Assembly (NCBI GenBank): GCA_017616955.1
Contig: JAFZXD010000153.1
Coordinates: 1-14,062 of the forward strand
Length of the DNA stretch: 14,062 nt
Source: Eubacterium sp.
GTDB taxonomy: Bacteria; Bacillota; Clostridia; Lachnospirales; Lachnospiraceae
Reading direction: 5' to 3'
Part shown: piece by piece, positions 1-14,062 of the stretch
Layout: every line of letters begins with the position of its first letter
How positions within the stretch are numbered: the stretch's first letter is position 1
Notes under the pieces: generated by a model
Databases searched by the model: none
The model's input: only the letters and a program-made list of their open reading frames with translations
What the model was told of the DNA's origin: nothing
Position numbers and translations under genes: made by a program

Positions 1-42
1 AAAGCCGGACTAAGCAAGAAGGCTTTAATTAAAAATCGGTAG
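1..42 (+). CDS. Possible C-terminal tail of an upstream gene (partial)
   Basis: Reading from base 1 gives 13 sense codons (KAGLSKKALIKNR) and a TAG at 40-42. A second frame is also open to about base 32, so the frame is not certain. Nothing identifies the product. It would end 38 bases before the membrane protein gene, a spacing that fits an operon. Confidence 0.3.
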   Translation, partial: KAGLSKKALIKNR

Positions 43-80
43 ATTATGTAAACCGAAATACTAAACACAGAGGGAACAAG

Positions 81-1673
81 ATGTCATCGGATAACACTAA
101 TAATACTAACTCATCATTTGATCGTTACAGAAAAAATCGTCCTATAGATATTGTGAATACACTTTATCTTCTCTTTATTGTGACAGTCTATACATTTTAC
201 ATGCACAGAAAATATTTTGATATAACCGGTACACGAGCAGAAACATTTGTAACCGGAAGTATGATGTATCTGATTCTGGCTGTGGTTTCGATTATAATCG
301 AGATAGTGATGATCAATTATTTTGGTAAGAAGGAACCGATAATCTTTAAAGATACCAAGCTCTTCTTCCTTCCGGAAGTCTGGGCAGGTATCTTCCTTCT
401 GGCAAATATATTTGCATTTCTTATGTCACCGGATAAAAACGGATCATGGAACGGAGAGACAGGAAGATACTTTGGACTGTCATTTGTTATAGTTTTAGTG
501 CTTACTTTTATTGTTTTAAGTCAGCAGACACATATGAGTACATATGTATATATAGCGCTGTTTTTGGTATACAGTTATGCTATGGTGCTGGCATTTTTAC
601 AGCATTTTGGATATGATCCTTTTGAACTTACTAAAGATATTGTGAAAAGACAGAGGGGAATGTTTATCTCCGTTTGCGGAAATATAAATACATTCGGTTC
701 ATATATATGTCTGGCACTTCCAATCTTTCTTGCAATATTTATATTCAGTGAAAAACTATTTCCGCGCATCATCGCGGCTGTTGCTATAATCGAAGCCGGA
801 ATAGGTATGATAGCATCGAAGAGTGATAATGTTTATATGGGACTGGGAGTTGCGTTTGTCGTACTCTTTTACATTACCATCAGACAGAAGAAATTTACTG
901 AGTATATCTTTTCAGTATTCTTTTTATTCACAGGTCTTGAGATCATGGCTTTTCTCACCAAGAAGTACAGCGGAAGCAAGAAACACATAAACGGTATAGC
1001 TGAGATTCTGATCAACCCAAAGATTATGTCAGTGTTATGGATTGCTATAATCGTAGTACTTGTTGCGGCTATAGTTTTCAGAACAGTGAATATTCAGGCT
1101 TATAAGAAAGTTCAGTGTGATACATTTCTAAAAATATTTACAGTCGTATTGGCTTTATCTGCGATAGCGGTAATTGTTCTGGGTGTTAAGTCGAGAAGTT
1201 CTTTCTTTGTATTTAATGACAAGTGGGGAACATATCGTGGATATATCTGGAGAAGAGGCGTAAGTCTGTTCGTCAATGCGTCTCCTATGCAGAAGATATT
1301 CGGTTACGGAAATGAGACCATAGGGAAGCTTATGATCGACAGATATTATGATGAGATGATCGCGATTACGGGACGAAAGTACGATAATCTTCATTGTGAG
1401 CTTCTTCAGTACCTTGTTACTACAGGACTTATCGGTATGCTTGCGCATGTAGGATTTGTCTCAACGTCATTTGCTTATATCGGAAAGCGACTGAAGGGAG
1501 ATCCTGTAGCTATTGCATGTCTGGTCAGTGGAGTCTCATATTTTACCCAGAGTCTTGTTAACCTTAACCAGCCGATAACTACGCCATTTTTCTATGTTGT
1601 TCTCGCTGCGGGGATTGGATATATAAGATACAGAGAACAGGGTTACGGCAAATTCTCAGCTGCTAATGAATAA
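81..1673 (+). CDS. O-antigen ligase / polymerase-like polytopic membrane protein (Wzy_C family)
   Basis: This 530-residue integral membrane protein has a hydrophilic N-terminus of about 25 residues and then roughly 12-14 hydrophobic segments spread to the C-terminus. Between about residues 370 and 440 there is a long polar loop, as in O-antigen ligases and polymerases of the Wzy_C/WaaL fold. The loop holds the typical pattern of an Arg-Gly near 386 (RGYIWRRG), a P..KIFGYG segment, and NLHCELLQ with His438, followed by a hydrophobic GLIG helix. In this family the loop Arg and His are the functionally important residues. The expected role is joining or polymerising lipid-linked glycans at the membrane for surface polysaccharide. 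The ATG at 81 has GAGGG at 70-74 as ribosome binding site. The exact substrate cannot be told, and no other polysaccharide gene lies in the window. Confidence 0.8.
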   Translation: MSSDNTNNTNSSFDRYRKNRPIDIVNTLYLLFIVTVYTFYMHRKYFDITGTRAETFVTGSMMYLILAVVSIIIEIVMINYFGKKEPIIFKDTKLFFLPEVWAGIFLLANIFAFLMSPDKNGSWNGETGRYFGLSFVIVLVLTFIVLSQQTHMSTYVYIALFLVYSYAMVLAFLQHFGYDPFELTKDIVKRQRGMFISVCGNINTFGSYICLALPIFLAIFIFSEKLFPRIIAAVAIIEAGIGMIASKSDNVYMGLGVAFVVLFYITIRQKKFTEYIFSVFFLFTGLEIMAFLTKKYSGSKKHINGIAEILINPKIMSVLWIAIIVVLVAAIVFRTVNIQAYKKVQCDTFLKIFTVVLALSAIAVIVLGVKSRSSFFVFNDKWGTYRGYIWRRGVSLFVNASPMQKIFGYGNETIGKLMIDRYYDEMIAITGRKYDNLHCELLQYLVTTGLIGMLAHVGFVSTSFAYIGKRLKGDPVAIACLVSGVSYFTQSLVNLNQPITTPFFYVVLAAGIGYIRYREQGYGKFSAANE

Positions 1674-1696
1674 ACTTATAGGCTACAATTATTCTG

Positions 1697-1725
1697 ATGA
1701 CAACATTCGTAAAGGATGTTATAAT
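1697..1725 (+). promoter_or_regulatory. Sigma-A-type promoter for tyrS
   Basis: ATGACA (1697-1702, five of six matches to TTGACA), a 17-bp spacer and a perfect TATAAT (1720-1725). Transcription would start near 1732 and leave a leader of only about 37 bases before the tyrS ATG. Confidence 0.75.
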
Positions 1726-1768
1726 ACACGTGTGAAAAATTAGATAAAACAAATGGAGAAACAGAAAG

Positions 1769-2998
1769 ATGCAGATTTATGAAGAACTGATTGAGCGTGG
1801 ACTTATCGCTCAGGTTACTGATGAAGAAGGAGTAAGAGATCTTATCAATAACGGTAAGGCTACTTTTTATATAGGATTCGATCCAACTGCAGATTCATTA
1901 CATGTTGGTCATTTCATGGCTCTTTGTCTTATGAAGAGACTTCAGATGGCCGGAAACAGACCTATCGCACTTGTTGGTGGTGGTACCGGTATGATCGGAG
2001 ATCCTTCCGGAAGAACTGACCTTCGAAAGATGATGACAACAGAGATGATCGATCACAATTGTGAGTGTTTTAAAAAACAGATGAGCCGCTTCATCGAATT
2101 TGGTGAAGGAAAGGCTATGATGGTAAATAACGCAGATTGGCTTAGAGACCTTAACTATATCGAGTTTATCCGTGATATCGGATCTATGTTCAAGGTTAAT
2201 AATATGCTTCGTGCAGAATGTTACAAGCAGCGTCTTGCAAGTGAAGAGGGACTTACATTCCTTGAGTTCAACTACATGCTTATGCAGAGCTACGACTTCC
2301 TTAAGCTTTATGAGGATTATGGATGTAATCTCGAGTTTGGTGGAGATGATCAGTGGTCTAACATGCTTGGAGGAAGAGAGCTTATAAGAAGAAAGCTTGG
2401 TAAAGAAGATGCACAGGCTATGACTATAACACTTCTTCTGAATTCAGAAGGAAAGAAGATGGGTAAGACAGGAAAAGGAGCTGTATGGCTTGATCCTCAG
2501 AAGACTACTCCATACGAGTTCTACCAGTATTGGAGAAATGTTGATGATGCTGATGTTATCAACTGTATCAAGATGCTTACATTCCTTCCGCTTGATGAAA
2601 TACATGCTATGGAGAGCTGGGAAGGTGCAGAGCTGAATAAGGCAAAAGAGATTCTTGCATATCAGCTTACAGAACTTGTGCATGGCGAAGAGGAAGCTAA
2701 GAAGGCTGAAACTGCTGCTAAGTCTATATTTGGTGGTGGCGGAACTGAGAATATGCCTGAGACTGCACTTACTGATGATGATTTTACTGATGGAAAGATA
2801 GATGCTATATCTATTCTTGTTAAAGCCGGACTTGTTCCGTCACGTGGTGAAGGACGTCGTGCCATTGAACAAAACGGGGTTGCTGTCAATGGTGAGAAGA
2901 TGAACGATATACATGCGACATATGATAGAAGCGCTTTTGAAGAAGAGTTTGTAATCAGAAGGGGTAAGAAGAACTTCCGCAAGATTGTTCTCAACTAA
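1769..2998 (+). CDS. tyrS: Tyrosyl-tRNA synthetase
   Basis: Class I aminoacyl-tRNA synthetase that activates tyrosine with ATP and charges tRNA-Tyr in the cytoplasm. At 409 residues it has the usual bacterial length. The HIGH signature reads HVGH at residues 45-48, within YIGFDPTADSLHVGH. The KMSKS signature reads KMGKT at 230-234, which matches the KFGKT form found in E. coli and B. subtilis TyrS. The tyrosine-pocket segment GGDDQWSNM lies at 191-199. The C-terminal 65 or so residues (about 343-405) form an S4 RNA-binding domain, with GRRAIEQNGVAVNG visible. The start is supported by GGAG at 1755-1758. It has its own strong promoter, and the signalling-like gene downstream begins 32 bases after its stop, so the two are probably co-transcribed. 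Confidence 0.97.
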   Translation: MQIYEELIERGLIAQVTDEEGVRDLINNGKATFYIGFDPTADSLHVGHFMALCLMKRLQMAGNRPIALVGGGTGMIGDPSGRTDLRKMMTTEMIDHNCECFKKQMSRFIEFGEGKAMMVNNADWLRDLNYIEFIRDIGSMFKVNNMLRAECYKQRLASEEGLTFLEFNYMLMQSYDFLKLYEDYGCNLEFGGDDQWSNMLGGRELIRRKLGKEDAQAMTITLLLNSEGKKMGKTGKGAVWLDPQKTTPYEFYQYWRNVDDADVINCIKMLTFLPLDEIHAMESWEGAELNKAKEILAYQLTELVHGEEEAKKAETAAKSIFGGGGTENMPETALTDDDFTDGKIDAISILVKAGLVPSRGEGRRAIEQNGVAVNGEKMNDIHATYDRSAFEEEFVIRRGKKNFRKIVLN

Positions 2999-3030
2999 AA
3001 CATATAACTTGTAAATGGGGAGGAAACGCT

Positions 3031-4191
3031 ATGTCACTGTTAGATAGAATCGAAAAAGTTCGAAACAGAGGAGATATTGAATTAACAGGTTTCTTCGAGA
3101 AAGAAGAAGAGATTGAAAGAGATCTTGAGCTTTATACTCGAACTGACAAGTTCTATGTTCTCATAGCTGATGCGGATCCCGAAGAGAGAATTCAACTGGA
3201 ACGTATCGTTGACCAGACGGGTTGTTTTGTTTTATCTGTAGGAAGCGGCATCGAATGTCTTGATCAGATTATCAGTGACAAGTTCGATCTTATTTTCATC
3301 GGACGTAATATGCCAAGAATGGACGGTATTCAGACTCTCAGGAATATGCGTAACAGTCCTGTGAGCAAGTGTAATGCTGCAAAGGTATATATTCTTCTTG
3401 ATGAGAAGGTTGATGAACCTGATATATTCTTTGAAAATGCAGGTTTTGACGGTATAGTAAGAAAACCTATCGACAAAACCATTATTCATAATATCATACT
3501 TGATTCGGTTCCTCCATCAATGATTCCTGAGGATGAGGAGCTTGTAGATTATATTCGTCAGAATGCGGCAAATGCCAATCTTCTGAAGACGTGCGATGTT
3601 CGTTATATTGAGGGACTTAAGAACTTCAAGGGTAAGGTTGATGAGTACAAAGCTTGTGTTAGCGAATTCTGCGACTCTTATGAGACCACAAGTTCTGATA
3701 TGCTCGACGATCTTTATTCCGGAAATGCCGGAAGCTATATGGAGAAAGCCAGAAATGTTCGTGACACAGCAAGAAAGATAGGAGCTATATATCTGTCTGA
3801 TTGCTTTGATGATCATGTTAATATGGCAAAAGATGATATCCTTGATGTTGCTGAGAGTAACTGGCAGGCTCTTGTATCCGAATGGGAGACTGTTATAGGC
3901 GGACTTGCTGCCTGGGTTGGTAAGAACGATATACAGCTTGGGCTTACAGAAGTTCTTACAGCAAAGACAAACGGAATCAAGCTTAATGACCAGGATATAA
4001 AAGAACGCGTCAATGACATCATGAAGCTTTTGGAAGAAAACAAGAAGGATGATGCTAAGAAAATGCTCGTTCAGCTTGGAGATTATGATCTTGATAGCGA
4101 GATACGACTCAAGATCGACAGAGCTGTTAAAGCATTTGATAAAGATAAGGTCAATACCGTTGTGGATATACTTAAATCTTTCTTTATCTGA
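3031..4191 (+). CDS. Degenerate receiver plus degenerate HPt-domain protein
   Basis: A 386-residue soluble protein. Residues about 41-160 align with a response-regulator receiver domain: acidic pair D47/D49, the MPRMDG turn at 94-99, and the Lys of RKP at 145. The phosphoacceptor Asp expected just before xxMPxMDG is Gly91. Residues about 190-290 look like a histidine phosphotransfer (HPt) domain: ARNVRDTARKIGA (240-252) aligns position by position with the HPt consensus AHxLKGxAxxIGA, but the active His is Arg241. Residues 300-386 form a helical tail resembling the C-terminal segment of some clostridial hybrid sensor proteins. There is no DNA-binding domain. It probably serves as a phosphorylation-independent adaptor; that role is inference. 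A strong GGGGAGG at 3017-3023 sets the start, and the gene ends 15 bases before a terminator. Confidence 0.8.
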   Translation: MSLLDRIEKVRNRGDIELTGFFEKEEEIERDLELYTRTDKFYVLIADADPEERIQLERIVDQTGCFVLSVGSGIECLDQIISDKFDLIFIGRNMPRMDGIQTLRNMRNSPVSKCNAAKVYILLDEKVDEPDIFFENAGFDGIVRKPIDKTIIHNIILDSVPPSMIPEDEELVDYIRQNAANANLLKTCDVRYIEGLKNFKGKVDEYKACVSEFCDSYETTSSDMLDDLYSGNAGSYMEKARNVRDTARKIGAIYLSDCFDDHVNMAKDDILDVAESNWQALVSEWETVIGGLAAWVGKNDIQLGLTEVLTAKTNGIKLNDQDIKERVNDIMKLLEENKKDDAKKMLVQLGDYDLDSEIRLKIDRAVKAFDKDKVNTVVDILKSFFI

Positions 4192-4206
4192 TACTAAGTC
4201 ATAACC

Positions 4207-4239
4207 GGGACAGGAGATGGGCTCCTGTCCCTTTTTGTT
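4207..4239 (+). terminator. Rho-independent terminator of the tyrS unit
   Basis: A perfect 10-bp GC-rich stem (GGGACAGGAG at 4207-4216 and CTCCTGTCCC at 4222-4231), a 5-base loop, and TTTTTGTT after it. On the minus strand the stem is not followed by a T run, so it should act only on plus-strand transcripts. Confidence 0.95.
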
Positions 4240-4240
4240 A

Positions 4241-4669
4241 CTAGTTATTCTTATCCGTATCAATATCCTTATCTTTGTCAGAATTTTTATCATTGTTTTT
4301 TGATTCTTCAACAGGATCGTCGTTTGTTATACTTAGATTTCTCTGCCTTTGTTTTGCATTTGCTTTTTTCTCTTTGCGAATCTTTTTTCTTTCGCTGGCA
4401 AGATTTGTGGAATTGATGTATGTACGAAATTCGCTTTGTTCTGCAACGTAGTCCAGTGGCATACATTTTAAAGCGTATCTGTATAGATCTGTATCATAAA
4501 CATTTGATAATATGGCAAGCTGTTCTGCGGTTGGATGCAGCTTTCCACATTCCATATAACTGTAAGCCTGTCGCTTGATATGAAGTACCTCAGACACTTC
4601 ATCCTGAGTAAGATGTTTCTGTAGACGGAGATCTCTTAGAAGAGATCCCCAGAATATTTTAATTGTCAT
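4241..4669 (-). CDS. Xre-family helix-turn-helix regulator
   Basis: A 142-residue protein with an HTH_3/Cro-C1 type DNA-binding domain at about residues 8-66. The pattern LRLQKHLTQDEVSEVL is followed by a recognition-helix region (IKRQAYSYMECGK) and AEQLAILSNVYD. The C-terminal 50 or so residues are hydrophilic, first Lys/Arg-rich and then Asp/Asn/Lys-rich and low in complexity. No sensor domain is visible. The ATG at 4667-4669 was chosen because AAGGAG lies at 4679-4684, nine bases upstream; a longer version starting at 4717 would begin upstream of that site. The gene is divergent from thyA and convergent with the tyrS unit. It could control itself or thyA through the shared intergenic palindrome, which is inference. 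Confidence 0.85.
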   Translation of the reverse strand: MTIKIFWGSLLRDLRLQKHLTQDEVSEVLHIKRQAYSYMECGKLHPTAEQLAILSNVYDTDLYRYALKCMPLDYVAEQSEFRTYINSTNLASERKKIRKEKKANAKQRQRNLSITNDDPVEESKNNDKNSDKDKDIDTDKNN

Positions 4670-4702
4670 GGCATTTATCTCCTTTCCGTATATGTTAATA
4701 GG

Positions 4703-4731
4703 TGGAAATAACTCCAAAAGTATGATATCAT
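4703..4731 (+). promoter_or_regulatory. Candidate thyA promoter
   Basis: TGGAAA (4703-4708), a 17-bp spacer and TATCAT (4726-4731): four and five matches to the sigma-A consensus. It is weaker than the tyrS promoter, and several other AT-rich hexamers nearby could serve instead. Confidence 0.35.
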
Positions 4732-4732
4732 A
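4721..4732. promoter_or_regulatory. Perfect 12-bp palindrome, candidate operator
   Basis: TATGATATCATA is its own reverse complement. It lies between the divergent Xre regulator and thyA and overlaps the likely -10 elements on both strands. Two GCTAAAA direct repeats (4760-4766 and 4770-4776) and an inverted TTTTAG (4743-4748) lie just downstream. Confidence 0.45.
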
Positions 4733-4815
4733 ATAAAATGCCTTTTAGAGAAAAAGGGTGCTAAAAACAGCTAAAACGGCTCTGAATTAATGAAGTGAGG
4801 AGGACTACTGATAGG

Positions 4816-5646
4816 ATGAGTAAAGCAGACGAGATATACATAAATATGTGTAAACAGATACTGACCGAGGGCGTAGATACAAAGGGTGAAAAGGTAAGAC
4901 CGAAATGGTCTGACGGAAGTTTTGCATATACGATAAAAAAGTTCGGTATAGTTAATCGATATGACGTTTCAAAAGAATTCCCTGCGTTTTCACTTAGAAG
5001 AACATATATTAAATCTGCGGTAGATGAGATTCTGTGGATCTATCAGAAGAAATCCAATAATATTCATGAACTGAATTCGAATGTCTGGGATGAGTGGGCT
5101 GATGAAAGCGGTTCTATCGGTAAGGCTTATGGATATCAGATTGGAGTAAAGAGCCATTATAAAGAGGGTGATATGGATCAGATGGACAGAGTGCTGTTTG
5201 ATCTGAAGGAGAATCCTTACAGTCGCCGAATCATGACAAATATGTACGTTCATCATGACCTGAGTGAGATGCATCTCTATCCATGTGCCTATTCTGTAAC
5301 TTACAATGTTACGGGTAATAAGCTGAATGCAATTCTTAATCAGCGCTCTCAGGATGTACTTACTGCAGGTAACTGGAATGTAGTACAGTACGCTGCACTA
5401 CTTATGATGGTTGCCAGAGCCACGGGATATGAGCCGGGAGAACTGGTACATGTAATAGCTGATGCGCACATTTACGATAGACATGTTCCTATCATTGAGG
5501 AACTTATTAAGAGAGAAACTTATCCTGCTCCGAAGGTAACACTTAATCCGGATAAGACAGATTTTTATTCATTTACCCCGGATGACTTCATCGTTGAAGA
5601 TTATAAGTACGGAGAGCAGATTAAGAATATACCGATTGCGGTATAG
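4816..5646 (+). CDS. thyA: Thymidylate synthase (ThyA type)
   Basis: Makes dTMP from dUMP, using methylene-tetrahydrofolate as both carbon donor and reductant. The 276-residue protein has the paired Arg137-Arg138 (NPYSRRIM) that contact dUMP phosphate across the dimer. It also has catalytic Cys157 in LYPCAYS, Arg177 in QRSQD, Asn188 in NWNVVQYA (Asn favours dUMP over dCMP), and His218/Tyr220 in DAHIYDRH. The residue after the catalytic Cys is Ala, where the classical PCH enzymes have His. The start is the ATG at 4816. The GAGGAGG at 4797-4803 is 12 bases away, rather far; an upstream in-frame GTG at 4795 overlaps that site and is unlikely. It forms an operon with the reductase gene 18 bases downstream, which recycles the dihydrofolate this enzyme produces. 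Confidence 0.95.
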   Translation: MSKADEIYINMCKQILTEGVDTKGEKVRPKWSDGSFAYTIKKFGIVNRYDVSKEFPAFSLRRTYIKSAVDEILWIYQKKSNNIHELNSNVWDEWADESGSIGKAYGYQIGVKSHYKEGDMDQMDRVLFDLKENPYSRRIMTNMYVHHDLSEMHLYPCAYSVTYNVTGNKLNAILNQRSQDVLTAGNWNVVQYAALLMMVARATGYEPGELVHVIADAHIYDRHVPIIEELIKRETYPAPKVTLNPDKTDFYSFTPDDFIVEDYKYGEQIKNIPIAV

Positions 5647-5664
5647 TAATTGGAGGAATAATAC

Positions 5665-6168
5665 ATGAAGCTTATTGCGGCAGTGGATCAGAACTGGGCA
5701 ATCGGTCATAAAAACAGTCTTCTTGTAAGAATACCTGAAGATCAGAAGAACTTTATGAAATATACGATGGGCAACGCGATTGTCCTCGGCAGAAAAACTC
5801 TTGCGGGTTTTCCTAACGGAATCCCTCTTGCGGGAAGAACAAATATCATTCTTTCTTCCAGAGATGATTTTACTGCAAAAGATTCTCCTATAGCTCATTC
5901 TGTTGAAGAGTTGTTTGAGATTCTGAAGGACTATGATACGGATTCTGTTTATGTTGTTGGAGGAGGTAAGGTATACAGTCTTCTTGAACCGTATTGTGAT
6001 GAGGCGATTATTACCAAGCTGGATTACAAATATCAGGCAGATACCTGGTTTCCGAATCTTGATGAGAAAGATAACTGGGAATTGGTTGAAAGCAGTGAAG
6101 AAAAGACGTATTTCAGCATTGAATACCATATTTTGACATACAAAAACAAGTCGCCGCTCTCATTTTAG
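5665..6168 (+). CDS. folA: Dihydrofolate reductase
   Basis: Reduces dihydrofolate to tetrahydrofolate with NADPH, regenerating the cofactor oxidised by ThyA. The 167 residues have family-typical length. Visible motifs are MKLIAAVDQNWAIGHKNSLL at the N-terminus, the acidic substrate-binding residue in IPEDQKNF (Asp26), the cofactor segment IVLGRKT near residues 39-45, and VYVVGGGKVY near 95-104. The usual LPW before the active-site helix reads LLV, so the Trp of the E. coli enzyme (W22) is absent. The start has GGAGGA at 5652-5657, seven bases away. No clear hairpin terminator follows; the next promoter begins about 50 bases downstream. Confidence 0.95.
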   Translation: MKLIAAVDQNWAIGHKNSLLVRIPEDQKNFMKYTMGNAIVLGRKTLAGFPNGIPLAGRTNIILSSRDDFTAKDSPIAHSVEELFEILKDYDTDSVYVVGGGKVYSLLEPYCDEAIITKLDYKYQADTWFPNLDEKDNWELVESSEEKTYFSIEYHILTYKNKSPLSF

Positions 6169-6220
6169 TTTAAGTAGTGAGAAAATATAATAAAAATCTG
6201 TGGTTTTTGCACAAAAAAGT

Positions 6221-6248
6221 TTGATTTATTACTGGTAAATGCTATAAT
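6221..6248 (+). promoter_or_regulatory. Extended -10 promoter of the YbjQ/TPR/coiled-coil operon
   Basis: TTGATT (6221-6226), a 16-bp spacer and a perfect TATAAT (6243-6248) preceded by TGC, an extended -10. Transcription would start near 6255. No other convincing promoter occurs before base 13124, so this one probably drives all of the genes through 13094. Confidence 0.75.
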
Positions 6249-6303
6249 AAAAGGAGTTAAATGGATAATTGTCTCATGTACTAAATACGGGAGGGTTACT
6301 ATT

Positions 6304-7329
6304 ATGGCAGCTAATATACTAGTTACAACCACGAACGGATTTGAAGGCTATGTCGTGACTGATTATATGGGGATAGTTACCGGTCATTCGACACTCAGCT
6401 CAGAAGCTGAGAATCAGCTTGTTAAAGCGGCTAAACAGAAGGGTGCAAATGCAGTCATTGGGGTGAATATGACATATGCACCGTTGGAAGCAGGTTCATA
6501 TGATGTTATAGCATCGGGAACTGCTGTGAAGGTTTCAAGAAGTGTGAATATTTCTGATACGGTTCATAAAGAACTCTATGTCACGAATTATTATACAAGA
6601 CTTGTTCCAAGACCTGTAAAGGTCATTCTGGATGGTAATTCCAACATCATTAGTATGAAGATAGTTTGTTACAATTACAATCATGAAGATATTCAGTCCA
6701 TAAGAGCTGATGTTGAGTTTACCAATCTTTATGATGAAAGACTTGAGATTAAAAACGTCGATTTCGTCTTTTCAAATAATAACAATCTTTCGGTTATTGA
6801 ATCTGAATACGTTCTTACGGAGATTACACCAAACAAGCTGCAACTTCTTAAGGATGCAAAGATTGTTCTTAACAAGTATGCGACTTCCAGAGAGATATGT
6901 GCATGCAATGATGTACCGAAGAGTGTGACTCTCAATGCGGGAAGACTTGAAGCACTTAAAGAACAGTGCGGAATAGATGCTGTAGAGAAGTACAGCACGG
7001 ACGGAATGATCTGGACATGTAACTGCGGCCACATAAATGAAGCCGGAGATGAAGAATGTTCAGTCTGCGGACGTAAACAGAAAGACATTATGACAGACGT
7101 TGAGTTCAACTACGAAGAGATGGTTGACGAGATGCGTGAGAAGGACTCCGTTGTAGAAATCAAGGATGTCCTCATGGATTATATAAAAGATATTGATGCA
7201 AATGTTCGTTTGCAGCTTCTCGAGATTATGGAATCGGGACTTCAATACGAGAAGACTCGAGGCAATATGACAGAGACTGTTGTCGAGAAAGTTGCAAAAG
7301 CTTTTGAGGATGCATCGATACGAAGCTAA
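6304..7329 (+). CDS. YbjQ/UPF0145-domain protein with zinc ribbon
   Basis: A 341-residue soluble protein. Residues about 4-78 match the YbjQ/UPF0145 fold (annotated as putative heavy-metal binding and usually a stand-alone protein of about 105 residues). GYVVTDYMGIVTGHS, a helix ending in KGANAVIGV, and the closing strand VIASGTAVKV are visible. Residues about 95-200 look like a beta-rich domain I do not recognise. A zinc ribbon follows at 237-256: WTCNCG with Cys239/Cys241 and CSVCG with Cys252/Cys255. The last 75 residues are charged and helical. GGGAGG at 6289-6294 supports the ATG. It is the first gene of the operon, 17 bases before the TPR gene. The biochemical function of YbjQ proteins is not established, so only domain-level naming is justified. 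Confidence 0.8.
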   Translation: MAANILVTTTNGFEGYVVTDYMGIVTGHSTLSSEAENQLVKAAKQKGANAVIGVNMTYAPLEAGSYDVIASGTAVKVSRSVNISDTVHKELYVTNYYTRLVPRPVKVILDGNSNIISMKIVCYNYNHEDIQSIRADVEFTNLYDERLEIKNVDFVFSNNNNLSVIESEYVLTEITPNKLQLLKDAKIVLNKYATSREICACNDVPKSVTLNAGRLEALKEQCGIDAVEKYSTDGMIWTCNCGHINEAGDEECSVCGRKQKDIMTDVEFNYEEMVDEMREKDSVVEIKDVLMDYIKDIDANVRLQLLEIMESGLQYEKTRGNMTETVVEKVAKAFEDASIRS

Positions 7330-7346
7330 TTAAGGAGTAGATAATT

Positions 7347-9701
7347 TTGAGTTCAGGACTTAGCATGACCAGCGTAAACAAAATAAAGCAACTTGCGGAG
7401 GCACATGAGTACGACCTGGCTGAGCCTATACTCGATTCTCAGGATCTTGAGAAGTCATTTAATCCTCAGTTCCTTAGAGTTTGCGGCGAAGTTTACGAGA
7501 ATGTTGGACGTCTTACAGAAGCCAGGCAGATGTACGTGAAGGCTCATAGCATGGCGCCCGAAGCTAACAGAATTATTTTTTCGCTTATAAACTATTATTT
7601 GAAACTCGGATATTTTGATCTTGCAGACAGATACTTTGAGGAGTATGTTTTTTACAGCTCAGGTGAAGAGCAGGATCTTAAGAATATAAGATATATCATG
7701 AAGAAGGGAAAAGGTGCTAATCCTGAAGATCTTTATGATATCCTATATCCATATTACAGAGATAATATAAATCCGGATTGGACATTTGAACTTATCCTTT
7801 TATCGAAGATTCTCGGTAAAGACGATATACAGATGCTTGTTACGGATTACAAGGCTACTTATAAAAACGGAAGATACGTTACGCTTGTCGATGAGATTGC
7901 AAATGACATCGAACTTGCGGTCAGAATGTATTATATATATGCTACAGCAGAGGCTCCGGATAATAAACCGGAAGAAGCTGAGATCAGAGAGATTGAAGAT
8001 AAACAGCTGAGAGAAGATTACTTTAAAATGAATCCAGAAGCTGTTGAAGAACAGGCGGTCATAACCGCACTTGTATCAGATGATCCGAAGGAGAAGATTT
8101 CAACCGATAATATCGAGAAGGGAATCAAGAATTTTATTAAACGTAAGTTTAAGAAAAAATCCGGAGATGATCAGGAAGATGAGAATGCTGAGACTGATGA
8201 GAATGCAGCGGCATCTGATTCGTCCGATTCCGACGATATCGAATTAACCGATGCAGAGGGTTCAACCGAAGCAGGAAGTGCGGATTCCGAATCTTCATCT
8301 GATCAGAATGATGACATTGAATTATCCGATGTGGATGGTAGCGAGTTTGTAGAAGGCGCTGCTCCTGATATGGGCAAGAAGTCCGGTAAACAGGAATTTG
8401 TTACTTATGAATTTGATGACGGATTTGCTCCGGAATCAGATACTATAGCCGGGCTTAGCGATATAGATTCTGAATTTGAAGAATCCTATGATAGTACCAA
8501 TGTATTCAGTGATTTTGAGAAGTTCCGCAGGACAGCAAACTATGATGTTCCTGTTCAGTCTGAAGAAGATGAGGAACCGGAGATATCATATTCTCCGGAG
8601 CCGGGATTTGAACCGGAGTTTGAAGATGAATTTGAGCCGGAACCGGATTTTGAAACAGATTCGGAACCTGAGGCTGAGCCTGAATTTGAATCAGAGCCGG
8701 AAGCTGAATCAGAATACGAATCCGAGTACGAGTCGGACTATGAAACTGAATCTCAATCTGATTATGAGATTCAATCCGTATCAGAGTCTGAACCGGAAAT
8801 AGATTATGAAGAAGAGACTTCGTATGAAGAGGAGACTTCATACGAGGAAGAAACTTCATATGAGGAAGAAACGTCGTATGAATCCGATAAATCATACGAT
8901 ACAGAAACTTCATATGAATCATATGAAGCAGAACCTTCATTTGAAGAAGAATCATATGAAGAAGAGCCTTCATATGAGGAAGAAACATCGTATGAGTCTG
9001 AGAGTTCATACGATACAGAGTCTTCTTATGAATCATACGATTCCGATACGTCGTATGAAACAGAAGAAACATACTCAGAGCCTGCAGAGGATGACTATTC
9101 ATCCGATGTAGAGGACGATGATGAACCTGAGCTTACTTATGAGACAGAGACATCATTTGAATCTGAGGAATCATACGAAACAGAGTCATCATATGAAACA
9201 GAAACATACGAAACAGAAACATACGAAACAGAAACATACGAAACAGAAACATATGAAACCGAGACATCATATGAATCTGAAACTTCATATGAATCCGAGA
9301 CATCATATGAGGCTGAGACATCTTATGATTCTGAATCCGATACAGAGACTTCTTATGAGACACAAACCTCCTACGAAACAGAAAATACATATGAACCGGA
9401 ACACTCATATGAAACTGTTTCAGAGGGTGAGAATGAAAATGAATCTGTAACCAAGGATGAATTAGAAACTGATTCCGAGACCAGACCATCTTATATGAAT
9501 TTTGATTTCCCTGAGATGGATCTGAAAAAATACAGTTCTGATTATTTCCCTGGTATGTCGCTTCAGGAAACTGAAACACATAACAGATTTGAGGATGTTA
9601 TGAAAACCGAGAGTGAGAAGCTTGACGAGGGACTAAAGGAAGAAGAGGCTAAGCTTCGTGAGGCAGAAGCACTTCTGGCTTCGCTCGGTATAAAATTATA
9701 A
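7347..9701 (+). CDS. TPR-like N-terminus with long acidic Tyr/Ser/Thr/Glu repeat region
   Basis: A 784-residue protein of unrecognised function. Residues about 1-245 are helical; at least one TPR-like pair is visible (NVGRLTEARQMYVKAHSMAP, then YYLKLGYFDLADRYFEEYV). A short basic patch (KRKFKKK, about 265-271) precedes a very acidic, disordered-looking stretch from about 272 to 710. That stretch is built from Glu, Ser, Thr, Tyr, Asp and Pro, and includes four EEETSY units (488-511) and four ETETY units (617-636). About 70 C-terminal residues are less repetitive (PSYMNFDFPEMDLKKYSSDYFPG) and end in a short coiled coil. There is no signal peptide or membrane segment, so it is cytoplasmic. The start is TTG at 7347, with TAAGGAG at 7331-7337; the next ATG is too far from that site. 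It may act as a scaffold or client-binding protein. Confidence 0.85.
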   Translation: MSSGLSMTSVNKIKQLAEAHEYDLAEPILDSQDLEKSFNPQFLRVCGEVYENVGRLTEARQMYVKAHSMAPEANRIIFSLINYYLKLGYFDLADRYFEEYVFYSSGEEQDLKNIRYIMKKGKGANPEDLYDILYPYYRDNINPDWTFELILLSKILGKDDIQMLVTDYKATYKNGRYVTLVDEIANDIELAVRMYYIYATAEAPDNKPEEAEIREIEDKQLREDYFKMNPEAVEEQAVITALVSDDPKEKISTDNIEKGIKNFIKRKFKKKSGDDQEDENAETDENAAASDSSDSDDIELTDAEGSTEAGSADSESSSDQNDDIELSDVDGSEFVEGAAPDMGKKSGKQEFVTYEFDDGFAPESDTIAGLSDIDSEFEESYDSTNVFSDFEKFRRTANYDVPVQSEEDEEPEISYSPEPGFEPEFEDEFEPEPDFETDSEPEAEPEFESEPEAESEYESEYESDYETESQSDYEIQSVSESEPEIDYEEETSYEEETSYEEETSYEEETSYESDKSYDTETSYESYEAEPSFEEESYEEEPSYEEETSYESESSYDTESSYESYDSDTSYETEETYSEPAEDDYSSDVEDDDEPELTYETETSFESEESYETESSYETETYETETYETETYETETYETETSYESETSYESETSYEAETSYDSESDTETSYETQTSYETENTYEPEHSYETVSEGENENESVTKDELETDSETRPSYMNFDFPEMDLKKYSSDYFPGMSLQETETHNRFEDVMKTESEKLDEGLKEEEAKLREAEALLASLGIKL
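8808..8879 (+). repeat. Four 18-bp units encoding EEETSY
   Basis: Four back-to-back units (8808-8825, 8826-8843, 8844-8861, 8862-8879) give the same hexapeptide, but differ from one another only at synonymous third positions (GAA/GAG, ACT/ACG, TCA/TCG, TAT/TAC). Variants of the TSYE motif recur over most of 8800-9420. Confidence 0.9.
9195..9254 (+). repeat. Four 15-bp tandem units encoding ETETY
   Basis: GAAACAGAAACATAC occurs three times exactly (9195-9209, 9210-9224, 9225-9239) and once with a single final C-to-T change (9240-9254). The in-frame unit length means copy-number change would not shift the frame. Confidence 0.95.
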
Positions 9702-9776
9702 ATAGTTAAGCTGATGAGCTCAGGGGCTCAGATGCTTATATCCAACTATGAAAAATGTGAAGGAGGTAGTAGCACA

Positions 9777-10859
9777 GTGGCTGTTGATCAAAGAGAAGCG
9801 CTAATTGCTGCTGTACGTGCACAGGTCGAGAAGGAACGTGCCGAAAAGCAAAAAAAACTTGAAAGGGAACGCGAGGCTATGGCATTTTCCAAGGCGGGAA
9901 ATGACAAAAAAGCCGATTCAGAGAAGAAAACATATAAGACTCTGACGCCTGAAGAACTTGCAAGAATCGAAGAAAAAAAGAGACGCAAAAGGGCAGAGGA
10001 GCTGGGTATAGATTTAGATACTCTTGAAGGTGCATCTGCGGATAGCAGTGCTGAAGGAGCAACTCCCGATGATTCGGAAACACAAGTTCTTACTTCTGAA
10101 ATGAGTTCAGAAGGTGCCGGTGGACTTGGTGGAATTCCGGCTTCAGAAGGAGGTCTTGGTGATTTCCTGAGTTCAGGTGGTGGGCTCGGAGCGATGCCCG
10201 GTTCAGAAGGAGGTCTTGGTGCCAATATTGATGGTACTAAGGATACTTTAGGTCTCTTCGGAGGCGAAAATGGTTGGGATTCAGCAGACTCTAAGTCTGA
10301 TGATCTTGACAGTATCGTGCCTACCAAGGGAGATGACTCTGACAGTATGTATGATGTTGATGATGAAGATTCATCATTTGCTGCTCAGGCTTCTTCTATG
10401 GATGGATTCAAGGATGTTTCATCTGAAGGTCAGGATGGCGATGAGATCGAACTTGATTCAAGCGGACCTACATATGAGGATCAGTTTGAGGAGCGTAAGG
10501 CTCGCAAGAAGAAGATGTCCAGCGGCATAGACGATCAGGAAAGAAGACTCGCTGCTGCAAGAGAAAAAGCTGCTAAGAAGAAGCAGGAAAAGGGCGGAGT
10601 TGAAGAAAAAGTTTCAGTTACTGTCACTGATGATACTGCTAAGGCAGAAGCTGATGCTAAGAAGAAAGAAGAAATCGCTGCTAAGAAGGCAGAAGAAGCT
10701 GCACAGAAGGCTGCTGAGGAAGCTGAGAAGAGACGTGCTCTTGAAGAGCAGCGTAAGAAAGCTGCCGAAGAAGCTCGTAAGGCTGCCGCCGCTGAACAGC
10801 GTAAGAAGTATAAAGAAGAAGCTGAACATGCTCTTGCTGAAGCTAAGAAAGCTGTTTAA
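9777..10859 (+). pseudogene. Coiled-coil / AAA-like protein, N-terminal part, cut by in-frame TAA
   Basis: This is the first third of a gene that would span 9777-13094 in one frame. The GTG at 9777 is preferred because AAGGAGG lies at 9760-9766, ten bases upstream; an in-frame ATG at 9714 has no such site. It encodes 360 residues. First comes a charged helix (EKERAEKQKKLEREREAM), then a segment whose TLTPEELARIEEKKRRKRAEELG looks helical. A disordered Gly/Ser/Asp-rich region follows with SEGGLG repeats, then an Ala/Lys/Glu coiled coil starting near 10480. The TAA at 10857-10859 interrupts AEAKKAV, and EAKKQVVEAEKN continues in the same frame. If the stop is real the product is a truncated coiled coil without the C-terminal domain. 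The function is unknown. Confidence 0.75.
10142..10221 (+). repeat. 20-bp direct repeat in the Gly-rich linker
   Basis: The same 20 bases, starting TTCAGAAGGAGG, occur at 10142-10161 and 10202-10221, exactly 60 bases apart and in the same reading frame. Both encode SEGGLG. This suggests duplication of a 20-residue unit; the sequence between has diverged. Confidence 0.85.
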
Positions 10860-10895
10860 GAAGCAAAGAAGCAGGTTGTTGAAGCTGAGAAGAAT

Positions 10896-13094
10896 GTGGT
10901 TCCGGAAACTACAAGTGGTGAGGCTCCGAGAACTGCTGAAGAAGAAAAACTTGAAGCTGATATGGATGCAGCTATCAAGGATAAGGAAGAGTTTGAGAAG
11001 ACTGTTAACGCTGCAAAGGATGCTGTTAAGGAAGCTGAGGACGGCGTAACAAAGGCTAAGGACGAAGTTAAGGCCAAGGAAGATGCTCTTGCTCTTGCCA
11101 AGACTAAGATAAAAGCACTTGAAGAGAAGACTGCAAACGACAAGACTGCTGCTGCTGAGAAAGCAAATGCAGGACTTGATGCTATCAGAAATAAGATTCT
11201 TTCAGAAGCAAAGGCTGCTGCAGAACTCGTAAGTAAGACTAAGGGAGACGAAGCTGCTAAGAAGAGAGCTGCTGAGAATAGCAAGGCTGAAGAGGAAGAA
11301 ATCGAGAAGTTTGCAGCTGAAGAAGAGAAACTTAAAGCAGAGATTCAGGCAGCTCAGGCTAAAGTTGCTGAGGCTGAGGCTGAAGTTACAAAGGCTGAAG
11401 AAGGCGTTACTGTTGCAGAACTTTCTGTAGCATCTGCTTTGGATGATGTTTCTACTGCTGAAGATAATGTAAAGACTGCTGAAGGAAGAGTTGTTCTTGC
11501 TGAGGTTGAAGTTGAGAAGGCTAAAGAAGCTGCGAGTTCTGTTCAGGCAGAATATGATTCAGCTATGTCAGCTGTTGAGGCTGCAGAGAAGGCACTTGCT
11601 GATGCAAAAGCTAATGCAAATGCTGTTAAGGCTAAGGTTGATGCAGCAAATGGCAATATAGCAACTGCTCAGAAGGGTGTAACTGATGCTCAGTCAGCTG
11701 TTGAAGCTGCTAAGGCTGAAGTTGCTAATAAGACAGCTGCTATAGAGGCTGCAAAGACAGCTGTTACAGCTGCTCAGGATAAGGTTGCTACAGCAAAGGC
11801 TGATGTTGAATCTAAGAAGACAAATGTTGAGGCTGTACAGGCTAAGTCAGCTGATATAGATCAGAGAAGAGAAGAAGCTGCAAAAGCCAGACAGACAGCA
11901 TTTGCTGAGGCAGAGAAGAAGGCTGCTGATGAGATCGCAGCAAATATCGCTAAGGCTATAAAGGCTGCTGAGATTGAGTCTAAGTCAAAGGCTGAAGCTC
12001 AGGTTAAGGCTGAAATAGATTCTGAGAACAAGAGAATAGATGAAGAATTCAAGAAGAGCAAAGCTGAGATTGAGAGTGAAGTAAAGGCCAAGGATGCAGA
12101 GGTTTCAGCTGCTAAGAAAGCTGTTAAGACAGCTGAGGATGCAGTTAGAACTGCTAAGACTAAGGTTACAAAGACAGAGATCACTCTTGGTGAAAAGGCT
12201 AAAGTTATCGGCGACATCCTTAATAAGATGGAAGCTGCCAGAAAGAAAGCCGAAGAAGATTACTCAAAGCGTGGTTCTTCTGCTAAGGTAGATGAAGCTA
12301 AGGCTAAGCTTAAGGAACTCGAAGCTGCTGTTAAGGCTGCTGAGAAGAAGGTTGCTGACGTTGATAAGATGGATATCGATCTTACCAAGACAGCTCCGGG
12401 AATGAGACTTCCTCTTGCTGCTAACTATCTTGAGAAATATCTTGAGATCAAGGCTTCAGCTGATGAAATCGTAGATACATTTAACGATATCGCAGAGAAT
12501 ATGGAACAGACTATCAGATCAAGAAATATCGTTATTCTTGGTCAGTATGGATTCGGTTCTGTCTGCGTTGGTGAAGACTTTGCTCGAAGCTTCTATGATA
12601 TGGGTGTATGTAGTTCAAGAACTATAGCTAAGATTAAAGCTAAGGCACTTAGCAAAGTTGGTTTTGAAGCCCTTGATAAGTTAAAGGGTGGATGTCTCGT
12701 TATCGAGAATGCCGGACTTGTATCACCACAGAAACTTATTGAGATTGTTCAGCTTTCAGCTAAGGATCAGAAGGACTTCGTAGTTATCCTTACAGGTGAG
12801 ATTGATTCAATCTCTAACCTCTTCGGAAATACTGCTGAGATTCTTTCAGAGTTCGAGTACCTGATCGATATGACCAAGATCGATAAGGCTGATATGACTA
12901 AGTTTGGTATGGCATATATCAGTCAGAGAGGTTACTCTGCTTCAGATGAAACTGAGAAGACTATCACAAGTATTCTTGATGGTATGGAAACTGGTAACCT
13001 TGATCGTCTTGAAGAAGCTATCGATAATGCTATCGAGAAAGCTCATAAGAGAGACGCGGAAGCTATGAGAGTTATTCCACAGGACTTTGAATAA
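10896..13094 (+). pseudogene. Coiled-coil / AAA-like protein, C-terminal part after the TAA
   Basis: This continues in frame from the part ending at 10859; the 36 bases between are also open. The first possible start here is a GTG at 10896, with no good ribosome binding site; an ATG at 10962 is no better. Residues about 1-495 of this part are an almost unbroken Ala/Lys/Glu/Val coiled coil (AEAEVTKAEE-type heptads) with few leucines. The last 240 or so residues are globular and resemble an AAA+ domain of the CbxX/CfxQ (SpoVK-like) type. The Walker A-like loop at 12540-12563 reads GQYGFGSV, lacking the Lys-Thr/Ser. The Walker B-like strand at 12696-12710 reads LVIEN rather than an Asp-Glu ending. 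A sensor-1-like FVVILTG and an F.NTAEILSEFEYLIDM segment follow. ATP hydrolysis is therefore unlikely. The operon terminator lies 66 bases downstream. Confidence 0.75.
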
Positions 13095-13112
13095 GCAAAT
13101 AGATGTTTGAAG

Positions 13113-13127
13113 TCAAATTATATTTGA
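13113..13127. promoter_or_regulatory. Inverted repeat overlapping the mreB -35
   Basis: TCAAAT, a 3-base spacer and ATTTGA form a 6-bp inverted repeat. With one G-T mismatch it extends to 13110-13130. It overlaps the candidate -35 at 13124-13129 and could be an operator. Confidence 0.35.
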
Positions 13128-13152
13128 TTTAGATGCAAATATGTAATATATT
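13124..13152 (+). promoter_or_regulatory. Candidate promoter for the MreB-like gene
   Basis: TTGATT (13124-13129), a 17-bp spacer and TATATT (13147-13152). Transcription would start near 13159, so the RNA would begin with the hairpin at 13161-13189. A second TATAAT at 13196-13201 has no matching -35. Confidence 0.5.
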
Positions 13153-13160
13153 AAAACATG

Positions 13161-13197
13161 TGTGTCAGTGCTCAATGCGCACTGGCACATTTGTTTA
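13161..13197 (+). terminator. Hairpin with T-rich tail, likely operon terminator
   Basis: An 11-bp stem (TGTGTCAGTGC at 13161-13171 and GCACTGGCACA at 13179-13189, one T-G wobble), a 7-base loop and then TTTGTTT. It lies 66 bases after the coiled-coil gene. It could also act as a 5' hairpin on a transcript starting at the candidate promoter just upstream. Confidence 0.7.
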
Positions 13198-13229
13198 TAA
13201 TAATTATCTAGTAATTTTTAGGAGGCACT

Positions 13230-14062
13230 ATGTACCGTATTGATATAGGCATAGATCTCGGAACTTCAAATATATGTGTGTACATGAGAGATAAGGGAAT
13301 AGTTATCAATCAGCCTGCTGTTCTCGCATACGAGAGGAAAGAGAAGAGAATTCTTGCAGTAGGAACCAAAGCAAAACGTATGTTGGGTAAAACTACAGAT
13401 GATATAATAGTAGAACGTCCCATAAAGCACGGAGTTATCTCGGAATATGCGATAGCTGAAAGAATGATAAAGGCATTTGTTAAGAATGCTATGCGTAAGC
13501 GTCGTATCTGGGGCAGACCAAATGTATGTGTTGCTGTTCCTCAGGGAATCACTGAAGTTGAAAGAAGAGCAGTTGAAGATGCTATAGTAAAAACAGGAGC
13601 TAAGGAAGTATTCCTGCTTGAATCTCCGATTGCTGCTGCACTCGGTTGTGGTGTCGACATCATGGAAACTTCAGGACATATGGTAGTTGATATCGGTGGT
13701 GGTACAACAGATATAGCTGTTATATCTTCGGGAGATATATCATATGGAGTATCTCTTAAGATAGGTGGAGATGATTTCACAGAAGCTATTGCCAGATATG
13801 TAAGAAGAAAATACAGTATAGAACTCGGCGAACTTACTGCTGAGGATGCTAAGATAGAGATTGCGGGAGTTTATCCTCGTAAGATAGATTCTTCGTATGA
13901 AATAAAAGGTAAGAACATGGTTAACGGTCTTCCGGTAAGGCTTGATCTCGGAGCTAATGAGACAGTTGAAGCTCTTGAAGAGATAGCCGGACAGATTGTC
14001 GATGGTATAACAGGAGTCCTCGAGAAGGTTCAGCCTGAACTTGTGGCTGATATCTCCAAAGA
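13230..14062 (+). CDS. MreB/Mbl-family actin-like protein (partial, 3' end outside window)
   Basis: The first 277 residues of a bacterial actin homologue that polymerises along the membrane and guides cell-wall synthesis in rods; full-length relatives have about 330-345 residues. The phosphate-1 loop GIDLGTSNICVY is at residues 7-18. The family stretch RPIKHGVI is near residues 68-75 and PQGITEVERRAVEDA near 101-115. The phosphate-2 loop DIGGGTTDIAVIS is at 154-166, followed by TAEDAKIEIAGVYP. Small departures from typical MreB (GTSNI for GTANT, LLESPIAAALG for IEEPMAAAIG, GGTTD for GGTTE) suggest a divergent paralogue, so I leave the symbol open between mreB and mbl. The ATG at 13230 has AGGAGG at 13220-13225, a rather short four-base spacing. 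No downstream partner such as mreC can be seen. Confidence 0.93.
   Translation, partial: MYRIDIGIDLGTSNICVYMRDKGIVINQPAVLAYERKEKRILAVGTKAKRMLGKTTDDIIVERPIKHGVISEYAIAERMIKAFVKNAMRKRRIWGRPNVCVAVPQGITEVERRAVEDAIVKTGAKEVFLLESPIAAALGCGVDIMETSGHMVVDIGGGTTDIAVISSGDISYGVSLKIGGDDFTEAIARYVRRKYSIELGELTAEDAKIEIAGVYPRKIDSSYEIKGKNMVNGLPVRLDLGANETVEALEEIAGQIVDGITGVLEKVQPELVADISK

Follow-up and report, generated by a model that had tools for sequence, protein, structure and literature searches.

The stretch analysed here (the window) is 14,062 nucleotides long and constitutes one entire contig of a Eubacterium sp. draft assembly, G000. Between a gene for a TPR protein and mreB (13230..14060, forward strand, truncated by the contig end) lies a long gene on the same strand, which we place at 9777..13094, from a GTG start to a terminal TAA (13092-13094), on the combined evidence of its start codon, the Shine-Dalgarno-like (SD-like) match before it, the reading frame and the relatives. 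The gene has one interruption, an in-frame TAA at 10857..10859 on the forward strand, seen in this assembly alone. An earlier sequence-only reading had proposed that a single TAA splits an otherwise continuous frame, and this is what we find: from 9714 to 13091 the frame carries no other stop. The same reading had put both ORFs in one frame, with 36 bases between the stop and the next possible start, and both statements hold, the start coordinates of the two ORFs being divisible by 3 and the intervening bases being 10860-10895. As listed, ORF A runs from 9714 to 10859 (381 aa) and ORF B from GTG 10896 to 13094 (732 aa from that codon); the whole open stretch past the stop amounts to 744 codons.

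The upstream part (9777..10859, forward strand; 360 codons plus the stop) encodes a conserved N-terminal segment, a Gly/Ser/Asp-rich linker and the start of a coiled coil, while the downstream part (10860..13094, forward strand; 744 codons plus the stop) encodes the remaining coiled coil and a C-terminal domain, the linker and the coiled coil having been assigned by eye from the sequence. An intact product would run to about 1100 residues and would join the N-terminal segment, through the long coiled coil, to an AAA+-like domain without the lysine that binds nucleotide. With the internal stop counted in both figures, 417 of the 1105 codons of the gene are one base away from a stop codon, and the gene is therefore a large target for nonsense change. 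Chance is not at issue for a single stop in so long a frame; the relatives show that one gene has been interrupted.

The gene's own start is most likely GTG 9777, which is preceded by the SD-like sequence AAGGAGGT (9760..9767, forward strand), 9 bases 5' of the codon; with the start placed there, 360 codons precede the stop. The upstream alternative, ATG 9714, was rejected because, unlike GTG 9777, it has no SD-like match upstream. In four relatives (L003, L004, L005 and L037) the codon matching the valine of GTG 9777 is the earliest possible start in frame. SD-like matches also precede six of the seven other window genes checked, the exception being thyA, which starts at GTG 4795. The same search before the two candidate restart codons, GTG 10896 (10896..10898, forward strand, the first possible one) and ATG 10962, found no match at either. 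L032, the nearest relative, has no start codon at the position of GTG 10896 and keeps ATG 10962 as an internal codon.

That nearest relative is Eubacterium sp. isolate RGIG7096, a metagenome assembly from water buffalo abomasum, whose locus L032 was equated with contig G068:C89, on the grounds of an equal length (91,726) and match position, and was counted once. It is 88% identical to the upstream part and 92% identical to the downstream part, and it spans the matching stretch with a single ORF of 1134 aa; a scan for gaps of at least 8 residues found a 14-residue length difference between the two drafts (G000 and G068) in this gene, before the stop. Across the genus, 61 genomes including the source draft were searched, 57 of which have a match to ORF B in the form of a long or a short homologue. 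The comparison at the stop site drew on 26 loci with long homologues, 25 of which cover the site; in the remaining one (L036) the frame starts at the locus edge and only the downstream part is covered. Outside this comparison stand, among others, L009 (a frame of 513 aa), the long frames of G022 (1052 aa), G023 (1173 aa), G065 (947 aa) and G078 (954 aa), a second frame of G003 (947 aa) and several weak matches; the listing of matches from the genus search shows no internal stop, including in those outside the site comparison. A look at the homologous locus in relatives had been suggested from the outset, and it returned an uninterrupted single ORF in every one of the 25 homologues that cover the site. 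The residue aligned with the stop is E in 14 of them, K in 5, A in 4, D in 1 and V in 1, the column being approximate in distant relatives, where the coiled coil is variable at this point. The prediction that the site had held a Glu codon is thus borne out in the nearest relative and in these 14. The stop is private to the source draft, where private means present in one assembly, the only genome of its species in the comparison. A protein database search, in which only the 7999 candidates with the most shared words were scored per query, was also inspected for near-identical copies from the same species, whether split or intact, and there were none among the 21 matches to ORF A and the 27 matches to ORF B. 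The top match to ORF A shares 52% identity across 57% of that ORF (the highest identity, 78%, extends over 21%), and the top match to ORF B is 40% identical over 80%.

Both parts of the gene have been under the same constraint. Nei-Gojobori counts against L032, with the upstream part taken from 9732, give dN 0.045 and dS 0.425 before the stop, dN 0.043 and dS 0.438 after it, and dN 0.011 and dS 0.330 over the last 245 codons. Past the stop we found neither relaxed constraint nor further breaks: the downstream frame is open and its dN and dS are close to the upstream values. Equal constraint on both parts is consistent with a break that is very recent or with a spurious base, and is no proof of present-day translation of the downstream part.

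The quality of the assembly bears on the second of these possibilities. The source draft comprises 1,707,110 bases in 305 contigs and is 58.6% complete. We compared 80 of the 305 contigs with 40 stretches of G068, with matches confined to 15 of the 80; 13 stretches of G000 and 7 of G068 are given as N and yielded nothing. At 80% identity or more, 72 G068 ORFs (25,867 aligned residues) were matched in G000, and exactly one contains a mid-gene stop, the coiled-coil gene itself. Six other stops, in three ORFs, lie at the ends of the reference sequence, among its first 27 residues or its final 3, and those among the first 27 can be explained by the choice of start. In the reverse direction (67 ORFs, 24,969 residues) there are four G068 stops, at residues 61/341, 10/158, 16/492 and 22/747, the one at 61/341 being accompanied by a nearby frame change. 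A second pass, for gaps of at least 8 residues and for frame changes, found in G000 the 14-residue length difference described above, a deletion of 26 residues in the YbjQ-like gene of the window and, in one further ORF, a deletion of 10 residues and an insertion of 17; its reverse recovered the first two of these differences and showed the TPR gene to differ in length by 22 residues. Two ORFs (L148 with L079, and L052 with L096) also show frame changes in the reverse comparison of the drafts, one of 164 aa close to its end and one of 341 aa, which starts at a contig edge, close to its beginning. The scarcity of mid-gene stops (1 in 72 ORFs) argues against a generally faulty assembly, and we did not retain that explanation; as a rate, a single mid-gene stop says little.

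The window carries a second private difference, in the YbjQ-domain gene at 6304-7326, where about 25-27 codons present in the nearest relative are missing between 6401 and 6402. This gene has a near full-length, one-piece match in 51 other genomes of the genus, and only the G000 copy is split there. A YbjQ-like gene of another genus member (G084:C73:10973-12058) has one in-frame TAA, a single stop comparable to the one described here.

We consider it very probable that the locus holds one gene cut by a single stop, through a recent nonsense mutation or a sequence error, and that neither two genes nor recoding is involved. The sequence-only reading had listed a recent nonsense mutation, a base-call error and two real polypeptides side by side; the open frame in all 25 relatives that cover the site favours the first two and leaves the third disfavoured. 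In that third account the N-terminal protein ends at the stop and ribosomes restart downstream, and the two products may co-assemble through the coiled coil. The downstream frame is indeed open for 744 codons, ATG 10962 is kept in L032, albeit as an internal codon, and the C-terminal part seems able to exist apart, given that short relatives (339-465 aa) occur in 50 of the 60 other genomes of the genus. Against this, neither GTG 10896 nor ATG 10962 has the SD-like match that six of the seven other window genes possess, GTG 10896 is absent from L032, and none of the site-covering relatives shares the stop. A conserved stop combined with a ribosome binding site for a second gene had been named as the pattern that would speak for two genes, and neither element of it was found. 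We therefore set the two-gene account aside on the missing SD-like match and the unconserved start, and judge it very unlikely. A related proposal, that the stop has become fixed in this lineage as a recent natural split, with both parts now separate proteins and the C-terminal AAA+-like part working alone as the short relatives may do, is in our view slightly more doubtful still.

Recoding, or programmed read-through of the TAA to yield the full protein, has as its sole point in favour that the downstream frame is open and constrained relative to L032. That recoding is unlikely had been argued on the ground that TAA terminates neighbouring genes; it ends five of the eight other window ORFs checked (six of nine with the interrupted one), the other 71 ORFs compared between the drafts have no mid-gene stop, and no stop stands at the site in the 25 relatives. 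We know of no read-through signal for the context of TAA 10857. With TAA ending other window genes and the stop lacking in the relatives, recoding was rejected, and its probability is close to negligible.

Within the preferred reading of one gene and one stop, the stop seems about as likely to be a genuine recent allele as an error in the sequence. If the base is real, translation would stop after 360 residues, the C-terminal domain and the greater part of the coiled coil would be missing, and the allele would probably represent a recent loss of function; a long-lasting loss would be hard to reconcile with the conservation of the gene, which argues against it. If instead the fragmented draft has a wrong consensus base here, the organism would make the full protein.

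The C-terminal domain (12333..13091, forward strand) is weakly similar to the CbbX/SpoVK group of AAA+ proteins. A Pfam search of the gene returned only matches below the Pfam cut-offs, and the last 253 residues give weak matches to the SpoVK/CbbX models TIGR02881 (E 2e-06) and TIGR02880 (E 1.1e-05), in the same list as NF047793 (E 4.7e-05), which we take to be an unrelated model. Taken alone, the domain scores 27.1 bits against a curated cut-off of 422.95 for TIGR02881, and 24.9 against 459.25 for TIGR02880. A 42-row alignment of the domain, compared by HMMER with solved CbbX chains, matches 3zuh (E 1.4e-05) and 3syk (E 1.7e-05). The Walker A (P-loop) lysine is missing in all 42 aligned members: alignment position 76 is S in 27, T in 14 and Q in 1, the column having been assigned by eye and lying outside the HMMER match to the solved chains. 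The residue after the Walker B acidic position is N in 39 members and S in 3. Because the P-loop lysine is missing and the Walker B acidic residue is followed by N or S, ATP hydrolysis by the C-terminal domain is unlikely, as far as can be inferred from sequence.

On the same strand and within about 370 bases downstream, mreB follows in 26 of the 27 long-form loci, the exception being L020, a locus that ends near the domain. The TPR gene upstream is common to L032 and, through its C-terminal end, to 7 further loci. In the window this TPR-like gene (7347-9701) contains a long Glu/Ser/Tyr/Thr-rich repeat run (ETSYE-like); its product is 784 aa long, against 743 aa in the nearest relative, and its dN against L032 (0.163) is the highest among the 7 gene pairs measured. 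A second, short form of the degenerate AAA+-like domain protein was looked at in 14 loci (L014, L018, L019 and L021-L031), in none of which mreB lies beside it, most loci, in both counts, reaching only about 1.5 kb past the match; G000's own short-form locus (L002), which is cut by the contig end, stands outside both mreB counts. The position beside mreB suggests a structural or cytoskeletal role, possibly that of a scaffold tied to cell shape. Our literature search found no paper that joins at least three of the terms CbbX, coiled-coil, MreB and Lachnospiraceae.

The stop is in itself ordinary, another instance of a gene either broken or misread in a draft assembly, and in the annotation of the contig the two ORFs are best treated as one gene. 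Of more interest is the unbroken family to which the gene belongs, whose members combine a long coiled coil with a degenerate AAA+-like domain and are encoded beside mreB across much of the genus. As to the stop, Cooley and Wright (PMC11017572) report that spurious internal stops arise in low-coverage assemblies. Like the nonsense alleles and spurious stops of draft bacterial assemblies, the present case consists of one in-frame stop in an otherwise intact gene whose relatives are open; it differs in being known from one assembly and in being assignable to either kind. As to the protein, it resembles the CbbX/SpoVK AAA+ proteins in profile over about 100-113 residues of its C-terminal domain, but it scores far under the curated cut-offs, and the domain stands apart from theirs in lacking the Walker A lysine, in lying behind a long coiled coil and in being encoded beside mreB.
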